DNA of 58,480 bases from Oscillospiraceae bacterium (GTDB lineage: Bacteria > Bacillota > Clostridia > Oscillospirales > Oscillospiraceae), in assembly GCA_017938625.1 (NCBI GenBank), contig JAGBBD010000037.1, forward strand, positions 1 to 58,480, read 5' to 3'. The translations under genes were made by a program, and so were the position numbers. Positions within the stretch are counted from its first letter, which is position 1. Each line of letters begins with the position of its first letter. The notes beneath the pieces were generated by a model. The model ran no database searches. It had not been told where the DNA came from and worked only from the letters and a program-made list of their open reading frames with translations. This document shows, one piece after another, positions 1 through 58,480 of this stretch.

Positions 1-403
1 TAACTTCCTTCTTGGGCAGCATTGCGAAGGTGCCGTCCTCTTCCATCTTCTTCAGCTGAGCCAGGCGCTCGATACGGGTGCGCATGGTCTTGAAGTTGGT
101 GAGCATACCGCCCAGCCAACGAGCGTTGACGTAGTACTGGCCAACACGCTCAGCCTCTTCCTTGATGGCGTCCTGAGCCTGCTTCTTGGTGCCGACGAAC
201 AGAATGTTCTCGCCGTTGGCGGCCAGCTCACGCACGAAGGAATAAGCCTCTTCCAGCTTCTTCACGGTCTTCTGCAGATCGATGATGTAGATGCCGTTGC
301 GCTCGGGGTAGATGTAGGTTGCCATTTTGGGGTTCCAGCGGCGGGTCTGGTGACCGAAGTGGACGCCAGCTTCCAGCAGCTGCTTCATGGATACGACTGC
401 CAT
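1..403 (-). CDS. rpsB: 30S ribosomal protein S2 (partial, C-terminus beyond window)
   Basis: Ribosomal protein S2 of the small subunit, needed for translation. The first 134 residues are visible and begin [20 protein letters not shown], the standard S2 N-terminus; the [13 protein letters not shown] segment that follows is also diagnostic. The gene runs off the left edge, so about the last 110 residues are missing. The ATG at 403 has an AAAGGAG site at 411-417. A strong vegetative promoter lies about 130 bases upstream, leaving a long untranslated leader; S2 mRNAs often carry an autoregulatory leader, but I cannot show one here. Confidence 0.97.
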
Positions 404-535
404 AGTTTTATTTCTCCTTTTTGTTTGTACCTCCACCCTGATCATCTCCGATCCTTCCACCGCTCATGCGGCACAGGGAGGACAGATCCTCGGGTGTGTG
501 GTTTAGATTAGTTGTGCTATTTGCACACCTGGTGT

Positions 536-564
536 ATTTTATCAGATTACGCCCAGTTATGCAA
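536..564 (-). promoter_or_regulatory. Vegetative promoter of rpsB
   Basis: On the minus strand TTGCAT is followed by a 17-base spacer and TAAAAT. It is the only good SigA-type promoter between the YmxH-like gene and rpsB and gives a leader of about 125 bases. Confidence 0.75.
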
Positions 565-592
565 GTGTTTTTTTCATGATTTCGGTAATTTT

Positions 593-874
593 TTAAGAAA
601 ATATGCCTCTTTTTTCTTTTGGATGACGGACATCCTCGAGACACACATCCACAAGGATCAGATCGTCACCGATCCTGCGGATGCACTGCCACGGCAAAAC
701 ATAGATTCCACGAGCGCCAAAAAGCCCAAAAAAGCGACCGGGACACGGTACGGACAGGCTGATGATGCGGCCGCTTTCCGCCTCCAGCTCCAGATCCGAC
801 ACATATCCCAGCCGCCTTCCGTCGCAGATATTGATGACTTCCTTACAGCAAAGCTCCCGAAAGCGGATGATCAT
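593..874 (-). CDS. YlmC/YmxH family PRC-barrel sporulation protein
   Basis: A 93-residue PRC-barrel protein of the YlmC/YmxH family, conserved in spore formers. The sequence has the family pattern RFRELCCKEVINICDGRRLG at the N-terminus, a central ESGRIISLSVP strand and the PWQCIRRIGDDLILVD ending. Precise function is unknown; PRC barrels usually mediate protein or RNA contacts. It lies 49 bases downstream of sigG on the same strand, a common clostridial arrangement, so it is probably co-transcribed with sigG in the forespore. That expression is inferred from position. Confidence 0.85.
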   Translation of the reverse strand: MIIRFRELCCKEVINICDGRRLGYVSDLELEAESGRIISLSVPCPGRFFGLFGARGIYVLPWQCIRRIGDDLILVDVCLEDVRHPKEKRGIFS

Positions 875-923
875 AGCAGCGCCTCCTTTGGCTCATGTAT
901 ATGCAGCCAAAGCGTCCCACATG

Positions 924-1697
924 CTAACAGATGGCTTCTCGGATGGTGCCGAGGGCATTTTTTTCAAGCCGGGAGACCTGTGCCTGGGAGATGCCGATCT
1001 GCTTTGCCACTTCCATCTGCGTCCTGCCCTCATGAAAGCGCAGCGCCAGGATCTGCCGCTCCCGCTCATCCAGATGGTGCAGTGCCTCCTTCAAGGCGAT
1101 CTGCTCCATCCACTTTTCATCGGTGTTTCTGGTATCGCGCACTTGATCCATAACAGTCAGAGGATCTCCGCCGTCGGAATATACCGGCTCATACAAAGAG
1201 ATGGGCACTGCCACCGCATCCATGGCACTGACCACTTCAGAAAGAGGCAGCTGCATTTTCTCCGCCACCTGCTCCATGGTCGGCTCTCTGCCCAGTTCCA
1301 GCAAAAGCTGCTCCTTGCACTGCAGGATGCGATATGCAAGATCCCGGACAGAACGGCTGACGCGGATAGGGCTGTTGTCGCGCAGATACCGCCGGATCTC
1401 ACCTGCGATCATGGGTACACCGTAGGTGGAAAAACGCACTTCCTTGGTGGCATCGAAATTCTGCACCGCCTTTAACAGACCGATACACCCCACCTGAAAC
1501 AGATCATCCGGGTTTTCTCCCCTGCCCATAAACCGCTGCGTCACAGACAGGACAAGGCGAAGATTTCCTTCCACAAGTCTGTCTCTGGCTTCCTTGTCCC
1601 CTGCCTTTGCCTTTGCAAGAAGCTGCGTCATTTCCTCCTGCTTGAGCGTTTTCAGTCTGGATGTGTTGACGCCGCAGATCTCTACCTTTGACTGCAT
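924..1697 (-). CDS. sigG: RNA polymerase sporulation sigma factor SigG
   Basis: Late forespore sigma factor of 258 residues. The N-terminus KVEICGVNTSRLK is the SigG signature (the SpoIIAB-binding region). Region 2 contains DDLFQVGCIGLLKAV and VRFSTYGVPMIAGEIRRYLR; region 4 contains the helix-turn-helix QMEVAKQIGISQAQVSRLEK. I start at ATG 1697 (MQSKVEIC) because GGGAGGT lies just upstream; the in-frame ATG at 1721 would put that site inside the coding region and has none of its own. A SigF/SigG-type promoter precedes it. Confidence 0.96.
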   Translation of the reverse strand: MQSKVEICGVNTSRLKTLKQEEMTQLLAKAKAGDKEARDRLVEGNLRLVLSVTQRFMGRGENPDDLFQVGCIGLLKAVQNFDATKEVRFSTYGVPMIAGEIRRYLRDNSPIRVSRSVRDLAYRILQCKEQLLLELGREPTMEQVAEKMQLPLSEVVSAMDAVAVPISLYEPVYSDGGDPLTVMDQVRDTRNTDEKWMEQIALKEALHHLDERERQILALRFHEGRTQMEVAKQIGISQAQVSRLEKNALGTIREAIC

Positions 1698-1744
1698 ACT
1701 ACCTCCCGGGCCGGAGCGCATCTTCTTTCTCCGGCAGCGTTTTC

Positions 1745-1773
1745 AGTATTTCCCGTCCAAGGAAAAATCATAC
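1745..1773 (-). promoter_or_regulatory. Probable SigF/SigG-type promoter of sigG
   Basis: On the minus strand GTATG, a 15-base spacer and GGAAATACT fit the forespore consensus GyATA...GGnnAnAnT with one mismatch in the -35 element. The predicted 5' leader to ATG 1697 is about 40 bases. The same layout is found before gpr at 2918-2946. Confidence 0.6.
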
Positions 1774-1848
1774 GGCATAATCTTGCGTTATGCTGTTCCG
1801 TCAACCAATCTCATGGGACTTTTTGAGGGAAAACCGCTTCAAAAGCAG

Positions 1849-1928
1849 TTGTGGAAAACTCTGTTGAAATTGTTAGCAAACCATTGTGAGTTCACAGTTT
1901 TGCACATTCTCCACACAGTTTTCCACAA
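1849..1928. other. Cluster of three DnaA-box-like 9-mers in inverted repeats
   Basis: The gap between sigG and gpr (1698-2007) has no gene. It holds a perfect 12-base inverted pair, TTGTGGAAAACT (1849-1860) and AGTTTTCCACAA (1917-1928), an inner TGTGAGTTCACA palindrome and TTTTGCACA at 1898-1906. TTTTCCACA and TTTTGCACA each differ by one base from the DnaA box TTATNCACA. It may be a DnaA-binding cluster or a weak terminator region for gpr. No dnaA/dnaN gene is nearby, so a replication origin is not claimed. Confidence 0.35.
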
Positions 1929-2007
1929 TACGAAAACCCAAACTTTTTAGAAATTCCTCAGATAAAATCGGTTTACATAAGAATTTGCAATTTCTTTCAT
2001 AACGAAA

Positions 2008-2886
2008 CTAACCCACAAAACAGGAGATATCCGACACGGTCAATCCCCGGTGCAATGCAAGGCTGATCCCGTAGCCCAAGAGCCTTGCAAGGGTGTTGAC
2101 TCTTGCATCGATATCTCGTGGGGTAACGATCATGGATCTGTCGCAATTTGTTTTGATATTTCCGTGTTTTCCGACATTTTCCTCAATTGCGTCCTGTAAA
2201 AGTGTGGCAGCCTCCACCACCGTGGGAACGCCGACCGCCACCACCGGCACACCGAGAGATTCCCTGTCAAAAGCCATGCGATGGTTGCCCACTCCCGAGC
2301 CGGGTGTGATGCCCGTGTCTGTCAGCTGCACCGTGGCACAGACTCTGCCGGGCTCTCTCGATGCCAGCGCATCCACCACGACCACACAGCAGGGTGCCGA
2401 TCTTTCCACAATACCGCGGACGACCTCGGCACTTTCCAGTCCCGTTGTCCCCAAAACACCGGGGGCAATGGCGCTGACAGATCGAAGCTGTGGAAAACTT
2501 CTGCCAAGATGCCGCGTAACCACAAGGTGATCCATGGCTCTTGGCCCCACCGCATCCGGTGTCACATTTCCGTTTCCAAGACCTGCCACCAGAACACTGC
2601 CGGTCTTTGGCAGCATCCGGCCCAGTTCCTTACCAAGACAGACCGCCGCTCTGGTAAACCCCGACGGGTCACGGATCAGATCTTTTTTCCATTCCAAGGT
2701 CACATAGCTTCCCACAGGCTTCTGCAGCGCACGCTCCCCACGGTGGTCCAGTACTTCCACTTTTGTCAAGGTCAGCCCCTGTCCGCTCCACGACCGTGCA
2801 CGGACTCCCGGTAATTTTGTGGTCTTGCCTGCACTTTCCTGCCAGATCTCTCTGGCTTCCACCGCCAGATCCGTCCGTTTTCCCAT
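2008..2886 (-). CDS. gpr: Germination protease GPR (aspartic endopeptidase A25)
   Basis: GPR degrades small acid-soluble spore proteins at germination and is made as a zymogen in the forespore. The 292-residue product has the family hallmarks VLVAGLGNGNVTPDAVGPRA, SAIAPGVLGTTGLESAEVV, VVVDALASRE and TDTGITPGSGVGNHR. Start ATG 2886 (MGKRTDLAVEARE) has GGGAGG upstream; the first 15 or so residues match the propeptide removed on activation. A SigF/SigG-type promoter lies immediately upstream, divergent from rpsT, a conserved gpr/rpsT arrangement in Firmicutes. Confidence 0.96.
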   Translation of the reverse strand: MGKRTDLAVEAREIWQESAGKTTKLPGVRARSWSGQGLTLTKVEVLDHRGERALQKPVGSYVTLEWKKDLIRDPSGFTRAAVCLGKELGRMLPKTGSVLVAGLGNGNVTPDAVGPRAMDHLVVTRHLGRSFPQLRSVSAIAPGVLGTTGLESAEVVRGIVERSAPCCVVVVDALASREPGRVCATVQLTDTGITPGSGVGNHRMAFDRESLGVPVVAVGVPTVVEAATLLQDAIEENVGKHGNIKTNCDRSMIVTPRDIDARVNTLARLLGYGISLALHRGLTVSDISCFVG

Positions 2887-2917
2887 GTTTTTTCCTCCCA
2901 TTTGCCTGTTTGTATCC

Positions 2918-2946
2918 ATTTTTCCCCTGTGCGTCCCTGTCCATGC
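2918..2946 (-). promoter_or_regulatory. Probable SigF/SigG-type promoter of gpr
   Basis: On the minus strand GCATG, a 15-base spacer and GGGAAAAAT match the forespore consensus, with the same spacing and the same -35 deviation as the sigG promoter. The predicted leader is about 25 bases. Confidence 0.6.
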
Positions 2947-2978
2947 GAAAAATTTTTTAAAAAACAGTAAAATAACAC

Positions 2979-3007
2979 TTGATTTTACAGAAACCTTTCG
3001 CTATAAT
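2979..3007 (+). promoter_or_regulatory. Vegetative promoter of rpsT
   Basis: TTGATT, 17 bases, TATAAT. The gene starts 63 bases downstream. It lies back to back with the forespore promoter of gpr. Confidence 0.85.
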
Positions 3008-3069
3008 GTATTTCTGCATGAGGTTGAATTTTGTATTCCCATGGTAACGCTATTGGAGGAGGTGTAACA

Positions 3070-3333
3070 ATGCCCAACATTAAGTCTTCTAAGAAAGACG
3101 TTCTGCGCACTGCGATTCGGAACGAAAAGAACAGAGCTGCAAAGTCTGTCCTGAAAACCACCCTGAAGAAGTTCGACGCTGCCCTGGCAGAAGGCAACCG
3201 TGAGCAGGCCGATAGCGCTTACAAGGCTGCCGTCAAGACCATTGACGAGTCTGTCAAGAAGGGAATTCTGCATAAGAATACCGCTGCACGCAAGAAGAGC
3301 AGCATCACCCTGAAGCTGAACAAGCTGGCTTAA
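3070..3333 (+). CDS. rpsT: 30S ribosomal protein S20
   Basis: S20 binds 16S rRNA early in 30S assembly. The 87-residue product MPNIKSSKKDVLRTAIRNEK is a typical lysine-rich helical S20 with the conserved HKNTAARKKS near the C-terminus. ATG 3070 follows a strong GGAGGAGGTG site. The gene is monocistronic, with its own promoter upstream and an intrinsic terminator 15 bases after the stop. Confidence 0.97.
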   Translation: MPNIKSSKKDVLRTAIRNEKNRAAKSVLKTTLKKFDAALAEGNREQADSAYKAAVKTIDESVKKGILHKNTAARKKSSITLKLNKLA

Positions 3334-3347
3334 TCACACAGCGTTTG

Positions 3348-3380
3348 AACGCCCTCTGATCTCCAGAGGGCGTTTTGCTT
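3348..3380 (+). terminator. rpsT terminator
   Basis: AACGCCCTCT (3348-3357) pairs with AGAGGGCGTT (3365-3374), followed by a T-rich tail. Confidence 0.85.
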
Positions 3381-3406
3381 TCTGTATTAACCAAACTTTC
3401 ACAAAT

Positions 3407-3440
3407 AATAAGACTGTCCGCTTTCACGGACAGTCTTATT
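3407..3440 (-). terminator. Terminator of the GH20 gene
   Basis: A perfect 14-base inverted repeat, AATAAGACTGTCCG and its complement, sits three bases past the GH20 stop. T/A-rich flanks on both sides may let it work in both directions. Confidence 0.7.
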
Positions 3441-3443
3441 TCT

Positions 3444-5318
3444 TTATTCCACAAATCCGTCGATCAAAGCATCGTAGCGCCCTGTTGCTTTGTAGGTACA
3501 TTCCGGCAAAGGTCTGGTCAGCTGAGAACGATCCCCGTCCGGCAGCAGGCAGAAGTTCACCTGACATTCTTTCATAATGGGAACATACTCCACATGATCC
3601 AATTCCTTCTCCGGGAAGGGATCTTCGTAGCTGCACTCGTAGACCACCAGATCCTCCAGCATCTGCGGAAGCGTCCCTGCGCTGAGCTGGAAGAGCTCCA
3701 GCTGCGTCTGCTCCGTGGGCTTACGGCAATGACCGATGTGGGTGCCAAATTTCACCGGCAAGTATGCCTTGGTACCATCCGCATAGGTCAGTTCATACTG
3801 CCCCATAAGGAACTTCTCATCCTCAATAAACAAACCGTCATAGAAATAGTCATAGGCAACACGCAGGTTGGTCGTATGCAAAAAGCGGATGGGATTGTCG
3901 ATCTTTTTGCTGTGCCAGCGATAGGCCTCCTCCATAACGTGCTGCACCAGCCACGGTTTTTTATCATCGTCATAATCACGGCAGCAGAAAGCATAGGCGC
4001 CTGCCATCAGATCAAAGTACTGGCAGTTTCGCTGCATATACTCGTCCTCCGAGCCGCCCCAGTTTCCGATCCAGCCGCCCAGCGCACCGCGGGAAACGCG
4101 ATCCTTCCACTTTTTCAGCTGGATCACATACAGATTGCCGAATGCCATGTCAAAGCCGCGCTCATGGTAGACATTGTCATAGGCATCATCAAAGACCCAG
4201 TACCAATGGATATACAAGATCCCCTCCGGCAGCAGGTCGCGGCAGGGATACAGGTTGGGGATCTCACAGATACCGCCGTTCTTTTCATAGCGGTTTCCCG
4301 TGCCGCCTACAGGCTTGCCGTCATGGTCATAGGAGTTGAGCAGCTTTTCTCCCCACATGGAAGTCCTGACACCCTTGCTGTCAAGATACCCTTTGATCTT
4401 TTTAATGTCCTGCACATACAATTCATGCGGTTTTTGCCCACAGCATCTTGGGCACACACCGATGGAATACAGCTCATCATGCCCAATGTGGATCATTTTG
4501 GGCGCAAAGACGTCCATAACCTCATCAAGAATATCAAACACCAGCCCATAAGTATCCGGATGGTTGGGACAGTAGGCATCGGGATAGGCATCCCCTTCCC
4601 GTTCCCGGATCTCCGGATGTGCCATGACCAGATAGTCGCAGTGGCTCAAGGTGGGACATTCCGGCACGATCTCCAGACCGCGCTCACGGCAGTATGCCGC
4701 AAGATCTCTGCATTCCTCCTGTGTCAGGAAGCTGCCGTTGCCGTTATCGCAATGGATAGAGTTTTTCCGCCACGGATATAAGCCATGCTGAATCTCCCGG
4801 GAGCGGCCGGAATAGGATCTGGTGTCTTTGCAATATTCCACCCAGGTCTCATTGATCTCCGGATGGCGCTTATATTCCATAGCACCGCCGATCTCCAGAA
4901 TGATGGTGCTGTACTGATAGCGCACCAGAAGATCCACCACCGCCTTGAAGTCCGCCAGACCTTCACGATCCGGCAGAAACGTCCGATAGCCTCTGACAGG
5001 GCAGACCGGCTCACCCGTTACAATGCCCTGCTCCGTTTCTCCATAAGAAAGCAGATCCAGCAAAGCGGCATAGCCATTCATCAGACCGCGCTGTGTGCCG
5101 GCACTTACCACAGTATCTTCCGCCAGGGTGATGGTATATGCTTCCCCACGCTCTTGTCCATAGCAGAAGCTGACACTTCTGCACGGCACAATCCCTTCCA
5201 CATTGAAAGCTTCGGAAAGCTGCCGCTCAATATAGGCAACAGGGGCGCTCACAACGGTCTGCGCCGTAAAGGAGAGCTTCTCACCTGTGACGGTACGTTC
5301 AATGGGAGTAAAAAACAT
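3444..5318 (-). CDS. Glycoside hydrolase family 20 protein (beta-N-acetylhexosaminidase-like)
   Basis: Predicted cytoplasmic GH20 enzyme of 624 residues removing terminal N-acetylhexosamines by substrate-assisted catalysis. The catalytic Asp-Glu pair is visible in MIHIGHDEL at about residues 275-283 (D281, E282). An N-terminal GH20b-like domain (about 1-105) precedes the TIM barrel, which begins near VRGYRTFLPDREG. No signal peptide is present, so it probably acts on imported oligosaccharides. ATG 5318 is chosen because AGAGGTG sits six bases upstream; the GTG at 5327 would overlap that site. The gene stands alone between two terminators and its substrate is not known. Confidence 0.85.
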   Translation of the reverse strand: MFFTPIERTVTGEKLSFTAQTVVSAPVAYIERQLSEAFNVEGIVPCRSVSFCYGQERGEAYTITLAEDTVVSAGTQRGLMNGYAALLDLLSYGETEQGIVTGEPVCPVRGYRTFLPDREGLADFKAVVDLLVRYQYSTIILEIGGAMEYKRHPEINETWVEYCKDTRSYSGRSREIQHGLYPWRKNSIHCDNGNGSFLTQEECRDLAAYCRERGLEIVPECPTLSHCDYLVMAHPEIREREGDAYPDAYCPNHPDTYGLVFDILDEVMDVFAPKMIHIGHDELYSIGVCPRCCGQKPHELYVQDIKKIKGYLDSKGVRTSMWGEKLLNSYDHDGKPVGGTGNRYEKNGGICEIPNLYPCRDLLPEGILYIHWYWVFDDAYDNVYHERGFDMAFGNLYVIQLKKWKDRVSRGALGGWIGNWGGSEDEYMQRNCQYFDLMAGAYAFCCRDYDDDKKPWLVQHVMEEAYRWHSKKIDNPIRFLHTTNLRVAYDYFYDGLFIEDEKFLMGQYELTYADGTKAYLPVKFGTHIGHCRKPTEQTQLELFQLSAGTLPQMLEDLVVYECSYEDPFPEKELDHVEYVPIMKECQVNFCLLPDGDRSQLTRPLPECTYKATGRYDALIDGFVE

Positions 5319-5376
5319 CGCTTTCACCTCTTGTTTTGGATAGTTTCATTGTAGCATCCAAACAGGAAAAAGCAAC

Positions 5377-5411
5377 AAAAAAAGCACCGGATACCACACG
5401 GTATCCGGTGC
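5377..5411 (-). terminator. cysK terminator
   Basis: The 12-base stem GCACCGGATACC with a four-base loop (5384-5411) is followed on the minus strand by seven T. It begins six bases after the cysK stop. Confidence 0.88.
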
Positions 5412-5417
5412 CTGTTT

Positions 5418-6347
5418 TCAGTCTTCAAAAACCTGTGTGCTGAAGTAGCGCTCACCGGTATCGGGCAGGACTGTGACCACAGTCTTGCCGGGGCCAAGCT
5501 GCTTGGCAAGGCGCAGGGCTGCCGCCACATTGGTGCCGCTGGAAATGCCGCACAAAATGCCCTCTTCGCGAATCAAGCGCTTGGTGGTGCTGATGGCCTC
5601 TTCGTCGGTGACGATGGCAATATCATTGTAGATCTCAAGATCCAGATTGCCGGGAATCAGCCCGTCGCCGATGCCCATCTGCAGATGGGTGCCGATGTTG
5701 CCGCCGGACAGGATCGCCGCATTCTCAGGCTCCACCGCCCAGATGGTCATATCGGGATTCTTCTCCTTCAAGGTCTGACCGATACCGGAGATGGTGCCGC
5801 CGGTACCGATGCCGGAGCAAAAACCGTGGATAGGACCATCCACCTGCTGCAGGATCTCCACAGCGGTAAAGTTTTTATGCACCTGCGGATTGGACGGGTT
5901 TTCAAACTGCTGGGGCACCCAGACTCTGGAGTCCTCACGCTCCATGCGCAGCGCCGTTTCCAGACACTCATTGATGCAGGCACCGATATCGCCTGCATCA
6001 TGGATCAGCACAAGCTCGGCACCGTAGCATTTGATCAGCTTCCGGCGCTCTTCAGATACGGAATCGGGCATAATGATTCGCACCTTATAACCTCTGACAG
6101 CACCCACCAGTGCAAGACCGATACCCTGATTGCCGGAAGTCGGCTCCACGATGATGGTATCTTCCTTGATGAGGCCCTTTTCTTCTGCATCGCAGATCAT
6201 ATTGTATGCCGTACGGGTCTTGATAGAGCCGCCGATGTTGACACCTTCGTACTTCACCAGCACCTGTGCGCAGCCCTCCGGCACAACGCGGTTAAGACGG
6301 ATCATAGGCGTATTGCCCAGTGCCTGCAAAACATTCTGATAAACCAA
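5418..6347 (-). CDS. cysK: Cysteine synthase family PLP enzyme
   Basis: O-acetylserine sulfhydrylase-type enzyme (309 residues) making cysteine from O-acetylserine and sulfide. Visible are the PLP lysine in GGSIKTRTAYNM (K43), the substrate loop PTSGNQGIGLALVG, the phosphate-binding GIGTGGTISGIG and the C-terminal GISSGTNVAAALRLA. The lysine motif reads SIKTR rather than the usual SVKDR, so it may belong to a divergent clostridial subgroup. The best start is TTG 6347: GGAGGG lies seven bases upstream of it, while the in-frame ATG 6362 has no binding site and would contain that GGAGGG. It has its own promoter and terminator. Confidence 0.88.
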   Translation of the reverse strand: MVYQNVLQALGNTPMIRLNRVVPEGCAQVLVKYEGVNIGGSIKTRTAYNMICDAEEKGLIKEDTIIVEPTSGNQGIGLALVGAVRGYKVRIIMPDSVSEERRKLIKCYGAELVLIHDAGDIGACINECLETALRMEREDSRVWVPQQFENPSNPQVHKNFTAVEILQQVDGPIHGFCSGIGTGGTISGIGQTLKEKNPDMTIWAVEPENAAILSGGNIGTHLQMGIGDGLIPGNLDLEIYNDIAIVTDEEAISTTKRLIREEGILCGISSGTNVAAALRLAKQLGPGKTVVTVLPDTGERYFSTQVFED

Positions 6348-6387
6348 ATGGAATCCCTCCATACTATATCTATGTACTGTAAACTTG

Positions 6388-6416
6388 ATTGTACTATATT
6401 CGGCAAAAAATTACAA
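6388..6416 (-). promoter_or_regulatory. Promoter of cysK
   Basis: TTGTAA, 17 bases, TACAAT on the minus strand, about 40 bases before the TTG start. Confidence 0.75.
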
Positions 6417-6437
6417 TCAGAATTTATTCATCAAATA

Positions 6438-6463
6438 AAAAAACGGGCGCTTTTAAGGCGCCC
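6438..6463 (-). terminator. Terminator upstream of cysK
   Basis: GGGCGC/GCGCCC stem (6445-6450 and 6458-6463) followed on the minus strand by seven T. It ends a transcript arriving from 6471 or beyond, just before the cysK promoter. Confidence 0.75.
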
Positions 6464-6470
6464 AACATAA

Positions 6471-6551
6471 TCATTTTACCACAGAGATTTTGGTTCCGTC
6501 AAGGAATTTCCAAGGCGCTTTCGCAATTTCTGCGTTTACCACAACTTTCAT
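6471..6551 (-). CDS. Possible 26-residue small protein or gene remnant
   Basis: An ATG frame encodes a 26-residue peptide beginning MKVVVNAEIAKAPWKFLDG, ending in TGA seven bases before an intrinsic terminator. I do not recognise it. No clear ribosome binding site precedes the ATG, which argues against translation; it could be the 3' remnant of a lost gene. The codons look ordinary and the terminator placement suggests the strand is or was transcribed. Confidence 0.22.
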   Translation of the reverse strand: MKVVVNAEIAKAPWKFLDGTKISVVK

Positions 6552-6596
6552 GATTTAAATTTATACAGCATTCCATCTTGCACCCTTACTGCCCGT

Positions 6597-6704
6597 GTGG
6601 TAAAGTATAGACAAGGAAAGGGTGATACCAATGTACACGTAATTCCAAAGGCTGAACGTGTAAAGAAACGTAAAGCCGCAGACAACGTGCATAGAGAACA
6701 GTAA
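6597..6704 (+). other. Unassigned stretch with a short open frame
   Basis: The gene-free interval 6552-6914 contains on the plus strand a 35-codon frame with possible GTG start, VKYRQGKGDTNVHVIPKAER..., lysine/arginine-rich, without a good binding site. It lies upstream of a strong terminator at 6774-6830. It could be a decayed gene or part of a non-coding transcript. I do not recognise it. Confidence 0.2.
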
Positions 6705-6773
6705 ACTGGGCTGCACCGTGTCTGATCCTGTAGAAACGTGAGGTTATAAAAATGATGGAACCCAAGGATTTGG

Positions 6774-6830
6774 GGAAATGACCTTTGATCGCTGAGCAAG
6801 TGCAAAGCATCAAAGGTCATTTCCTTTTTT
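6774..6830 (+). terminator. Strong intrinsic terminator in the 6.5-6.9 kb gap
   Basis: A perfect 16-base inverted repeat, GGAAATGACCTTTGAT (6774-6789) and its complement (6809-6824), followed by six T. No recognised gene precedes it on this strand, which implies an unannotated transcript. Confidence 0.8.
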
Positions 6831-6834
6831 ATAT

Positions 6835-6885
6835 GGCATACCCCGGCTGTGGCAGTCCTGGGGTTATGCCGACCGCCCCTTTTTT
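6835..6885 (+). terminator. Second hairpin with T-run
   Basis: GGCATACCCC (6835-6844) pairs with GGGGTTATGCC (6860-6870); a T-run follows ten bases later at 6880-6885. It may be a back-up terminator to the one just upstream. Confidence 0.45.
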
Positions 6886-6914
6886 ATTCGATAACTTCAG
6901 ACTCTGCAAGCAGT

Positions 6915-6944
6915 AACAGGACGGTTGCTCAACCGTCCTGTTTT
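6915..6944. terminator. Hairpin downstream of the DUF4886 gene
   Basis: Perfect 12-base stem AACAGGACGGTT with loop GCTC. TTTT follows on the plus strand; on the minus strand it lies 18 bases after the DUF4886 stop. Confidence 0.55.
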
Positions 6945-6960
6945 AAATATTGATGCAGCA

Positions 6961-7716
6961 TCAAATCTGCGTATCCACTATTTCCTTGATCACACGCAGC
7001 ACATTTTCATCACAAATGGCATTGGGTGCCAGACTTGTGTGCGGAACATAGATATTATCACCAATCCTGTTTCCTGTCAACAGCCTGTACCACACTGCCG
7101 CCAGCAAGTATCTGCCGTAGATCACATTCATATGAAATCCATCCCTGCAAAGAGACATTCCGCCATGCCCATAGACAAAGGGTTCTTTTGTCCGCAGTTG
7201 CTGAATAACGTCACCGCACGGGAGCAGGCGAAGTGCGTTTTGCTCTGCCGCGCTGCCATATGCCGCAGTCAGTTGTTCATACATTCTTCGTTGATCGTGA
7301 TCATACTTGGCAAATCCGGGATGGATACTGTCCGACTCATATGCCCAGGTTTGCTGCAGCAAAATCTCACTGTCCGGTCGTCTATCTTTGATATAGGCGA
7401 TCATATTTTCCAGATACGGATGATAGGTATCGGGCATTCCGCTGTCATAGCTGGCCTGCTGGGTTACGATATAGTCCCAGTTTTCCATGTCAAGCGCCTG
7501 CTGAACACCAATGTATTGACCTGTGGATGCGCCGTTTACTTCCAGCAAATACTCTTCAGCACCGCTTTCCATATTGCCCCAATGCTGCTGCAGGCTGCAG
7601 CCGCCGATGTAAAGATTGACCACTTTCATCTGCACATCATCCGCAGCCGCGATCTGGTGCAGATAGTAAGTAGCATCCTGCGAAAAGCTGTTGCCTATGG
7701 CAAGCAGTTTGATCAT
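6961..7716 (-). CDS. DUF4886 / SGNH-hydrolase-like protein
   Basis: A 251-residue cytoplasmic protein of the DUF4886 group, related to SGNH esterases. The block I motif IGNSFSQDATYYLH near the N-terminus holds the presumed nucleophile serine (about S10), and DGFHMN near residue 191 supplies the Asp/His pair. Such proteins are predicted carbohydrate or acyl esterases, but the substrate is unknown. GGGAG lies ten bases upstream of ATG 7716, slightly far. It is a single gene flanked by hairpins. Confidence 0.8.
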   Translation of the reverse strand: MIKLLAIGNSFSQDATYYLHQIAAADDVQMKVVNLYIGGCSLQQHWGNMESGAEEYLLEVNGASTGQYIGVQQALDMENWDYIVTQQASYDSGMPDTYHPYLENMIAYIKDRRPDSEILLQQTWAYESDSIHPGFAKYDHDQRRMYEQLTAAYGSAAEQNALRLLPCGDVIQQLRTKEPFVYGHGGMSLCRDGFHMNVIYGRYLLAAVWYRLLTGNRIGDNIYVPHTSLAPNAICDENVLRVIKEIVDTQI

Positions 7717-7757
7717 ATATCCGGTTCTCCCTTCTTCACAAAGGTATTTACTATATC

Positions 7758-7786
7758 ACAATATCACAAAACATACTTCTCCGCAA
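7758..7786 (-). promoter_or_regulatory. Possible promoter of the DUF4886 gene
   Basis: TTGCGG, 17 bases, TATTGT on the minus strand, 40 bases upstream of the start. The -10 element is imperfect; an overlapping TATAGT at 7751-7756 is an alternative. Confidence 0.45.
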
Positions 7787-7922
7787 GAAGCATGCCATAC
7801 AAAATGCGTTACCGCCGCTCCGGACGATTTCCATCCACATCCCTACAGGATGCGTCCGGAATACGAAGGACTCTCCCATCAGCACCAAAAAATCCGCATG
7901 CCCACATAGCCGTTCGTTTTTT

Positions 7923-8090
7923 GTGATATTCCGTCTGCGACGGAGTGATATATTTTGCTGCGCAAAATGTGATATTGAAACCTACGGTTTCAGTGATATT
8001 ATATTCGCCCCTAACGCCCGCAGGCATATCACTTGCGAAGCAAATATCACGCACGAAGGTGCATATCACTCGCCATAAGGCGAATATAAC
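7923..8090. repeat. Nested GTGATAT/ATATCAC hairpin array (copy 1)
   Basis: Four GTGATAT words (7923, 7945, 7969, 7993) are separated by three small hairpins (TCCGTC-TGC-GACGGA, ATTTTGC-TGC-GCAAAAT, TGAAACC-TAC-GGTTTCA). After a 26-base centre come four complementary words ATATCAC (8026, 8044, 8063, and a degenerate ATATAAC at 8084) separated by three more hairpins (TTGC-GAA-GCAA, GCAC-GAAG-GTGC, TCGCC-ATAA-GGCGA). The left words can pair with the right words as four nested stems with hairpins branching between them. It lies between DUF4886 and tRNA-Leu. The rest of the gap (7787-7922) shows no gene. Confidence 0.8.
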
Positions 8091-8091
8091 T

Positions 8092-8127
8092 GAAAACGAC
8101 AAGTTTCTGTCGAAACTTGTCGTTTTC
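8092..8127 (-). terminator. tRNA-Leu terminator
   Basis: Sixteen-base stem GAAAACGACAAGTTTC directly after the encoded CCA, ending in a T-rich run on the minus strand. Confidence 0.85.
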
Positions 8128-8210
8128 TGGTGCGGGAGATGGGACTCGAACCCACACGCCAAAGACACACGCACCTCAAACGTGCCTGTCTACCATTCCA
8201 GCACTCCCGC
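8128..8210 (-). tRNA. tRNA-Leu (anticodon GAG)
   Basis: Acceptor arms GCGGGAG and CTCCCGC pair. The anticodon stem CACGT/GCGTG closes the loop TTGAGGT (anticodon GAG), the T-arm is GTGGGTTCGAGTCCCAT, and a long class II variable arm is present. CCA is encoded. Promoter upstream and terminator downstream are both clear. Confidence 0.95.
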
Positions 8211-8234
8211 ATATGCAATTTTCAATGCCTAACT

Positions 8235-8263
8235 ATTATATCCATCCCCCTGCTGTTTGTCAA
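8235..8263 (-). promoter_or_regulatory. Promoter of tRNA-Leu
   Basis: Consensus TTGACA, 17 bases, TATAAT on the minus strand, 25 bases before the mature tRNA 5' end. Confidence 0.9.
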
Positions 8264-8306
8264 CCGCAAATTTAAAGTTTCCCGGATCTATTCCCAACTT
8301 TTCCTG

Positions 8307-8335
8307 TTGCGATTTTTTGCTTTCTCTGTTATAAT
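8307..8335 (+). promoter_or_regulatory. Promoter of rsmE
   Basis: TTGCGA, 17 bases, TATAAT. The predicted start point falls at the dyad at 8342-8359. Confidence 0.8.
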
Positions 8336-8341
8336 ACGACT

Positions 8342-8359
8342 TGTGGTCGTATGACCACA
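8342..8359. promoter_or_regulatory. Dyad at the rsmE transcription start (possible operator)
   Basis: TGTGGTC, four bases, GACCACA: a perfect 7-base dyad beginning seven bases after the -10 box. The TGGTC/GACCA half-sites resemble GntR/FadR-type operators. A mini-hairpin at the mRNA 5' end is the alternative reading. Confidence 0.45.
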
Positions 8360-8386
8360 TAAAATCTTGTCCCGGGAGGAATGGGC

Positions 8387-9121
8387 ATGCCACGGTTTTT
8401 TGTTTCCGATGATATGCTGTCCCGCCCCTCCGCCGTACTGGAGGGCGAACATGCTGCCCACATCAAAGTCCTCCGTCTGAGAGTCGGTGAGCAGATCACC
8501 CTCTGCGATGGCATGGGACATGAGGCCTTGTGCACCATTGAAGATCTTGCACCCGGACAGGTACAGGTGGCCGTAGGCCCTGTGACCGACGCTTCCTCCG
8601 AGCCTGCGGTGCGCTGCAGCATCTATATGGGCTTTCCCAAGGCAGACAAGTTCGAACACGTGATCCAAAAAGCCACAGAGCTTGGCGCCCATGAGATCAT
8701 CGTATTTCCCTGCGCCAGAAGCATCTCCCGTCCCGACACCAAGTCTCTTTCCAAGAAACTGGAGCGGTGGCAGAAGATCGCTGTTTCCGCAGCGGAGCAA
8801 TCCGGGCGTGGATACATTCCGCAGGTTCTGGCGCTGGACTCCTTTGCACAGGCAGCTGTGCGGGCAGCACAGGCAGATCTTGCCGCGCTGTTTTATGAAA
8901 ACGAACATACTCGCTCACTTCGGCAAGCTGTTGAGGCAGCGCCTTTCACCACTGCCGCGATCATGACAGGCCCCGAAGGCGGACTGACGGAAGAGGAAGT
9001 CCAAGCCGCTCAGGATGCCGGCATGACCGTTTGCTCCCTCGGCCCAAGGATCCTGCGATGCGAGACAGCGCCGCTGTGCGCCCTGTCCGCCATCTTGTAC
9101 GCAGCCGATGAGCTCGCTTGA
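8387..9121 (+). CDS. rsmE: 16S rRNA m3U1498 methyltransferase RsmE
   Basis: Methylates N3 of U1498 in 16S rRNA using S-adenosylmethionine. The 244-residue product has the N-terminal PUA-like domain (MPRFFVSDDML...HIKVLRLRVGE) and the SPOUT knot motifs TGPEGGLTEEE and LGPRILRCETAPL. ATG 8387 is preferred because GGGAGG lies at a proper distance; ATG 8381 would abut that site. It overlaps no gene, but the membrane protein gene starts 26 bases after the stop, so the two are probably co-transcribed. Confidence 0.95.
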   Translation: MPRFFVSDDMLSRPSAVLEGEHAAHIKVLRLRVGEQITLCDGMGHEALCTIEDLAPGQVQVAVGPVTDASSEPAVRCSIYMGFPKADKFEHVIQKATELGAHEIIVFPCARSISRPDTKSLSKKLERWQKIAVSAAEQSGRGYIPQVLALDSFAQAAVRAAQADLAALFYENEHTRSLRQAVEAAPFTTAAIMTGPEGGLTEEEVQAAQDAGMTVCSLGPRILRCETAPLCALSAILYAADELA

Positions 9122-9147
9122 TTTTGAACATAAGGAACGATTGTAAT

Positions 9148-9918
9148 ATGGCAACCAAAAACAATATGAAAAACAAACCAAAAACAAAAAAGGACGACAG
9201 CGCTGTTGTCTACAACGTGCTCATTGCCCTTCTGCTTTTGTGCGCAGGCATTCTGGTGCTGCGTTCCATACACAACTATTACATCACCATTGAGGGCATG
9301 GCAAGGCTCGATCCCCTGCGCCCCTACGTTCTGATCGCAGGCATCCTCCTGTGCGGCGGCTGCACCGCCCTGTACTTCCTGTGGAAAAAGCCTGTAAGCA
9401 AGTTCGTAATGCCCTGGCTGATCTTCATCTTCGCCATGGTCGCTGTTACCGCCGCCTCCATGATGATGGATTATGTGTACGCATTCACCATGCTCTACTT
9501 CATCTGGGCTGCGATCTTGGTGCAGTACATCATCTATCAGCTCTATCGCTGGGAGTTCTTCCTGTTCTCCCTGCCCACTCTGGCTGCAGGGTATCTGTTC
9601 TATGAATTCCGCAACGGCTTCGGTCTTTCCACAAGATCCGTCCTGCTGCTGATCGTCACCGGCATCATCCTTCTGGCTGTGGCTTATCTGGCTTACAATG
9701 CTTCTCGCAACAAAGGTCAGCTGGTCGTGGGCAAGAAGCGGATGCGCCTGTTCTCCAGACACTACAACCCCTTCCTGCACTATCTGGTGACAGCACTTTG
9801 GTTTGTCTGTATCGTTGCAGCCCTGCTGCTGGGAGATCTGTTCTCCTTCTACTGTATGTTCGCCGCCATTGCGGTGGAGTTCATCGCCGCTGTGTACTAC
9901 ACCTTCCAATTGAATTAA
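9148..9918 (+). CDS. Polytopic membrane protein of unknown function
   Basis: A 256-residue integral membrane protein. After a lysine/asparagine-rich cytoplasmic start (MATKNNMKNKPKTKKDD) there are about seven or eight hydrophobic segments, including VLIALLLLCAGILVLRSI, VLIAGILLCGGCTALYFLW and SVLLLIVTGIILLAVAYLAY, with basic loops between. I recognise no family. ATG 9148 is used because AAGGA lies upstream; an in-frame TTG at 9118 overlaps the rsmE stop and lacks a site. It follows rsmE directly. Its 3' end runs into the terminal inverted repeat of the hairpin element beginning at 9917. Confidence 0.75.
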   Translation: MATKNNMKNKPKTKKDDSAVVYNVLIALLLLCAGILVLRSIHNYYITIEGMARLDPLRPYVLIAGILLCGGCTALYFLWKKPVSKFVMPWLIFIFAMVAVTAASMMMDYVYAFTMLYFIWAAILVQYIIYQLYRWEFFLFSLPTLAAGYLFYEFRNGFGLSTRSVLLLIVTGIILLAVAYLAYNASRNKGQLVVGKKRMRLFSRHYNPFLHYLVTALWFVCIVAALLLGDLFSFYCMFAAIAVEFIAAVYYTFQLN

Positions 9919-10306
9919 AAGAAATGCCTTGCTTTGCGAGACTTCTCATAAGGAAGTCTCGCAGTTTTATTCGCCAAAGGCGAGTGATATTGCTTCGCAG
10001 TTATATGATGCTTTCGCATCGTGATATTGTCCTACGGACAGTTTTTAGGGCGAATAAAATATCACTACGACCAGAGGGAGTAATATCACTTTCACAAAGT
10101 GAAAATATCGCTCTTTGCACAGCAAAGAATATCACTTATCTTTCTTGTTTGTTGTTAAAAGGGTTTGGGTATCACCCAAAAAGAAGCATTTGTACTTACA
10201 AATGCAATGCTGGTCCTTTCCGATAAGCATAAGAAAAGTCTCGATGAATTTCATCGAGGCTTTAATCATCCTTATGAGAAGTAGTCTTTTGCAAGGCATT
10301 TCTTTT
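9917..10306. repeat. MITE-like structured element with terminal inverted repeats (GTGATAT array, copy 2)
   Basis: The ends are imperfect inverted repeats of about 37 bases (9917-9953 and 10269-10304): AAAAGAAATGCCTTGC and CTTCTCATAAGGA blocks match, with a small mismatched centre. Inside is the same design as at 7923-8090: left words GTGATAT (9984), GTTATAT (10000), GTGATAT (10021); right words ATATCAC (10059), ATATCAC (10083), ATATCGC (10105), ATATCAC (10129); with small hairpins between, for example TGTCC-TAC-GGACA, TTTCAC-AAA-GTGAAA and TCTTTGC-ACA-GCAAAGA. Further hairpins fill 10150-10260. No protein gene is visible in this 400-base gap. Confidence 0.75.
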
Positions 10307-10322
10307 TTGCCTGTGCATATCT

Positions 10323-10348
10323 ATGGACAAGGAGGTGTCCTTGTCCAT
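10323..10348 (+). promoter_or_regulatory. Hairpin sequestering the ribosome binding site and start codon
   Basis: ATGGACAAGGA (10323-10333), loop GGTG, TCCTTGTCCAT (10338-10348) forms a perfect 11-base stem. It covers the AAGGAGGTG site and the first two bases of ATG 10347, so translation of the flippase should be blocked unless the stem is opened. Confidence 0.6.
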
Positions 10349-11807
10349 GGTGCAGAGCGTTATTTGGCTGACGTTGGCAAGTCTTGCCATGCGCGCCGTC
10401 AGCATGTACTTTCAGGTATATCTGTCCGGGCAGATCGGTGCTGCCGGACTTGGGCTTATGCAGCTGATCATGACTGTCCACGCCTTTGCCATCACGGTAG
10501 GTACCTCCGGTATCCGCGTGGCTGCCATGTATCTGCCGGCAGAAGAATACGGGCACAAGCGGTTTTCCGGGATCCGCACTGCCATGGTCTGGTGTATTGG
10601 TACAGGGCTGCTTTTAAGCAGCATCGTCGGTACGATCATGACACTGGCGGCACAGCCCCTTGCTGTGCAATGGGTCAAGGATATTCGCGCCGCCGCCAGT
10701 CTGCGCTTGTTGGGAATGACCCTTCCTCTGACCTGTCTGAGTTCTGTCCTTGGCGGCTATTTTACTGCCTGCGGTAAGATCAAAAAGCTGGTCATCATTG
10801 AGATTCTGGATCGTATTGCCACCGTTGGATCGACCATTTGGCTTCTGCGCCGCGGTATGAAAGGGGATCTCTCCCATGCCTGCGTTTCCATCGTGGCAGG
10901 TGGTGCACTGGCATCACTTGGCTCTGCTGCAGCCCTGTTTTTCTTTATGCTGCGGGATCTGCGCAAGTATCCCAAATCCGATGACCTTCGCCCCATGGGC
11001 AGCAGGCTGCTGCGCTTTTGTGTTCCTGTGGCGCTAAACGATTATCTGCGCTCCGGACTCGGAACGCTGGAACAATTCCTCATCCCCTACGGTCTTGCCA
11101 AATGCGGTGGTTCACGGACAAAGGCTCTGGCGGATTATGGCACCATACAGGGCATGGTGTTTCCTATTTTGATGTTTCTCAGCACCGTTTTGTTCTCTGT
11201 GGCAGATCTTCTGGTGCCCAGATTGGCACGGTGCAAGGCACAAAAAGATACTGCGAGGCTGCGATCGCTTACCACACGGTGTTTGCAAACAAGCTACCTG
11301 TTTTCCGCCGCCGTAGCAGGTGCTGTATATGTACTGGCTCTCCCATTGGGCCAGCTGTTCTACCACAGCGCCGATGCAGGACGATATCTCAAGATCTTTG
11401 CACCGCTGCTGCCTGTTTTATATCTCGACTGCATCATCGACGGCATGCACAAAGGGTTGGGGGAACAGATCTACTGCGTCCGCGTCAACACGCTGACCAA
11501 TCTTCTGGATGTGATCGGACTGTTTCTGCTGCTGCCGCGCTTCGGCATCGGCGGTTATTTTTTCACCTATGTGACGACCCATGTGATCAACTTTTTCCTC
11601 AGTTTCCGAAGGCTTTCCAGGGTCACGGGATATCTGCCGGATCTGCGTTTTCTTCTGACAGTCATTCTGTGTGTCTGCACCTCTGCCGGTTTTTGCGCTC
11701 TTTTTCTGCCGGCAGAACCTGCCTGGAGCACCCTGTTTCTCAATGGCGGTATTTACCTTGTGATCGCCGCATTATTATTTGTACTCACAGATAAAAAACA
11801 CGCATAG
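10347..11807 (+). CDS. SpoVB-like MOP-superfamily flippase
   Basis: A 486-residue polytopic membrane protein of the MATE/MVF (MOP) exporter superfamily, close to stage V sporulation protein B and polysaccharide flippases that move lipid-linked saccharides across the membrane. Diagnostic stretches are MYFQVYLSGQIGAAGLGLMQ, VGTSGIRVAAMYLPAEEYG and FPILMFLSTVLFSVADLLVP, spread over about 14 hydrophobic segments. In this organism it may serve spore cortex or cell-wall synthesis. ATG 10347 is chosen because GGAGGTG lies nine bases upstream; ATG 10323 would place that site in the coding region. Both site and start are inside an 11-bp hairpin. Confidence 0.85.
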   Translation: MVQSVIWLTLASLAMRAVSMYFQVYLSGQIGAAGLGLMQLIMTVHAFAITVGTSGIRVAAMYLPAEEYGHKRFSGIRTAMVWCIGTGLLLSSIVGTIMTLAAQPLAVQWVKDIRAAASLRLLGMTLPLTCLSSVLGGYFTACGKIKKLVIIEILDRIATVGSTIWLLRRGMKGDLSHACVSIVAGGALASLGSAAALFFFMLRDLRKYPKSDDLRPMGSRLLRFCVPVALNDYLRSGLGTLEQFLIPYGLAKCGGSRTKALADYGTIQGMVFPILMFLSTVLFSVADLLVPRLARCKAQKDTARLRSLTTRCLQTSYLFSAAVAGAVYVLALPLGQLFYHSADAGRYLKIFAPLLPVLYLDCIIDGMHKGLGEQIYCVRVNTLTNLLDVIGLFLLLPRFGIGGYFFTYVTTHVINFFLSFRRLSRVTGYLPDLRFLLTVILCVCTSAGFCALFLPAEPAWSTLFLNGGIYLVIAALLFVLTDKKHA

Positions 11808-11828
11808 AATACTATGCGTGTTTTTTGT
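11797..11828 (+). terminator. Flippase terminator
   Basis: AACACGCATAG/CTATGCGTGTT stem followed by six T; it overlaps the last codons of the gene. Confidence 0.88.
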
Positions 11829-11876
11829 TTGTATTCGACACGGGGATTTGCGTATACTCTCCCGAGGAGGTGGCAT

Positions 11877-11948
11877 ATGAAGCACTGCAGACCGGATATC
11901 GACGATTGGATCTTCGCAGACGAAGAATACTACGTCAGCGATCGTTAG
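11877..11948 (+). CDS. Possible 23-residue acidic small protein
   Basis: ATG 11877 follows a strong GAGGAGGTGGC site and opens a 23-codon frame starting MKHCRPDIDDWIFADEEYY, rich in Asp/Glu and aromatic residues. A possible promoter (TTGTAT, 18 bases, TATACT) ends at 11858, and a long terminator-like hairpin begins at the stop codon. The compact promoter-site-ORF-terminator unit argues for a real small gene. I recognise no family. A regulatory RNA with an incidental ORF is the alternative. Confidence 0.5.
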   Translation: MKHCRPDIDDWIFADEEYYVSDR

Positions 11949-12031
11949 TCCCCCTGTATGCAGTAACCGATGATTAAATCGACCTTCACAGACGATTTAT
12001 TCAGCGGTTACTCCGGAAGGGGGATCTTTTT
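11949..12031 (+). terminator. Long imperfect hairpin and T-run after the small ORF
   Basis: TCCCCCT (11949-11955) pairs with AGGGGGA (12018-12024); inside, an 18-of-20 match stem runs from AGTAACCGATGATTAAATCG to its complement at 11992-12011. Five T follow. It overlaps the 3' end of the opposing symporter gene, so convergent transcripts share it. Confidence 0.7.
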
Positions 12032-13383
12032 ATAGCTGTACCTATAATACAGATCAGCACAGAGACTGCCATCCCCGGAAACAAGGGATCGATACCCTTT
12101 ACAAAATAAAAACTGAACAAACATGTTACCGGTGCAAGAATCATGGCAGCAACGGCAGCTTTGCCCGGAAGGCTGCCGGGTCTGAACAGCGCAAAACACA
12201 CAGGCACAAATGCCACTGCACCACGCAATCCCATGGACAGGAAGCTCCACTGCAAAATCACAGAGCCTGCCTCCCCCGTTGCCAGAACAGCTGCCAGAAG
12301 CAAGATCAGCAGCAGAACACTTCTGGAAAAGCGCAGCTGCTCTTTTCCGGAAGCACCCGGATGCAGAAGCGGCACATAGATATCCATGGTCAGCATGGTA
12401 CTGATACCGAGAGACAACCCCGCACCTGTTCCGACCAACGTCACAAGCACAGTTGCGAGGATCAGCCCCGCCGCAAGATCCGGAAGATAAGTCAGAACAA
12501 ACACCGGCAGGACCATAGCCGATGGTGTCTGCGGCATATGCACGCGCATAAACAGCCCCACCAGCACACCTGCCATACCGATCGCAACCGTCAGCACACC
12601 ACCGAGAATCGCACCTGTCCGGGACGTGCGCAGATCCTTGGCAGAGATCACAGGCAGAAAATATGCCTGCGTAGTCATAACACCAAACAGCAAAGACAAT
12701 CCTGCGCCGCCATCGACCACGATGCCACGGGAAAACAGGTCAAAATACTGCTCCTTCGGCAGCTGCAGCAGAGTTTCGAACCCGCCCAGATGCAGCACGA
12801 CTGCAGCACACAAAATGGTCAATCCATACAGAAGGAGCGTTTTGACCCGTCCCACCAGCCCTGCACCCCATACGCCGCCAAACAGGACATAGAATATCAT
12901 GAGCACCGCTGTCACAGCAGCTGCAGCAACGGCACAGACCGGCACAACGGAGGTGATCAGCGCCACGCCGGAGATCATCTGGGACATGATGCTGATAAAT
13001 GTGCCAACAGACATCAACACCGCCGCAACTGTCGCCACACGCTTTCCGTACTCTTTGGTCAAGATTCCCGGCATGGTCATGCTGCCGTTGTTCCGCAAGG
13101 GCGATGCAAAAAACAAAGCCATCGCAAACAGTCCGATCCCGCCGCCCAAGGTATACCACCAAGCGGACAAGCCATTGGTGAAGGCAAGCTGAGCAGTTCC
13201 CACCGTGGATGCGCCGCCCACCAGCGTACCCACCAGAGAGCCAGCCACCACCGTGGTGCCCATCCCCTTGCCCACAGAAAAATCAGTCGCGCTGCGGATC
13301 TTTCTGCCTGCATAGATCCCAACTGCGGTGATCAGAACAAACACCAGCAACGCACCAAAGATCAATCCGATCGATACTTCCAT
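12001..13383 (-). CDS. Sodium:solute symporter (SSS) family protein
   Basis: A 460-residue secondary transporter of the SSS (PutP/SglT-like) family, probably coupling Na+ to uptake of an organic solute. About 13 membrane segments can be drawn. Family features include the DFSVGKGMGTTVVAGSLVGT region near TM2 with GGASTVGTAQLAF, and a GAGLSLGISTMLTMDIYVPL block late in the protein. ATG 13383 has GGGGAG upstream; an upstream in-frame ATG at 13473 has none and would add a non-membrane extension. Solute unknown. It converges with the small ORF at 11877-11948. Confidence 0.85.
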   Translation of the reverse strand: MEVSIGLIFGALLVFVLITAVGIYAGRKIRSATDFSVGKGMGTTVVAGSLVGTLVGGASTVGTAQLAFTNGLSAWWYTLGGGIGLFAMALFFASPLRNNGSMTMPGILTKEYGKRVATVAAVLMSVGTFISIMSQMISGVALITSVVPVCAVAAAAVTAVLMIFYVLFGGVWGAGLVGRVKTLLLYGLTILCAAVVLHLGGFETLLQLPKEQYFDLFSRGIVVDGGAGLSLLFGVMTTQAYFLPVISAKDLRTSRTGAILGGVLTVAIGMAGVLVGLFMRVHMPQTPSAMVLPVFVLTYLPDLAAGLILATVLVTLVGTGAGLSLGISTMLTMDIYVPLLHPGASGKEQLRFSRSVLLLILLLAAVLATGEAGSVILQWSFLSMGLRGAVAFVPVCFALFRPGSLPGKAAVAAMILAPVTCLFSFYFVKGIDPLFPGMAVSVLICIIGTAIKRSPFRSNR

Positions 13384-13455
13384 CTTATCTCCCCATTTGT
13401 GTTTTTCAGAAGAATCATAAGACTTTCCTGTACCGTTGTCAAGAAGTCTTACAGA

Positions 13456-13569
13456 GGTCGCATCCCAAAGCATGACCCAACGTAGTGGTCATGCTTTGGA
13501 GAGGAGTCGCTATGGAGCGATTGACCTATGGCGCTCTCGCAAGAGCGCCGTAGGGAAAGATGCGAAATC
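13456..13569. repeat. Multi-branched hairpin element
   Basis: An outer stem (GGTCGCATC near 13456 with GATGCGA near 13559) encloses CCAAAGCATGACC paired with GGTCATGCTTTGG (13465-13499), a GTCGCT/AGCGAT hairpin, and CTATGGCGCTCT paired with AGAGCGCCGTAG (13526-13553). Nothing here is coding. The design resembles the other structured elements in this window but the words differ. Confidence 0.6.
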
Positions 13570-13580
13570 TGCGACGACGA

Positions 13581-13732
13581 GAACTGCCGGATGTCCGCTG
13601 CTCCGCAGCCAACATCCATTGCTGATTGAATCCGCCTTCGGCGGCAGGTCGGCAGTTCAAATACCAACTGCACACAAAACAAAAAGACACTGCACAAGCA
13701 GTGTCTTTTTATTTGGAGCTGTTAGGCAGATT
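13581..13732. repeat. tRNA-Thr-associated tandem repeat, unit 1 (152 bp)
   Basis: Starts at GAACTGCCGGATGTCC, contains the hairpin GGATGTCCGCTGC/GCAGCCAACATCC and a CCGCC-TTC-GGCGG hairpin. An inverted GGCAGTTCAAAT copy follows, then a terminator identical to that of tRNA-Thr, then the tRNA-Thr 3' end including CCA. The unit is nearly identical to the one that follows. Confidence 0.8.
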
Positions 13733-13866
13733 TGAACTGCCGGATGTCCGCTGCTCCGCAGCCAACATCCGTTGCTGATTGAATCCGCCTTCGGCGGGAG
13801 GTCGGCAGTTCAAATACCAACTGCACACAAAATAAAAAGACACTGCACAAGCAGTGTCTTTTTATT
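13733..13866. repeat. tRNA-Thr-associated tandem repeat, unit 2
   Basis: Second copy of the unit at 13581-13732, differing by a few bases (for example GGCGGGAGG for GGCGGCAGG). The period is 152-154 bases and the next period boundary falls inside the functional tRNA-Thr. The bases 13713-13740 spanning the unit junction duplicate the last 28 bases of tRNA-Thr. Confidence 0.8.
13834..13863 (-). terminator. tRNA-Thr terminator
   Basis: AAAAAGACACTGC, loop, GCAGTGTCTTTTT; the T-run follows the stem on the minus strand. An identical copy lies about 154 bases away inside repeat unit 1. Confidence 0.85.
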
Positions 13867-13942
13867 TGGAGCTGTTAGGCAGATTTGAACTGCCGACCTC
13901 GTCATTACCAATGACGCGCTCTACCGACTGAGCTATAACAGC
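13867..13942 (-). tRNA. tRNA-Thr (anticodon GGT)
   Basis: Cloverleaf read on the minus strand: acceptor GCTGTTA/TAACAGC, D-arm AGCTCAGTCGGTAGAGC, anticodon stem GTCAT/ATGAC with loop TGGTAA (anticodon GGT), T-arm GGCAGTTCAAATCTGCC and encoded CCA. Confidence 0.95.
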
Positions 13943-13976
13943 ATTTGCTTTTGCGCCCTGCGCAATCAGCTTGTTT

Positions 13977-14004
13977 ATTATAGCACAGGTTTTGAAATTG
14001 TCAA
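13977..14004 (-). promoter_or_regulatory. Promoter of tRNA-Thr
   Basis: Consensus TTGACA, 16 bases, TATAAT on the minus strand, about 35 bases before the tRNA. Confidence 0.88.
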
Positions 14005-14030
14005 GCACAAATTTCAAAAAATTTCGCGGT

Positions 14031-14064
14031 AAAAAATGAGCTTTCTGCCATAAGCAGAAAGCTC
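14031..14064 (-). terminator. Terminator of the AlgI/AlgJ-like operon
   Basis: GAGCTTTCTGC/GCAGAAAGCTC stem and a six-T run on the minus strand, six bases after the AlgJ-like stop. Confidence 0.88.
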
Positions 14065-14069
14065 ATTTT

Positions 14070-15458
14070 TTAATCATAAGCCAGACCCACAAGCCGATTG
14101 AGCCACTTGACATATTTGGCATTATTGATGGCGTAGGCATAGTTGACCAGGATCACATCGTCCACTTCCCGCTCCGCCACATACGCCGCCAGATCCAAAG
14201 ACGGCTTGCCGTCCTGGTTGAACTCACGAGGATCAATGACGTAAATTCTGGAGTAATGGCTTGTCAGGAACGGCAGGAATGCATTGCCGTAGGAGTCCTT
14301 CAGCACCAGAGCTACAGGCCCTTCCACATCGGTGGTGATCATGGCAGCCGGATGGTCGCCTGACATAAAGCACATATATTTATTGTACTCTGTTTCCGGA
14401 AGCTCTGCGTTGACCACATATGTCCAGTAGGTGGTGTTGGTGCTGCTGCCGATATCAGCATTGGCATAGAATGCCGCCGTGGTATCTGCTTTGGGCAGAT
14501 AGTAGATCAGCTGATCGGGGTTTTCTTTCAGCACGGCGCTCTGGGGATATTGAGAGGTGTTGTGATACATGGTGCCGAGGAAACGATCATAGGAGCCTGT
14601 TTCAAAGGTATCCAGATCCACAGCATCCCAGCCAACAGCATCACAGAAAGCTGTATAGGCATAGTAAGCACCCAGCTGCGTCCAATGGTGATCCGTGCGG
14701 AAATACAGATACTCGCTCTTGTGCTTTTCAAGCTTGGAGTAAGCATCCACTGTTACCACATCAATATCCATCTTGCTGTAGCACAAATCGATCATCGCCT
14801 GCTGGTCATGAGAGCCGGAGTGCATATCCTTGGGAGAATAGAACTGACCGGAGTTGGGGGTGACCAGAGAGATCACACGTGCATTTTCTCCAAGGGCATT
14901 ATGGATATTATTCACCGCACCGGCATAGTTTTCAATAATAGACTCCGTTGCCGTGGGGATCTCCATGGCACGGTCACCGATGATGACGATAGCACCCAGA
15001 TTGGTGATCTCCATATCCTCATAGTTGGGCTCCGGGATCTCTTCTGCAGGCGGCTCTTCTGGCACGGTCTCTTCCGGCACCGTTTCCTCCGGCTGTGTTT
15101 CTTCCGGCACGACAGGATCCACCGGTGTCATTGCTTGGCCGCCCTCACCCATATTATTGGTGTGGTCGATGACCAGCATATTGTTTTCTTCCTTGCCGGA
15201 AAAATTATAGAATTTGTTGAGCGCGCTGTTTGCATCCAGCAACGTTTCTCTTCCCGGGAAGGTATCGGAATAGTAGGTCTCAAGCTCCGACACATAGCTT
15301 CCATCCAAAAGCGCAGACAGGGTAAACTTCGGCTTCTGAGCCAGTCTGCGGTTTTCACGCACAGACTCCGTGGCATCCACATCCACCAAAGACCACAGAC
15401 CGACCAGCGCGGCAGCCGACACAAGAAGAGCCAGCAGGACAGTATAGAGTTTTTTCAA
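14070..15458 (-). CDS. AlgJ/AlgX-like SGNH-family acetylation protein (DHHW family)
   Basis: Probable partner of the adjacent MBOAT protein in O-acetylating an extracellular polymer. The 462-residue product starts with a single membrane anchor (LKKLYTVLLALLVSAAALVG), followed by an extracytoplasmic SGNH-like domain with the DHHW motif (about residues 256-259) and a serine in VLKDSYGNAF (about S389). A Pro/Glu/Thr-rich linker lies at about 113-148. The likely start is TTG 15458, eight bases after GGAGGG; the in-frame ATG further upstream lies inside the MBOAT gene and lacks a site. The substrate polymer is unknown. Confidence 0.82.
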   Translation of the reverse strand: MKKLYTVLLALLVSAAALVGLWSLVDVDATESVRENRRLAQKPKFTLSALLDGSYVSELETYYSDTFPGRETLLDANSALNKFYNFSGKEENNMLVIDHTNNMGEGGQAMTPVDPVVPEETQPEETVPEETVPEEPPAEEIPEPNYEDMEITNLGAIVIIGDRAMEIPTATESIIENYAGAVNNIHNALGENARVISLVTPNSGQFYSPKDMHSGSHDQQAMIDLCYSKMDIDVVTVDAYSKLEKHKSEYLYFRTDHHWTQLGAYYAYTAFCDAVGWDAVDLDTFETGSYDRFLGTMYHNTSQYPQSAVLKENPDQLIYYLPKADTTAAFYANADIGSSTNTTYWTYVVNAELPETEYNKYMCFMSGDHPAAMITTDVEGPVALVLKDSYGNAFLPFLTSHYSRIYVIDPREFNQDGKPSLDLAAYVAEREVDDVILVNYAYAINNAKYVKWLNRLVGLAYD

Positions 15459-15474
15459 TTGCCGCGCCCTCCTT

Positions 15475-16902
15475 TCAGAACCGATAATACAAGAACGCAC
15501 TGAAGCCACTGCCCACCAGAGAAATGGTGGAAAGGGCGATCACAGTCACGCAGAATACAAAGGAAATGATCACATAGATTTTCTTTTTGGTGCTCTCCTC
15601 CTCGCTGGAGGCACACAGCAAGCCAAAGATATCGCCAATGATCCGAGGCAGGGGTGTTACACCCACGATGCACACCAGCAGAAGCAGCAGATTGTTGAGC
15701 AGCTGGATCTTGACCTCCGTGGACAGGAAACCGCCGCCTGCAAAACCGATCATCGCCGCCAAAGCTCTGCCAAGCTCGGCAAAATCCGTAAAGTAGAAGA
15801 TCGTCCAGCCGATCAGGATCAGCAGCAGATTGATGGCATGACGGGCAGGCTTGGGCACAGCTTTTTTATATCTGCCGTAATAGCGTTTTTCGATCACCAA
15901 CAGAACAAAGAAATACAGTCCCCACAGCAGGAAATTCCAGCTGGCACCGTGCCACAGACCGGTCAGACTCCAGACGACCAACAGATTGACCATCTGATGC
16001 TTTCGGTTGCCGCCCAGAGGGATATAGACATAGTCGCGGAAGAAAGAACTCAGAGAAATATGCCATCTGCGCCAGAAATCCGTAATAGACAAGGACATAT
16101 AGGGCAGACGGAAGTTTTCCAGATACTTGAAGCCAAAGATCCTGCCAAGACCGATCGCCATATCGGAATAGCCGGAGAAATCAAAGTAGATCTGGAACAT
16201 GAACATAAGCACACCAAACCACGTGCCCACCACAGTAGCAGACTGCATACCTCCATCCAGCAGAGCCTTGCATACATTATAGGCATGATCGGCAAGCAAG
16301 ATCTTCTTACCAAGACCAATGCTGAAACGGACAAGCCCCCGGAATACATCTTCTGCTGTGGAGGCGCGTTCATCCAGCTGCTGCTCAATGTCGGCATAGC
16401 GGACAATGGGGCCTGCGATCAGCTGCGGGAACATGGATATGTAGAGAAGGAATTTCAGCGCAGATCTCTGCACCTTCACCTGACCGCGGTAGACATCAAT
16501 CACATAGGTCATTGCCTGGAAGGTGAAGAAAGAAATGCCGATGGGCAACGCAATCTGCGGCACCGGCAAAGACGCACCGGTCAGAGCATTGAAGCTGCTG
16601 ACCAGAAGACCTGCATACTTAAAGACCACGAGGGCAAGTAAATTGATCGCAACAGAGCCAAAGAGAACCCATTTGCGTTTTTTCTCCTGCTCTTCCAGCT
16701 TCCCCATGAGAAGACCACAGCCATAATTCACCCCCACGGATGCCAGCAGGAGCAGCACATAGACAGGCTCGCCCCATGCATAGAACACCAGACTGAAAGC
16801 AACAAGAACAATATTTTTCGCCTTGACCGTTTTACAAAAATAATACGCGATCAGACAGGCGGGTAAAAACAAATATAAAAAGATCAGGCTTGAAAAAACC
16901 AC
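15475..16902 (-). CDS. MBOAT family membrane O-acyltransferase (AlgI-like)
   Basis: A 475-residue membrane-bound O-acyltransferase, similar to AlgI/PatA/DltB, that passes acyl groups across the membrane for polymer O-acetylation. The family motifs DFWRRWHISLSSFFRDYVYI and LWHGASWNFLLWG contain the two conserved histidines, within about 11 membrane segments. It starts with GTG 16902, with GGGGAG eight bases upstream. It is first in a two-gene operon with the AlgJ/AlgX-like gene (16-base gap to that gene's TTG) and is divergent from a DeoR regulator. Confidence 0.9.
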   Translation of the reverse strand: MVFSSLIFLYLFLPACLIAYYFCKTVKAKNIVLVAFSLVFYAWGEPVYVLLLLASVGVNYGCGLLMGKLEEQEKKRKWVLFGSVAINLLALVVFKYAGLLVSSFNALTGASLPVPQIALPIGISFFTFQAMTYVIDVYRGQVKVQRSALKFLLYISMFPQLIAGPIVRYADIEQQLDERASTAEDVFRGLVRFSIGLGKKILLADHAYNVCKALLDGGMQSATVVGTWFGVLMFMFQIYFDFSGYSDMAIGLGRIFGFKYLENFRLPYMSLSITDFWRRWHISLSSFFRDYVYIPLGGNRKHQMVNLLVVWSLTGLWHGASWNFLLWGLYFFVLLVIEKRYYGRYKKAVPKPARHAINLLLILIGWTIFYFTDFAELGRALAAMIGFAGGGFLSTEVKIQLLNNLLLLLVCIVGVTPLPRIIGDIFGLLCASSEEESTKKKIYVIISFVFCVTVIALSTISLVGSGFSAFLYYRF

Positions 16903-16952
16903 AACTACAACTCCCCAATTCCTTCAAACATTTACATAATCTCCGTGCCTAT

Positions 16953-16981
16953 ACTCTATCAAACCCGGAAGGAATTTGCAA
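16953..16981 (-). promoter_or_regulatory. Promoter of the AlgI/AlgJ-like operon
   Basis: TTGCAA, 17 bases, TAGAGT on the minus strand; the -10 box is a four-of-six match. Confidence 0.55.
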
Positions 16982-17093
16982 GAACTTTTTCAACAAAAAT
17001 CGACTTTTCCCTTAAAATGTGATTATTTTGTAATTTTTTCTGCATAAACGTCACAATTTTGTTACACATATAAACCGAGCAAACCAACCGCAC

Positions 17094-17127
17094 CACAAGA
17101 TGTATTTTGACTCATCTATATCTTGTG
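17094..17127. promoter_or_regulatory. Inverted repeat between the MBOAT and DeoR genes
   Basis: CACAAGAT and ATCTTGTG, 18 bases apart, in the AT-rich divergent intergenic region. It could bind the DeoR-type regulator encoded next door, but that is only positional inference. The rest of 16982-17179 shows no gene. Confidence 0.3.
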
Positions 17128-17179
17128 TTTACATAATATTTTTGATAATTTTTTACATTTGCTGTTTCTTATCCGCCCC

Positions 17180-17208
17180 TTGCAATTGTTCCGCACACAT
17201 GCTATAAT
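17180..17208 (+). promoter_or_regulatory. Promoter of the DeoR-family gene
   Basis: TTGCAA, 17 bases, TATAAT, ending 48 bases before ATG 17257. Confidence 0.85.
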
Positions 17209-17256
17209 TATGTTGATTTGTGTGGTTTTTATTTCCATCCCAAAAGGAGTGAACAT

Positions 17257-18021
17257 ATGCTTGCCATTGAACGCAAAAACGAAATTTTGAACAAGCTGCG
17301 CGCAGAACAGCGCGTTCTGGTCAGTGAACTGGCTGTCCACTACGGTGTGACGGAAGAGACCATCCGCCGGGATCTTGACAAACTGGAAAAGGAAGGCTTT
17401 GCCACCAAGACCTATGGCGGCGCCATTCTGGGCAACAGCACCAAGACAGATCTGAGCCACACCATCCGCAACAAGACCAATGTGGATGCCAAGACTGCTG
17501 TGGCAGAGCTGGTCAGCCAGATGGTGCAGGACGGAGACCATATTATGCTTGATGACAGCTCCACCAGCCTGTACATCGCAAAACACTTAAAAGAAAAGAA
17601 GGCACTGACTGTTGTGACCTACTCCGTGGAGATCGTCATGGAGCTGGCAGGGATCGAAGGCTGGACCATTCTTTCCACAGGCGGCATCCTTAAGCCTAAC
17701 TCTCTGGCATTTGTGGGGCATCAAGTGGCAGACACTCTGAGCCGCTACCATGTGGATAAGGCCATCCTCTCCTGCAAGGGCATCGATCCCGATGCCGGTA
17801 TCACCGACTCTGCAGAAAGCCACGCAGTTGCCAAGCAAGCCATGATCCGAGGCGCAAAAGAAGTCATTCTGGCTCTGGATGACACCAAGCTGGACAAGGT
17901 CTCCTTTGTGCAGGTCGCACCCTTGACCGCCGCACAGACCGTGGTCACCAGCAAAGACCCGGGCAGCGATTGGAACGATTTTTTTGACAAGAACGGCATC
18001 TGCTGCAAATATCCCAAATAA
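17257..18021 (+). CDS. DeoR/GlpR family transcriptional regulator
   Basis: A 254-residue repressor-type regulator. The N-terminal helix-turn-helix (about residues 5-57) reads VSELAVHYGVTEETIRRDLD with the wing GFATKTYGGAIL; the C-terminal DeoRC sugar-phosphate-sensing domain includes LDDSSTSLYIAKHL and the GIDPDAGITDSAE and ALDDTKLDKVSF segments. ATG 17257 has AAGGAGTG upstream. Such proteins usually respond to a phosphorylated sugar. No sugar operon is adjacent on this strand, so its targets may be the divergent acetylation operon or lie elsewhere. Confidence 0.92.
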   Translation: MLAIERKNEILNKLRAEQRVLVSELAVHYGVTEETIRRDLDKLEKEGFATKTYGGAILGNSTKTDLSHTIRNKTNVDAKTAVAELVSQMVQDGDHIMLDDSSTSLYIAKHLKEKKALTVVTYSVEIVMELAGIEGWTILSTGGILKPNSLAFVGHQVADTLSRYHVDKAILSCKGIDPDAGITDSAESHAVAKQAMIRGAKEVILALDDTKLDKVSFVQVAPLTAAQTVVTSKDPGSDWNDFFDKNGICCKYPK

Positions 18022-18027
18022 CAGATA

Positions 18028-18060
18028 ACACGGTATGCAAACTGCATACCGTGTTTTTTT
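18028..18060 (+). terminator. DeoR gene terminator
   Basis: ACACGGTATGCA/TGCATACCGTGT stem with three-base loop and seven T. It also abuts the 3' end of the opposing amidohydrolase gene. Confidence 0.88.
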
Positions 18061-18913
18061 AAAACTTTTTGCGAATGACCTCTTCTGCTTCGCACAGAAC
18101 AAGATCTGTCTTCTCCCCTATGGCATTTTTCAGCAAGTCATATTCCTGCTGCACCGCCTGTCCATGGAATACAGCATAGGCACCGGCATCGGTACCAAGG
18201 GCAATCTTTGCGCCGTAGGAGGCAGCTTTTCGGATATTTTCCAGATGAAGCTCCGTCAAGGGACAAAGCACCGCATCCGGAAAGCGACCCAGACCGCGCA
18301 GATTGGCAATGGTCACCGCCGTAGGCACCCAGACCGCCCCTGTTTCGGCAAGCAGATGCAAGGTCTCATTGCTTAAATACGCGCCGTGTTCAATGCTGTC
18401 CACCCCGGCACGCAGAGCGTTGGACACGGCTTCGTCCCCATTGGCATGCGCCATAACAGCAAAGCCTTGGTCATGGGCATAGGCGATCATGTCATGGCAC
18501 AGATCGTAGGCGCACGGCGTATCGGTGATGACACCGAACCGGTCAAAGTCCATCAGTCCCGACACCATGATCTTGATAAAATGACCGCCAAGGCTTTTGA
18601 CCCGGTCGACCAGCGTTTTGTATTCTTCAAAACCGGCAAAGCCTTTGCCGATAAAACAGCCGTAGTGCCCGGCGCGGCAGATGTTGAAGGCAGGTGTGCG
18701 GTAGCTGATGCCGTACTCCCCTGCGATTTTGGAGGCAAGCAGTCCCACACCCCAAGCATCACCGCCATCGCGCAGGTAGGTGATTCCACGGACAGCATAG
18801 TCGGAAAGTCGCTGCCTGATGAGTGCTTCGTCCGGTTTTTCTTTTTGATGATCGATAGCGGCGCGATAGTACACACCGTCCAAGATCATATGAATATGAC
18901 AATCGCCAAACAT
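18059..18913 (-). CDS. Metal-dependent amidohydrolase
   Basis: A 284-residue TIM-barrel hydrolase of the imidazolonepropionase-like amidohydrolase superfamily. Metal ligands are visible: HxH in DCHIHMILDG (H6, H8), a possible carbamylated lysine in HFIKIMVSG, His in VMAHANGD and SIEHGAYL, and Asp in LGTDAGA. It lacks the flanking beta-sandwich found in many family members. The substrate cannot be told from sequence. GAGGTG precedes ATG 18913. It stands alone, convergent with the DeoR gene. Confidence 0.85.
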   Translation of the reverse strand: MFGDCHIHMILDGVYYRAAIDHQKEKPDEALIRQRLSDYAVRGITYLRDGGDAWGVGLLASKIAGEYGISYRTPAFNICRAGHYGCFIGKGFAGFEEYKTLVDRVKSLGGHFIKIMVSGLMDFDRFGVITDTPCAYDLCHDMIAYAHDQGFAVMAHANGDEAVSNALRAGVDSIEHGAYLSNETLHLLAETGAVWVPTAVTIANLRGLGRFPDAVLCPLTELHLENIRKAASYGAKIALGTDAGAYAVFHGQAVQQEYDLLKNAIGEKTDLVLCEAEEVIRKKF

Positions 18914-18981
18914 GGTATCACCTCACTCCCATTTCTTTGACAAAGATCTTATTCCCTTTCAGCAGGTCTGTGCGTTTTCTT

Positions 18982-19230
18982 TTATATGCCCCAAATCAAT
19001 GAGGCAATATTGTACGCCGTCACAATCAGCAAAAATACACCCAACAGCAGAAAATGAATCGCTGTATTCTTTTGCTTATTATCTTTATATTCTTTGGATG
19101 TCAAAAACATTGTGATCGCCAGACAAACAAATACGATCGGCATGGCAATGTCCGTTGAAAGGGCTTTTGTTAAGCCCAATATACCAAATGCAACTGTGAA
19201 TGCCGAGAACATCAGTTTTAAGGTTTTCAC
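18982..19230 (-). CDS. Small two/three-helix membrane protein (DUF3953-like)
   Basis: An 82-residue hydrophobic protein with segments LKLMFSAFTVAFGILGLTKA, IAMPIVFVCLAITMFLTSKE and AIHFLLLGVFLLIVTAYNIA. Layout and the polar KEYKDNKQKN loop resemble the DUF3953 (YczI) group; this is a weak call. GTG 19230 has GGAGG ten bases upstream. Function unknown. No clear promoter was found, and no terminator separates it from the amidohydrolase gene upstream. Confidence 0.65.
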   Translation of the reverse strand: MKTLKLMFSAFTVAFGILGLTKALSTDIAMPIVFVCLAITMFLTSKEYKDNKQKNTAIHFLLLGVFLLIVTAYNIASLIWGI

Positions 19231-19353
19231 TAATCATTCCTCCAAACTCCCATCAGCTTTCAGCTTACTTTATCACGTTTTGTCGCTTTCAGCAACAATT
19301 TCCGCGATCATATTTTGTTTCGATTGGAACTGTCTTTGGTCAATTTCGCTATT

Positions 19354-19515
19354 TTAGATTGCCACGCGTCCTTCGGACGCTCGCAATGACAGGTGTTGGT
19401 TGGAAGCCTGCACCGGGCGACCAAATGTCGCCTCTACAGCATAGCACGGACTGCCTGCACACAATCCCTCCGTCATTTGCCTTGCAAATGACACCTCCCT
19501 TTACACAAGGGAGGC
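19354..19515. repeat. Composite dispersed intergenic repeat
   Basis: Begins TTTTAGATTGCCACG with a CGTCC-TTC-GGACG hairpin and GCAATGACA, then runs into the blocks CCCTCCGTCATTTGC and CCTCCCTT-TACAC-AAGGGAGG. The first block recurs at 20436-20470 beside the next terminator. From memory such blocks are scattered in many gut Oscillospirales genomes. The gap 19231-19540 holds no gene. Confidence 0.6.
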
Positions 19516-19540
19516 TATGGGATACGTCCTCTTTGAAGAA

Positions 19541-19568
19541 AAAAGCTGCATCTTACGATGCAGCTTTT
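19541..19568 (-). terminator. yebC terminator
   Basis: AAAAGCTGCATC/GATGCAGCTTTT stem just after the yebC stop, with a T-rich minus-strand tail. Confidence 0.82.
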
Positions 19569-19574
19569 CTTGTT

Positions 19575-20309
19575 TTATTCCTGTTCCCAGTTGTGCCAGA
19601 CGTTCTGCACGTCATCGTCATCTTCCATGATATCGAGCATTTTTTCCATGTTCTTGATATCATCGGGATTGTCCAGCTTCTGATAGTTCTGGGGAACCAT
19701 TTCGATCTGAGCAGAGACGAACTTGTAGCCCTTGGCTTCCAGAGCAGCGGAAACATCGTTGAAATCATCGGGCTCGGTGTAGATGGTGAAGACAGTCTCT
19801 TCTGCTTCAAAGTCGGCAGCGCCGGAATCCAGAGCGTCCATCATGACAGCGTCTTCCTCATAGTCCTCGTCCTCATTGTCGATGACCAGAACACCCTTCT
19901 TGTCAAAGCTCCATGCCACGCAACCGGATGCACCCAGACCCTTGCCGTACTTATCAAAGTAGTGGCGCATATTGGAGGCGGTACGGTTGCGGGAGTCGGT
20001 CATGGTCTCGACGATAACAGCCACACCGCTGGGGCCGTAGCCTTCGTAGGTGATGCTTTCGTAGTTGTCGCCTGCGCCTGCGCCGGATGCCTTCTCCAGC
20101 ACACGCTTGATGTTGTCGTTGGGCATATTGGCAGCCTTTGCCTTGGTGATGACGGTTGCCAGACGGGAGTTGTTGGCAGGATCGGCAGAGCCGCCTTCCT
20201 TCACAGCCACGATCATTTCTTTTGCGATCTTGGTAAAGGCAGCGGAACGCTTGGCGTCCTGCGCGCCCTTGGTTTTCTGAATATTATGCCATTTGGAATG
20301 TCCGGACAT
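19575..20309 (-). CDS. YebC/PmpR family DNA-binding or translation-associated regulator
   Basis: A 244-residue YebC-family protein. It begins with the signature MSGHSKWHNIQKTKGAQDAK and has the central GYGPSGVAVIVETMTDSRNR and GSLGASGCVAWSF-like segments (here GLGASGCVAWSFDKKG). Members were described as transcriptional regulators and more recently linked to relief of ribosome stalling, so the exact role is open. ATG 20309 has AAGGGAAG upstream. It is a single gene with its own promoter and terminator. Confidence 0.93.
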   Translation of the reverse strand: MSGHSKWHNIQKTKGAQDAKRSAAFTKIAKEMIVAVKEGGSADPANNSRLATVITKAKAANMPNDNIKRVLEKASGAGAGDNYESITYEGYGPSGVAVIVETMTDSRNRTASNMRHYFDKYGKGLGASGCVAWSFDKKGVLVIDNEDEDYEEDAVMMDALDSGAADFEAEETVFTIYTEPDDFNDVSAALEAKGYKFVSAQIEMVPQNYQKLDNPDDIKNMEKMLDIMEDDDDVQNVWHNWEQE

Positions 20310-20350
20310 ATCGGTATCTTCCCTTCTGTGTTGTAAAAATTCTAAAGGAT

Positions 20351-20380
20351 ATTTTAGCACATACTATATAGGAAAATCAA
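20351..20380 (-). promoter_or_regulatory. Promoter of yebC
   Basis: TTGATT, 18 bases, TAAAAT on the minus strand. Confidence 0.7.
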
Positions 20381-20401
20381 CTGTTATGAGGAATTTTCTG
20401 C

Positions 20402-20437
20402 AAAAAGGGTGCAGGATCTTGTATCCTGCACCCTTTT
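20402..20437 (-). terminator. Terminator of the Gfo/Idh-acyltransferase operon
   Basis: AAAAGGGTGCAGGAT/ATCCTGCACCCTTTT stem with T-run on the minus strand, separated from the operon by one dispersed repeat. Confidence 0.85.
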
Positions 20438-20470
20438 AGATTGCCACGTCGCTTCGCTCCTGGCAATGAC
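20436..20470. repeat. Short dispersed repeat (second copy)
   Basis: TTAGATTGCCACGTCGC, loop, TGGCAATGAC: the same frame as the start of the repeat at 19354 with a different inner hairpin. Confidence 0.55.
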
Positions 20471-20475
20471 ATTGC

Positions 20476-21144
20476 TTACTCCCTGTTTTTGATGACCTTG
20501 GCAGGAGATCCCACTGCCACCGAGTAAGGCGGGATGGGCTTGACCACGGTAGAGCCGGCGCCGATGACAGAGCCGTCACCAATATCGCCGGAGTACATGA
20601 CGCACACGCCCATGCCAAGATAACAATCCTTGCCGATGGTGACCTTTTTGCTGTGTCCCCCCTGATCCCAGATGCGCTTATCGGGATCTTCAAAATGGTG
20701 GGAATAGGGCGTAATGGTAATATTCTGTGCAAGGAGGGTATTCTCACCGATTTCCAGACCGAGGTGACCGAAGCAGGTGGTGCCGGTGCCCACATAGACC
20801 CACTCGCCGGTCTCGATGTAGCCGCCTTCGTGCTCCGTGTCCAGATACACCCGCTCGCACAGGTAGTTATTTTTTCCAAGATGGATGTGTGTCCCCTCCC
20901 GGGCGATGATGGTACAGTTGTCCATGATGATCACATCATCATCCAGACTGACCAGATGGGGATTGACGATCTTGACGCCGGCACCGATCTTCACGTTTTC
21001 GCCCATGTGCTTCAGCACAGACTTGTAGTACGCAGTGCGGACTTCCCGGGCATAGTCGGAAGGATCGTTGAGAAACACAGTTTTATAGAAGCTCTCTCTG
21101 GCGTTTTCATCCATAGCCAGATACGCATCGGTAAAAAGGCCCAT
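20476..21144 (-). CDS. Hexapeptide-repeat (left-handed beta-helix) acyltransferase
   Basis: A 222-residue acyltransferase of the LbH/hexapeptide class, likely an O- or N-acetyltransferase acting on a sugar. The N-terminus MGLFTDAYLAMDENARE is helical; from about residue 60 the repeats IGAGVKIVNP, VIIMDNCTIIAR and IGENTLLAQNITI form the beta helix, and the SVIGAGSTVVKPIPPYSVAVG ending is typical. The family histidine is probably in YSHHFEDP. ATG 21144 lies one base after the upstream gene's stop (TAA T ATG), which indicates translational coupling to the Gfo/Idh gene. Confidence 0.85.
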   Translation of the reverse strand: MGLFTDAYLAMDENARESFYKTVFLNDPSDYAREVRTAYYKSVLKHMGENVKIGAGVKIVNPHLVSLDDDVIIMDNCTIIAREGTHIHLGKNNYLCERVYLDTEHEGGYIETGEWVYVGTGTTCFGHLGLEIGENTLLAQNITITPYSHHFEDPDKRIWDQGGHSKKVTIGKDCYLGMGVCVMYSGDIGDGSVIGAGSTVVKPIPPYSVAVGSPAKVIKNRE

Positions 21145-21145
21145 A

Positions 21146-22504
21146 TTAGTCCTCCTTTTTGCTGCCCTGAGAGAACGCCGCCTTGAGATAGGGATCGTCT
21201 CCCGTGCGGTTGGCTTCGTCCCACTTGGCTTTGACTCTTGTATAAACCGCCTCGTCAATATTGGGCGTGCCGCCCTTCTGGGTGGGAAGCAACTGATCGC
21301 CCGCCACCTTGGGGTCTACGCAGGCTGTATCATTACGCCACGCATCGCGGATGGTCTTATCACGCAGATCGGGAATCTGCATCCGCTTGCCGTCTTCGAG
21401 AATGGAACGGTAGGCAAACATACCGGGCAGGAACATATCCATAGCCTCATAGACATCGATGATATCGGCAGTCTTGTCGCCCTTGATGCGCTCGACAAAG
21501 TAATACATGGAATAGAAATCAGAGCCGCCGTGGTTAAAGTTATCGCTCATTTTTTCAAGGCCGCGCAAGGGCATATAGTGCTCGGCAGGTCTGCCGCCAT
21601 ACTCGCCGGAATACTCGTCCGCCTTGACGAAGATGCGCTGGGTGCCGTCGCCGCCCACGATGGTACGGACGATACCATCCTGCCCCATGGCATCCTGATC
21701 GCCTTCTACCGTCACGCAGCGCTCAGACTCCATCATGCCCTTTGAGCCATACATATTATACCACACAGAGTGCTCATACAGGAAGCAGCCGTTGATGGAC
21801 TTGATGATAGCGCCGTTTTCCAGCGTGATCATGGTGATGCCGAACTGAGCACCCTTGCAGCCGTTGCGCAGAGGGCGCTCATTTCTGCCGCCCTCAAAGC
21901 CAATGACAGACACAGGCTTCAGCCCTGTGGCATGGATGATGGGGCCGATGGAGTGCGTGCAGTAGAAGGTGGAGTAGATATTGTTGCGCCAGTGGTTGGG
22001 GTCACCATAAGTGATGCTGTGCCAGATGGGCTCGTAGGAGCCGATGTATTCACACTCACCATACTCAAACTCACCGATCTTGCCCTGACGATAGAGCTTT
22101 TTCATCTCAAAGGGCGCGGGCATAAAGCAGTAGTTCTCACCGTAGGCATAGATCATGCCCGTCTCTTCCACCGCCTCTACCAACTCTACGGCCTCCTTCA
22201 TGGTCTGCACAGGCAAGACCTCGGAGAACACATGCTTGCCTGCCTTCATGGCGCGGATGGCATAGGGTGCGTGCTCCGTGGCATAGTTTGCCAGCACTAC
22301 CGCATCCATATCGTGCTTGAGGAAATCTTCAAAATTATCATAAAAAGCAATGTCCATGCCTTGTGTCAGCTTTTTCTGCATTTCGATCACATGGGGCGCA
22401 TTGTCGCAGATGGCGACCACCTGGGCATTATCTGCCGCCTTACAATAGTTGATCATACTGGTACCGCGATAACCGCCAAGGACACCAATTCGAACTTTTT
22501 TCAT
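21146..22504 (-). CDS. Gfo/Idh/MocA family oxidoreductase
   Basis: A 452-residue NAD(P)-dependent oxidoreductase, probably acting on a sugar or inositol. The Rossmann motif is KVRIGVLGGYRGTSMINYC, and the catalytic-region motif is HVFSEVLPVQTM in place of the usual EKP (here SEVLP). Start ATG 22504 is set by TTTGGAGG 15 bases upstream. It leads an operon with the acyltransferase and is divergent from an AraC regulator, so the pair may modify or break down a carbohydrate sensed by that regulator. Confidence 0.88.
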   Translation of the reverse strand: MKKVRIGVLGGYRGTSMINYCKAADNAQVVAICDNAPHVIEMQKKLTQGMDIAFYDNFEDFLKHDMDAVVLANYATEHAPYAIRAMKAGKHVFSEVLPVQTMKEAVELVEAVEETGMIYAYGENYCFMPAPFEMKKLYRQGKIGEFEYGECEYIGSYEPIWHSITYGDPNHWRNNIYSTFYCTHSIGPIIHATGLKPVSVIGFEGGRNERPLRNGCKGAQFGITMITLENGAIIKSINGCFLYEHSVWYNMYGSKGMMESERCVTVEGDQDAMGQDGIVRTIVGGDGTQRIFVKADEYSGEYGGRPAEHYMPLRGLEKMSDNFNHGGSDFYSMYYFVERIKGDKTADIIDVYEAMDMFLPGMFAYRSILEDGKRMQIPDLRDKTIRDAWRNDTACVDPKVAGDQLLPTQKGGTPNIDEAVYTRVKAKWDEANRTGDDPYLKAAFSQGSKKED

Positions 22505-22535
22505 GCTAAGACCTCCAAAGGCTCTTGATGCGTTC

Positions 22536-22564
22536 AGTATAGTGGAAGTATTTTTTCGTTTCAA
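22536..22564 (-). promoter_or_regulatory. Promoter of the Gfo/Idh-acyltransferase operon
   Basis: TTGAAA, 17 bases, TATACT on the minus strand, with an inverted repeat immediately upstream of the -35 box. Confidence 0.75.
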
Positions 22565-22569
22565 TGGAT

Positions 22570-22593
22570 AATTTCCACATATTTATGGAAATT
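22570..22593. promoter_or_regulatory. Probable operator for the divergent AraC regulator
   Basis: AATTTCCA, eight bases, TGGAAATT. A perfect 8-base inverted repeat centred between the two divergent genes and adjoining the -35 box of the oxidoreductase promoter, the usual place for an AraC-type activator. Confidence 0.5.
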
Positions 22594-22631
22594 CGTAAGA
22601 TTTTATGCTATGATCGTCTTGAGGTGATCGG

Positions 22632-23435
22632 ATGCCAAGGGAAAATATCTGCCATTTCATACCACAGGAAAAACAGCCGGATGATCTGTGCGTCATCAAT
22701 TTTGTTTTGGAAACAACACAGCAAGTATTTTCGGCATTAAAAACGGAAGCTGTCTACAAAATGCATTATTTCAGTACCGGGCACGGTTTTCTCCACACGC
22801 CCGGAAAGATCATCCCTGTTTCCATGGGAGATATCTTTTTTTCGTTCCCGGGAGAGGCTTTTGCGCTGGAGACCACAGCGCAGTCAGAGTATTTTTATAT
22901 CAGCTTTCTCGGAGCTCGCGGCAGCAAGATCATGCAGCAGCTGGGCATCGACCGAAACAACTGCATTTCCCGCAGCCATGGCGGTTTAAAAACATTCTGG
23001 CAAAACAGCGCTGAAATGATCACGCCCCTGTCCGGCTTGGTCGCGGAAAGCGTTTTGCTGTTTACCTTTTCCCATCTGGCAGCCACAGAACGGGAACATC
23101 GCGGATTGCAGAAAGGTCAGCCGTGGGCACAGGCAAAAAAGTATCTGGACGATCATTTTACCGATCACCGCCTTTGCCTTCGTACCATGGGAGAGCATCT
23201 GGGCTATCACCCCAAGTATTTATCCGCTGTTTTCAAGCAGCATGTTGGCATGGGCGTTGCGGAATATCTCAACTCGCTGCGTATTCAGCATGGCTGCAAT
23301 CTGATGGCGCAGGGGTTTACCAGTATCGGTGATATCAGCGCCCAAAGCGGTTTTTCCGATGCGCAGTATTTTTCCAAGGTATTCAAAAAGGTCATCGGCG
23401 TCACTCCGGGACAGTATATCAAAGAGCACAAATAA
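22632..23435 (+). CDS. AraC family transcriptional regulator
   Basis: A 267-residue regulator with an N-terminal cupin-like sensor domain (about 1-150) and a C-terminal double helix-turn-helix: LCLRTMGEHLGYHPKYLSAV and the second motif SIGDISAQSGFSDAQYFSKV ending FKKVIGVTPGQY. ATG 22632 has GAGGTG upstream. Divergent to the Gfo/Idh operon with a shared inverted repeat, so it probably controls that operon in response to a carbohydrate. Confidence 0.9.
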   Translation: MPRENICHFIPQEKQPDDLCVINFVLETTQQVFSALKTEAVYKMHYFSTGHGFLHTPGKIIPVSMGDIFFSFPGEAFALETTAQSEYFYISFLGARGSKIMQQLGIDRNNCISRSHGGLKTFWQNSAEMITPLSGLVAESVLLFTFSHLAATEREHRGLQKGQPWAQAKKYLDDHFTDHRLCLRTMGEHLGYHPKYLSAVFKQHVGMGVAEYLNSLRIQHGCNLMAQGFTSIGDISAQSGFSDAQYFSKVFKKVIGVTPGQYIKEHK

Positions 23436-23436
23436 A

Positions 23437-23456
23437 ACGGCGGGGAAACCCGCCGT
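23437..23456. terminator. Bidirectional terminator between AraC and permease genes
   Basis: ACGGCGGG-GAAA-CCCGCCGT, a short strong stem with a tetraloop between two convergent genes. Confidence 0.7.
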
Positions 23457-23461
23457 CTTAT

Positions 23462-24583
23462 TTATGCCAACAAGAGCCATGCGCCAAGGAGCACAGCCAG
23501 GAAGAGAAGGTTCAAGAGCGTAAACTGCAGCAGGTACTTGCCCCTCTGGGTCTTGTAATCCCTGCCGATGTACTTGAAGGAGATCAGGCTTGCCATGGAT
23601 GCGATGATGGTACCCAGTCCGCCCAGATTGGTGCCGATGATGAGAAGGTCATAGCGTGCCGTAAAGCCGGACAGGAGCAACGCTGCCGGAACATTGCTCA
23701 TAAACTGGCTGCAGATCACAGAAGTGATCACCTCGTTGCCGCTGACCACTTGACTGAGCAATTCCTTGAAGGACGGTACCCTGCCCATATTTCCGATGAA
23801 GATAAAAAATCCCACAAAGGTCAAAAGCAGAGAATAGTCCACATCCTTCAGAACGCTGCGATCCAACAGAAGGACTGCGACCAAAGTCACTGCCAGCGCC
23901 ACAGGATAGGCGATCACATGGGCGACAGTCAAAAGGCTCACCACAAAGAGAATGCTATAGATCACGATACTCTTTTTTTGCACAGACAAGCTGACGGTCT
24001 GCTGCGGCACAAAGCTGACGCGCGTTTCCCCGCTGTAAGAAAAGGTCAAGCACCAGATGCCAAGCAGCAGGAAGGCAACGAGGGTGTAGGGCAGCATAAG
24101 CAGCACAAAGTCTCCCAGCCCCATTTGGGCTTTGCCGTAGAGGTACAAATTCTGCGGATTGCCGATGGGCGTGAGCATACTGCCCAGATTGGCAGCAATG
24201 GTCTGCATGACCACCACAGGTACTGCCAGCTTCTGCGCGCCGATCATCTGCAGCACGATAAAGGTAAAGGGCACAAAAGTGATCAGCGCCACATCGTTGG
24301 TAATGAGCATCGAGCTGAAAAAGCACAGCATGACCAGAATGAATGCCGTCAGACGGATATGCTTGACTTTTTGCAAAAGCTTTTCCGCCACAAAGCGGAA
24401 CACACCGCTTTTCTGCAGCCCTGCCATGACTGCCATCAAGCAAAACAAAATGGCAAGCGTACGAAAATCGATATAGGAAAGATAGCTTTTATCCGGCGGC
24501 ACAAAAAACGCAGAGATCACCGCCAGCACCATGGCAATGGTCAGCACCATTTCTTTTTTACACCAAGCCAACACTTTTTTCAC
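23462..24583 (-). CDS. ArsB/NhaD/SLC13-type anion permease
   Basis: A 373-residue membrane permease of the ion transporter superfamily. Visible features are LAILFCLMAVMAGLQKSGVF, the conserved ITNDVALITFVPFTF motif of the first half, ANLGSMLTPIGNPQNLYLYG and, in the second half, SQFMSNVPAALLLSGF. About ten membrane segments. The substrate may be arsenite, a dicarboxylate or another anion. GTG 24583 is taken as start because GGAGGG lies six bases upstream and it begins two bases after the preceding gene's stop. Last gene of a three-gene operon. Confidence 0.85.
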   Translation of the reverse strand: MKKVLAWCKKEMVLTIAMVLAVISAFFVPPDKSYLSYIDFRTLAILFCLMAVMAGLQKSGVFRFVAEKLLQKVKHIRLTAFILVMLCFFSSMLITNDVALITFVPFTFIVLQMIGAQKLAVPVVVMQTIAANLGSMLTPIGNPQNLYLYGKAQMGLGDFVLLMLPYTLVAFLLLGIWCLTFSYSGETRVSFVPQQTVSLSVQKKSIVIYSILFVVSLLTVAHVIAYPVALAVTLVAVLLLDRSVLKDVDYSLLLTFVGFFIFIGNMGRVPSFKELLSQVVSGNEVITSVICSQFMSNVPAALLLSGFTARYDLLIIGTNLGGLGTIIASMASLISFKYIGRDYKTQRGKYLLQFTLLNLLFLAVLLGAWLLLA

Positions 24584-24585
24584 GC

Positions 24586-25677
24586 TTATCCCTCCATCAC
24601 TTCTTTGAGCGCCGCCAGATGCTCCCGAATGGGCAGCTTCTGGGGGCACTTTTTCTCGCAAGCACCGCAGGAAATGCAGTCCGATGCCTTTCCGCGCTCA
24701 CGGGCGATCTCATGATAGGCGGGCTTCTGCTTCCATGCATGGCGCGGCATTTGTCTGTTTTCGTTGTAGAGTCTGAAATACTCGGGGATGGCAATGTTCT
24801 TAGGGCAGTGCTTCACGCAGTAGCCGCAGCCGGTACAGGCAACAGCCGTAGCTTCGCTGATGGCTTCTGCTGCCTGCCGCAGGAGCTCCAGTTCCTGCTC
24901 CGTCATAGGCTCTACCTGCAATAGATTTTCTTCCATCTGTTCCACAGCTGCCATGCCGCTGAGCACCACCTCCACATGGGGAAGGCTCTGAACAAAGCGC
25001 AGCGCATGGAACGCAGGACTGCGCTCCGGGTCAAGCGCCTTTAAGATCTGCGCCGCCTTTTCCGGTACTCTTGCCAGCGTGCCACCCTTGACAGGCTCCA
25101 TGACAATGACAGACTTTCCATGACGCACCGCCGTTTCGTAGCACCTGCGAGACTGAACGCCCTCGCTTTCCCAGTCCAGATAATTGATCTGCAGCAGGAC
25201 GCAATCCACCTCCGGGTGTTTGGTGAGAATCTCATCCAAAAGCTCTGCCGTATCATGGAAGGAAAACCCGATGCGTTTGGCTTTTCCGGAAGCCTTCAGT
25301 TCCCGCAGGAAACGGAACTCATCATATTTTTCTGCCAGCGCATAGTGCTTTTGATCCAGCCAATGGAGCATATACACATCAAAGTAGTCCACGCCGCAGC
25401 GCTTCAGGGACTCTTCAAAATAGGCATAGCAATCCTCGTAAGTCTTTACATCATAGCCGGGCAGCTTGTTGGCAATCAGATACCGATCTCTGGGATAGCG
25501 CTTGACCACGGTTTCACGGACAGCTTCCTCACTTTTGCCGTTGAGATAGGGATAGGCAGTATCAATGTATGTTCCGCCTGCGGCAAAGAACGCATCCACC
25601 ATGGGCGTCAGAATGTCATAACGCACCCGGTCTCCATCCATGGGAAAGCGAAGAAAGCCAAATCCGAGCTTATTCAT
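24586..25677 (-). CDS. Aldo/keto reductase with C-terminal 4Fe-4S ferredoxin domain
   Basis: A 363-residue oxidoreductase. The AKR barrel begins MNKLGFGFLRFPM and carries YIDTAYPYLNGKSE (Asp/Tyr), NKLPGY (Lys) and YMLHW (His), the AKR tetrad. The C-terminus holds ferredoxin-type clusters in CTGCGYCVKHCPKNI and CISCGACEKKCPQKL, suggesting electron transfer with a partner in an anaerobe. ATG 25677 follows AAAGGAG by eight bases. Its start overlaps the end of the upstream C39-like gene by eight bases. Confidence 0.9.
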   Translation of the reverse strand: MNKLGFGFLRFPMDGDRVRYDILTPMVDAFFAAGGTYIDTAYPYLNGKSEEAVRETVVKRYPRDRYLIANKLPGYDVKTYEDCYAYFEESLKRCGVDYFDVYMLHWLDQKHYALAEKYDEFRFLRELKASGKAKRIGFSFHDTAELLDEILTKHPEVDCVLLQINYLDWESEGVQSRRCYETAVRHGKSVIVMEPVKGGTLARVPEKAAQILKALDPERSPAFHALRFVQSLPHVEVVLSGMAAVEQMEENLLQVEPMTEQELELLRQAAEAISEATAVACTGCGYCVKHCPKNIAIPEYFRLYNENRQMPRHAWKQKPAYHEIARERGKASDCISCGACEKKCPQKLPIREHLAALKEVMEG

Positions 25678-26191
25678 GTACACCACTCCTTTTGCGGTCT
25701 TTCACAGAAATGAGTACTGCCGGCAAATACTTCCGCCGTTTCAGAAACTTCTGCAAACTCTCGCCATAGTCATCGGCACCGGTAGAATTTTTATAGGTGT
25801 TATAGCCGTAAAAGCGGCTGTCTTTATAATGCAGCGTCACATAATGAGCACCGATCTTCCACTTTTTTCGCCAATAGTAGAATAAAATGCACACATCGCT
25901 GTCCTTGGCGGTTTGATCGAACCGGGAAACCTTTGCCGTCATGCGGACAGGAAAGCCAAGGCGCTTAAAAAAAGCAAGGTGGCTCAGCAAGAATGTGCCC
26001 ACATTGCCGTTGATCACAGGCAGGCTGCGCGCATACCATACGATCAGCTTTTCTTCTTTGGGTCGATATCCCATCAGACACAGCGCATTGTACGCCGCGA
26101 TCCAGCCGCAGCCCGTGGCAGCGCTGGACCGAAGACCATAGCGCCACTTGTGCTTCGGGATGCTTTCTTGATTATAGATCAGTTGTTTCAT
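25670..26191 (-). CDS. Predicted C39-like cysteine peptidase
   Basis: A 173-residue protein with the layout of the Peptidase_C39_2 group: a Cys-containing helix AATGCGWIAAYNALCLMG (C28), a later GAHYVTLHYKD (H116) and FYGYNTYKN (N131), which could form a papain-like triad. It lacks a signal peptide and any ABC exporter domain. Function unknown; it may process a small peptide. ATG 26191 has AAAGGAG upstream. First of a three-gene overlapping operon with an AKR and a permease. Confidence 0.65.
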   Translation of the reverse strand: MKQLIYNQESIPKHKWRYGLRSSAATGCGWIAAYNALCLMGYRPKEEKLIVWYARSLPVINGNVGTFLLSHLAFFKRLGFPVRMTAKVSRFDQTAKDSDVCILFYYWRKKWKIGAHYVTLHYKDSRFYGYNTYKNSTGADDYGESLQKFLKRRKYLPAVLISVKDRKRSGVHE

Positions 26192-26239
26192 TGGTGCTCC
26201 TTTCGAGGAGGATACTATGATTATATCATAAAGATATAA

Positions 26240-26265
26240 GAAAAGACACAGCAAAAGCTGTGTCT
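26240..26265 (-). terminator. Terminator after the small helix-turn-helix gene
   Basis: AGACACAGC/GCTGTGTCT stem with loop AAAA, followed by TTTT on the minus strand; overlaps the stop codon of the 72-residue gene. Confidence 0.72.
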
Positions 26266-26482
26266 ACACAAATGGATGTTTTTCAAGGAATTTCATCCTT
26301 CCCCTGTACAGACGCATTTGACTGTGGAGCATACTCAAAGTCCTCTCGACTCTGCCAAGAGGAAGCCCCGTTATCCCGGACAGTTCCTCCGCTGTCAGCC
26401 ATGTATCCGACTGCCGCAAAACCTCAAGGACTTTTTCATCTTCTTCCTTGATCCAAGTTCCGCAAATCATTTTCAGTTCCAT
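26264..26482 (-). CDS. Small winged-helix-like protein
   Basis: A 72-residue protein. The stretch WLTAEELSGITGLPLGRVER looks like a helix-turn-helix, followed by a recognition-helix/wing-like region TLSMLHSQMRLYRGRMKFLE. It may be a stand-alone winged-helix DNA-binding protein. No family is recognised with confidence. GAGGTG precedes ATG 26482. It is expressed separately from its neighbours, with a terminator at its end. Confidence 0.6.
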   Translation of the reverse strand: MELKMICGTWIKEEDEKVLEVLRQSDTWLTAEELSGITGLPLGRVERTLSMLHSQMRLYRGRMKFLEKHPFV

Positions 26483-26537
26483 GTGATCACCTCAGTCAGT
26501 ATTATACCACATGAGTCTGCCGCAGAAAAAAGGGGGG

Positions 26538-27293
26538 TCACAAAGCATAGAACTCCAAAATATGCTTGATCGCCTGTTCCATTTTCTTGGGATCGCGGAA
26601 ACGGTGATCCGCACCCTCCACAGGGAGGAATTCGATCACTTTTTGCTCACAGAAATCACGTACCGCACAGATGGGCACGATCTCATCTTCCGTGCCGTGC
26701 AGGATCAAAATACTGTCTGCATGATCAAAAAACTCCGCTTTTTGGATGTCGTTTGTCCGAAGCTCTTCCAAAAACGGTGTGCCGATCATAACCTTACGGT
26801 CAAAGCCTACAGGAATCTCTTTGCCCTTCTGCAGCTTGGCTCTGTCTGCCTCTGTCATAATGGTGCCCGTAAGCACTTCATACATATTGACCGCAGGACA
26901 GCGCAGCGCGATCTTGACAAAGGGATTCTCGTGCTGCAAAAGATACCGAAGCATCAGATATCCGCCGAAGCTGGTGCCGTAGCAATACAGCTGCGGCTCG
27001 CCGAATTGCTGCCGCACATGGCTGACCACCAGTTCCAGATAGGTCATGCAGTCATCCAGGCACAGCTTACTCTTCACATCATCGCCGTGACAGGGCCAGT
27101 TGAAGGTCACCATGGCAGCATTTTTATATTTACTCACAAGGCGCTCAGCAAATTTTTCCGCTGCGCTGTTGTCCTTATGGCTACCGAAGCCGTGGCAGAA
27201 GATCACCACGCGGCCGACTTCATGCCGACCATCACAATAGAGCTTGCAGCGAATATTGTGCGATCGTGCGTTGATCTCAAAATAGCGATGCAT
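26538..27293 (-). CDS. Alpha/beta hydrolase
   Basis: A 251-residue serine hydrolase of the alpha/beta fold. Oxyanion region VVIFCHGFGSHKD, nucleophile elbow CYGTSFGGYLM (Ser), acid in ILILHGTEDEIVP (Asp) and a late His in EGADHRFRDPKK complete the triad. No signal peptide. Likely a carboxylesterase or acyl hydrolase; substrate unknown. ATG 27293 is seven bases after GAGG; an in-frame GTG six bases upstream is too close to that site. Confidence 0.88.
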   Translation of the reverse strand: MHRYFEINARSHNIRCKLYCDGRHEVGRVVIFCHGFGSHKDNSAAEKFAERLVSKYKNAAMVTFNWPCHGDDVKSKLCLDDCMTYLELVVSHVRQQFGEPQLYCYGTSFGGYLMLRYLLQHENPFVKIALRCPAVNMYEVLTGTIMTEADRAKLQKGKEIPVGFDRKVMIGTPFLEELRTNDIQKAEFFDHADSILILHGTEDEIVPICAVRDFCEQKVIEFLPVEGADHRFRDPKKMEQAIKHILEFYAL

Positions 27294-27320
27294 AAACACA
27301 CCTCATCTGATCGTTCTGTT

Positions 27321-27914
27321 TCAAGATATCGTAAAAATCAAGATCTGTTCTCTCGGGTCCTTTCCTTCAAACAGATCACCGCAGAAGATCTCATCATAAA
27401 AATCAAGTTCATCCACAGTCATCAGATAGGAAACATATTCTTCCGACGGATAATAAAAGTACAGAAAGATCTCCCGCGGCTGCTCATAATAGGATGCCAA
27501 AATTCTTGCCATGACTTTTCGCAGGATCTCCACGGAGAAGGGGTTAAAGAAATAACACCGATCCACCTGCGGCGGCACTTCGTAGGTCTCCGCTCTCGTC
27601 AGCACAAAGTCTATGTTTGCACAGCCTGCTGTTTTTTTGTTTTGAACGGCGCTTTGGTAGATCCTTTCGTCATATTCCAGTCCGATGGTGTTGGCTTTTG
27701 TAAGGCGGGACAGGAAAAATCCAACGCGGCCTTTCCCACAGCCGTAGTCCAAAACCACATTTGCTTCACCGATCATACCGCTGTCCGACAGACGTTCCAA
27801 GACGCTGTAAGGTGTCGGCTCATAGGGATAGCGGTATTCATCGGCATTGGTATCGTCCTTGCCGACAGTATTGATTTTCAGCAATGCGTCCCAAGTGTTT
27901 TCTTTCTGTGTCAC
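27321..27914 (-). CDS. Class I SAM-dependent methyltransferase
   Basis: A 197-residue methyltransferase. Motif I is VVLDYGCGKGRVGFFL, followed by the acidic residue in IGLEYDERIYQ, and FFNPFS in place of motif IV. The target is unknown. The start is GTG 27914, overlapping the upstream stop in GTGA and preceded by AAAGGAAAG; the longer ATG 27935 frame lies inside the upstream gene. Translationally coupled to the EamA transporter gene. Confidence 0.82.
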   Translation of the reverse strand: MTQKENTWDALLKINTVGKDDTNADEYRYPYEPTPYSVLERLSDSGMIGEANVVLDYGCGKGRVGFFLSRLTKANTIGLEYDERIYQSAVQNKKTAGCANIDFVLTRAETYEVPPQVDRCYFFNPFSVEILRKVMARILASYYEQPREIFLYFYYPSEEYVSYLMTVDELDFYDEIFCGDLFEGKDPREQILIFTIS

Positions 27915-28774
27915 AGGGCTTCTTTCCTTTCCCATTGAGACAGTAAAATCGCAGCAAAGATCACAGCAAAACCAAAGAGCATACGCAGAGTGATCCGTTC
28001 GTGATAGACAATCACGGAGAAGAGCACACCAAACACAGACTCCAGACTCAGGATCATACCTCCAATGGCAGGCTCTGCATATTTAAAGCCATAGCTTTGC
28101 ATATATAAGCAAAGTGCCGTTGCAAACAATCCCAGATATACAAGTCCGCCCACAGCATCCATGGGAAGCTGCGCCGGGAGTCCATTGGCTGCAAACACAA
28201 AGATCCATGCAAGGAGCGTGACCACCCATAATTCTATGGTCGTCAGCAACAAAACGTTTCTGTCCTTGCAGACAATGGAAGAGATCACAAGATTGATGGC
28301 GCAGGGAACGCCGCTGAGTACAGTCAAGACATCACCTGCTGACATGCCCCAGTCACCGGAAAGAGAAAGAAGTCCCACACCGAACAAACACAGAAACACA
28401 CAGATAATATGGTGCACTTTGGGCCGTTTCTTTGTCACAAGCCAATAGATAAACGGCACCATGACGCTGTAGGTCGTGCACAAAAATGCACTTTTCCCCG
28501 GAGAGGTATCCAGTGAGAGTCCGCCCACCTGCAGAATGTAAGAGGCAAACAAGGTAATTCCCATCCAAAAGCCATGGATCCAGTATTGTTTATCCAGCTG
28601 CTTTCTCTGCGGATATGCAGCCACAAGCAATACGATCCCGGCGATCAAAAACCGAAAGGCAATGATAAACGAGGGCGAAAACACCTCAGAAGCAAGTTTT
28701 CCTATGGTAAAGGTCGTTCCCCAAAGTATGGCTGTCAGAAACAGCGCTGCTTTGGCAAGGGTTGCTCGTTTCAT
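27911..28774 (-). CDS. EamA/DMT family transporter
   Basis: A 287-residue ten-helix membrane protein of the drug/metabolite transporter superfamily. Two EamA repeats are visible: the first begins AALFLTAILWGTTFTIGKLA and the second spans DVLTVLSGVPCAINLVISSI to MILSLESVFGVLFSVIVYHE, which carries the conserved Glu/Pro-like pattern of the second repeat. Export or uptake substrate unknown. Start ATG 28774 has AAGGAG upstream. First gene of a two-gene operon with a methyltransferase. Confidence 0.9.
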   Translation of the reverse strand: MKRATLAKAALFLTAILWGTTFTIGKLASEVFSPSFIIAFRFLIAGIVLLVAAYPQRKQLDKQYWIHGFWMGITLFASYILQVGGLSLDTSPGKSAFLCTTYSVMVPFIYWLVTKKRPKVHHIICVFLCLFGVGLLSLSGDWGMSAGDVLTVLSGVPCAINLVISSIVCKDRNVLLLTTIELWVVTLLAWIFVFAANGLPAQLPMDAVGGLVYLGLFATALCLYMQSYGFKYAEPAIGGMILSLESVFGVLFSVIVYHERITLRMLFGFAVIFAAILLSQWERKEAL

Positions 28775-28804
28775 GTTATGTATCTCCTTACGGGTGCTTT
28801 TATT

Positions 28805-28832
28805 ATCTTATCACAAAAAAGCCGGAATACAA
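28805..28832 (-). promoter_or_regulatory. Promoter of the EamA-methyltransferase operon
   Basis: TTGTAT, 16 bases, TAAGAT on the minus strand. Confidence 0.6.
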
Positions 28833-28844
28833 GACATCGTCCCC

Positions 28845-28880
28845 CAAAAAACAGCCATGCACCGGAAGTGCATGGCTGTT
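28845..28880 (-). terminator. Terminator of the DUF6487-like gene
   Basis: AACAGCCATGCA/TGCATGGCTGTT stem and a T-run on the minus strand. Confidence 0.85.
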
Positions 28881-28915
28881 ATGTAAGCGTTCTGTTTAAT
28901 TCTGCAAAATCGGTA

Positions 28916-29134
28916 TCAGTCTGCGGAATAATCAATGATTACTTTCTTACACGCACTGCACTTATAGGCATAAACCGTTCGTGAATGGTCAGCAGCACCA
29001 TTGGCAAGAGATACGCTCCCCTTGCCCAAAAACGATAATGCAGCAACAAGCTGTTCTTTGGGTGTCCAAGTAACACCATCCCGACATTGAATATAGCCCA
29101 ATTCCATTTCTTTGTTACAATAAGGGCATTGCAT
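28916..29134 (-). CDS. Small zinc-ribbon protein (DUF6487/PF20097-like)
   Basis: A 72-residue protein with two CxxC knuckles, MQCPYCNKEM at the start and AYKCSACKKVIIDY near the end, that would bind one zinc ion. The pattern, with GYIQCRDGVTW after the first knuckle, fits the PF20097 family of uncharacterised Firmicutes proteins. GGGAGTG precedes ATG 29134. No partner genes. Confidence 0.75.
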   Translation of the reverse strand: MQCPYCNKEMELGYIQCRDGVTWTPKEQLVAALSFLGKGSVSLANGAADHSRTVYAYKCSACKKVIIDYSAD

Positions 29135-29221
29135 ACGATCACTCCCTTGACTAAATTCAAATTTGTTTTATTGATTGTATCACAAAACTGCTGGAAAAGG
29201 CAGTCTCATGAGAACATCGGA

Positions 29222-29440
29222 TCAGATTCTGCGGCGAAGGATCAAGCAAGCAACGCCAATGGCAGCCAGAACAAGCCCAATGACAAAAAACAAGATCATT
29301 CTCCGATGCAGTCTGGCAAACATCTCCGGTGATCCGTCCAGCACATGGTAGTACCCGAACAAACTCAGCGCCGCAAACAGCAAGGACAGTACGCAAGCAA
29401 TGATGCTGACGATCCCCACGATCAAGAATAACTTTTTCAT
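29222..29440 (-). CDS. Small two-helix membrane protein
   Basis: A 72-residue protein with hydrophobic segments LFLIVGIVSIIACVLSLLFA and ILFFVIGLVLAAIGVACLIL joined by a polar loop and ending in RRRI. AGGAGG precedes ATG 29440. No recognised family or neighbour relationship. Confidence 0.6.
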   Translation of the reverse strand: MKKLFLIVGIVSIIACVLSLLFAALSLFGYYHVLDGSPEMFARLHRRMILFFVIGLVLAAIGVACLILRRRI

Positions 29441-29496
29441 GCTGTTCCTCCTGTGTATTTCTATTGATTGGGTTTATTTTATCATACTAAACAAAA

Positions 29497-29527
29497 AGAT
29501 AAAAGGGGCAATCTGCCCCTTTTATCT
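29497..29527. terminator. Bidirectional-looking terminator
   Basis: AGATAAAAGGGGCA/TGCCCCTTTTATCT stem with three-base loop, just after the spoIVB-like fragment. Confidence 0.8.
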
Positions 29528-29528
29528 C

Positions 29529-29687
29529 TTATCCTGCCGTATCCAGCATGTTTTCGATAAAAATCCCGTAACCTCTCGTCGGGTCATTCACCAGCACGTG
29601 GGGCACAGCGCCGATGAGCTTGCCATTTTGAATGATCGGTGAGCCGGACACGGGTGAAAAGTCATTGGGGACAACAGTTCTGAACAT
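29529..29687 (-). pseudogene. Truncated spoIVB 3' fragment
   Basis: A 52-codon open frame whose last 39 residues (from [15 protein letters not shown] to the stop) match the C-terminus of SpoIVB encoded about 1 kb away (30559-30675), with conservative changes such as MLDTAG for MLEAAQ. The whole N-terminal signal, PDZ and most of the peptidase domain are absent. The catalytic serine context SGSP is present but the histidine is lost. It follows the stop of the MerR gene by 18 bases, has no ribosome binding site, and is most simply a diverged partial duplication. Confidence 0.8.
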
Positions 29688-29705
29688 AGAACAGACATAG
29701 ATCCA

Positions 29706-30434
29706 TTATTTTTCACAGTAACAGGCGATTGCTTCACTGACGAATGCAGCCGTTCCATCCGCGTGCTTGTCAATGTTATTCTTAAATCTTTCATCGGCAA
29801 CATACATCTGTCCCAGACCGAAAAGAATCTCTTTGGTACATTTGTAATAGTTTTCTGTGATATGACTTTGCAGTTTCTTCACAAGGTTTTGGGCTTCTTC
29901 TGAAGCGGGTACAAAACCGTTTATCATACAAATCGAAAACTCTCTGAAAATGATATCCATATCGGAGGCAAGACTGCTCCACTTGTCCGTTCCATAATTC
30001 TTTGTTTTCTCTGCATGCTCTTTGTAAGCGTCCGTATTCCCCCATCTTTCCTGTGCTTCGGCTTTATAGCTTTCAAATTCACTGTTGTCAAATGCTTTCA
30101 TAATATTTTCTCCTTTCGAAGCACTGTCAATTGCATCGATCAACCTTTCCAAGCGTTCTTTTTTCAACACAAGAAGTTGTTTTTGCGCTTTTAGTGCTTT
30201 ATCTTTGTCGTAGTGCGGAGATGACAAAATTTCATCGATGCTTTTTAAAGAAAAATCAAGTTCACGATAAAAGAGAATCTCCTGCATTCGAAGAAGGGAT
30301 TGTTCATCATAAAAACGATATCCTGTATCCCTGTCAACATCGGCAGGCCGGAGCAATCCAATTTCATCATAATAATGCAGCGTACGCACACTGACACCCG
30401 TAAATTTAGCAAATTCTTTAATCTTCATTTTCAT
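29706..30434 (-). CDS. MerR family regulator with TipAS antibiotic-recognition domain
   Basis: A 242-residue activator. The N-terminal MerR helix-turn-helix is IKEFAKFTGVSVRTLHYYDE followed by GLLRPADVDRDTGYRFY, then a long coiled-coil dimer helix (about 75-115). The C-terminal TipAS domain includes WGNTDAYKEHAEKTKNYG and MYVADERFKNNIDK and binds thiopeptide-like or other ligands. ATG 30434 follows GAGGTG. Base composition is more AT-rich than neighbouring genes, and it sits between two copies of the spoIVB 3' end, suggesting acquisition. Its own promoter has the 19-base MerR spacer. Confidence 0.92.
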   Translation of the reverse strand: MKMKIKEFAKFTGVSVRTLHYYDEIGLLRPADVDRDTGYRFYDEQSLLRMQEILFYRELDFSLKSIDEILSSPHYDKDKALKAQKQLLVLKKERLERLIDAIDSASKGENIMKAFDNSEFESYKAEAQERWGNTDAYKEHAEKTKNYGTDKWSSLASDMDIIFREFSICMINGFVPASEEAQNLVKKLQSHITENYYKCTKEILFGLGQMYVADERFKNNIDKHADGTAAFVSEAIACYCEK

Positions 30435-30455
30435 TTTTATCACCTCACAAAAGGA

Positions 30456-30486
30456 AGGATACACTATAACGCAGCGTGAGAGTCAA
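30456..30486 (-). promoter_or_regulatory. MerR-type promoter with 19-base spacer
   Basis: TTGACT, 19 bases, TATCCT on the minus strand, with an ACGCTGCGT palindrome in the spacer. Overlong spacers of 19-20 bases are the hallmark of promoters twisted open by MerR-family activators, so the gene is probably autoregulated. Confidence 0.72.
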
Positions 30487-30525
30487 TACCTTTTAAAAAC
30501 TAATTTTATTGTAGCATAGGATGTA

Positions 30526-30552
30526 TAAAAATGGCAGGGGTATCCCCCTGCC
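30526..30552 (-). terminator. spoIVB terminator
   Basis: GGCAGGGG/CCCCTGCC stem six bases after the stop, with TTTTT on the minus strand. Confidence 0.82.
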
Positions 30553-30558
30553 AAAACT

Positions 30559-31509
30559 TTATTGTGCCGCTTCGAGCATATTTTCGATGAAGATCCCATA
30601 CCCCCGTGTCGGATCATTCACCAGCACGTGGGTCACAGCGCCGATGAGCTTGCCATTTTGAATGATCGGGCTGCCGGACATCCCCTGGACGATTCCGCCG
30701 GTGGCGCTGAGCAGGTCTTTGTCTGTGACTTTGAGCAAAAGGTTTCTGCCTGTTTCATCGGCATGGGGGTAGATCTTGAGGATCTCCACAGCATACTCCT
30801 GCACCTGCGTGCCGGAAACATTCGACAAAATGGTGGCGCTGCCTGTTTGGATCTCCTCTGCCTGTGCCGCAGGCATGGGTTTTTTGGACAGCGGCTCATA
30901 CAGGCTGCCAAAGATCCCATGAGGGCAATTGCGCTCCACAGAGCCGAGAACGTTCTGCAGATCGAATTTTCCTTTCAGTTCTCCCGGTGTCCCCGTTTTT
31001 CCTTTCTCCACTTCCACAACAGATGAGCCTACCACAGCGCCGTCCTCCACAGGCACGGGGCAGGTGGAGTTTGCATCGTTGACCCCGTGTCCCAAGGCGC
31101 CAAAGGTGCCGCAGATGGGATCATAGTAAGTGACGGTACCGATTCCCGCAATGGAGTTTCGCACATAGGCACCGATCTGCCGTTCCTTTGGTGTGACGCA
31201 GAACTCCGCCTGTCTGCCGTTACGCAGAACGGTCAGGATCACATCGTCATCTTCAATACTTTCTTTTAAAACTTCCACCGTATGGACGGCCTTGCCATCC
31301 ACCTTTGTGATCACATCACCCTTCTTCATACCGGCTTCCCTGGCAGAAGACCCCTCTTCAAAATCTGTGACCACCAATCCTCTTGTATTGAGTTTAATCC
31401 CCACCGTGTTGCCGCCCGGTATGAGCATCCGCGGCGCTGCCAACGCCGACACTGTGCACACTGCCGCCATACACAGGGCACACAGGAGCCTTAAAAATTG
31501 TTTTTTCAT
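30559..31509 (-). CDS. spoIVB: SpoIVB signalling serine peptidase (S55)
   Basis: Forespore-secreted peptidase that triggers pro-SigK processing in the mother cell. The 316-residue product has a signal/anchor segment (about 1-25), a PDZ domain (about 35-110, GIKLNTRGLVVTDFEEGSSA) and the S55 domain with His in FGALGHGVND (H141) and Ser in QGMSGSPIIQ (S278). It is shorter than the Bacillus protein, mostly in the N-terminal region. GAGGGAG precedes ATG 31509. I could not find a convincing forespore promoter by eye. A partial copy of its 3' end lies at 29529-29687. Confidence 0.95.
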   Translation of the reverse strand: MKKQFLRLLCALCMAAVCTVSALAAPRMLIPGGNTVGIKLNTRGLVVTDFEEGSSAREAGMKKGDVITKVDGKAVHTVEVLKESIEDDDVILTVLRNGRQAEFCVTPKERQIGAYVRNSIAGIGTVTYYDPICGTFGALGHGVNDANSTCPVPVEDGAVVGSSVVEVEKGKTGTPGELKGKFDLQNVLGSVERNCPHGIFGSLYEPLSKKPMPAAQAEEIQTGSATILSNVSGTQVQEYAVEILKIYPHADETGRNLLLKVTDKDLLSATGGIVQGMSGSPIIQNGKLIGAVTHVLVNDPTRGYGIFIENMLEAAQ

Positions 31510-31612
31510 ACTTCTTCTCCCTCGATCGTCATGTTTCTTCCTGTGTTAATATGGCTGTTTCGAGGGCAAAACAATCAAGAAAATAGAAGCAGTTTTTCCT
31601 GCAAGATCATGG

Positions 31613-31652
31613 AAAAACGCCTGCCTTCGCGTATGTTCACACGAAGGCAGGC
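31613..31652 (-). terminator. GH3 gene terminator
   Basis: GCCTGCCTTCG/CGAAGGCAGGC stem followed by five T on the minus strand. Confidence 0.85.
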
Positions 31653-31661
31653 AGAAACTGT

Positions 31662-34004
31662 TTATGTTGTCAATTTTTGATACGTTGCAATGATTCTTCT
31701 GGCACACTGTTCCAGATGAGAGCGCTTGAGCGTTCCCTTCCGCAGGGCAATGTACAGATCGTCGGGATAGCCGCTGGGCATCTTCATATCGTTACCTGCC
31801 ATAACCTCCTTGACAGGATCATACTTCATGCCCCAGTCGGTGGTGATCATACCGGCATAGCCCCATTCCTCACGAAGGATGCCTGTGATCAGATCGTAGT
31901 TCTCACTGGTATGGACACCGTTGAGGGGGTTATAGGAAGTCATGAGCGTCCAGGGATCGGCTTGCTTAACACAGATCTCAAAACCCTTGAGATAGATTTC
32001 ACGCAAGGCGCGCTCGGAAACGCGGGCATCCAGCTTTGTTCTGTGGCGCTCGAGATTGTTGCAGGCAAAGTGCTTGATGGAACAAGCCATGCCGGATGCT
32101 TGCATGCCTCTGACCTGTGCCGCTGCCATGGTGCCGGAGATATAGGGATCTTCGGAAAAATACTCAAAGTTTCTGCCGCACAAAGGTGTGCGGTGGATGT
32201 TAAGTGCAGGGGTCAGCCAGATCATCAGACCGTTTTCTCTACCCTCTGCACCGCCGCAGACGCCCACCTGTTCCACGATCTCTGGATCCCAGCTGCAGGC
32301 AAGGAGCGTGGCGCTGGGCCATGCTGTGGCGGGGATGCCGAATTTTTCTTCCAGTCGGATACCTGCAGGGCCATCTGCCGTAGGCATGGGAGGAAGCCCT
32401 CTCTTTTCCAGCGGCGGGAAGCAGCAGGTGTTGCACACACCGATCTTCTCCGAGCCGCCCATAAACAGGCACAGCTCTTCATCGGTCAGATCTGCCAGTT
32501 CCGGAACGGTTTCGGGGATTTTATAGGTCTGCTGCACAGGATTCATGGGCAATGCTTCATACGTGCCGTCGGCAACCATTCTTCCGGGCAGTTCACCGGG
32601 CACACATCTGGCAGTCAGCTGCCGGATGACCGTATCTGACGGAACACTATGGGCGCAGGTCTCCTGCAGCTGCCGGACAGAAGTTCCCACATAGATGACA
32701 TAGTCCCCTTTTTCCAGCACATAGGCAGACTTGCAGATCTTGCCAAGATCGTCATAGCTTGCCATTTGAGAAACTGGGTAGGTCAAGCTGATCTGCTCAC
32801 TTTCGCCGGGAGCCAGCAGTTTTGTCTTCTGATAGGCAGCAAGTGCCTTTTGGGGCTTGCCCAGTTTGCCCTGGGGCGCTGCATAGTACACCTGCACCAC
32901 TTCCCTGCCCGGGAGGCTGCCCGTATTGGTCACGGTGACCTTTACGTTGATATCATCGCCTCTCACCTCTGCGCAAGGTTCTGTCAAAGAAAAATCGGTA
33001 TAGGACAGACCGTAGCCGAAAGGATAGCGCACCTTCTCCCTTGCGCCGGGGATGGTCTCAAAGTAGCGGTAGCCAACGTAAATATCTTCGTAATAGTTTA
33101 CATAATATTCATCCTCATTCAGCTTTGCAGAGGAGGGATAATCATCGTAAGCCTTGGCAATGGTATCTGTCAGCTTGCCGGAGGGCGTCACATCGCCGCA
33201 CAGCAGATCTGCCACAGCCATGCCGCCTTCCATACCCGCCTGCCATGCCACCAGCGCAGCTGTATGGTCATCTTCGGCAAACCATTCACAATCCATGATG
33301 GCGCAGATGTTGAGCACCACCACCACGGAGGAAAACGCCTGTTTCAGCCTTTCGTACAGCGCCTTTTCTTCTTTGCTCAGATAGTAGTCACCCGGCTCCG
33401 GAAGACGGTCACAGTTTTCCGAGCTGTAGCGGCTGATGGACAAAACTGCCGTATCGGCAAAGGCTGCGGCCTGATTGAACAGCTCTTCGGGAATCTCCGG
33501 CTGAGGCAGCAGCTGCTGCACCTGCACACGGACAATATCCTGTCCGCGAAGAAGCTCCGTATCGGTCCAGGTGACACCATGGGAGGCAAACAGACCTGTG
33601 ACCTCACCAAGGAACAATTCTTCCTTTCCATTGAGCTGATCTGCTTCTGCCTGCTTCTCATAGCGCTGCATGATCTCATCGATCTGTGCCTCCAAACGCT
33701 TCCTATGAACAGGACGCTCTTTCTCGGCATATTCGCGATAGAATGCACCCAGAGGGGCGAAAACTTCCACCTTCCCCTCTGCCTGTTTTTGTTCAAAGCC
33801 ATCGTAAATATTGTGCACATATTGGCAGTAGACATCGCCGCTGCCGCCGCCGCCTTTGGTGTAGTCCACGCTGCCCACACCAAACAGAGCAAGCCTGGTG
33901 CCCTGTTTAAAAGGCAGTATATTATTTTCATTTTTCAGAAGGACCATTCCCTCGCCTGCAGCTTTGCGGGATAGGGCAATGTGTTCTTTGCATCCTGTGA
34001 TCAT
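31662..34004 (-). CDS. Glycoside hydrolase family 3 beta-glucosidase, permuted domain order
   Basis: A 780-residue cytoplasmic GH3 enzyme, probably a beta-glucosidase. The usual C-terminal alpha/beta sandwich domain comes first (KAAGEGMVLLKNENNILPF at about 15-33), then a fibronectin III-like domain (near GREVVQVYYAAPQGKLGKPQ), and the TIM barrel is last, with PALNIHRTPLCGRNFEYFSE, SIKHFACNN and the nucleophile in GMITTDWGM (about D723). This circular permutation is known in some clostridial GH3 enzymes. AGGAGG precedes ATG 34004. Divergent to an AraC regulator that likely controls it. Confidence 0.92.
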   Translation of the reverse strand: MITGCKEHIALSRKAAGEGMVLLKNENNILPFKQGTRLALFGVGSVDYTKGGGGSGDVYCQYVHNIYDGFEQKQAEGKVEVFAPLGAFYREYAEKERPVHRKRLEAQIDEIMQRYEKQAEADQLNGKEELFLGEVTGLFASHGVTWTDTELLRGQDIVRVQVQQLLPQPEIPEELFNQAAAFADTAVLSISRYSSENCDRLPEPGDYYLSKEEKALYERLKQAFSSVVVVLNICAIMDCEWFAEDDHTAALVAWQAGMEGGMAVADLLCGDVTPSGKLTDTIAKAYDDYPSSAKLNEDEYYVNYYEDIYVGYRYFETIPGAREKVRYPFGYGLSYTDFSLTEPCAEVRGDDINVKVTVTNTGSLPGREVVQVYYAAPQGKLGKPQKALAAYQKTKLLAPGESEQISLTYPVSQMASYDDLGKICKSAYVLEKGDYVIYVGTSVRQLQETCAHSVPSDTVIRQLTARCVPGELPGRMVADGTYEALPMNPVQQTYKIPETVPELADLTDEELCLFMGGSEKIGVCNTCCFPPLEKRGLPPMPTADGPAGIRLEEKFGIPATAWPSATLLACSWDPEIVEQVGVCGGAEGRENGLMIWLTPALNIHRTPLCGRNFEYFSEDPYISGTMAAAQVRGMQASGMACSIKHFACNNLERHRTKLDARVSERALREIYLKGFEICVKQADPWTLMTSYNPLNGVHTSENYDLITGILREEWGYAGMITTDWGMKYDPVKEVMAGNDMKMPSGYPDDLYIALRKGTLKRSHLEQCARRIIATYQKLTT

Positions 34005-34022
34005 AGCAATTCCTCCTTTTTC

Positions 34023-34051
34023 TTGTATTATAAGAAAAATACTGCTATAAT
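34023..34051 (+). promoter_or_regulatory. Promoter of the AraC gene at 34.1 kb
   Basis: TTGTAT, 17 bases, TATAAT. A TATAAT on the opposite strand (34027-34032) overlaps its -35 region and may be the -10 of the divergent GH3 gene, so the two promoters probably overlap. Confidence 0.75.
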
Positions 34052-34102
34052 ACCAGTAAATCCTTGCAAGATTTAAGACATTTTCTGCACTCAGGTGGTC
34101 TT

Positions 34103-34873
34103 ATGGCACAGTATTTCCGAGAAAATCAAGAGCGGCTCGCACTGGTCACGACACGCAATCTGGACTTTCCGCCCCACATTCATGAGAAGCTGGAGCTGGT
34201 GTACATGGTGCGCGGCACCAGTACGGCATATTGTCAGGGCAAGCAGTATCACCTCCGCTGCGGAGATTTTTTCCTCGCCTTTCCCGAGCAGGTGCATCAC
34301 TACACAGACAGCGCCGACTGCGAAGCACGGCTCATCATCGCCGATCCCGCCCGTCTGTTTTTAGATCGGCATATCTGGGAGAAAGCCCCTGTTTCGGCAG
34401 TCTATTCCTGCGACGATCCCGATCTTGTGCAGCTGCTGGAGATCGCGGTGAGGGATCATCTGGAAAACGATGACCGCGCTGTCACCCTGCCGCTGCTGTC
34501 TGCTATTTTGGAAAAACTGCTGAAGCACTACAGTTTTTCCGAGCAACAGGTCAAAGACGGCATGGTCTCCCAGCTTGTCCGCTACTGCAGCGCCCATTTC
34601 AAAGAGCCGCTCACCATTGGTGATGTTTCCAAGGCGCTGTATGTAAGCTCCAGCCACATCTCCCATACTTTTAACGAAAAGCTGAAGATCAGTTTCCCCG
34701 ATTACATCAATTCCCTGCGGTTGGATGAAGCCGTGCGGCTTCTGGAGCACAGCGATCTTTCCATGGAACAGATCGCGGAAGAAGCCGGCTTCCCTACCAC
34801 AAGGACCTTTCATCGGGCATTTCGGAAAAAATACAACATCTCTCCATCTAAATACAAAACAAGCGGTCTGTGA
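34103..34873 (+). CDS. AraC family regulator
   Basis: A 256-residue AraC-type regulator: N-terminal cupin sensor (MAQYFRENQERLALVTTRNL, PPHIHEKLELVYMVRGT, FLAFPEQVHHYT) and C-terminal helix-turn-helix pair (LTIGDVSKALYVSSSHISHT and MEQIAEEAGFPTTRTFHRAF ending YNISPSKYK). ATG 34103 is preferred; the TTG at 34064 lies close to the predicted transcription start and has no site. It is divergent from the permuted GH3 gene and shares its promoter region, so it is the likely regulator responding to a beta-glucoside. Confidence 0.9.
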   Translation: MAQYFRENQERLALVTTRNLDFPPHIHEKLELVYMVRGTSTAYCQGKQYHLRCGDFFLAFPEQVHHYTDSADCEARLIIADPARLFLDRHIWEKAPVSAVYSCDDPDLVQLLEIAVRDHLENDDRAVTLPLLSAILEKLLKHYSFSEQQVKDGMVSQLVRYCSAHFKEPLTIGDVSKALYVSSSHISHTFNEKLKISFPDYINSLRLDEAVRLLEHSDLSMEQIAEEAGFPTTRTFHRAFRKKYNISPSKYKTSGL

Positions 34874-34888
34874 TCTCACAGACCGCTT
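34861..34888 (+). terminator. Terminator of the AraC gene
   Basis: AAGCGGTCTGTG/CACAGACCGCTT stem overlapping the stop codon. Confidence 0.78.
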
Positions 34889-34893
34889 TCCCG

Positions 34894-35081
34894 AAAAAAT
34901 ATCAAAGATATTTTTTGTAAAGGAATTTGCATCGTGCTGCGCGCACGACCTTGTCGCACACTTGCACGATAGAAGTAAAAAATTCGAGGCATATGTCCTC
35001 GAATTTTTTGTTTCACTTTTTCCGCATCTGCGGATGCGGAACTCTGCGAGGCTCTATCCACTATGCCGTAACATCTCAAAT
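34894..35081. repeat. Suspected dispersed intergenic repeat with internal hairpins
   Basis: Contains AAAAAATATC/GATATTTTTT, GTGCTGCGCGCAC, CGCATCTGCGGATGCG and the terminator stem at 34977. The minus-strand open frame through it is low-complexity and has no ribosome binding site. I believe similar sequence recurs between genes of related gut bacteria, but this is from memory and unverified. Confidence 0.35.
34977..35009. terminator. Terminator downstream of the DUF2461 gene
   Basis: AAAAAATTCGAGG/CCTCGAATTTTTT, a perfect 13-base stem with T-runs on both strands. Confidence 0.78.
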
Positions 35082-35732
35082 TCACAGACTACCGGTAAAT
35101 TTAAGGCAGTATTCATACATGGGATACAGCGCCTGCAGGGTCTTGGTGACCTCTTGGGCAAGCTTTGGAGAAAACAGCAGATCGTCCGGCTGACGGTCAA
35201 TGTCCATGAAAATGCTCCGCATATTAAACAGAGACTTTAGTTCCTCGTTTTCACAGGGCTTTTTTCTGGCATATTCTTCGATCTTGCAGGAAACGCCGGA
35301 TACTTTTTCCAGTTTTTTGATCAATCCGGGAAATTCCTCCGGCTTTGCCAGAAGCATCCTGCGATATTTTTCCAGCATCTCCGTTTTGGGTCTCCAGAGG
35401 ATAAAGCCATAGCTGTAGCCCTCGGGTCTGATCTCAAAGTAGAGGGTGGGCTGCTCGCTCCACGGCAGGTTGTCCGGGCGCATACTGAGCCACAAGCTCT
35501 CCTTATACGGCACAGCAGGATGCAGACGGGCATCCTTATAGATACGCGAGCATTTATATGCCATATTGGGCACATCGCGGAAGGGCGCAAAAACCTCCTG
35601 CGCCAGTGCCTTCATAGGCTCATACAAATACTGCTGATACTCTTTTTTGTGCTCTTCAAACCAAGGTCTGTTGTTATTGAGCCGAATCCCCCAGAGAAAA
35701 TCTATGGTTTCGGGTGAAAATCCGTTGAACAT
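35082..35732 (-). CDS. DUF2461 family protein
   Basis: A 216-residue protein of the DUF2461/TIGR02453 family: MFNGFSPETIDFLWGIRLNN, NRPWFEEHKKEYQ, the central CSRIYKDARLHPAVPYKESL and PTLYFEIRPEGYSYGF. Biochemical role unknown. AGGAGG precedes ATG 35732. It starts 53 bases after the VWA gene on the same strand without a terminator between, so it may be the fourth gene of the helicase-MoxR-VWA operon. Confidence 0.85.
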   Translation of the reverse strand: MFNGFSPETIDFLWGIRLNNNRPWFEEHKKEYQQYLYEPMKALAQEVFAPFRDVPNMAYKCSRIYKDARLHPAVPYKESLWLSMRPDNLPWSEQPTLYFEIRPEGYSYGFILWRPKTEMLEKYRRMLLAKPEEFPGLIKKLEKVSGVSCKIEEYARKKPCENEELKSLFNMRSIFMDIDRQPDDLLFSPKLAQEVTKTLQALYPMYEYCLKFTGSL

Positions 35733-35785
35733 GGCAGAGTCCTCCTGTAAAGCTGCCTCTATTTTATCGAATCTCCGCCGATTTT

Positions 35786-36961
35786 TCAAGCATCCTGCAG
35801 GGTAATACGGGCGATCTTTCCCCATGGCGGCGTCACATCTTCGTTGTTGAGCAGCCACAAAACAGGGATATCACAGGCGGCATCTTCCTCCGGAAAGATG
35901 GCATAGCCGTCTGTCAAGATCACGATGGTACTGGGCGGCCGGTCAAGCATATGCTCGCGGACATAGTCAAACACCGCATGAAAACTGGTACCGCCGCCAC
36001 CTTTGGGACGGATCTTCAAAAAGCTGTCTTCATCCTCAAAGGGCTTCGGCTCCGTGACCCCGGCATCGAAAAAGCCCAGATAGCCCTTCAGCTTGCCGTC
36101 AAACTGGTCGATGGCATCCTTGATCTCGGAGTATGCCGCCGTGATCATGGCATCGGTCATAGAGGCAGACGTATCGATCATAAACAGAACATCCGTGGCA
36201 AGCAATTCCTTCTCGTTGAAGTCCGGCAGGAAAAAATCGCTGTCACTTCTGCGTCTGTCCGGCGGCAGGAAGGAATAATCCACCACCTCTTCCTGTACAA
36301 ACTCCCGCAGAACCCTTCGCCAGTCCGTCTGCCCTTTGTGCAGAGCATTCACCACTCGCATAATAGCATCGGGAACACCGCCGGAGCCTCTTGACTCCAT
36401 GGCACGGCAGGCATCCTCCAGACGCTTTGTCCATAGATCCTTCTGCGCTTCATCCGCAGGCCCGTCTCCCCACAAAGAGTGATCGTCCCAGCCTTCTTCC
36501 GGACATTTCTCCGGCAGCATATGATAGACCTGCTCTGCCGTATAGAGCCTCCCCTCCTGCCCGTTGGGCGCAAGGTGCATAGCTGTGCCGTATTTTCGCA
36601 GGGTGATCTTGGTCAGGTCATCTCTGTGGGATTCCAAAATGATGGAATTGACCACAATATCACAAGCCACATTAAAGCGGAAGCCCTGCAGATCCTTGCC
36701 GCGGGTACAGTGCTGCAGCGCCGCATGGAGGATCTCATGCATCATGACAAAGTCCAGTTCCCGGTCAGACAGGTCATCCAGAAACGCTGCGCCGAAGACG
36801 ATCCGCTCTCCGTCCGTGCAGGCGGTGGAGAGGTGCTCATCCACCGCGTATTTCATATGCATCAAGAGCATACCGAAAAAGCCGTTTTCGCACAAAATGC
36901 GCATACGGGAAAGGAGCAGTCTCTGACCGTATGCCAGATATGCCGCGTCAGATATGGCCAT
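35786..36961 (-). CDS. VWA-like protein with N-terminal HExxH metallopeptidase-like domain (DUF2201-type)
   Basis: A 391-residue protein with two parts. The N-terminal part has a zincin-like motif, MMHEILHAALQHC (H75, E76, H79). The C-terminal part is a VWA-like domain with an intact metal-ion-dependent adhesion site DTSASM (D263, S265, S267) and a late ILTDGYA. This architecture is the usual partner of MoxR AAA+ ATPases. ATG 36961 overlaps the end of the MoxR gene by 14 bases and follows AAGGAAGG. Third gene of the helicase-MoxR-VWA operon. Its own target is unknown. Confidence 0.85.
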   Translation of the reverse strand: MAISDAAYLAYGQRLLLSRMRILCENGFFGMLLMHMKYAVDEHLSTACTDGERIVFGAAFLDDLSDRELDFVMMHEILHAALQHCTRGKDLQGFRFNVACDIVVNSIILESHRDDLTKITLRKYGTAMHLAPNGQEGRLYTAEQVYHMLPEKCPEEGWDDHSLWGDGPADEAQKDLWTKRLEDACRAMESRGSGGVPDAIMRVVNALHKGQTDWRRVLREFVQEEVVDYSFLPPDRRRSDSDFFLPDFNEKELLATDVLFMIDTSASMTDAMITAAYSEIKDAIDQFDGKLKGYLGFFDAGVTEPKPFEDEDSFLKIRPKGGGGTSFHAVFDYVREHMLDRPPSTIVILTDGYAIFPEEDAACDIPVLWLLNNEDVTPPWGKIARITLQDA

Positions 36962-38063
36962 TGAGCAGCCTTCCTTTCGTCTGATACCAGCGGACAAAGG
37001 CAGGAATCCCCATAAGCACCTGCTTGTAGTCCCGTTCCAGATACATATAATCCCGCATAACAAGAGCAGAGAAATCGGGAGTCATACGGTCTGCATAGGA
37101 AATGGAGTTGGCAATGCGGCTGATCTCATGGCGGTGTGCTCTGGCATAGTCCGTCATGGCTGCCGTCAGCGCATACAGCGCCTCCGGAGTCTTGGGAAGC
37201 GGCGGTGTCTTGCCGTCAAAGATGTCCTCAAGCTTGGGAAGCTCCCGGTACACTCTGTCCCAGGTGCGCAGTTCCAGCGCCATGCCTGTGCCCACCATAC
37301 CGGCAATGAGAGGATACAGTTCCTCCGGAGACTGCCCCGTACAGTGCAGCAGGGCGCTGACCATCTCCCATGCACGAGGGGTGGCAAACGCCAGATCATC
37401 ATTGGAGGGATCAAACTTCATCAGATAGTCAGAACGGAAGGACAAAAAGCCCACCACCTTATAGTGGATGCCGTTTTTCGTTGCCCAAGTCTTCCAACTC
37501 TCAAAGTTCACTTCCACCTCCAGATGGAGCAGTCGGTTTGCCAGCGCCTTCGGCATTTTATATGCCACGCTGCGGTCTGTGACGCGGTTGCCGGCTGCAA
37601 TGACGATGCAGTTTTCCGGCAGCTTATGCTCACCCACCACACGATCCAGCGTGATCTGATAGGCTGCCGCCTGCACAGACGGGGGCGCAGCGGAAAGCTC
37701 ATCGAGGAAGAGGATGTTGATCACATCGTCCCCCTCATCCATGCGGAAGATCTGCGGCTTCAGCCATACTGCCAGCGTCTTATCCTCATTGGCAGTGGGA
37801 ATGCCGCGCAGGTCAATGGGATTGAACAGCAACAGCCGCACATCTGTGACCACAACACGCTTGCCGGTTTTCTCCTCCAGATCCTTGGCAAGCTGACGCA
37901 CACCCTGAGACTTACCGACACCCGGTGCGCCCCACAGCATGACGGAGGGCAGCGTGCGAAACGCTGTGCCCTTCATGACGGCGGCATGATAGACCGCCGC
38001 CAGGGAGTCCATGGCGCTGCCAACGCTCATGGACGGAAGAAGACCCATTTTTACCTCTTTCAT
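36948..38063 (-). CDS. MoxR-type AAA+ ATPase
   Basis: A 371-residue AAA+ ATPase of the MoxR class, likely a chaperone-like remodeller for the VWA protein. Walker A is MLWGAPGVGKSQ (residues 45-52), Walker B INILFLDELSAAPP (about 116-127), sensor 1 VIAAGNR (N159) and a later ANRLLHLEVE with a possible arginine finger. The start ATG 38063 overlaps the helicase stop in ATGA. An internal ATG 38048 with GAGGT is possible, but the overlap favours 38063. Middle gene of the three-gene system. Confidence 0.9.
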   Translation of the reverse strand: MKEVKMGLLPSMSVGSAMDSLAAVYHAAVMKGTAFRTLPSVMLWGAPGVGKSQGVRQLAKDLEEKTGKRVVVTDVRLLLFNPIDLRGIPTANEDKTLAVWLKPQIFRMDEGDDVINILFLDELSAAPPSVQAAAYQITLDRVVGEHKLPENCIVIAAGNRVTDRSVAYKMPKALANRLLHLEVEVNFESWKTWATKNGIHYKVVGFLSFRSDYLMKFDPSNDDLAFATPRAWEMVSALLHCTGQSPEELYPLIAGMVGTGMALELRTWDRVYRELPKLEDIFDGKTPPLPKTPEALYALTAAMTDYARAHRHEISRIANSISYADRMTPDFSALVMRDYMYLERDYKQVLMGIPAFVRWYQTKGRLLNGHI

Positions 38064-41000
38064 TTCTTTGCCCCCAATCGTTTATCCAGCTGCTCCAGCT
38101 TGCGCTTGCAGCTTTCGATCTGTTCCGTGTGATCCTCACCCTTGTCCAGTTCCTTCTGCACATCCTGCTGACGGGCAAGCAGTCCATCCAGATTTCGCTC
38201 CAACATCTCCAGATGCTTGGGCAGTTCCTGCAGGCAGTTATCCACTCTGATCAGCGCACCAACCTCGCTGTCGCCCAACTCCACACGGTATCTGCCGCGG
38301 CGCTGCAGCCAGATGTAAGGTTCCTGCACAGTCATATTGGCAGGCAGGATGATATCAAAGCCCTGATATGTCATAAGCGTTTCTTCCTTATGCATGAGCA
38401 CGTGCTCCTTGACTGCACCGTAGAGCAGGCGGCGCAGCTGCCTTCTCGTATCCTTGTCGTGTTCTGCACGGGCACAGGCATACGCCTGCATATCGCCGGC
38501 GCACTTTTCGATCAGCTCCTGCTGATGGGCAATGGCGCCGGGCAGTTCCAGCTTTTCCTGCTCCAGAGACAGACGCTTTTCCACAGCTTTGCGCTGCAGC
38601 GCCTGATAACGGGTGAGCAAATTTGCCGTTTCCACGCGCTCCTTGACAAGGGGATCGCCCACTGCCAATGCCTTGACTTCGGCATAGCTCAGGACTGTGC
38701 TCTCAATATCCGATCCGCTGCGAGCAGCCATGGAGCCGGAGAGCAGATCGCAGATAAAACGCTGCTTGGTCTCCAGCAGCTGCCAGGAATAAGCATCGAA
38801 GCTGCCTTCCGTGATATAACGGAAGATCTTCACCTGCTTGTTTTCATTTCCCTGACGCAGGATCCTGCCCTCACGCTGGGTCATATCGGCAGGTCTCCAA
38901 GGCACATCCAAATGGTGCAGGGCGATCAGCTTGTCCTGGATATTCACACCAAGTCCCAGCTTGAAGGTTGAGCCGATCAGCACACGGATCTCGCCGCTTC
39001 TGACCTTGGCAAACAGCGCCTGTCTGCGCTTTTCCGACTCTGCGTCATGGATAAATGCGATCTCCTCGGGCTGGACACCCATGGCGATCAGCGTACCGCG
39101 AAGATCATCATAGATGTTGAAGCCTGTCTTGGGTGTGGAGGTATCGCAGAACACCAACTGGGTGCTCCTGCTGGCTGCGGTGGTGCGGTAGATATGGAAC
39201 ACATTTTCCGCACAGCGCATGACCTTGGAGCAGTAAGTGAAGCCTGCATCAGGATCCACCAGCCGCAGATCCAGCGCAGCCTTGCGTCCGTCTGTGGTGA
39301 TCTTGAGCATATTGTCCTCTGTGCGGGGCACCATGCCGGCACGGACAAGCTCGGCGCGGGAAGAGATCTCTTTCAGATACTCGTCAAATGCCTCCGTCTT
39401 GCTCAGAAGCGCATCGCTGTAGCCATCGGTCTGCGGCAGGTCTGCCGTTTCATCCGCTTGATGGAAATCGGCAATGGACGACAGCAGCACGGTCAGTTCC
39501 GGCAGGTTGTGGAACTTGGCAAAGCGCGTTGCCAGACGATAACCGCTGGTATCCACATCGATCTCAAACTCCGTTACACGCTCGGCAAACATACCGATCC
39601 AGCTATCAAAGCTCTGCAGATCCAGCATGGCAAGCTCACCGCTCTGCAGATAGCTCTGCATGATATAGGCATCGGTAATGGAGTTGGTGATGGGTGTGCC
39701 TGTTGCCATGACCACACCGCCGCCATCATGAGTTTTCTGGACATAATGTACCTTGTTCATCATATCACGGCACTTTTTTGAGCCTGTGGCGCTGATGCCA
39801 AGTACCTTGTCCACCTTGGTCTCGATGGGCACATTCTTATAGTTATGTGCCTCATCCACAAACAAACGGTCGATGCCAAGATCCTCAAAGCAAATGCCCT
39901 CAGCTTCGCTGATCTGTGCTGTGACCAGCTCTGCCAGAGCCTCCTCCACCTTGTCTTTTTTACGTTTGAGTCCGGAGGTGGACTTTTCCGCCTTGGCGGC
40001 GATGCGTTCGATATCAGCCTTTGTCACCGTCAGCTGATCCATATAGAAGGACTTGGACAGCTTGATCTGCTCAAAGCAGCTTGCCGCCATAATGATGCCG
40101 TCATAGGACTCGTCCCGGATCTTCTCCAGCACCGCTGTACGCTTGGCTGGGGTGAACTGGGAAGGCCCAATACACAGCAGCTTTGCCTCGGGATACAGCA
40201 GCAGAAAGGTATCACGCCACTGTCCCACCAGATTATTGGGCACCACATACAGGTGCTTGTGGGAAAGTCCCATACGTCTTGCCTCCATACCGGCAGCGAT
40301 CATGATATAGGTCTTGCCGGAGCCCACTTCATGGGCAAGCAGGGTATTGGGAGAAAACAAGATCCGTGCCACAGCATTCTTCTGATACGGATACAACATG
40401 ACCTCAGAAGACATACCGGGGAATTTTAAAAAGCTTCCGTCAAAATTGCGCCTGCGCACACAACCGAACTTACGGTCAAAAATATCCTCCAGCAAGACCT
40501 TGCGGGAATGGTCGTTCCAGACCCATGCCCGGAATTCCCGGATCATTTTCTGCTGCTTTTCAAGCGCCAGAACGGTCTCGGCACGATCCACCACGCGCTT
40601 CTTCTCATCACCGGGAACAGGGCGCATAACACAGACAGTCTTCATATTCAGCGTCTTTTCCAGAATCTGCAGCGCGCCCAGCTTGGACGTACCAAACGTA
40701 TGGTTGGCTGCCACTGTGCGGCTGTGAAGATAGTCATGCTTGCCGGGCAGTTCCCATGTGCCTGTCAGTTCGTCATGCTTGGTGCCTCTGTAGGGCGTCT
40801 TCAATCCCAGCATGTGGGTGACGAAGGCATCAATGACCTCAACAGGTACCCAGGGAGAGCCGAGGGTGATATAAATATCCTGAGAGCTGACCATATCGGG
40901 CAGCAAAGTCTCCAGAGCATGGATATTATCCTGAAAATAACCCATATACGTTCTGTCTGCTTCCTTGGCTGCCAGCCATTTGCGGCGCAGATTACCGGAC

Positions 41001-41500
41001 AGATACTGCTCTGCCGTTTCCCAGCCCTTATAAAAGCACTCCTCCCAGGTCTCGGGATTCTGATAGATGGAGCCTTTCAGGGCACAGATCACGCTCTTGC
41101 AGTCGGAGCCTGTGACAGAGGCAATATACTCAATATCCACCCTTGCAAGATTGGACAAGGACAAAATCAAGCCATCGGCAGCATCTGCCGCGTGGACACC
41201 CCGAACTGCAGGAGATGCTGCAAAGGCATTTTCCCAGTCCATGGGCAGTTCCATGGATGTGACCTGACGGATTCGTTCCTGCTCCAGAGCCTGCTGACGC
41301 TGCTCTTCCTCTTTCCGGCGGCGCTTTTCTTCCAGCTGCTTCCGCACCTGCTCACGATCCCGGAGCGCTTTTTCCACACCGGTGGCTTTCCCCTTCCCCT
41401 TCACAGCAGCGGTATCGTCCTCCTTTTGCAGGAGGGACAGCAGTTCGCTGAAAATGGACAGCTGATCCATAAACTTTGTTTTGTTTTTTCCTGCTGACAT
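38060..41500 (-). CDS. Large SNF2/superfamily II helicase of the mobile-element type
   Basis: A 1146-residue superfamily 2 ATPase. A charged coiled coil at about 40-80 is followed by an accessory region with GSPWVPVEVIDAFVTHMLG, also seen in large phage and ICE methylase-helicase proteins. Helicase motifs are intact: Walker A AHEVGSGKTYIM (about 390-397), DEAH (549-552), TGTPITNS (600-607) and motif VI QREGRILRQGN (875-885). A long charged, coiled-coil-rich C-terminal tail follows. No methylase motif is seen. ATG 41500 follows GGAGGTG. It leads an operon with MoxR and VWA genes, which is unusual for this helicase family. Confidence 0.87.
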   Translation of the reverse strand: MSAGKNKTKFMDQLSIFSELLSLLQKEDDTAAVKGKGKATGVEKALRDREQVRKQLEEKRRRKEEEQRQQALEQERIRQVTSMELPMDWENAFAASPAVRGVHAADAADGLILSLSNLARVDIEYIASVTGSDCKSVICALKGSIYQNPETWEECFYKGWETAEQYLSGNLRRKWLAAKEADRTYMGYFQDNIHALETLLPDMVSSQDIYITLGSPWVPVEVIDAFVTHMLGLKTPYRGTKHDELTGTWELPGKHDYLHSRTVAANHTFGTSKLGALQILEKTLNMKTVCVMRPVPGDEKKRVVDRAETVLALEKQQKMIREFRAWVWNDHSRKVLLEDIFDRKFGCVRRRNFDGSFLKFPGMSSEVMLYPYQKNAVARILFSPNTLLAHEVGSGKTYIMIAAGMEARRMGLSHKHLYVVPNNLVGQWRDTFLLLYPEAKLLCIGPSQFTPAKRTAVLEKIRDESYDGIIMAASCFEQIKLSKSFYMDQLTVTKADIERIAAKAEKSTSGLKRKKDKVEEALAELVTAQISEAEGICFEDLGIDRLFVDEAHNYKNVPIETKVDKVLGISATGSKKCRDMMNKVHYVQKTHDGGGVVMATGTPITNSITDAYIMQSYLQSGELAMLDLQSFDSWIGMFAERVTEFEIDVDTSGYRLATRFAKFHNLPELTVLLSSIADFHQADETADLPQTDGYSDALLSKTEAFDEYLKEISSRAELVRAGMVPRTEDNMLKITTDGRKAALDLRLVDPDAGFTYCSKVMRCAENVFHIYRTTAASRSTQLVFCDTSTPKTGFNIYDDLRGTLIAMGVQPEEIAFIHDAESEKRRQALFAKVRSGEIRVLIGSTFKLGLGVNIQDKLIALHHLDVPWRPADMTQREGRILRQGNENKQVKIFRYITEGSFDAYSWQLLETKQRFICDLLSGSMAARSGSDIESTVLSYAEVKALAVGDPLVKERVETANLLTRYQALQRKAVEKRLSLEQEKLELPGAIAHQQELIEKCAGDMQAYACARAEHDKDTRRQLRRLLYGAVKEHVLMHKEETLMTYQGFDIILPANMTVQEPYIWLQRRGRYRVELGDSEVGALIRVDNCLQELPKHLEMLERNLDGLLARQQDVQKELDKGEDHTEQIESCKRKLEQLDKRLGAKK

Positions 41501-41534
41501 AAGACGCACCTCCATAGATTCTTTTTTACTCTAA

Positions 41535-41562
41535 CATTTAGCACGTCCCATAAGCTGTACAA
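41535..41562 (-). promoter_or_regulatory. Possible promoter of the helicase operon
   Basis: TTGTAC, 16 bases, TAAATG on the minus strand, 35 bases before ATG 41500. The -10 box is weak. Confidence 0.4.
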
Positions 41563-41580
41563 AAAGGGGGGCAAAAAACA

Positions 41581-41622
41581 GAAACGTCCGCAGATACAAT
41601 TCGAGATCTGCGTACGTTTCCT
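41581..41622. terminator. Hairpin with T-runs on both strands
   Basis: GAAACGTCCGCAGAT and ATCTGCGTACGTTTC pair with one mismatch; T-runs flank both sides. It separates carB-dapF from the helicase operon. Confidence 0.72.
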
Positions 41623-41639
41623 TTTTTGCTTTTGAGAAA

Positions 41640-41669
41640 TAAAAGGAGCAGACGATACGTCTGCTCCTT
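41640..41669 (-). terminator. carB-dapF terminator
   Basis: AAGGAGCAGACG/CGTCTGCTCCTT stem with TTTT on the minus strand, 14 bases after the stop. Confidence 0.85.
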
Positions 41670-41682
41670 GAAGTAACAATGA

Positions 41683-45717
<4,035 letters not shown>

Positions 45718-45720
45718 ACG

Positions 45721-46782
45721 TTAACCCTCCTTCATCATAGTCAGGAACCGTGCGTACAGTTCATTGTTGTTGGCAGCACCCACGGTGCAGCCATCGGGAT
45801 GGAACTGCACGGAGAATGCCTTCTTGCCGGGGTAGTCCAGACCTTCGCAGGTGCCATCATTGACATTGCGGAAGATCTCTTCGGCACCGGGGACAGACTC
45901 GGTCTTGACCTCGTAGCCGTGGTTCTGAGAGGTAATATAGGTACGGGTGCCGTTGACAGCACGGCAGGGCTGGTTGCCGCTGCGATGGCCGTACTTCATT
46001 TTCTTGGTCTGACCGCCCATGGCGATAGCAAGCATCTGGTGACCAAGACCCATACCGAAGATGGGCTTTTTGCCGACAAGCTGACGGATAACTTCGATGC
46101 AGGAAGTATTCTCGGCAGGGTTGCCGGGGCCGCCGGACAGAACAATGCCATCGGGAGCAAGAGCGAGAATATCCTCAGCGGAGGTAAATGCAGGCACAAC
46201 TGTCACCTGACAGCCGCGGGTAGTGAAGGCACGGATCAGGCTCTTCTGAGTACCGTAGTCAATGAGCACCACATGGAACTGCTTCTGCCCTTCTGCATCA
46301 ATAATCTGCACCGTTTCGCAGGTGGCCTTTGCCACGGTATCTTTGATGGTAAAGGCGGCGATCTCTTCGAAGACCTCCGGCAGTTTTTCTGTGATCATGG
46401 CATTGACCACACCGTACTCACGGATGCGGTTGGTAAGCTCTCTGGTGTCCACACCACACAGGCCGGGGATATCATGATCCTTCAAGAAGGTATCCAGATC
46501 ATACTCACAGCGGAAATTGCTGGGCATGGAGCAGAACTCCTTCGCCACAAAACCGGAGAGCATGGGCTTTCCGTCAAAGTCCTCTTCCATGATGCCGTAG
46601 TTTCCCGCCATGGGGAAGGTCTGCATCAAGATCTGACCGCAGTAGGCAGGGTCAGTCATGTTTTCCACATAGCCGACCACAGAGGTATTGAACACCAGTT
46701 CACCGATGACCGCCTTATCCGCGCCAAATGCCCATCCTTGGAAGATGGTGCCGTCTTCTAAGATCAAATACCGTTTTTTCAT
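45721..46782 (-). CDS. carA: Carbamoyl-phosphate synthase small subunit, glutaminase cysteine absent
   Basis: A 353-residue CarA. The N-terminal domain is typical (LEDGTIFQGWAFGADKAVIG, TDPAYCGQILMQTFPMAGNY) and the class I glutamine amidotransferase domain follows (LSGGPGNPAE). The nucleophile elbow, normally GICLGHQ, reads GMGLGHQ: Gly245 (codon GGT at 46048-46050) replaces the catalytic Cys. The His is kept (QFHPDG, H328) but the third triad residue Glu is Asp330. The protein may therefore be unable to hydrolyse glutamine and may only support ammonia-dependent synthesis with CarB. ATG 46782 (MKKRYLILEDG) is chosen over ATG 46794 on homology. Confidence 0.92.
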   Translation of the reverse strand: MKKRYLILEDGTIFQGWAFGADKAVIGELVFNTSVVGYVENMTDPAYCGQILMQTFPMAGNYGIMEEDFDGKPMLSGFVAKEFCSMPSNFRCEYDLDTFLKDHDIPGLCGVDTRELTNRIREYGVVNAMITEKLPEVFEEIAAFTIKDTVAKATCETVQIIDAEGQKQFHVVLIDYGTQKSLIRAFTTRGCQVTVVPAFTSAEDILALAPDGIVLSGGPGNPAENTSCIEVIRQLVGKKPIFGMGLGHQMLAIAMGGQTKKMKYGHRSGNQPCRAVNGTRTYITSQNHGYEVKTESVPGAEEIFRNVNDGTCEGLDYPGKKAFSVQFHPDGCTVGAANNNELYARFLTMMKEG

Positions 46783-46806
46783 AAGCCATCTCATTCCTTT
46801 CCGCTT

Positions 46807-46869
46807 AAAAAAAAGCGGCTTTTCCGAAACAGCAATTTCAAAGAAAGAAATTACAATTCAGAAAAACCG
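46807..46869 (-). terminator. Attenuator terminator upstream of carA
   Basis: On the minus strand CGGTTTTTC (46861-46869) pairs, with one G-T wobble, with GAAAAGCCG (46816-46824). The pair encloses a smaller AATTTC/GAAATT hairpin and is followed by eight T, just 25 bases before the carA start. The 5' arm lies within the last codons of the leader ORF, so ribosome position should control folding. Confidence 0.7.
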
Positions 46870-46946
46870 AAACAGAACAAATCCTCCTGCCCGACGTCAG
46901 TAGGAGAAACGAGTGCCACAGCCACGCCCATAGATCTCAGCATCAT
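46851..46946 (-). CDS. Leader peptide of the carAB operon (31 residues)
   Basis: ATG 46946 follows AAGGAGCGG and opens a 31-codon frame ending in GQEDLFCFGFSEL and TAA. The final codons cover the 5' arm of the intrinsic terminator that precedes carA. Placement resembles pyrBI-type or amino-acid attenuation. The peptide is not enriched in arginine codons, so pyrimidine-coupled polymerase/ribosome attenuation seems more likely than an arginine sensor; that is inference. Confidence 0.65.
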   Translation of the reverse strand: MMLRSMGVAVALVSPTDVGQEDLFCFGFSEL

Positions 46947-46999
46947 GTGTACCGCTCCTTCCCACGACCATCTTGCAGGTCTAAGTTTTACCGCATTAT

Positions 47000-47028
47000 A
47001 TAATACCCCAAATGACAACATTAGTCAA
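47000..47028 (-). promoter_or_regulatory. Promoter of the carAB operon
   Basis: TTGACT, 17 bases, TATTAT on the minus strand, giving a leader of about 200 bases that contains the leader peptide and attenuator. Confidence 0.75.
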
Positions 47029-47095
47029 GGTTTGCGAAAAAAAGCGCAGATAAAATTTGTGACTTCCCTGACCCTTTGTTTTGTGCATATTTTTA

Positions 47096-47125
47096 AAAAG
47101 CCTGCGGATCAAAAGATCCGCAGGC
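47096..47125 (-). terminator. NSS symporter terminator
   Basis: GCCTGCGGATC/GATCCGCAGGC stem with loop AAAA and five T on the minus strand. Confidence 0.88.
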
Positions 47126-47132
47126 AGAATGA

Positions 47133-48527
47133 TTACAGGAACAGACCCAGAGACTGCAGCAGCAGGAAGAAGAGCATAACGGGGGTGACATATTTCACCA
47201 TGACCACATACAGCTTCTGTCTGCCGAACTTGACGCCGCCGAGGGTAACTTCGTCCAGCACCGTCTTGGGCTTGACCACCCAGCCGATGAGGATGCAGGT
47301 AGCAATGGCAACGATGGGCATGAGGATATAGTTGCTCAGATAGTCCATCACATCCAGCACCTGTCCCACAGTACCGTTGGGCAGGGTCAGATCGAAGTAG
47401 ATCACATTGTAGCCAAGGCACACGGCAAGACCAAGGATCAGCGCGATCAAGCAGACCACGATCGTCGCCTTTTTGCGCTCCAGCTTGAACTTATCCATGA
47501 AGCAGGAGACCACAGCCTCCATAATGGAAACAGAAGAGGTCAGCGCGGCAAATGCCACCATAACGAAGAACACGATGCCGATCGCAGTGCCAAGTCCGCC
47601 CATTTCGGAGAAGATCTTGGGCAGTGCCTTGAACATCAGACCGGGACCGGAGTTGGCAAGACCGGCTTCGCCCTGGAAAGTGAACACAGCAGGGATGATC
47701 ATCAGACCTGCCAGGAACGCAACGATCGTATCAAACAGCTCGATCTGGTTGACGGACTTGGACAGGTTGGTCTCCTTCTTCACATAAGAGCCGTAGGTGA
47801 TCATAATACCCATAGCAACGGAGATGGAGTAGAACAGCTGGCCCATGGCATCCATCAAAATGGTCACAAAGGTCTTGATGCTCATACCCTTGAAGTTGGG
47901 AATCACATAACGACCCAGACCCTGCAGACCGGTTCTGGTGACACCGGCATCATCTGTATGGCTGAGGGTCAGAGAGAAAACGGCAATGCCAATAATGAGC
48001 ACCAGCAAAATGGGCATCAGCACAGTGGACAGACGCTCAATGCCCTTGTCCACGCCCTTGTAGACCACGAAGGTGGTCAGAAGCAGATAGATCACAAACC
48101 AGATGATGGGCTCCCACTGGGCGGTGATAAGGCCGGTGAAGTAGCTATCCTGTGCAGCGTCTGCTGCACCACCGGTCAGGAATACAGACACATACTTGAG
48201 AATCCAGCCGCCGATAACGCTGTAGTAAGGCAAAATCAAGACAGGGACGATGCAGGCAAACACGCCGATCCAATTGAACTTTTTATGGAGCATACCATAT
48301 GCCGTCAGAGGGCTCTGGCCCGTCTTTCTGCCGATGGCGATCTCCGTGGTCAGAAGCGCAAAGCCAAAGGTCAGTGCCAGAAGCAGGTAGCACAGCAGGA
48401 ATACACCGCCGCCATCCTTGGCTGCCAGATACGGGAATCTCCAGATGTTGCCCAGACCAACGGCACTTCCGGCTGCTGCCAGAACAAACCCGATGGAACC
48501 GGTAAATGAACTTCTTTTCTGTTCCAT
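47133..48527 (-). CDS. Neurotransmitter:sodium symporter (NSS) family transporter
   Basis: A 464-residue transporter of the LeuT/NSS fold, probably Na+-coupled amino-acid uptake. The signature TM1 stretch GSAVGLGNIWRFPYLAAKDG binds Na+ and substrate, and the family pattern continues with FLLCYLLLALTFGFALLTTE and, later, the SVAMGIMITYGSY region of TM6. About 11-12 membrane helices. ATG 48527 has AAGGAG upstream. The substrate cannot be told. It lies downstream of tRNA-Asp, separated by the tRNA terminator. Confidence 0.92.
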   Translation of the reverse strand: MEQKRSSFTGSIGFVLAAAGSAVGLGNIWRFPYLAAKDGGGVFLLCYLLLALTFGFALLTTEIAIGRKTGQSPLTAYGMLHKKFNWIGVFACIVPVLILPYYSVIGGWILKYVSVFLTGGAADAAQDSYFTGLITAQWEPIIWFVIYLLLTTFVVYKGVDKGIERLSTVLMPILLVLIIGIAVFSLTLSHTDDAGVTRTGLQGLGRYVIPNFKGMSIKTFVTILMDAMGQLFYSISVAMGIMITYGSYVKKETNLSKSVNQIELFDTIVAFLAGLMIIPAVFTFQGEAGLANSGPGLMFKALPKIFSEMGGLGTAIGIVFFVMVAFAALTSSVSIMEAVVSCFMDKFKLERKKATIVVCLIALILGLAVCLGYNVIYFDLTLPNGTVGQVLDVMDYLSNYILMPIVAIATCILIGWVVKPKTVLDEVTLGGVKFGRQKLYVVMVKYVTPVMLFFLLLQSLGLFL

Positions 48528-48554
48528 GTCTCTATATCTCCTTGTGAAAACAGT

Positions 48555-48588
48555 AAAAAAAGATGCCGCAAATTTTTTGCGGCATCTT
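48555..48588 (-). terminator. tRNA-Asp terminator
   Basis: AAAGATGCCGCAAA/TTTGCGGCATCTTT stem beginning at the CCA end, with a T-run on the minus strand. Confidence 0.85.
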
Positions 48589-48665
48589 TGGCGACCCGGA
48601 ACGGACTCGAACCGTCGACCTCCAGCGTGACAGGCTGGCGTGCTAACCGACTGCACCACCGGGCC
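48589..48665 (-). tRNA. tRNA-Asp (anticodon GTC)
   Basis: Acceptor GGCCCGG/CCGGGTC, anticodon stem CCAGC/GCTGG with loop CTGTCAC (GTC), T-arm GACGGTTCGAGTCCGTT, encoded CCA. Confidence 0.95.
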
Positions 48666-48677
48666 ATTTGCCAGAGT

Positions 48678-48706
48678 ATCTTATCACGGGACGAACGTTT
48701 TGTCAA
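48678..48706 (-). promoter_or_regulatory. Promoter of tRNA-Asp
   Basis: Consensus TTGACA, 17 bases, TAAGAT on the minus strand, immediately before the tRNA and after the Ldh gene stop. Confidence 0.8.
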
Positions 48707-48721
48707 TAGTAATTTATGGTT

Positions 48722-49831
48722 TTAGTTCTCGAAGTCGAAATGATAGGGCAGATCGAAGCGGTCACGCAGGGCGATCAGTTCCTTCTGCACGGACTCGGAA
48801 ACAGGCACGCCCTTGTCCTTGCGATCCTGCCATGCCAGGTATTCCTTCTCACCTGCGGTGTAGATGCGCTCTGCACCGGGAGCCTTCTCGGAAGCACGCA
48901 GGCCACGGCAGATGCCGCCTGCAGTCTGCTTGAAGGTATCAAGACCCATGAAGAACTCGGGGTTGATGACAAAGAAGAAATGGCCCAGACGATACATCTT
49001 GTTATTGCCGTTTTCATCCTTGCCGCTGAGTTCCTTCATGTAGGGACCGCCTGCCAGAGCAGCGGACAGGATCTCCACGATGGTGGTGAAGCCGTAGCCC
49101 TTAAAGCCGCCGGTCTCTTCGCCGATACCGCCGATGGGCAACAGTGCACACTCACCCTTGCGCATATCCTTGAGGATCTTGCCGGAGTCGGTCATGGTGT
49201 CGCCATCCTTAGTGACCACCAGACCTGCGGGAGTGGGCTTGCCGATGCGCTCATAGTACTCGATCTTGCCGTTCTGGACAATGGAAGTGGCGCAGTCAAA
49301 GTTGAAGGGGAACTCCTCATCGGTGGGCATAGTGAAGGTCAGAGGGTTGGTACCCATCATGGGTTCCACACCGAAGGTGGGCGCCACAGAGGGACGGGCG
49401 TTGGTGCCGGTGATACCGATCATGTCTGCCTTTTCAGCCATGGTAGACCAGTAGCCTGCGATGCCATAGTGGGTGGAGTTGAAGATGGTACCGCCTGCCA
49501 TGCCATAGGTCTTTGCCTTTTCAATGAGCATCTCCATCATCTTGTGGCTGGCCACCATGCCCATGCCGTTGTTGGCATCCATGACCACGGTAGTTGCAGT
49601 TTCCTTGACGATGTCACACTTGGTCACAGGCAGCAAGGTGCCGTTGTCAATACGGTCGAGGTAAATGGGCTTGAAGCGGTTGCAGCCGTGGCTCTCGATG
49701 CCTCTGCGGTCACTTTCCAGCAGAACGTCGGCACAGATGGCAGCGTCCTTTTCCGGCACACCGTATGCCTTAAAGACATCGATCATAAAGTTGTTCATAA
49801 GTTCCCATGCAACATAAGGTCTGGTTTCCAT
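48722..49831 (-). CDS. Ldh2/MDH-type malate/lactate/ureidoglycolate dehydrogenase family protein
   Basis: A 369-residue NAD(P)-dependent oxidoreductase of the Ldh2 family (malate/L-lactate dehydrogenase YlbC/AllD type), structurally distinct from classical LDH. Typical segments are ADVLLESDRRGIESHGCNRF, GMGMVASHKMMEMLIEKAK, NSTHYGIAGYWS, GTNARPSVAPTFG and GGFKGYGFTTIVEILSAALA. Family members act on malate, lactate, ureidoglycolate, delta-1-piperideine-2-carboxylate or 2,3-diketogulonate, so the substrate is open. TTGGAGG precedes ATG 49831. It follows the liv operon after a terminator and has no obvious promoter of its own. Confidence 0.9.
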   Translation of the reverse strand: METRPYVAWELMNNFMIDVFKAYGVPEKDAAICADVLLESDRRGIESHGCNRFKPIYLDRIDNGTLLPVTKCDIVKETATTVVMDANNGMGMVASHKMMEMLIEKAKTYGMAGGTIFNSTHYGIAGYWSTMAEKADMIGITGTNARPSVAPTFGVEPMMGTNPLTFTMPTDEEFPFNFDCATSIVQNGKIEYYERIGKPTPAGLVVTKDGDTMTDSGKILKDMRKGECALLPIGGIGEETGGFKGYGFTTIVEILSAALAGGPYMKELSGKDENGNNKMYRLGHFFFVINPEFFMGLDTFKQTAGGICRGLRASEKAPGAERIYTAGEKEYLAWQDRKDKGVPVSESVQKELIALRDRFDLPYHFDFEN

Positions 49832-49856
49832 GATATATTCCTCCAATTCTAAACTT

Positions 49857-49892
49857 AAAAAAGAGAGAATCACGCCTTGGCGCAATTCTCTC
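49857..49892 (-). terminator. liv operon terminator
   Basis: Imperfect GAGAGAAT/ATTCTCTC stem with GCGCC/GGCG inside and six T on the minus strand. Read-through may feed the Ldh gene 26 bases downstream. Confidence 0.78.
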
Positions 49893-49931
49893 TAAATCTC
49901 ACTAACAATATAGCAGACAAGAAAATCCGTG

Positions 49932-50639
49932 TCAAGTGCCAAGATAGGCAGCCTTCACCGCTTCGTTGCTCAGCAGCTCTTCGCCGGTGCCGGTCAATGT
50001 GATTCTGCCTGTTTCCATGACATAGCCGCGGTGCGCCGTTTTCAGCGCCATATTGGCATTCTGCTCGATGAGCAGAACTGTGACGCCCTGCTTGTTGATC
50101 TCTTTGATGATATCAAAGATGCCCTTGACAATGATGGGCGCAAGACCAAGAGATGGCTCGTCCATCATAATGACTTTGGGGCGGCTCATAAGGGCGCGTC
50201 CCACCGCCAGCATCTGCTGCTCACCGCCGGAGAGCGTACCGCCCGCCTGCCAGGAACGTTCCTTCAGTCTGGGGAACAGGTCATAGACCCAGTTCAGATC
50301 CTCAGTAATGTCATCCTTACGCAGGTAAGCGCCGATCTTCAGATTCTCAAGGACTGTCAGATCGGGGAAGATGCGTCTGCCTTCGGGAACAAGGATCACA
50401 CCCTTGGACACGATCTCGTTGGCATCCTTGCCGGTGATATCCTCACCCCGGAAGTTGATACTGCCGTCGGCAGGCTTGACCAAGCCTGAGATCGCGCGGA
50501 GCGTGGAGCTCTTACCTGCGCCGTTGGCGCCGATCAAGGTAACGATCTCCCCTTCCGGTACGTCAAAGCTGATGCCCTTGACGGCTTCAATGCCGCCGTA
50601 ACGAACCTGCAGGTCACGAATCTCAAGAATATTACTCAT
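49932..50639 (-). CDS. livF: Branched-chain amino-acid-type ABC transporter ATP-binding protein LivF
   Basis: A 235-residue ABC ATPase of the LivF class. Walker A TLIGANGAGKSSTLRAISG, signature GGTLSGGEQQMLAVGRAL, Walker B KVIMMDEPSLGLAP and the switch His replaced-context LLIEQNANMAL as in LivF. Start ATG 50639 overlaps livG by eight bases, with GGGGGTG upstream. Last gene of the liv operon. Confidence 0.94.
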   Translation of the reverse strand: MSNILEIRDLQVRYGGIEAVKGISFDVPEGEIVTLIGANGAGKSSTLRAISGLVKPADGSINFRGEDITGKDANEIVSKGVILVPEGRRIFPDLTVLENLKIGAYLRKDDITEDLNWVYDLFPRLKERSWQAGGTLSGGEQQMLAVGRALMSRPKVIMMDEPSLGLAPIIVKGIFDIIKEINKQGVTVLLIEQNANMALKTAHRGYVMETGRITLTGTGEELLSNEAVKAAYLGT

Positions 50640-51483
50640 CGTCCGTCACCCCCAAATATGCATCGATGACGCGCTTGTTCTGCTGTACTTCCTTGGGAAC
50701 GCCACGGGCGATCTCAGAGCCGAAATCGATCACATAGATGTAATCGGAGATCTTCATAACAAGATCCATGTGGTGCTCAATGAGGAAGATAGTCAGATTG
50801 TGCGTGTCGCGGATCTCTTTGATATACTCTGCCAGCTCCAGAGTTTCCTGCGGGTTCATACCGGCAGCAGGTTCATCCAGAAGCAGCAGCTTGGGATCGG
50901 TCGCCAGTGCTCTTGCGATCTCCAGACGACGCTGCAGACCATAGGGCAGGCTGGTGGCGATCTCATCGGCATATTGATCCAATCCCTGCTCTTTCAGCAG
51001 TTCCATGGTCTCAGCACGCATTCTCGCCTCTTCCTTGGCATTGCCGCGGAATACGGCAGAGAACATATTCTGCTTGGCACGCATATGCTTTGCGACCAAA
51101 ACGTTCTCAAATACCGTCATGGATTTCCACAGACGAATATTCTGGAAGGTACGGGCAATACCCAACTTGGTGATATGATCCGGTGTAGGATCGATGTTGC
51201 GCAGGTTCACATACTTGTCACCATTGCTGCCAAGATACGCCTTTTTCATCTTGCCGGTGGGATGGTTGCAGACCATGGTCTTGCCCATAAACTCCACCTT
51301 GCCGTTGGTAGGCTGGTAAACACCGGTGATGCAGTTAAATGCCGTGGTCTTACCGGCGCCGTTGGGGCCGATGAGCGCAATGATCTTGCCCTCCGGCACT
51401 TCGAGAGAAAGGTTATTCACAGCGACAACGCCGCCGAACTGCATGGTGACGTTTTCCATGCGAAGAACCATGTTTTCACTCAT
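50632..51483 (-). CDS. livG: Branched-chain amino-acid-type ABC transporter ATP-binding protein LivG
   Basis: A 283-residue ABC ATPase. Walker A LIGPNGAGKTTAFNCITGVY, long LivG-type insertion before GIARTFQNIRLWKSMTVFEN, signature LPYGLQRRLEIARALA, Walker B LLLDEPAAGMNPQE and C-terminal DFGSEIARGVP. ATG 51483 overlaps livM by four bases (ATGA) and follows GAGGGGAC. Confidence 0.94.
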   Translation of the reverse strand: MSENMVLRMENVTMQFGGVVAVNNLSLEVPEGKIIALIGPNGAGKTTAFNCITGVYQPTNGKVEFMGKTMVCNHPTGKMKKAYLGSNGDKYVNLRNIDPTPDHITKLGIARTFQNIRLWKSMTVFENVLVAKHMRAKQNMFSAVFRGNAKEEARMRAETMELLKEQGLDQYADEIATSLPYGLQRRLEIARALATDPKLLLLDEPAAGMNPQETLELAEYIKEIRDTHNLTIFLIEHHMDLVMKISDYIYVIDFGSEIARGVPKEVQQNKRVIDAYLGVTDDE

Positions 51484-52703
51484 ACAGTCCCCTCCTCTTC
51501 TGCCGGGGCAGACTTTTTCTTTTTACATTTGCTCAGAAGGCCGCCAATTCCCTTGAACGAGAGTTCCTTATCGCCCATGATACCTCTGGAGAAGAACAGA
51601 ACGATGATCATAATGACCACGGAGAACACGACCATACGGAAGCCGCTGCGGAGCAGAGGCACCTTGAAAGAGCCGATGTATGTCTCGGCATCCAGGAAGC
51701 GCAGCCACCACTCGGAGCAGGCGACGTACAGGAAGGTGCCGATCACAGAGCCGGAGATGGAGCCGATACCGCCGATGACGACGATCAGCAGGATCTCATA
51801 GGTCATGGCAGAGGTGAAGACCTTTGCCTGTGCGTTGGAAACATACATGGCAAACAGGGCGCCGCCCACACCTGCAAAGAAGCTGGAGGTGATGAAGGAC
51901 ATCATCTTGTGCTTGAACAGGCTCACACCCATAGCTTCCGCGGCGATCTCGTCATCACGGATGGCTTTGAAGGCACGACCGTAAGAGGAGTTGATCAAAA
52001 GCACGATGAGCACGATGCACAGGGCAACCACCACAAAGGGCACAAGGGTGCTCAGTCGAAGCGTCACAACACCCTGCGCATTCTCGATGTTGAAATCAGA
52101 GAATGTGGGGAAGGACTTGATCATGTTTGCACCGTTGGTCACAGGGCCAAGGGTCTGCCACTGGAAGATGGCGCGGAGGATCTCCGCAAAGCCCAGCGTG
52201 GCAATTGCCAGATAGTCACTCTTCAGACGCAGCACGGGAAGGCCGATGAGCGCTGCAAACAAGGCAGCCACAAGACCTGCCAGAATGAGACCCACCAGCA
52301 CGGTGCAGATCAGAGATGCCGCACCGGTACCCAGGAAAGACTGGAACAGATCCGTCACAGAGAACTTCACAGCAGAGCCGCCATACAGATAGTAGACCTG
52401 ATCCTTGGCTGCCATGGGCACCGTAAAGATCGCATAGGTATAAGCACCCAGCAGCATGAAGCCTGCCTGACCCAGAGAGAACAGACCGGTAAAGCCGTTG
52501 AGCAGGTTCATGGAAACTGCCACCAGAGAGTAGACCGCACCCTTTTTCAGCACGGTGAACAACTGGCTGGTAGGCTGGAAGATCGCAGGTACATTGGGGA
52601 GCAATGCACTCAGATTTTCAAGAAGCACGACAAGTGCCAGAATGAACGCAATGCCGACCATTGCGGAAATGGTCGTTTTGAAGCTTTTTTTCTTCTCAAG
52701 CAT
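51480..52703 (-). CDS. livM: Branched-chain amino-acid-type ABC transporter permease LivM
   Basis: A 407-residue permease with about ten membrane segments. LivM hallmarks are NGFTGLFSLGQAGFMLLGAY, the EAA-like loop SYGRAFKAIRDDEIAAEAMG and GGIGSISGSVIGTFLYV. An N-terminal helix KTTISAMVGIAFILALVVLL and an extra stretch before GFTGL make it longer than typical. ATG 52703 follows AAGGAGGTG. Thirteen bases after livH. Confidence 0.93.
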   Translation of the reverse strand: MLEKKKSFKTTISAMVGIAFILALVVLLENLSALLPNVPAIFQPTSQLFTVLKKGAVYSLVAVSMNLLNGFTGLFSLGQAGFMLLGAYTYAIFTVPMAAKDQVYYLYGGSAVKFSVTDLFQSFLGTGAASLICTVLVGLILAGLVAALFAALIGLPVLRLKSDYLAIATLGFAEILRAIFQWQTLGPVTNGANMIKSFPTFSDFNIENAQGVVTLRLSTLVPFVVVALCIVLIVLLINSSYGRAFKAIRDDEIAAEAMGVSLFKHKMMSFITSSFFAGVGGALFAMYVSNAQAKVFTSAMTYEILLIVVIGGIGSISGSVIGTFLYVACSEWWLRFLDAETYIGSFKVPLLRSGFRMVVFSVVIMIIVLFFSRGIMGDKELSFKGIGGLLSKCKKKKSAPAEEEGTV

Positions 52704-52716
52704 TTCCGGCACCTCC

Positions 52717-53622
52717 TTAAACCTTATCCGTTGCCTTTTCACCAAACAGACCGGTAGGCTTACAGGTCAGAATGATGATCAGCAGTGCGAAGGTGAACGC
52801 ATCGGAGAATACGGAAACGTCCCATGCAGAGGGCAAGCCCTTGATGATAGTCTCGCAGATGCCGATGAGGAATGCACCGATGACAGCACCGGGAATAGAA
52901 CCAATACCACCAAAGACCGCTGCCACGAATGCCTTCAGACCGGGCATGGCACCTGCAGTGGGGGTGATACCGGGATAAGTCGAGAAATAAAGAATAGAGC
53001 CAACGGCCGCCAGAGCGGAGCCGATGACGAAGGTCACGGAAATGACCGTGTTGACCTTGATGCCCATAAGGCGGCTGGTCTCAAAATCCTTGGATACAGC
53101 ACGCATGGCCATACCGATTTTGGTGCGGTTGATGATCTGCGTCAAAAGAACGATCAGCAGAAGCACCAGAACAGGTGTCAAGAGAACGACCAGCTTGATG
53201 GGCGTTCCTGCAATATTGACAGTCTTGTTCAGCAGTTGGATAGTAGGATATGTCATCGGCTGACCGCCGGTGACATAGGTGGCGGTGTTCTGCAGAAGAT
53301 AGCTCACACCGATCGCCGAGATCATAACAGACATTCTCGGCGCAGAACGCAGAGGCTTATATGCCGCGCGCTCAATAAAGAAGCCCAGAGCCACAGTGAT
53401 CAGGATCACGATGGGGATGGCAATGTAGATCGGCACTGCTGCCGTGATGTAAATGCCAAGCAGACCTGCGACCATGAACACGTCGCCGTGAGCGAAGTTG
53501 ATCAGACGCAGGATGCCGTAAACCATGGTATAGCCAATGGCGATCAGCGCCAGCTGACCACCCAGAGAGATACCACTGAGCAATATGGATACGATGTATT
53601 CCAGAGATAACAGTTGCTGCAT
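52717..53622 (-). CDS. livH: Branched-chain amino-acid-type ABC transporter permease LivH
   Basis: A 301-residue permease with about eight membrane helices: GISLGGQLALIAIGYTMVYG, LRLINFAHGDVFMVAGLLGI, the EAA loop IGMAMRAVSKDFETSRLMGI and AVFGGIGSIPGAVIGAFLIG. GGGAGG precedes ATG 53622. Pairs with LivM to form the membrane pore. Confidence 0.94.
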   Translation of the reverse strand: MQQLLSLEYIVSILLSGISLGGQLALIAIGYTMVYGILRLINFAHGDVFMVAGLLGIYITAAVPIYIAIPIVILITVALGFFIERAAYKPLRSAPRMSVMISAIGVSYLLQNTATYVTGGQPMTYPTIQLLNKTVNIAGTPIKLVVLLTPVLVLLLIVLLTQIINRTKIGMAMRAVSKDFETSRLMGIKVNTVISVTFVIGSALAAVGSILYFSTYPGITPTAGAMPGLKAFVAAVFGGIGSIPGAVIGAFLIGICETIIKGLPSAWDVSVFSDAFTFALLIIILTCKPTGLFGEKATDKV

Positions 53623-53666
53623 TCAGAGGATCCTCCCAGTTTCAGATTCCGTTTATATACGATTGT

Positions 53667-53694
53667 ATGGCGGGGGCATTTGATCCCCCGCCAT
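53667..53694. terminator. Intercistronic hairpin between livK and livH
   Basis: ATGGCGGGGG/CCCCCGCCAT stem without a T-run. Likely stabilises the upstream livK message or reduces read-through, which would fit a high need for binding protein. Confidence 0.6.
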
Positions 53695-53714
53695 AGAAAT
53701 CAGTTGATTATGGA

Positions 53715-54932
53715 TCAGTTAGCGGAACCGGTCTGGACAGTCTCCAGAATCCAAGCTGCGTTGGCAGTATCAGCAGTCTTGATGTAAGCGGTGTCGCGGA
53801 CTGCGTCGCCGATCTCGTCGAATGCGATAGCGCCGGAGACGCCTTCATAGGTCACGCCGGGCAGAGCAGCCTTGACAGCGCCTGCTTCCACGGAGCCGGC
53901 AGCCTTCATGGCTTCCAGAGCAACGTAGTATGCGTCATAACCCATAGCAGTAACAGCGGAGATGGTGTCGTTGCCGCCGTTGGCAGTCATAGCCTCGGAG
54001 TTGGTGTTGATGTACTCCTTGATGCCTGCGTCGAATTCAGGAGCGCCGCCTTCCTGATAGAAGGTGGAAACGTACAGTTCCAGATCGGTGCCCTTGATGG
54101 CTTCCAGAACCATGTTGTCATCCAGAGTGTCGGAGCCCAGGAAGGGAGCTTCGATGCCCAGAGATGCAGCCTGAGAGATGATCTGAACAGCGTAGGCGAT
54201 GGAGACGGGGGTGAAGATAACGTCTGCGCCCTCGGACTTAGCCTTGCTCAGGTAGGAGTTGAAGTCGGAGTTGCCGGTGGGGAAGGAGTCGGTGATAACG
54301 GTGCCGCCTGCTGCTTCAAAGACCTGCTTGAAGAAAGCAACCAGACCCTGGTCATACTCGTTGCCGCTTTCGCCCAGGCAGTATGCGACCTTAGCATCGA
54401 ACTTGTCCATAGCGAAGGAAGCCAGAACGTCAGCCTGGAAGTTATCCAGGAAGCAAATACGCCAGTAGTAGTCGTTGCCGGCAGTGACGTTGGGGTTGGT
54501 GCAGGTCACGCCAACAGCGGGGATGCCTGCGTCACCGAACATGGGGCCGCCTGCCATGGAGACGCCGGAGCCATAGGAGCCCAGGACGATGGAGACGCCT
54601 TCGCTGACCAGAGTGGAAGCAGCGGAGGGAGCCTTATCGGTAGAAGAGCCGTTATCGGCATAAACCAGTTCGACCTTGTAGGTCTCGCCGCCGATCTCGA
54701 TCTCGGGGGTCTCTGCGTTTGCATACTGCATACCCAGGACTTCCTTCTTGCCGCCGGAAGCGGAGTCGCCGGAAGTGGGCTCGAAGACGCCGATCTTAAC
54801 GACCTTATCGCCGGCTTCGACAGTTTCGGTGGTTTCGGTGGTCTCAGTGTTCTCGGTGGCAGGAGCTGCACCGCAAGCGACCAGACCGATCGCTATGCAC
54901 AGGACCAGGAGCATTGCTACGATTTTTTTCAT
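53715..54932 (-). CDS. livK: Branched-chain amino-acid-type ABC transporter substrate-binding lipoprotein LivK
   Basis: A 405-residue type I periplasmic-binding-fold lipoprotein. The lipobox is IGLVACG (Cys20), followed by a Thr/Glu-rich linker and the Peripla_BP_6 domain: VVKIGVFEPTSGDSASGGKK, VYADNGSSTDKAPSAASTLV and FLGSDTLDDNMV. Exact ligand is not deducible: Leu/Ile/Val, but also aromatic amino acids, amides or urea bind this family. ATG 54932 follows AAGGAGG. First gene of livKHMGF. Confidence 0.94.
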   Translation of the reverse strand: MKKIVAMLLVLCIAIGLVACGAAPATENTETTETTETVEAGDKVVKIGVFEPTSGDSASGGKKEVLGMQYANAETPEIEIGGETYKVELVYADNGSSTDKAPSAASTLVSEGVSIVLGSYGSGVSMAGGPMFGDAGIPAVGVTCTNPNVTAGNDYYWRICFLDNFQADVLASFAMDKFDAKVAYCLGESGNEYDQGLVAFFKQVFEAAGGTVITDSFPTGNSDFNSYLSKAKSEGADVIFTPVSIAYAVQIISQAASLGIEAPFLGSDTLDDNMVLEAIKGTDLELYVSTFYQEGGAPEFDAGIKEYINTNSEAMTANGGNDTISAVTAMGYDAYYVALEAMKAAGSVEAGAVKAALPGVTYEGVSGAIAFDEIGDAVRDTAYIKTADTANAAWILETVQTGSAN

Positions 54933-54996
54933 TTTATTTTCCTCCTTTTTAAAAAACATATCCGCGTGACGCGGACATCTGTTTTTCATGTGGTCA

Positions 54997-55025
54997 ATTA
55001 TACTAAACAACACACAAAAAAGCAA
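54997..55025 (-). promoter_or_regulatory. Promoter of livKHMGF
   Basis: TTGCTT, 17 bases, TATAAT on the minus strand. A CCGCGT-C-ACGCGG mini-hairpin follows in the leader. Confidence 0.8.
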
Positions 55026-55053
55026 CACTTTTTTTCACGCTGAAAAGGCAAAG

Positions 55054-55087
55054 AACTCCGCTTCCCGTTTTATTGGGAAGCGGAGTT
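55054..55087 (-). terminator. Terminator of the aminotransferase-amidohydrolase operon
   Basis: AACTCCGCTTCCC/GGGAAGCGGAGTT, a 13-base stem four bases after the stop. The T-run on the minus strand is weak, so read-through into livK is possible. Confidence 0.72.
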
Positions 55088-55091
55088 TGTA

Positions 55092-55835
55092 TCAGATAAA
55101 TTTGGAGCCTGTTTTGATCTGCTCAACGATGTGGGGCTCAAGATCCTCCACTTCAAGATGCAGCCGGGCAATGGCAGCACCCAGAATAGGTGCCATAGTG
55201 CCGAAGACCAGACGCTCACGCACCTCGGGCTTCACATACTCCACGCAGCCCATGCGGGAACGCAGGCCGCTCAGATCGCAGAATGCCTTGGGATGTGCCA
55301 GCAGCGCATCGCCGATATTCTCCAGTTCGCCCAGCAGCGCGTTGCACACAAGGATCTTCAGATCATGATGCGCAGCGAGGAAATCGCAGATCTCGTCTTT
55401 TGTGGGCGGCACATTCTGCACCAGATAGCAGTTGCGGTCATCCTGCATATGCAGGGTCAGCAGCAGGGGCAGGTCATGCTCCTTCAGCAGCTTGCACAGA
55501 TCTTCCAAACGAGTATCTGTCAGCTTGTATCCCTGGAAGCCCGGAATGATGCGCACACCGACGATATCCCAGTTTTCAATGCCGTACTTGACGATATCAG
55601 CGCAGGCAGGGAATCTGGGATCCACCGTCATAACATGGCGGTAGCCGGTACCCTCGAGGGCATTGTGCAGCTCTTCTTCGGAGTAGAAGTAATCACGGTA
55701 AGTCACGGACTTCAGACTGGAGACCCAGCCGCCGGTAATGCCGTTTTTCTCATGGAGGGCTTTCAGCTCCTGCACGGTCTCGCAGAAGGTGGGGTAAAAT
55801 GCCCAGGAACCAATGAAGCAGTTAAAGTCGATCAT
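55092..55835 (-). CDS. Amidohydrolase-family protein lacking canonical metal ligands
   Basis: A 247-residue TIM-barrel protein of the Amidohydrolase_2 type. The start MIDFNCFIGSWAF is where active members have DxHxH; here the two histidines are Asn and Phe. The usual GSDxP near the end is GTMAPILG, also without its Asp. Other parts (VGVRIIPGFQGYKL, LLLTLHMQDD) keep the fold. It is either a non-metal variant or a pseudoenzyme partner. ATG 55835 follows AGGAGG and overlaps the upstream active-looking homologue in ATGA, which suggests the two work as a pair. Confidence 0.8.
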   Translation of the reverse strand: MIDFNCFIGSWAFYPTFCETVQELKALHEKNGITGGWVSSLKSVTYRDYFYSEEELHNALEGTGYRHVMTVDPRFPACADIVKYGIENWDIVGVRIIPGFQGYKLTDTRLEDLCKLLKEHDLPLLLTLHMQDDRNCYLVQNVPPTKDEICDFLAAHHDLKILVCNALLGELENIGDALLAHPKAFCDLSGLRSRMGCVEYVKPEVRERLVFGTMAPILGAAIARLHLEVEDLEPHIVEQIKTGSKFI

Positions 55836-56602
55836 CTCAAATCCTCCTTAAACAGCTTGTGGGCATTCTTCCACAGCATTTTTTCCATTTCTTCCTCAGG
55901 AATATCCAAGTCCAGGATCTGACCCAAAGCAGGGGCCGCATCGATGGGACTGTCAGAGCCGAAGAGCAGACGATCTGCACCCACCATCTTATAAGCGTGG
56001 GTCATATCGGGGCCGCCGCCGCGGGAGCCGGAGTTGTCCACATACACATTGGGGCAGTCCTTGATCACGCGCATAGCATGGTAGACATCGCCGCCAAGGT
56101 GCGCCATGACGATCTTCAGCTCAGGATAGCGGTCTGCCAGATTGCGCACATGGTTGGCTCTGGTCTCATCGGGGAACTGAGCAATGGACTTGTAGAACAC
56201 GTGCAGCAGCAGAGGCATATCCAGCTCGATCAGACGCTCTGCCAGAGGATAAACGCTGGGATCGTCACAATACTGGGACACCCACAGCTTGACGCCCACA
56301 AAGCCTTCATCCACACGGCGCTGCAGCTCATCCAAAGTATTTTCATTCTTGGGATTGAGGTAAACCATGCCGCGGACAAGATCGGGACGCTCTTTCATAA
56401 AGTCCAGCGTCATATCGTTGCATCTGGTGAGCACATCTGCATCGGGATAATACGCAGGGCCGTCGATGGTGGAGATATAGAACTTGGAAATACCGTAAAG
56501 CTCTTCTCCGCGAAGAATATGAGGCTTGCAGTAATGCCACGGCTCACCGCCCAGATCTGCCATCAAATGGGCATGGACGTCATAAATCTTCATAGGCTTC
56601 AT
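55832..56602 (-). CDS. Amidohydrolase_2 family metal-dependent hydrolase
   Basis: A 256-residue TIM-barrel hydrolase or decarboxylase. Metal ligands are intact: KIYDVHAHLMAD (HxH), MPLLLHVFYK (His), IVMAHLGGDVYH (His) and LLFGSDSPID (Asp). The family includes aminocarboxymuconate-semialdehyde decarboxylase-like and lactonase enzymes. Substrate unknown. The ATG at 56602 is preceded by CAGGTG; the GTG at 56611 overlaps that site. It follows the aminotransferase by a few bases and overlaps the degenerate homologue downstream. Confidence 0.88.
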   Translation of the reverse strand: MKPMKIYDVHAHLMADLGGEPWHYCKPHILRGEELYGISKFYISTIDGPAYYPDADVLTRCNDMTLDFMKERPDLVRGMVYLNPKNENTLDELQRRVDEGFVGVKLWVSQYCDDPSVYPLAERLIELDMPLLLHVFYKSIAQFPDETRANHVRNLADRYPELKIVMAHLGGDVYHAMRVIKDCPNVYVDNSGSRGGGPDMTHAYKMVGADRLLFGSDSPIDAAPALGQILDLDIPEEEMEKMLWKNAHKLFKEDLR

Positions 56603-56607
56603 AGTTA

Positions 56608-57861
56608 TCACCTGTTCTGATAGTAATCGGAGACCTTCTTGAAGGCGGCGATGATGTCATCCACATCCTCGTCGGTGTAGAACTCGTTGAGAACCAGATA
56701 GATGCTGTTTTCGATCACATCTTCTGCTACAGGGCACATGCCCATATCATAGCTGGCATTGCCGCCATAGTACTTGGAATCGAAGGGAGCATGAGTGCCC
56801 AGATAAGCACACTTGTTCTGGAACAGACCGTAGCCGTAGACAGGGTTGTTGAGATAGCCCTTGGCAACGTTGATGCCTTCTGCCTTCAGAGCATCCACGA
56901 ACTCCTGCACACTGACCTTCAAGCCCTTTTCGTCGGCACGCATGAGATAGAACCAGTAAGAGGACTTACTGCCCTCTTCCTTGCCGACCACCTTGGGAGG
57001 CGTCAGACCGGGCAGATCCTTGATGGCTTCGGAAATACGTTCACCATGACGGTTACGGGTAGAGCAGATGAAGTCCAGACGATCCAGCTGCGCAATACCA
57101 ACAGCGCCGACCACTTCGCTCATACGGTAGTTGGGGGCAACAGAATCGATGGCACGGATCTCAGCGGTAGTCTTGCCGAGACGGTTATAGTTCTTATCGC
57201 AGGAACGGAACGCGGCGCGATAGAGCTCTTCATCACGGGTCAAGATCATGCCGCCGTCACCGGCAGAGATATGCTTGAAGTCGTTGAGAGAGAAGCAGCC
57301 GAAATCACCGATGGTGCCGACCAGTTTACCCTTATAATAAGTAAGGTAGCTCTGTGCACAGTCTTCAATGACCTTGATGCCGCGCTCCTTTGCCAGTTCC
57401 ATAATGGGATCCATATCTGCAGGAGCGCCTGCCAGATGGACGACCACGATGGCCTTGGTCTTATCCGTCACCTTCTCACGAATGGTTTCGGCAGTAATAT
57501 TATAGTTGTTAGGGTCCACATCTGCAAAGACAGGAATCGCATTCTGATACAGAATACCGATGATGGAGCCCATATCCGTAATGGGGCTGGTGATGACCTC
57601 GTCACCTTCGGTAACACCTGCTGCGATCAGAGCCGTATGGATCGCTGCCGTGCCGGAGGAGGTGGACACGCAATAGGGCATGCCATACATCTCTGCAAAC
57701 TTACGGTTAAGTTCCTTGACCTTGGTGCCAAACCAGTAGAACAGAGTGTTCTGCTCCAGTGCTTCCTTTACCTGCTGCAGTTCCGGCTCACCAAAACGCT
57801 TGCCGGTTCCAAAGGGTGTCTTCTTCAGCTTTTCGCCGCCATACAATGCAATTTCAGACAT
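56608..57861 (-). CDS. DegT/DnrJ/EryC1/StrS-type PLP aminotransferase
   Basis: A 417-residue fold-type I aminotransferase related to sugar aminotransferases. The PLP lysine is in FSLNDFKHISAGDGGMILT, with the STSSGTAAIHTAL phosphate loop, the VIEDCAQSY Asp motif and NYRMSEVVGAVGIAQL, all family hallmarks. The acceptor is normally a keto-sugar; here no sugar-nucleotide genes are nearby, so a different keto substrate is possible. First gene of an operon with two amidohydrolases. Two promoters lie upstream, the distal one with an operator-like palindrome. Confidence 0.92.
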   Translation of the reverse strand: MSEIALYGGEKLKKTPFGTGKRFGEPELQQVKEALEQNTLFYWFGTKVKELNRKFAEMYGMPYCVSTSSGTAAIHTALIAAGVTEGDEVITSPITDMGSIIGILYQNAIPVFADVDPNNYNITAETIREKVTDKTKAIVVVHLAGAPADMDPIMELAKERGIKVIEDCAQSYLTYYKGKLVGTIGDFGCFSLNDFKHISAGDGGMILTRDEELYRAAFRSCDKNYNRLGKTTAEIRAIDSVAPNYRMSEVVGAVGIAQLDRLDFICSTRNRHGERISEAIKDLPGLTPPKVVGKEEGSKSSYWFYLMRADEKGLKVSVQEFVDALKAEGINVAKGYLNNPVYGYGLFQNKCAYLGTHAPFDSKYYGGNASYDMGMCPVAEDVIENSIYLVLNEFYTDEDVDDIIAAFKKVSDYYQNR

Positions 57862-57922
57862 ATCTCATTATCCTTTCTGAGTATCCTGAGTTTTTGAGGC
57901 ACACAGACCTCTCTATACGCCC

Positions 57923-57951
57923 GTTATATCACAATGATTCTGGGATTGCAA
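57923..57951 (-). promoter_or_regulatory. Proximal promoter of the aminotransferase operon
   Basis: TTGCAA, 17 bases, TATAAC on the minus strand, about 60 bases before ATG 57861. Confidence 0.72.
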
Positions 57952-58048
57952 GCACCGAAATGGCATAAATGCAACAAGTCACATAACCACATGAACGCCC
58001 TGTGTTTCAGAACTTCTCCCCTTCTCGCTGCGATATCCGGTTATTTTT

Positions 58049-58077
58049 ATTTTACTAAAACCTTTTAGTTCCGTCAA
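58049..58077 (-). promoter_or_regulatory. Distal promoter with operator in the spacer
   Basis: TTGACG, 17 bases, TAAAAT on the minus strand. The spacer contains the perfect 16-base palindrome ACTAAAACCTTTTAGT (58054-58069), which would place a repressor directly on the promoter. The rest of 57952-58202 holds no gene. Confidence 0.62.
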
Positions 58078-58202
58078 TCTGCAATCTGTACAAACATGAC
58101 CTTATGTTTTTATGGAACAAGACAATGTATATCCGGCATTTCACATTGCAAAGCATTATTTCACGCATAAAGTGCCTCTCACAAATCCTGAAATTTATTT
58201 TG

Positions 58203-58244
58203 CAGAAAACAAAAAGCACTGCTTACGCAGCGCTTTTTGTTTTC
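58203..58244 (-). terminator. Terminator of the tRNA cluster
   Basis: CAGAAAACAAAAAGC arm pairs with its complement around a GCTTACGCAGC core directly after the tRNA-Cys CCA, with T-rich 3' arm on the minus strand. Confidence 0.8.
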
Positions 58245-58319
58245 TGGAGGTGACGCCCGGATTTGAACCGGGGAATGAAGGTTTTGCAGACCTTTGCCTT
58301 ACCGCTTGGCCACGTCACC
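58245..58319 (-). tRNA. tRNA-Cys (anticodon GCA)
   Basis: Acceptor GGTGACG/CGTCACC, anticodon stem AGGT/ACCT with loop CTGCAAA (GCA), T-arm CCCGGTTCAAATCCGGG, encoded CCA. Confidence 0.94.
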
Positions 58320-58330
58320 ATATTAAGTTA

Positions 58331-58362
58331 AATATAAGGAACGCTGCGGCGTTCCTTATATT
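58331..58362. terminator. Hairpin between tRNA-Gly and tRNA-Cys
   Basis: AATATAAGGAACGC/GCGTTCCTTATATT, a perfect 14-base stem with loop TGCG and no T-run. It may be a processing or partial termination signal within the tRNA operon. Confidence 0.55.
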
Positions 58363-58369
58363 GCCATTT

Positions 58370-58445
58370 TGGAGCGGGTGACGAGGCTCGAACTCGCTAC
58401 CTCCACCTTGGCAAGGTGGCGCTCTACCGGATGAGCTACACCCGC
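58370..58445 (-). tRNA. tRNA-Gly (anticodon GCC)
   Basis: Acceptor GCGGGTG/CACCCGC, D-arm AGCTCATCCGGTAGAGC, anticodon stem CACCT/AGGTG with loop TGCCA (GCC), T-arm GCGAGTTCGAGCCTCGT, encoded CCA. Confidence 0.95.
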
Positions 58446-58448
58446 ATA

Positions 58449-58480
58449 TGGTGCCTCCGGTCGGAGTCGAACCAACGACA
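58449..58480 (-). tRNA. tRNA 3' end, isotype not determined (partial, cut by window edge)
   Basis: Encoded CCA (58449-58451), acceptor 3' arm CGGAGGC and T-arm GTTGGTTCGACTCCGAC are visible. The anticodon is outside the window. A GCCTCCG acceptor would fit some tRNA-Arg genes, but this is a guess. Confidence 0.85.

What the first reader, a model, noticed from the sequence alone, without database searches (positions are those of the whole stretch)
35786..41500. Three-gene system: SNF2-type helicase, MoxR AAA+ ATPase and HExxH-VWA protein in one overlapping operon
Seen: three genes overlap by 4 and 14 bases in the order helicase, MoxR, VWA; all nucleotide-binding, MIDAS and HExxH motifs are intact; a DUF2461 gene follows 53 bases later. 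Known: MoxR-VWA pairs are chaperone-like modules that remodel partner complexes, and this helicase type (AHEVGSGKT, DEAH, QREGRILRQGN) is typical of large phage/ICE methylase-helicases. Inferred: coupling such a helicase to a MoxR-VWA module, without mobile genes around, suggests a DNA-directed system (defence, plasmid control or repair) or a domesticated element. I know of no named system with this exact trio.
Basis: partly seen in the sequence, partly recalled or inferred. Interest (0 to 1): 0.77.

Follow-up and report, generated by a model that had tools for sequence, protein, structure and literature searches.

The report
Helicase with MoxR-VWA chaperone operon
In gut Clostridia three genes, a DNA-translocating helicase, a MoxR chaperone and a protease-like VWA partner, travel together as one unnamed unit that is often found near defence-type genes, which suggests an uncharacterised system acting on foreign or damaged DNA.

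Summary
On the minus strand a SWI2/SNF2 helicase (38060-41500), a MoxR ATPase (36948-38063) and a gluzincin-VWA protein (35786-36961) overlap by 4 and 14 bases, with intact motifs. The trio is a conserved unit: same order in 32 of 45 MoxR-anchored loci, in 9 of 9 order genomes with a close MoxR (9 of 394), with correlated trees (r 0.81-0.91). It is patchy (0 of 7 congeners). Neighbours vary, but WYL regulators, GmrSD-like restriction genes and CbbX-, FtsH- or Cas4-like proteins recur. DUF2461 is not part of it. The helicase is the free-standing half of the DarB-type methylase-helicase dyad. Eight of 33 helicases with complete 5' ends, the window's included, carry a beta-clamp-type motif (QLSIF-like) at the N-terminus. 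I read it as a helicase-centred variant of MoxR-vWA ternary conflict systems. The unit is well supported; an anti-invader role is the leading but untested reading, with replication-coupled repair as main rival. No paper seen describes the trio.

The parts
38060..41500 (-). HEL: free-standing SWI2/SNF2 helicase, 1146 aa; keeps the linker region of DarB-type dyads (YLSGN motif) but no methylase
41450..41464 (-). QLSIF, beta-clamp-binding-like motif at residues 13-17 of HEL (consensus QL[S/D]LF as given in PMC3919608)
   Evidence: motif match only
40310..40336 (-). HEL motif I AHEVGSGKT (residues 389-397)
   Evidence: V392, G393, G395, K396, T397 invariant in 27 sequences
39845..39856 (-). HEL motif II DEAH (residues 549-552)
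   Evidence: invariant in 27 sequences
38846..38878 (-). HEL motif VI QREGRILRQGN (residues 875-885)
36948..38063 (-). MOXR: MoxR-type AAA+ ATPase, 371 aa, overlaps HEL by 4 bases; Walker A (37908-37931); D121/E122, N159 and R177 invariant in 36 sequences
35786..36961 (-). VWA: 391 aa, N-terminal gluzincin-like metallopeptidase domain (HEILH at 36725-36739) and C-terminal VWA with MIDAS (36161-36175); overlaps MOXR by 14 bases
41643..41669 (-). intrinsic-terminator-like hairpin after the carA-carB/dapF genes, separating them from the trio
   Evidence: pattern match
41571..41629 (-). second strong hairpin in the leader before HEL, with an A-run and a T-run at its base; terminator or attenuator. 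Not listed by the terminator scan
   Evidence: (196-nt leader, z -6.2 with both hairpins)
35082..35732 (-). DUF2461 gene; neighbour, not a conserved member; a promoter-like site lies at 35761-35789

Best explanation
The three genes encode one DNA-directed complex, a helicase-centred relative of the MoxR-vWA ternary conflict systems. Shown: conserved order and overlaps, correlated trees, intact ATPase and MIDAS motifs, patchy distribution, recurrent defence-type neighbours. Inferred: the SWI2/SNF2 protein translocates on double-stranded DNA, in some lineages recruited to sliding clamps through its N-terminal QLSIF-type motif, and so samples replicating or newly entered DNA. The VWA protein grips the helicase or its nucleoprotein roadblock through its MIDAS site. 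The MoxR ring uses ATP to remodel or release it, and the gluzincin domain, where active, cuts a bound protein. The outcome would be blocking or dismantling of an invading element's replication complex. In hosts with a nearby WYL regulator the operon may be switched by nucleic-acid signals.
For: Unit: HEL directly upstream of MOXR in 32 of 45 loci, 2 more cut at contig ends; all 9 order genomes with close MoxR, of 394, hold the trio; mirror-tree r 0.91, 0.85 and 0.81 on 34 loci, 0 of 2000 permutations; overlap of exactly 4 bases in 31 of 41; trio helicases branch apart from giant mobile-element helicases. Mobility and dispensability: 0 of 7 congeners, 73-88% complete; 9 of 394 genomes from 9 of 169 genera; a broken remnant in G141 and a split helicase in G068; one trio on a virus-classed contig with a large serine integrase about 4 kb downstream (L057). 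Context: WYL in 14 of 41 trio loci (two of these weak), c5 AAA_lid_6 protein in 8, GmrSD-like in 5, DUF2779/Cas4-like in 5 (one a 72-aa piece), c11 FtsH-like in 4; at least one of eight families in 21 of 41 trio loci against 2 of 40 control stretches. PDC-S02 3.7e-92 (L012), PDC-S26 3e-34 (L022), PDC-S01 3.6e-171 (L035). Four of 8 c3-type WYL genes (E below 1e-50) in the 9 trio genomes lie within 4 kb of the trio. Literature: VMAP systems in the order VMAP-MoxR-vWA are proposed conflict systems (PMC7159879, passages and sections 7 and 20); BrxR-family WYL regulators co-localise with phage defence in 48% of cases (PMC9122601, abstract).
Against: No functional test. The accessory families were picked from trio flanks, and several were counted at the locus they came from, so 21 of 41 is inflated; 20 of 41 loci show none of the eight. 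The window's trio has no defence-type neighbour; its genome (71% complete) has no c5 or c11 hit and one weak WYL hit at the thresholds used. PADLOC gives only weak partial hits for helicase and MoxR and none for VWA. The VWA has none of the variable C-terminal effector domains of known ternary systems. The protease Glu is not universal. The strict clamp motif is missing in 25 of 33 complete helicases, and 1 of 16 giant-helicase loci also has one (L064). WYL regulators also serve DNA-damage responses (PMC10693628, abstract). Ligase, Pol III alpha and DnaG-like neighbours fit repair as well. Solo helicases exist (G073, G422:C99).
Confidence: 0.45

Rival explanations
1. A replication- or repair-associated accessory module: the helicase is recruited to the sliding clamp, removes stalled protein-DNA complexes (RapA/Rad54-like), and MoxR-VWA with its protease domain dismantles them, for example DNA-protein crosslinks; WYL regulators sense ssDNA from damage.
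For: Strict clamp-type motif in 8 of 33 complete helicases against 0.005 expected from shuffles and 0 in the other 34,763 residues, also in the solo helicase L159 and the remnant L160. An NAD-dependent ligase follows VWA directly in L104 and L106 and after one small gene in L107; a Pol III alpha-like gene precedes HEL in L102; a DnaG-like gene lies in L023. A WYL regulator acting in genotoxic stress (PMC10693628, abstract).
Against: Rare and patchy (9 of 394 genomes), whereas core repair is usually kept. GmrSD-like and PDC neighbours point to conflict. LigA, PolIIIa and DnaG enrichments are not significant alone (p 0.06, 0.17, 0.63). No clamp-like motif by the strict pattern in 25 of 33.
Confidence: 0.27
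2. A domesticated or element-borne maintenance module: the helicase half of a DarB-type antirestriction dyad, kept with a phage-type MoxR-VWA assembly chaperone, serves an integrated element or protects incoming DNA.
For: Helicase nearest to phage and ICE polyvalent proteins (phrog_10089 6e-244); MoxR and VWA match phage families phrog_1297 and phrog_1314; Bacillus phage G MoxR 50% identical with a VWA relative of 31% nearby; L057 has an integrase about 4 kb downstream; an ORF about 250 bases upstream of HEL in L019 reads like an IS200-type transposase (by eye).
Against: The trio clade is separate from the giant helicases and lacks the methylase. Of 125 plasmid records with a MoxR match none reaches 60%, the best listed being 36.5%. 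Phage G has no helicase match in the 13 kb around its MoxR. A serine-recombinase query hit 1 of 41 trio loci (tyrosine integrases were not sought by query); a tRNA lies in 2 of 36 loci. No mobile gene among 13 window neighbours.
Confidence: 0.18
3. A MoxR-VWA metabolic-enzyme activator (CbbQO/NorQD-like) with the helicase as an unrelated hitch-hiker.
For: Known MoxR-VWA pairs activate enzymes (recalled); 11 of 45 related MoxR-VWA loci have no adjacent helicase.
Against: Fixed order, overlaps and correlated trees with the helicase; the pairs are a separate clade in MoxR and VWA trees; among the 25 flank families shown of 124, no metabolic enzyme recurs beyond two loci.
Confidence: 0.05

Closest known systems
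MoxR-vWA-centric ternary conflict systems (VMAP, iSTAND, FtsH and beta-propeller types; Kaur et al. 2020, PMC7159879)
   Same: MoxR plus vWA core; gene order like VMAP-MoxR-vWA; congruent trees as reported for the VMAP type; 4 of 41 trio loci also hold an FtsH-like AAA+ M41 protein (c11)
   Different: Third component is a SWI2/SNF2 helicase, none of the four described; vWA carries an N-terminal gluzincin domain and no variable C-terminal effectors; found here in Clostridia, not in multicellular bacteria
DarB-type methylase-helicase dyad of polyvalent proteins (PMC5512222)
   Same: Same SWI2/SNF2 family and the preceding linker region (EYLSG-type motif)
   Different: Stand-alone protein of about 1,150 aa, no adenine methylase, partnered by MoxR-VWA
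MoxR plus metallopeptidase-vWA pairs of phages (group 2.2 jumbo phages, PMC7824862; Bacillus phage G gp566 and gp576)
   Same: MoxR with a peptidase-VWA protein; phage G genes are 50% and 31% identical to ours; that the group 2.2 pair belongs to the same families was not tested
   Different: No helicase match in the phage G region; role proposed for the group 2.2 pair is virion assembly
DISARM DrmD and other SNF2 defence helicases
   Same: SNF2 fold; C-terminal hits (DrmD 3e-18)
   Different: No DISARM partner among the window neighbours scanned; far below the curated cut-off (53 against 610 bits)

Membership tests
MoxR-vWA ternary conflict system | Core MoxR AAA+ and vWA pair encoded together | tested here: met
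MoxR-vWA ternary conflict system | A third conserved component, gene order third-MoxR-vWA, congruent trees (as reported for the VMAP type) | tested here: met
   shared host ancestry not removed from the tree test
MoxR-vWA ternary conflict system | Third component is VMAP, iSTAND, FtsH or beta-propeller | tested here: not met
   It is a SWI2/SNF2 helicase; an FtsH-like gene was found in 4 of 41 loci only
MoxR-vWA ternary conflict system | Variable C-terminal effector domains on the vWA component | tested here: not met
   VWA proteins end with or just after the VWA domain in the 36 aligned
MoxR-vWA ternary conflict system | Anti-invader activity | not testable with these tools
   No experiment available
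DarB-type methylase-helicase dyad | SWI2/SNF2 helicase of the polyvalent family | tested here: met
   phrog_10089 6e-244 over residues 107-1151
DarB-type methylase-helicase dyad | Fused adenine methylase (motif NVPFG upstream of the helicase) | tested here: not met
   0 of 43 trio-type helicase ORFs, 10 of them incomplete at the 5' end, have it upstream of the helicase; 15 of 19 mobile-element loci do
DISARM | drmA, drmB, drmC and methylase beside drmD | tested here: not met
   None recognised by Pfam among 13 window neighbours; DrmD score far below cut-off
Phage MoxR/metallopeptidase-vWA chaperone pair | MoxR and HExxH-vWA proteins of phrog_1297 and phrog_1314 | tested here: met
   9.8e-94 and 3.8e-69
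Phage MoxR/metallopeptidase-vWA chaperone pair | Encoded in a phage with virion genes | tested here: not met
   Of 13 window neighbours scanned, 11 with a Pfam match are chromosomal-type genes, 2 have none

The most novel reading that the evidence does not exclude
A new immune system type: a helicase tethered to the replication clamp patrols replicating DNA and, on meeting foreign replisomes, hands them to a MoxR-VWA protease-chaperone that takes them apart, with exchangeable AAA+ (c5, FtsH-like c11), ligase and restriction modules and a WYL switch added in different hosts.
Probability: 0.2. Interest if true: 0.88.

Novelty: new variant of a known kind. Interest (0 to 1): 0.62.

Why it matters
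MoxR-VWA machines are known to remodel enzymes, and ternary versions are proposed to act in immunity, but in the papers seen none has a DarB-type DNA translocase as third component. If the trio works as read, it couples a DNA motor to a protein-remodelling and possibly proteolytic ring, a new way to attack or clear nucleoprotein complexes. It also shows a phage/ICE antirestriction helicase family re-used without its methylase in host genomes. The trio is compact (about 5.7 kb, three genes) and so directly testable.

Tried and rejected
DUF2461 as fourth gene: rejected, no other trio tested has it. A known PADLOC or NCBIfam system: only partial helicase and MoxR hits. A reverse transcriptase neighbour: the RT_UG29 hit proved to be a DnaG-like protein in L023. 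tRNA insertion sites: a tRNA in 2 of 36 loci. Plasmid carriage: best listed MoxR hit 36.5% (20 of 125 records listed). MoxR in viral contigs: 8 pattern matches, no relative, yet the helicase scan found one trio there (L057), so such pattern scans miss relatives. Solved structures: no MoxR-profile match at E 0.001; the VWA N-terminus weakly matches MJ1213 (E 2e-4; that it is a minigluzincin is recalled); the helicase weakly matches SNF2, XPB and another DEAD/DEAH helicase. A methylase motif search with [DNS]PP[YFW] found nothing even in the giant helicases, so it was replaced by N[VIPL]P[FYW]. Papers with both WYL and DUF2779: none.
Full report
Observation. The overlaps are 4 and 14 bases, and the motifs were re-read at their coordinates. 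A terminator-like hairpin at 41643-41669 separates the trio from carA and carB (the latter fused to dapF); a second strong hairpin (41571-41629) lies in the leader. GC and third-position GC of the three genes (0.54-0.57 and 0.65-0.68) are within the range of most neighbours, so composition gives no sign of a recent arrival. Of 13 neighbouring window proteins scanned, 11 have ordinary Pfam matches (glycoside hydrolase 3, SpoIVB peptidase, TipA-type and AraC regulators, carA, carB-dapF, DUF2461, transporters and their binding protein) and 2 have none.

The trio elsewhere. A pattern-based scan of species genomes with the MoxR protein gave 45 loci, by record title nearly all Clostridia, with one Bacilli and one unassigned bacterium. 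In 32 of 45 the helicase ends at the MoxR start; 2 (L031, L036) are cut at the contig end; 11 are MoxR-VWA loci without an adjacent helicase, of which two (L046, L049) have under 500 bases upstream and one (L044) has a helicase about 2 kb downstream of VWA. In a sample of the window's order, 9 of 394 genomes, the window's included, have a close MoxR (E 1e-60 or better), from 9 of 169 genera, and all 9 hold the trio. None of 7 congeners, 73-88% complete, has the helicase at E 1e-20. In a phylum sample of 338 genomes, 4 besides the window's match at 37-44% identity (E 1e-40 or better) and show no helicase in the roughly 4 kb fetched, three of them having a VWA relative. Over 41 trio loci besides the window's, the genes found are on one strand; the helicase-MoxR overlap is exactly 4 bases in 31, and MoxR-VWA is 14 in 18 of 39 by longest-ORF calls.

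Helicase exceptions. In the 394 genomes the helicase query matched 79 at E 1e-100 or better; most matches are giant ORFs of about 1,600-3,400 aa at about 40% identity. Besides the trios, close relatives are a solo helicase in G073 (L159), a broken remnant in G141 (L160: truncated helicase and a VWA fragment, with WYL and a GmrSD-like pair upstream) and a second helicase in G422 without MoxR in the fetched 40 kb (L161/L162). G068 has its helicase split in two frames and a short MoxR ORF (L108), by decay or sequencing error. So the helicase can live alone and trios can decay, as accessory genes do.

Phylogeny. Trio helicases with L159, L162 and L044 form one side of the midpoint-rooted tree and the mobile-element helicases the other; the MoxR and VWA proteins of the no-helicase pairs form their own clade (dropped rows are listed under Tried and rejected). 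Distances of the three proteins over 34 loci correlate at 0.91, 0.85 and 0.81, with 0 of 2000 permutations reaching them. Shared host ancestry contributes to such correlations and was not removed.

Anatomy. The helicase matches phrog_10089 (DarB-like antirestriction, 6e-244) over residues 107-1151. In mobile-element relatives the adenine-methylase motif NVPFG lies about 290-360 residues upstream of the shared region (15 of 19 loci; the other four are cut or split), while none of 43 trio-type helicase ORFs, 10 of them incomplete at the 5' end, has it there. The polyvalent-protein paper (PMC5512222, passages read) describes the methylase-SWI2/SNF2 dyad, with DarB as archetype. The helicase N-terminus carries QLSIF in the window; by a strict pattern 8 of 33 helicases with a complete 5' end have such a motif (loose pattern 9), against 0.005 (0.20) expected from shuffles and 0 (1) in the remaining 34,763 residues; one of 16 giant-helicase loci (L064) has QLSLF too. 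The beta-clamp consensus QL[S/D]LF is from PMC3919608 (passages read). L019, L032, L056 and L102 have near-misses at the same place. Homology among these N-termini inflates the significance; clamp binding is a prediction. MoxR: Walker A and B residues, N159 and R177 invariant in 36 sequences. VWA: MIDAS D263, S265, S267 and D351 invariant in 36; H75 and H79 invariant; the catalytic-type Glu is present in 25 of 27 trio-type rows (not L025, L037) and 4 of 9 pair rows. So peptidase activity is plausible in most trios but not essential to the family.

Neighbourhood. Of 41 trio loci, 14 have a WYL regulator (L037 and L054 weak), 8 the c5 protein (about 672 aa, CbbX-type AAA with AAA_lid_6), 5 DUF2779/Cas4-like (one a 72-aa piece), 5 GmrSD-like, 4 c11 (soluble AAA plus M41 with HEAGH) and 4 c21-type proteins within the fetched flanks. 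Single loci also have a Fic and a macro-domain gene (L013, L024). Among the 11 pairs without adjacent helicase, 1 has WYL and none the other families then tested. Forty control stretches from eight trio genomes, taken from contig starts (480 kb against 311 kb of trio flank), gave one WYL hit (25% identity), one c11, one PolIIIa and one DnaG hit; at least one of eight families occurs in 21 of 41 trio loci and 2 of 40 controls, p 2e-6. The families were found in the trio flanks, and single-locus ones count themselves, so this is biased upward. Less biased: c5 at E 1e-100 or better occurs in 10 of 394 genomes (one cut at a contig start; 90 of 394 match at 1e-30, mostly by the AAA domain alone) and in 5 of the 9 trio genomes, twice linked and three times on another contig, Fisher p 4e-7, not corrected for kinship; c11 is weaker (2 of 9 against 13 of 394, p 0.03). 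Of 8 c3-type WYL genes (E below 1e-50) in the 9 trio genomes, 4 lie within 4 kb of the trio. A family scan of 109 flank proteins (the nearest 120 of 233, 11 left out by hand) listed AAA 10, WYL 8, AAA_lid_6 7, DNA ligase 3, GmrSD_N 3, M41 3 at the top of 124 families, 25 shown. PADLOC matches beside trios include PDC-S02 (L012), PDC-S26 (L022), PDC-S01 (L035) and GmrSD-type genes. An NAD-dependent ligase follows VWA directly in L104 and L106 and after one small gene in L107, and a Pol III alpha-like gene precedes HEL in L102. One trio, on a virus-classed contig (L057), has a large serine integrase about 4 kb downstream.

Interpretation. The unit is real and accessory, its neighbourhoods change from host to host, it has a DNA motor, and its recurrent company is of the defence-island kind. 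That makes an anti-invader role the best single reading (0.45). The clamp motif and the ligase, polymerase and primase neighbours keep a replication-repair role close behind (0.27). The gene order equals that reported for the VMAP ternary systems of Kaur et al. (PMC7159879: passages and sections 7 and 20 read), whose four types do not include a DarB-type helicase as third component (a SWI2/SNF2 domain is mentioned there among nucleic-acid-targeting effectors). Membership in one of their four types is therefore not claimed; working like one is.

Literature. Searches for MoxR+VWA+helicase+defense (9 papers), DUF2201+MoxR (0), MoxR+antiphage (6), MoxR+SNF2+VWA (7) and metallopeptidase+vWA+MoxR (4) showed no paper describing this trio. 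That rests on the listings with abstract starts for all, and on passages in four of them (PMC7159879, PMC12839542, PMC7824862, PMC10910872); the others were not opened. The library holds open-licence papers only, so a description elsewhere is possible.

Noticed in passing
window 41683-45717 (-): A single 1344-aa ORF joins carbamoyl-phosphate synthase large subunit (residues 1-1048) to diaminopimelate epimerase (1069-1342), an unusual fusion.
   Followed up: no
window 8021-8092 (-) and 9962-10032 (+): Two copies of the Gut-1 RNA (RF01706) on opposite strands, one beside tRNA-Leu.
   Followed up: no
L169 11404-12582 (Bacillus phage G gp576) and phrog_1314: Labelled 'HNH endonuclease', but gp576 aligns with the metallopeptidase-VWA protein over nearly its whole length (31%, 1.6e-52), so the label looks wrong.
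   Followed up: yes
L104 4913-7069, L106 11958-13922, L107 12455-14425: A divergent NAD-dependent DNA ligase downstream of VWA in three related trio loci, directly in two and after one small gene in L107.
   Followed up: partly
L102 4172-6826: A short Pol III alpha-like gene (PHP, NTPase and finger domains, 884-aa ORF) directly upstream of the helicase; relatives in L016 and L108.
   Followed up: partly
L019 7111-9129 and relatives (c5): An uncharacterised protein of about 672 aa with a CbbX-type AAA domain and an unknown N-terminus of about 390 residues, co-occurring with the trio even on other contigs.
   Followed up: partly
L052 10446-11741 and relatives (c11): A soluble FtsH-like AAA plus M41 protein with HEAGH beside some trios and WYL regulators.
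   Followed up: partly
window 41571-41629 (-): A long hairpin with A- and T-runs at its base in the helicase leader, possibly an attenuator.
   Followed up: no
L019 96-566 (-): An ORF about 250 bases upstream of the helicase reads like an IS200-type transposase (recognised by eye).
   Followed up: no
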